From positions 1 through 5,706 of the forward strand of contig CAMVJE010000080.1 of the NCBI GenBank assembly GCA_947167745.1: a stretch of 5,706 nucleotides of DNA, read 5' to 3'. The notes beneath the pieces are model-generated. The model was not told where the DNA came from, ran no database searches, and was given only the letters and a program-made list of their open reading frames with translations. Both the position numbers and the translations under genes were made by a program. Positions 1 through 5,706 of the stretch are shown piece by piece. Numbering within the stretch: the stretch's first letter is position 1; every line of letters starts with the position of its first letter. The stretch comes from an uncultured Treponema sp. GTDB taxonomy: Bacteria; Spirochaetota; Spirochaetia; Treponematales; Treponemataceae.

Positions 1-796
1 TAGATTCGATAACCCAGAAGTGGAAAAGCTCTGCTGAGTCGAGGAGTTTGTCCTCGTAGCCCAGTTTTTCGCAGAGGTTCTCAGCCTGAGTTTTGCCGTT
101 CTCTTCTTTAGAAAGGAGCGGGAAGTATCCCGGAACGATTCGGTCAACGAGACATGAACAAACATCACAAGCCTCGTCGAACCAGTTGATGAAGTCAGGT
201 CCCAGCTGCCACATTTCAGCGTAGCGGAGGATATTGATTCGGAGGTTGAGGCCGGCCTGGTCTGAAAGTTCACAAGGAATAAGGATCATGCCTTTTGAAA
301 GGTCGCCCTTGAATGCCTGGAATCGTTTGTAAAGGAAAGCTGTAACTTTTGCAGGGAAGTTCTTCTGTGGCTTCTGGTCGAGAGTAACTGGAACGCCGTC
401 GATTTCTGAGTCGAAGCGGATACCAGCCTCAGTTGTGTTAGAAACGATGAAGCGCAAATCTGGGCTTGACGCCAGAGCGATGTATTCGTCGTAGTTTGTG
501 TATGGGTTGATTGAGCGGCTTACTGAGTTGATGCAGCGTGTCTCAACTGTTGGTTTTCCGTCTTTCATGCCGCGGAGAACTGTAGTATAAAGGTTGTCCT
601 GTGCGTTCATCGCATCAATCATGCCTTTTTCGAGTGGCTGAACGATAACGATGTTGCCGTTGAATCCTGCTTTTTCGTTTGCAATATCAATCTGCCAGTC
701 AACGAAAGCGCGCAAGAATCCGCCTTCACCGAACTGCAAGACTTTCTCTGGTCGAGAAACCTTTTTCATTACTTCATTAATTGGTTTAAGAGCCAT
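1..796 (-). CDS. uxaB: Tagaturonate reductase (altronate oxidoreductase), N-terminal part
   Basis: This gene encodes a cytoplasmic NAD-dependent enzyme that interconverts D-tagaturonate and D-altronate, the second step of D-galacturonate breakdown after UxaC. The reading frame is open to the left edge, so 265 N-terminal residues are visible out of roughly 480 in the family. The dinucleotide-binding start is clear: QFGEGGFLRAFVDWQ at residues 21-35, almost the same as I recall for E. coli UxaB. It is followed by SNTTEAGI (119-126), IPCELSDQAG (173-182) and CLVDRIVPGY (215-224), all typical of the mannitol dehydrogenase superfamily. The catalytic Lys/His region lies in the missing C-terminal half, so activity cannot be judged. 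The ATG is supported by a CGGAGG ribosome binding site 9-10 nt upstream. The gene is divergent from the large regulator. UxuB (fructuronate reductase) is the closest alternative, but the N-terminal motif favours UxaB. Confidence 0.93.
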   Translation of the reverse strand, partial: MALKPINEVMKKVSRPEKVLQFGEGGFLRAFVDWQIDIANEKAGFNGNIVIVQPLEKGMIDAMNAQDNLYTTVLRGMKDGKPTVETRCINSVSRSINPYTNYDEYIALASSPDLRFIVSNTTEAGIRFDSEIDGVPVTLDQKPQKNFPAKVTAFLYKRFQAFKGDLSKGMILIPCELSDQAGLNLRINILRYAEMWQLGPDFINWFDEACDVCSCLVDRIVPGYFPLLSKEENGKTQAENLCEKLGYEDKLLDSAELFHFWVIES

Positions 797-805
797 AATA
801 ATTGA

Positions 806-812
806 ACCTCCG
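806..812 (-). promoter_or_regulatory. Ribosome binding site of uxaB
   Basis: Read on the minus strand this is CGGAGGT. It lies 9 nt before the ATG at 796-794 and fixes the start of uxaB. Confidence 0.8.
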
Positions 813-838
813 AAAGTGTTCATAAAAAATTTGAATCT

Positions 839-867
839 ATTCTATCACTAAAACACCTTTCTGTCAT
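839..867 (-). promoter_or_regulatory. Candidate sigma70-type promoter of uxaB
   Basis: On the minus strand the sequence reads ATGACA (867-862), a 17-nt spacer, then TAGAAT (844-839). Each hexamer matches the TTGACA/TATAAT consensus at five of six positions and the spacer has the ideal length. Transcription would start near 832, giving a leader of about 36 nt that contains the ribosome binding site. A short imperfect palindrome (TCAT-CTCT-ATGA, 865-876) overlaps the -35 box and could be part of an operator, but it is too short to call. Confidence 0.6.
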
Positions 868-929
868 CTCTATGAAAAAGCGTGGATATAAAAAAATGGC
901 AAAAATTATTTGGAAAAAAAATATATAAC

Positions 930-958
930 TTGTAAAAATTCCGTCATCATTATACAAT
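930..958 (+). promoter_or_regulatory. Candidate promoter of the regulator gene, abutting its start codon
   Basis: TTGTAA (930-935), a 17-nt spacer, then TACAAT (953-958). Transcription would begin at about 964-966, essentially on the ATG at 965, so the mRNA would have little or no leader. The two hexamers lie in the arms of an imperfect inverted repeat (TTGTAAAA at 930-937 and TTATACAA at 950-957, seven of eight matching). This could allow autoregulation. No better promoter is apparent in the 168-bp divergent region, but its AT-richness makes chance matches likely. Confidence 0.4.
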
Positions 959-964
959 GGAAAA

Positions 965-3900
965 ATGCAAAATTCCCATGCTGGGCGAAGATTAGGCTTT
1001 ATTCTCTCCACAATTCATGCAGGTTCTGCTCTAAAACTTTGGCACAAGGTTGTTCAGCGGGCGCAGACTGAAAACGGCGCTTTTTTCGTTTTTCCCGGTG
1101 GCAAGCTGGATTCAAAAAGTTCTCGTGAACATCTCAGAAATGACATATATAAACTCGTAAATTCTTCAAATCTTGACGGCCTTGTAAGCTGGGCTTCAAG
1201 TATCAGCGGTTCGGTTTCTGTTCAGGAACTCGAGGAATTCCACAAAAATTTTCATTCCATTCCTTTCGTAACTATCGGTCAAAAAATTCCTGGTCATCCC
1301 TGTGTTGAATTCGACGCATATTCCGGCATGAAGGAGCTTGTCCGCCATTTCATTCAGGTTCACGGTGTCAAAAAAATTGCTTTCCTCCGTGGTCCCGAAA
1401 CACACACTTCTGCTCAGGATCGCTTCCGAGGCTACAAAGATGCCCTTATCGAAGCCGGCTTGGACAACAAGGACAACCAGGCTCTCGTTTCTTCTCCCCT
1501 CAACTGGTACGATGGTGAGCTTGGTGCAAAATGGCTTTACGAAGAAAAAGGGCTTGTTCCAGGCAAGGATTTTGAGGCTCTTCTTTCTGCCAGCGATTTA
1601 ATGACTTTTGCCGCTGTCAATTATTTCAAGCAGCGCGGTATTCGTATTCCAAAAGATTTGCTTGTCGGTGGCTTTAACGACACCGAAGAAAGCCGAATTT
1701 CAATTCCTTCATTTTCAACGGTTCACATGCCTCATGCAGATTTGGGCATCGAAGGCTACGAAAAAATTTCAAACATCTTGAGCGGAATGTTGGGCGTGTC
1801 TGATTCAACTCTCCCCGCCTACCCTGTCATCCGTGAAAGCTGTGGCTGCGTTCATACAAAAATCTGGTCATCTTCAGATTTACATTCAAAAATTCGCTCG
1901 AAAGAACAGTTCCACGAAGAAATTTGCAGAATTTTCCGCATCAATCCCGAGTCTTCTGGCCTTGAACCAATGCTTACTGCCCTGTTTGAGAATGACAAGT
2001 CTAAATTTTACGATTTATTCACTCAGAAGGTTTCTTCATATTTTAAGAATGGCGGCGATCTTCTTAATATTTTTTCTGCCCTTGCACTTTTCCGTTCTGT
2101 AGTGAATATTGCTCCAGAATATATAGAAAAAATTGTGCGCCATGTAACGCTTCTAGTGCCGCGTATTCAGGAACGAGTCTTAATCGAAAAGCAGTATCAA
2201 ATCGAAAAAACAAACAGCATCATCAGCTCCCTAAAAAACATCCTGCTTTCTGTTTTTGACCGCAGCCGGCTTATTCTTGTCCTCAAAGATTACCTGAAAA
2301 AAATCGGTATTCACACTTTTGCGATTGTGCTTTATGAGGATGAGTCATATTCAAATTATATCGGTGGCTCAAATTCCGCAGATGAAATTCGCAATGAAGA
2401 AATCCGTTTTCCTCGTGAATTCCTTGTTCCAGAACGTTTTTCTTCTGATTTTGACCGTGGAGCATACCTCGTTCAGCCCCTTTTTGTTGAAGATTCGTCT
2501 TTCGGATATATAATTTGCAGCTACACTGATTGCCAGGGAATTGTCTATGAGGACTTGCGTTCTTCCATCAGTTCTGTTTTGCAAAGTATTTTCCTTTTTG
2601 AGCAGACTACAGAGGCACGAAGGATTGCCGAGCAGGCTGAATTTGCCAAAACTGAATTTTTTGCCAATGTTGGAAGCGATTTGTGCGACCCCCTCAAAAA
2701 TATCTCGGCCAAGCTGCAGCAAATGGAGTCGAATATCGAGAACGGTGTCAATCGAGAAATCCTCTCGGAACAGCTTATTTTCTTGCGCTCACAAATCGAA
2801 GCCCAGCTCGAAAAAACCGAAACTTTAGTTGATTTAACCCGCTCACAGATAGATGACCTTCCGATGAACAAAAAGCTTTTCGACATCCGGCAGGTTCTTC
2901 CAAGCAGCGTTGCGGCTACCCTTACCCGGGAATTCCCCCTTCTTTACGGAGATTCGGAGCGCTTAAAGCGGGCTTTGCAGACAATTTTCGATTTTTCCGA
3001 AAAAGATCCCTATATTTCAGAGAAGCTGGACGGCGTTCATGTTGAATTCTACTCGAATCGCTTTGACTGGCAAAAACCGGAGCTTCTTCTTGCCGAAAAA
3101 ATCATTCTTCTTCAGTTTGGCGATGTAGAAAAATCTCTCAACTATGCCGAGATAACTTTGCCCTGGCCAAATCTTGCCGGACTTCCTCCGGAGTCTCGTT
3201 CTGCGCAAAGATTTGACTTATACAGTTTCTCAGAAGGTAAAACTGAAAAAAGGCTTGGTCTAGAATCCAAGTATTTCTTTGAGGAAGGTTTCGAGCCTGC
3301 TGATCCAGAGAGCATTGTTTTCCTGTGGGAGCCGGATTCTGCCCCAATCGATGAATGGATAAAGGTTTACAGCCTTCGCCGAAATGAGTCCTTGTTCCGG
3401 GCACCACTTATCTGTTACAGCCACAATCTCATAGGCCACAATTTCAGTGAAATTCTTGAGCAAAAAATAAAAGCCCAGCGTGCCGCTCCAGTTCTTTTCG
3501 TCAATGCAAAGCATACCCGATATGGCTCATGGGCAACAGAATCGAACACGGTTAGTATTGCTTCTATGGAAGAATTTGACGAAATTCTTTCTGAAATTAC
3601 CCCTTCTCTTATTGTATTTGAAGAAGTAAATGAAGAAAGCATACGCCGAATCCGTCAGAATCCAAAAACCGTCCTGGTCCCAATTCTCGTTCTTCCGGAC
3701 AGCATAGAAACCGATGAAGAAATTGAACTCTTGTGTTCGCATCCCCGTATTATCCTTTGCAACAGAGGAGCGGCAGAGTCAGAGCAGTTTGACGAGCGCA
3801 TAAAGGGAATCCTTGCAGGGGACGAAATTCTTCCGCCTCATACGGGCGCATTGGTAAAAAGGGCTATATTGTATTTAAATAGAAACGCCTCTCAGCAGAT

Positions 3901-4156
3901 TGTGCGATGGAAGCTCGCCGATACCGTGCATGTCAGCGAGGACTACCTCACAAGAATCTTCCACAAAGAAATCGGCCTGAGCCTGTGGGAATATTTAAAC
4001 AGATATAGAATATACATTGCGACGAAAATGCTTCTTGAAACCAACGACACGATTTATGAAATCGCGGAAAATTCAGGTTTTCAGGATCAGGCTTATTTCT
4101 GTCGCGTATTTAAAAAAATATATGGGGTGCCGCCGGGAAAAATTCGCTCAAAATAA
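965..4156 (+). CDS. LacI-type sensor / pseudokinase / AraC-type transcriptional regulator
   Basis: A 1063-residue soluble regulator with no signal peptide or membrane segment. Residues 8-290 form a LacI/PBP1-type sugar-binding domain (GFILSTIHAG, HGVKKIAFLRGP, QDRFRGYKDAL, GFNDTEESR) without the LacI HTH, ending in RESCGC (290-295). A mainly helical stretch (300-420) precedes a GAF-like region (about 420-545) and a coiled linker. Residues 556-735 resemble HisKA plus HATPase_c, but Ser571 occupies the phospho-His position (FFANVGSDLCDPL), Phe677 replaces the N-box Asn, and the glycine-rich ATP boxes are missing. Residues 780-950 are receiver-like, without the acidic pair or acceptor Asp. The AraC double HTH occupies 958-1063 (LADTVHVSEDYLTRIFHKEIG; IAENSGFQDQAYFCRVFKKIYG). 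The output domain makes it a DNA-binding regulator, likely of the following transporter operon and perhaps uxaB; its ligand is unknown. The ATG at 965 is the only plausible start despite having no clear Shine-Dalgarno sequence. Confidence 0.88.
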   Translation: MQNSHAGRRLGFILSTIHAGSALKLWHKVVQRAQTENGAFFVFPGGKLDSKSSREHLRNDIYKLVNSSNLDGLVSWASSISGSVSVQELEEFHKNFHSIPFVTIGQKIPGHPCVEFDAYSGMKELVRHFIQVHGVKKIAFLRGPETHTSAQDRFRGYKDALIEAGLDNKDNQALVSSPLNWYDGELGAKWLYEEKGLVPGKDFEALLSASDLMTFAAVNYFKQRGIRIPKDLLVGGFNDTEESRISIPSFSTVHMPHADLGIEGYEKISNILSGMLGVSDSTLPAYPVIRESCGCVHTKIWSSSDLHSKIRSKEQFHEEICRIFRINPESSGLEPMLTALFENDKSKFYDLFTQKVSSYFKNGGDLLNIFSALALFRSVVNIAPEYIEKIVRHVTLLVPRIQERVLIEKQYQIEKTNSIISSLKNILLSVFDRSRLILVLKDYLKKIGIHTFAIVLYEDESYSNYIGGSNSADEIRNEEIRFPREFLVPERFSSDFDRGAYLVQPLFVEDSSFGYIICSYTDCQGIVYEDLRSSISSVLQSIFLFEQTTEARRIAEQAEFAKTEFFANVGSDLCDPLKNISAKLQQMESNIENGVNREILSEQLIFLRSQIEAQLEKTETLVDLTRSQIDDLPMNKKLFDIRQVLPSSVAATLTREFPLLYGDSERLKRALQTIFDFSEKDPYISEKLDGVHVEFYSNRFDWQKPELLLAEKIILLQFGDVEKSLNYAEITLPWPNLAGLPPESRSAQRFDLYSFSEGKTEKRLGLESKYFFEEGFEPADPESIVFLWEPDSAPIDEWIKVYSLRRNESLFRAPLICYSHNLIGHNFSEILEQKIKAQRAAPVLFVNAKHTRYGSWATESNTVSIASMEEFDEILSEITPSLIVFEEVNEESIRRIRQNPKTVLVPILVLPDSIETDEEIELLCSHPRIILCNRGAAESEQFDERIKGILAGDEILPPHTGALVKRAILYLNRNASQQIVRWKLADTVHVSEDYLTRIFHKEIGLSLWEYLNRYRIYIATKMLLETNDTIYEIAENSGFQDQAYFCRVFKKIYGVPPGKIRSK

Positions 4157-4158
4157 AT

Positions 4159-4187
4159 TTGACTAAAAGTAATCCACAGAATAAAAT
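4159..4187 (+). promoter_or_regulatory. Candidate sigma70-type promoter of the ABC transporter operon
   Basis: TTGACT (4159-4164), a 17-nt spacer, then TAAAAT (4182-4187). Both hexamers match consensus at five of six positions. The promoter starts 3 nt after the regulator stop codon. The expected start near 4194 would give a leader of about 130 nt that includes the inverted repeat at 4215-4259. Confidence 0.55.
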
Positions 4188-4214
4188 GATAACATGCGTT
4201 AAAATTTCAAAAAA

Positions 4215-4259
4215 TTATTGTGCAAAATCTTCTCCTTAAAGTTCGGTTTTGTACAATAA
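4215..4259 (+). repeat. Long inverted repeat between regulator and transporter (operator or leader hairpin)
   Basis: The arms TTATTGTGCAAAA (4215-4227) and TTTTGTACAATAA (4247-4259) are complementary at 12 of 13 positions. The exception would be a G-U pair in plus-strand RNA, and two further inner pairs (U-G and C-G) can extend the stem to 15. The loop is about 15-19 nt. As DNA, each arm holds a near-palindromic box (TTGTGCAA at 4218-4225, TTGTACAA at 4249-4256) with starts 31 bp apart, about three helical turns. This suits a pair of operator sites on one face of the helix. It is not a standard terminator on the plus strand, because the only nearby T run (4270-4274) comes 10 nt after the stem. 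Confidence 0.6.
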
Positions 4260-4278
4260 GATACAAGGATTTTTAAAG

Positions 4279-4284
4279 TATAAA
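4279..4284 (+). promoter_or_regulatory. Possible second -10 element (activator-dependent promoter)
   Basis: TATAAA lies downstream of the TTGTRCAA inverted repeat with no recognisable -35 hexamer at the right distance (4256-4261 reads ATAAGA). AraC-family activators commonly work at promoters with poor -35 boxes by binding just upstream. This placement therefore fits an activated promoter with a start near 4291. The region is AT-rich, so the match could be chance. Confidence 0.25.
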
Positions 4285-4313
4285 TATCGTTCTAAACGGT
4301 AAAATAAAATATT

Positions 4314-4322
4314 GAGGTTAGG
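4314..4322 (+). promoter_or_regulatory. Ribosome binding site deciding the start of the first permease
   Basis: GAGGTTAGG lies just before the ATG at 4324, with 6 nt between GAGG and ATG. An in-frame TTG at 4312 would add four residues (MRLG), but it overlaps this site and has no ribosome binding site of its own. The ATG at 4324 is therefore preferred. Confidence 0.75.
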
Positions 4323-4323
4323 T

Positions 4324-5265
4324 ATGAACGCAAAAGAAACAAATGTTTTAGCTGCACCGAAAAAGGATCTCTGGAAAAACGTTAAGAGACATTTTTCGGT
4401 CTATGCACTTCTTGTCATTCCTGTCGTGTACTATGCTATCTTAAAGTATGGTCCGATTGTTAATGGTCAGATTGCATTCAAGAATTTCGAGCCGGTAGAC
4501 GGCGTATGGGGAAGTGTTTGGGTTGGCTTCAAAAACTTCAGCACATTCATCCATTCGTTCTACTTTGGCGAACTTATGAGGAACACAATTCTTTACAGCT
4601 TGGCAAAGCTCGTTGTGTCAGTTCCGTTGTCAATCATCCTGTCGGTTGCACTGTATGAATGTACGCACAATGTTCTTCGTCGTGTCGTTCAGACTTTAGC
4701 TTACTTACCGCACTTCCTTTCTTGGGTTATCATGTACGGTATTCTTCTTATTTTGTTTGCAAAAGGTGACGGTCTCGTTAACCAGGTTATCGAGAGCGCC
4801 GGCGGTGCTTCAAAAGACTTCCTTACAAACACAAGCGTATTCCCAATCATGGTTGTCCTTTCAGACGCATGGAAGGAAATGGGTTGGGCAGCAATCATCT
4901 TTATCGCAGCTCTCATGGGTATCGATCCTTCTTTGTTCGAGGCTGCCATGGTAGAGGGTGCTTCTGCTGTTCAGCGTGTTTGGTACATCACTATTCCTTC
5001 AATCAAACCAGTTATCGTTACCGTAGTTCTTCTTAAGCTCGGTACCGTTCTTGATGCCGGATTCAACCAGATGTTCATGTTGTATTCACCGGCTGTTTAT
5101 CGAGTTGCTGATATCATCGATACATGGGTTTACCGACAGGGTCTTCTTGAATTCCAGTTTGCTCTTGCAACTGCTGTCGGTATCTTCAAAGGTGTAATCG
5201 GTATGATTCTTGTTATGGTTTCTAACAAAGTCGTTAAGAAGTTGACTGAATCATCACTCTTGTAA
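4324..5265 (+). CDS. ABC sugar transporter permease, LplB/YteP type
   Basis: An inner-membrane permease of 313 residues, the usual length for the CUT1 LplB/YteP group (binding-protein-dependent transport component, MalF-like role). A cytoplasmic N-terminus is followed by a first membrane segment at about 24-41, then the family-typical LKYGPIVNGQIAFKNFEP and WVGFKNF. Further hydrophobic segments lie near 88-111, 131-146, 172-197, 229-243 and 280-300. The EAA loop that docks with the ATPase is clear: EAAMVEGASAVQRVWYITIP at 206-225, with Gly212. The YteP-like stretches QTLAYLPHFLSWVI and FQFALATAVGIFKGVIGMILVM support the subgroup. B. subtilis YteP and relatives import rhamnogalacturonan-derived or other complex oligosaccharides, which fits the neighbouring uxaB, but the substrate cannot be read from a permease alone. 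The next permease gene follows after 16 nt. Confidence 0.92.
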   Translation: MNAKETNVLAAPKKDLWKNVKRHFSVYALLVIPVVYYAILKYGPIVNGQIAFKNFEPVDGVWGSVWVGFKNFSTFIHSFYFGELMRNTILYSLAKLVVSVPLSIILSVALYECTHNVLRRVVQTLAYLPHFLSWVIMYGILLILFAKGDGLVNQVIESAGGASKDFLTNTSVFPIMVVLSDAWKEMGWAAIIFIAALMGIDPSLFEAAMVEGASAVQRVWYITIPSIKPVIVTVVLLKLGTVLDAGFNQMFMLYSPAVYRVADIIDTWVYRQGLLEFQFALATAVGIFKGVIGMILVMVSNKVVKKLTESSLL

Positions 5266-5268
5266 TTC

Positions 5269-5274
5269 GAGGTA
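5269..5274 (+). promoter_or_regulatory. Ribosome binding site of the second permease
   Basis: GAGGTA lies in the 16-nt gap between the two permease genes, 9 nt from GAGG to the ATG at 5282. It supports that start and an operon. Confidence 0.7.
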
Positions 5275-5281
5275 AGCTAAA

Positions 5282-5706
5282 ATGGAAAAACCAAAGACAG
5301 TAAAATTAACATCAGGCGACCGCGCATTTTATATCGGTGTAAACACTTTCCTTGCTTTCATCGGTATCATTATTGCTATCCCTATCATCAGTACAATTTC
5401 TTCTTCTGTAACTCCTAACGGTTACATCGGAAGTACATTCGATAAATTCATCCTCATGCCATGGAAGTGGGATGGTTCTGCATACAAGGCTTTGCTTGGA
5501 AACAACGGTTTCACCCTTGCTTTCTGGAACTCAATCAAAATCATGCTTTTCGGTGTAGTAACAGCTTTGGCTCTTACTGTTCCAATGGCATATTGTATGT
5601 CAGTACAGGATTTGCCAGGACGCAAAATCCTCAACTACTTCGTACTTGTTCCTTATTTGTTCAACATTGGTGTTATCCCAACATTCTTGGTTGTAACAAA
5701 TCTTCA
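5282..5706 (+). CDS. ABC sugar transporter permease, LplC/YtcP type, N-terminal part
   Basis: The second permease of the same importer (MalG-like role in the CUT1 family), open at the right edge. 141 residues are visible of about 290-300. The first membrane segment spans about 16-39 (FYIGVNTFLAFIGIIIAIPI), followed by an extracytoplasmic loop. A second hydrophobic segment at about 80-104 contains FWNSIKIMLFGVVTALALTVPMAYCMS. The stretch DLPGRKILNYFVLVPYLFNIGVIPTFLVV (in pieces from residue 110 to 138) is typical of LplC/YtcP permeases. The EAA loop would lie beyond the window, so it cannot be checked. Transporters of this type usually have a solute-binding lipoprotein gene next to the permeases and often borrow a shared MsmX-like ATPase. 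Neither is in the window, and the binding protein probably lies downstream. Confidence 0.9.
   Translation, partial: MEKPKTVKLTSGDRAFYIGVNTFLAFIGIIIAIPIISTISSSVTPNGYIGSTFDKFILMPWKWDGSAYKALLGNNGFTLAFWNSIKIMLFGVVTALALTVPMAYCMSVQDLPGRKILNYFVLVPYLFNIGVIPTFLVVTNL

What the first reader, a model, noticed from the sequence alone, without database searches (positions are those of the whole stretch)
2630..3169. A histidine-kinase-like module with its catalytic residues missing inside a one-component regulator
Residues 556-735 of the regulator follow the order of a HisKA-HATPase_c pair: a coiled lead-in, FFANVGSDLCDPLKNI in place of the usual SHELRTPL box, a long helical hairpin, YGDSERLKRAL before the N box, and EITLPWP near the end, like the closing strand of HATPase_c. 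The phospho-accepting His is Ser571. The N-box Asn positions are Thr673 and Phe677, and no glycine-rich G1/G2 boxes are seen. The module therefore probably cannot bind ATP or phosphorylate. It may persist as a dimerisation and signal-relay scaffold linking sugar binding to the AraC HTH. This would be a XylR-like regulator with a dead hybrid two-component core, a possible evolutionary step from phosphorelay to allosteric relay.
Basis: partly seen in the sequence, partly recalled or inferred. Interest (0 to 1): 0.72.

Follow-up and report, generated by a model that had tools for sequence, protein, structure and literature searches.

The report
Sugar-acid regulator with dead kinase core
A gene-control protein of gut spirochaetes keeps, between its sugar sensor and its DNA-binding end, the folded remains of a whole phosphate-relay machine that lost its chemistry but is still conserved, so it probably passes its signal by shape change alone.

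Summary

The decay reaches further: 838-957 is a receiver fold without catalytic residues, and 736-841 may be a second receiver relic. The same architecture with intact HisKA, HATPase_c, Response_reg and AraC domains exists (P0244). P0243, with live-looking kinase and failing receiver, is sister to the kinase-dead group in a sensor tree (100/100). So the protein descends from a soluble hybrid two-component regulator and became, it seems, a one-component one.

Neighbouring uxaB and sugar ABC transporter genes point to hexuronate (pectin) use. Allosteric relay through the dead core is inferred, not shown. No earlier description turned up in the searches made.

The parts
965..4156 (+). regulator gene, 1063 aa plus stop
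   Evidence: proteins P0001-P0003, 99% identical
965..1861 (+). residues 1-299, LacI-type periplasmic-binding-protein-like sugar sensor; no hydrophobic segment of membrane or signal-peptide strength
   Evidence: Peripla_BP_3 E 8.7e-17; highest 19-residue Kyte-Doolittle mean 1.52 in the whole protein, 0.92 in the first 45 residues
1862..2197 (+). residues 300-411, variable linker, helical by its alignment pattern only
   Evidence: high column entropy; no convincing family match
2198..2599 (+). residues 412-545, GAF-like domain; the GAF label is by eye only
   Evidence: conserved block; no GAF match in Pfam or PDB profile searches
2600..2884 (+). residues 546-640, pseudo-DHp helical hairpin; Ser571 (2675-2677) in the phospho-His column
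2885..3169 (+). residues 641-735, contracted pseudo-CA domain; Thr673 (2981-2983) and Phe677 (2993-2995) replace the N-box Asn; 707-719 (3083-3121) is the former G2 helix; lid and G1 absent
3170..3487 (+). residues 736-841, probable relic of a first receiver domain (weak)
3488..3835 (+). residues 842-957, pseudo-receiver (REC fold); phospho-Asp column is Glu886 (3620-3622), Lys column is Asn933 (3761-3763)
3842..4153 (+). residues 960-1063, AraC-type DNA-binding domain
   Evidence: HTH_18 E 1e-20; the most conserved part of the family
908..938 (+). candidate operator: direct repeat ATTTGGAAAA / CTTGTAAAAA, about 20-21 bp apart
   Evidence: binding untested
930..958 (+). candidate promoter TTGTAA-17-TACAAT ending 6 bases before the ATG
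   Evidence: 3 promoter-like sites in 201 bases against 0.9 expected
4244..4259 (+). conserved element CGGTTTTGTACAATAA before the permease gene
2..796 (-). uxaB, tagaturonate reductase (partial), divergent; start taken at the inner ATG as in homologues
   Evidence: NF002969 E 2.2e-99; homologues
4324..5265 (+). sugar ABC transporter permease
   Evidence: BPD_transp_1 E 4.6e-11
5282..5706 (+). second ABC permease (partial)

Best explanation
The protein is a one-component transcription regulator derived from a soluble hybrid two-component regulator. In the inferred ancestor, a LacI-type sensor and a GAF-like domain drove a DHp-CA histidine kinase, which phosphorylated receiver domains holding an AraC DNA-binding domain. 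In the window's family the kinase lost its His, N-box Asn and ATP lid, and the receiver lost its Asp-Lys pair, yet the folds stay under purifying selection. Shown here by computation: homology, predicted fold, loss of residues, intact and intermediate relatives, linked hexuronate genes. Inferred: a galacturonate-derived ligand binds the sensor; the change passes down the DHp coiled-coil dimer; the pseudo-CA and pseudo-receivers act as mechanical parts that release or pair the two AraC domains on repeated sites by uxaB, the regulator and the transporter, with no phosphoryl transfer.
For: Fold and profile. Family-wide loss in 291 distinct homologues: column 571 is S117 E82 N40 D22 A8 T5 G5 V3 H3 K2 I2 L2; the N-box columns hold Asn in 8 and 13, both together in 0; GxGLG in 0; receiver Asp column Glu 141, Asp 55; receiver Lys column Asn 221, His 66, Asp 4, Lys 0. 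The scaffold stays: F565 286/291, P576 287/291, D663 290/291. Live-looking relatives: P0244 has HisKA E 2.4e-16, HATPase_c 2.1e-29, Response_reg 1.6e-17 and HTH_18 6.8e-23; P0243 has HisKA and HATPase_c but no Response_reg match; P0246 has HisKA (His to Asp), Response_reg 2.2e-4 and HATPase_c only 0.097. Tree: P0243 is sister (100/100) to a group of 42 (100/98), 41 kinase-dead AraC proteins and one swapped live kinase. Purifying selection in the least saturated pair, L055-L057: dN/dS DHp 0.064, CA 0.098, REC 0.103, sensor 0.030, AraC 0.021. A related sensor is fused straight to an AraC domain in L091-L094, so a phosphorelay is not needed between such ends. One full-length copy in each of 7 of 7 genomes searched.
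Against: No experiment. ATP binding and dimerisation were not measured, and no multimer was modelled. Three members (L032, L037, L050) have His in the acceptor column, and 55 of 291 keep Asp in the receiver Asp column (though without the Lys), so control by phosphate from outside is not excluded for all members. Some pairs are looser: L003-L023 CA 0.18; L076-L079 CA 0.25, REC 0.25, GAF-like 0.47; and dS is saturated in many comparisons. The receiver and first relic are less conserved than the ends in most pairs. The sensor-AraC fusions sit beside other live kinases in the tree, not beside the family. The operator and ligand are guesses from context.
Confidence: 0.72

Rival explanations
1. The dead core is only a dimerisation rod: it brings two AraC domains together constantly, and ligand acts elsewhere (for example by direct contact of sensor and AraC domain, as recalled for XylR).
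For: Sensor-AraC proteins without any kinase core exist in Treponema genomes (L091-L094). By identity the DHp is the best or equal best conserved core part in 5 of 6 Treponema pairs.
Against: A pure rod would not need a CA and one or two receiver folds, which are kept in length and predicted fold and mostly under purifying selection.
Confidence: 0.15
2. The core is a DivL-like receiver of another system: it binds a partner response regulator or kinase, so phosphorylation elsewhere tunes this regulator.
For: DivL, a known pseudo-histidine kinase, binds a phosphorylated response regulator (PMC4211667, abstract and one section read) and is among the profile and fold hits. Three members have His in the acceptor column.
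Confidence: 0.09
3. The core is simply decaying and has no function.
For: Catalytic residues are lost and the first receiver relic is the least conserved part in several pairs.
Against: 291 distinct homologues over 950 aa with open frames, low dN/dS in most measurable comparisons, near-invariant structural residues.
Confidence: 0.04

Closest known systems
Hybrid two-component systems (HTCS) of Bacteroides
   Same: Sensor, DHp, CA, receiver and AraC domain in one chain; control of plant-polysaccharide genes (PMC11253607, passages read).
   Different: HTCS contain a membrane sensor kinase (abstract start seen) and work by phosphotransfer. Here no hydrophobic segment of membrane strength is seen, and kinase and receiver have lost their catalytic residues.
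XylR of E. coli (LacI-type sensor fused to AraC domain)
   Same: LacI-type sugar sensor at one end (recalled), AraC domain at the other; the AraC domain of XylR is among the PDB hits, 4fe4 and 4fe7.
   Different: The XylR chains are 392-412 aa with, as recalled, nothing between the ends. Here about 660 residues lie between, including the dead kinase and receiver.
DivL of Caulobacter (pseudo-histidine kinase)
   Same: DHp-CA fold without the acceptor His and without kinase activity; fold and profile hit 4q20.
   Different: DivL has Tyr at the His position and still has an ATP lid. It senses a separate response regulator. Here the lid is deleted and a dead receiver and DNA-binding domain are fused on.
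P0244, unnamed metagenome protein, 1196 aa
   Same: Same order: sensor, GAF-like, HisKA, HATPase_c, receiver-like stretch, Response_reg, AraC domain.
   Different: All catalytic motifs of kinase and second receiver can be read in its sequence.

Membership tests
Active histidine kinase (HisKA + HATPase_c) | DHp-CA fold | tested here: met
Active histidine kinase (HisKA + HATPase_c) | phospho-acceptor His | tested here: not met
   Ser571; His in 3 of 291 homologues
Active histidine kinase (HisKA + HATPase_c) | N box, G1, lid and G2 motifs of the ATP site | tested here: not met
   Thr673, Phe677; lid, G1 and G2 glycines absent in the alignment with P0244; 0 of 291 with both Asn, 0 with GxGLG; no HATPase_c match in the window's protein or 8 relatives
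Hybrid two-component system (HTCS) | sensor, kinase core, receiver, AraC domain in one chain | tested here: met
   kinase core and receiver by predicted fold
Hybrid two-component system (HTCS) | receiver with phosphorylatable Asp and conserved Lys | tested here: not met
   Glu886 and Asn933; 0 of 291 with both Asp and Lys
Hybrid two-component system (HTCS) | phosphotransfer from kinase to receiver | not testable with these tools
   needs purified protein; the sequence argues against it
Pseudo-histidine kinase | kinase fold with acceptor His lost across the family | tested here: met
Pseudo-histidine kinase | retained cellular function without kinase activity | not testable with these tools
   only purifying selection is shown
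XylR-type LacI-AraC regulator | LacI-type ligand domain plus AraC DNA-binding domain | tested here: met
XylR-type LacI-AraC regulator | sensor and AraC domain joined directly (recalled) | tested here: not met
   about 660 residues between them
GAF domain | match to a GAF profile | tested here: inconclusive
   no GAF match in Pfam or PDB profile searches; fold of this part was not predicted
Response regulator receiver (residues 736-841) | REC fold | tested here: inconclusive

The most novel reading that the evidence does not exclude
A whole clade of Spirochaetota regulators was converted from an intramolecular phosphorelay to a purely allosteric one-component regulator while keeping every folded part of the relay. 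The conversion can be followed in living relatives: all parts live (P0244), live kinase with failing receiver (P0243), His lost and ATP lid deleted (deep branch and Sphaerochaeta), motifs unrecognisable to Pfam (the window's protein). A separate loss (P0246) and a re-gain of a live kinase by domain swap (L149) would show that the two modes can replace each other behind one sensor.
Probability: 0.65. Interest if true: 0.78.

Novelty: new variant of a known kind. Interest (0 to 1): 0.63.

Why it matters
How regulators move between one-component and two-component modes is mostly argued from lists of architectures (my own view of the field, recalled). Here one architecture exists in live-looking, half-live and dead forms with a largely resolved sensor tree, so the question whether a kinase and receiver can work as a mechanical relay without phosphate becomes a direct test with natural proteins. 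It also shows that domain profiles miss the core: Pfam reports only the two ends of the window's protein, and a relative without the His (P0158) carries the name histidine kinase in one source.

Tried and rejected
Pseudogene: rejected, because frames are open and mostly under purifying selection. A shifted His elsewhere in the box: not seen as a pattern; 4 of 291 rows have a His within residues 562-577 but not at the acceptor place (P0167, P0194, P0195, P0202). Chance likeness of a coiled coil to DHp: rejected by the CA fold and by the profile hits. Two-receiver reading of 736-841: kept only as probable, since its own model gives no clear fold match and profile-profile comparison with the second receiver is weak (13% probability, 29 columns). 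GAF assignment: not confirmed; 'GAF', 'REC2' and so on are names that I gave to my own profiles. A plasmid search with a distant relative matched 1393 records, none over 80% of the query; the 20 shown match the sensor part. Paper searches listed no description of this family; I saw listings, plus passages of PMC11253607, PMC9491836, PMC9430884 and PMC9239204 and the outline, abstract and one section of PMC4211667; the library lacks most subscription journals. Dropped rows: L077, no open frame over 800 aa; 19 of 310 entries as duplicates or 950 aa or shorter, among them L039, L053, L054, L056 and L062, whose starts my script probably put too late where the start codon is not ATG. Those rows are in the 80-row counts. 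The 67-row tree used rows that I picked; it has long branches (L130, L128, L144 and others) and a midpoint root, and P0246 may sit beside P0244 for want of closer relatives. In one search two rows (L056, L060) were cut at the wrong place by my script and are not used. The acceptor column was read for 11 of the 12 deep proteins P0231-P0242; my pattern missed P0237. The organisms of P0243, P0244 and P0246 are unknown to me.

Full report
What is there. The window holds one complete gene, 965-4156 on the + strand, for a 1063-residue protein, between a divergent, partial uxaB (tagaturonate reductase, NF002969 E 2.2e-99) and two sugar ABC permease genes, the second cut by the window end. Above its cut-offs Pfam sees only the ends: Peripla_BP_3 at 127-293 (with overlapping Peripla_BP_1) and the AraC-type HTH_18 at 984-1062. 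The closest fetched loci, 99.2-99.3% identical in DNA, are MAG contigs labelled Treponema sp. (L006, L007). Relatives that bear a name are Spirochaetota, apart from one MAG labelled Bacteroides sp. (P0120).

What is missing. In the aligned series P0244 reads ANVSHEMRTPL, NLLSNAVKFT, EDTGVGIP and GVGLGLAI. The window reads ANVGSDLCDPL, TIFDFS, nothing, and ELLLAEKI. The stretch between N box and G2 is deleted, and the CA equivalent (640-735) has a median of 96 residues in 80 rows (90-124). Across 291 distinct homologues longer than 950 aa (310 entries, 19 dropped) the acceptor column is S117 E82 N40 D22 A8 T5 G5 V3 H3 K2 I2 L2. The N-box columns hold Asn in 8 and 13, both together in none, and no row has a GxGLG motif there. 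By contrast F565 is kept in 286, P576 in 287 and D663 in 290. The three His rows (L032, L037, L050) have no Asn in either N-box column. Pfam HisKA is matched by 18 of 80 members at E<=1 (HATPase_c is not among the 25 of 36 families shown) and is in the precomputed Pfam column for 7 of the 120 proteins listed, none of which has the His.

Living relatives. A search with the sensor and DHp of a deep relative (L115, residues 1-660; 22 proteins at E<=0.001) found P0244, whose Pfam matches are Peripla_BP_3, HisKA 2.4e-16, HATPase_c 2.1e-29, Response_reg 1.6e-17 and HTH_18 6.8e-23, with the motifs readable. P0243 keeps His, N box, D box and G2, but its receiver has lost part of the acidic pair and the Lys. 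P0246 has Asp in the His column and a shrunken CA. In the deep dead group the acceptor is Gln, Ser, Thr, Ala, Ile, Val or Gly in 11 of the 12 proteins P0231-P0242 (P0237 not read), and Asn in L130. A sensor-only tree of 67 rows that I picked puts P0243 as sister (100/100) to a group of 42 rows (100/98): 41 kinase-dead AraC proteins and one live hybrid kinase, L111. P0244 pairs with P0246 outside (99/87). The root is at the midpoint. The plainest reading is one loss on the stem of the dead group and another in P0246.

A sensor cassette with many outputs. In a sample of 296 Spirochaetota genomes, 35 have a match to the linker and GAF-like profile at E<=1e-5; 18 match at E<=3.5e-31. Frames read from these and from seven genomes reached through my loci carry hybrid kinases with recognisable HisKA, HATPase_c and Response_reg (L129, L132, L135, L137, L149), kinases with or without receiver (L089, L121, L126), GGDEF (L123), chemotaxis signalling domains (L088, L119), or the AraC domain directly after the sensor (L091, L092; L093 and L094 by my own profile). 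L149 (the same gene as L111) is telling: its sensor falls inside the dead family in the tree, yet Pfam finds HisKA, HATPase_c and Response_reg and no AraC domain, which points to a swap of the output half. Among the AraC-bearing proteins with a core that I examined, only P0243 and P0244 look live.

Selection and copy number. Each of 7 genomes searched has exactly one full-length copy. Of 10 pairs compared, many comparisons have saturated dS. In the least saturated pair (L055-L057) dN/dS is 0.030 sensor, 0.064 DHp, 0.098 CA, 0.127 first relic, 0.103 receiver, 0.021 AraC. In window-L009 the CA is 0.047 and the receiver 0.028, with dS 1.9 and 3.1. L003-L023 has CA 0.18, and L076-L079 is looser (CA 0.25, receiver 0.25, GAF-like 0.47). 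The dead core is constrained, if in that pair less than the ends.

Function. Among 79 family loci (L007 itself included), a UxaB homologue lies in 40, the two permeases in 48 and 50, and the solute-binding protein in 46, at BLASTP E<=1e-10 anywhere in the locus, with many loci cut short by contig ends. A distant locus of the Sphaerochaeta branch (L056) has uxaC (glucuronate isomerase, E 1.8e-177), a galactarate-dehydratase-family gene below that model's cut-off (1.7e-82, by pathway probably altronate dehydratase) and uxaB (6.6e-196) in a row on the side of the regulator, and the window's kin L007 adds a 2-keto-3-deoxygluconate-kinase-like gene. This is the hexuronate pathway (pathway knowledge recalled), so the regulator most likely serves galacturonate or pectin-fragment use. 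The protein has no hydrophobic segment of membrane strength (highest 19-residue Kyte-Doolittle mean 1.52), so it is probably cytoplasmic. The gap before the gene holds a repeat ATTTGGAAAA / CTTGTAAAAA 20-21 bp apart. A TTGTAA-17-TACAAT promoter ends 6 bases before the ATG; a similar pattern is found in 18 of 38 gaps, 6 bases away in 7 of them, some from near-identical loci. An element like CGGTTTTGTmCAATAA precedes the permease gene in 20 of 53 gaps, the window included. Binding is untested.

Mechanism and standing. Homology, predicted fold, loss and relatives are shown by computation. That ligand binding is passed as a shape change through the dead core to the AraC domains is inference, resting on conserved folds, on sensor-AraC fusions that do without a relay, and on the precedent of DivL, which lacks kinase activity and is thought to act by allostery (PMC4211667, outline, abstract and one section read). 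In Bacteroides hybrid systems a contact of receiver and AraC domain holds DNA binding down, and breaking it allows binding without phosphorylation (PMC11253607, passages read); the same kind of contact could be worked mechanically here. Pseudo-histidine kinases and LacI-AraC regulators are known kinds. A regulator spread through Spirochaetota in which kinase and receiver both died behind a still conserved frame, with live-looking and half-live relatives, was not found in print in the searches listed. I call it a new variant of a known kind.

Noticed in passing
window 930-964: Candidate promoter TTGTAA-17-TACAAT ends 6 bases before the ATG, and the same spacing recurs in 7 of 38 gaps (some near-identical), which would give a leaderless transcript.
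   Followed up: partly
window 4244-4259: Conserved element like CGGTTTTGTmCAATAA before the permease gene in 20 of 53 gaps, window included; a possible operator.
   Followed up: partly
L149:2978-6706: A sensor nested in the dead family is fused to a hybrid histidine kinase with intact-looking HisKA, HATPase_c and receiver: apparent output-domain swap.
   Followed up: partly
L091, L092, L093, L094: A related sensor is fused directly to an AraC domain in genomes that also carry the window's family.
   Followed up: partly
L032, L037, L050: Treponema MAG members have His in the acceptor column, without N-box Asn.
   Followed up: partly
L088, L119, L123, L129: The sensor cassette also occurs with chemotaxis signalling, GGDEF and SpoIIE outputs.
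   Followed up: no
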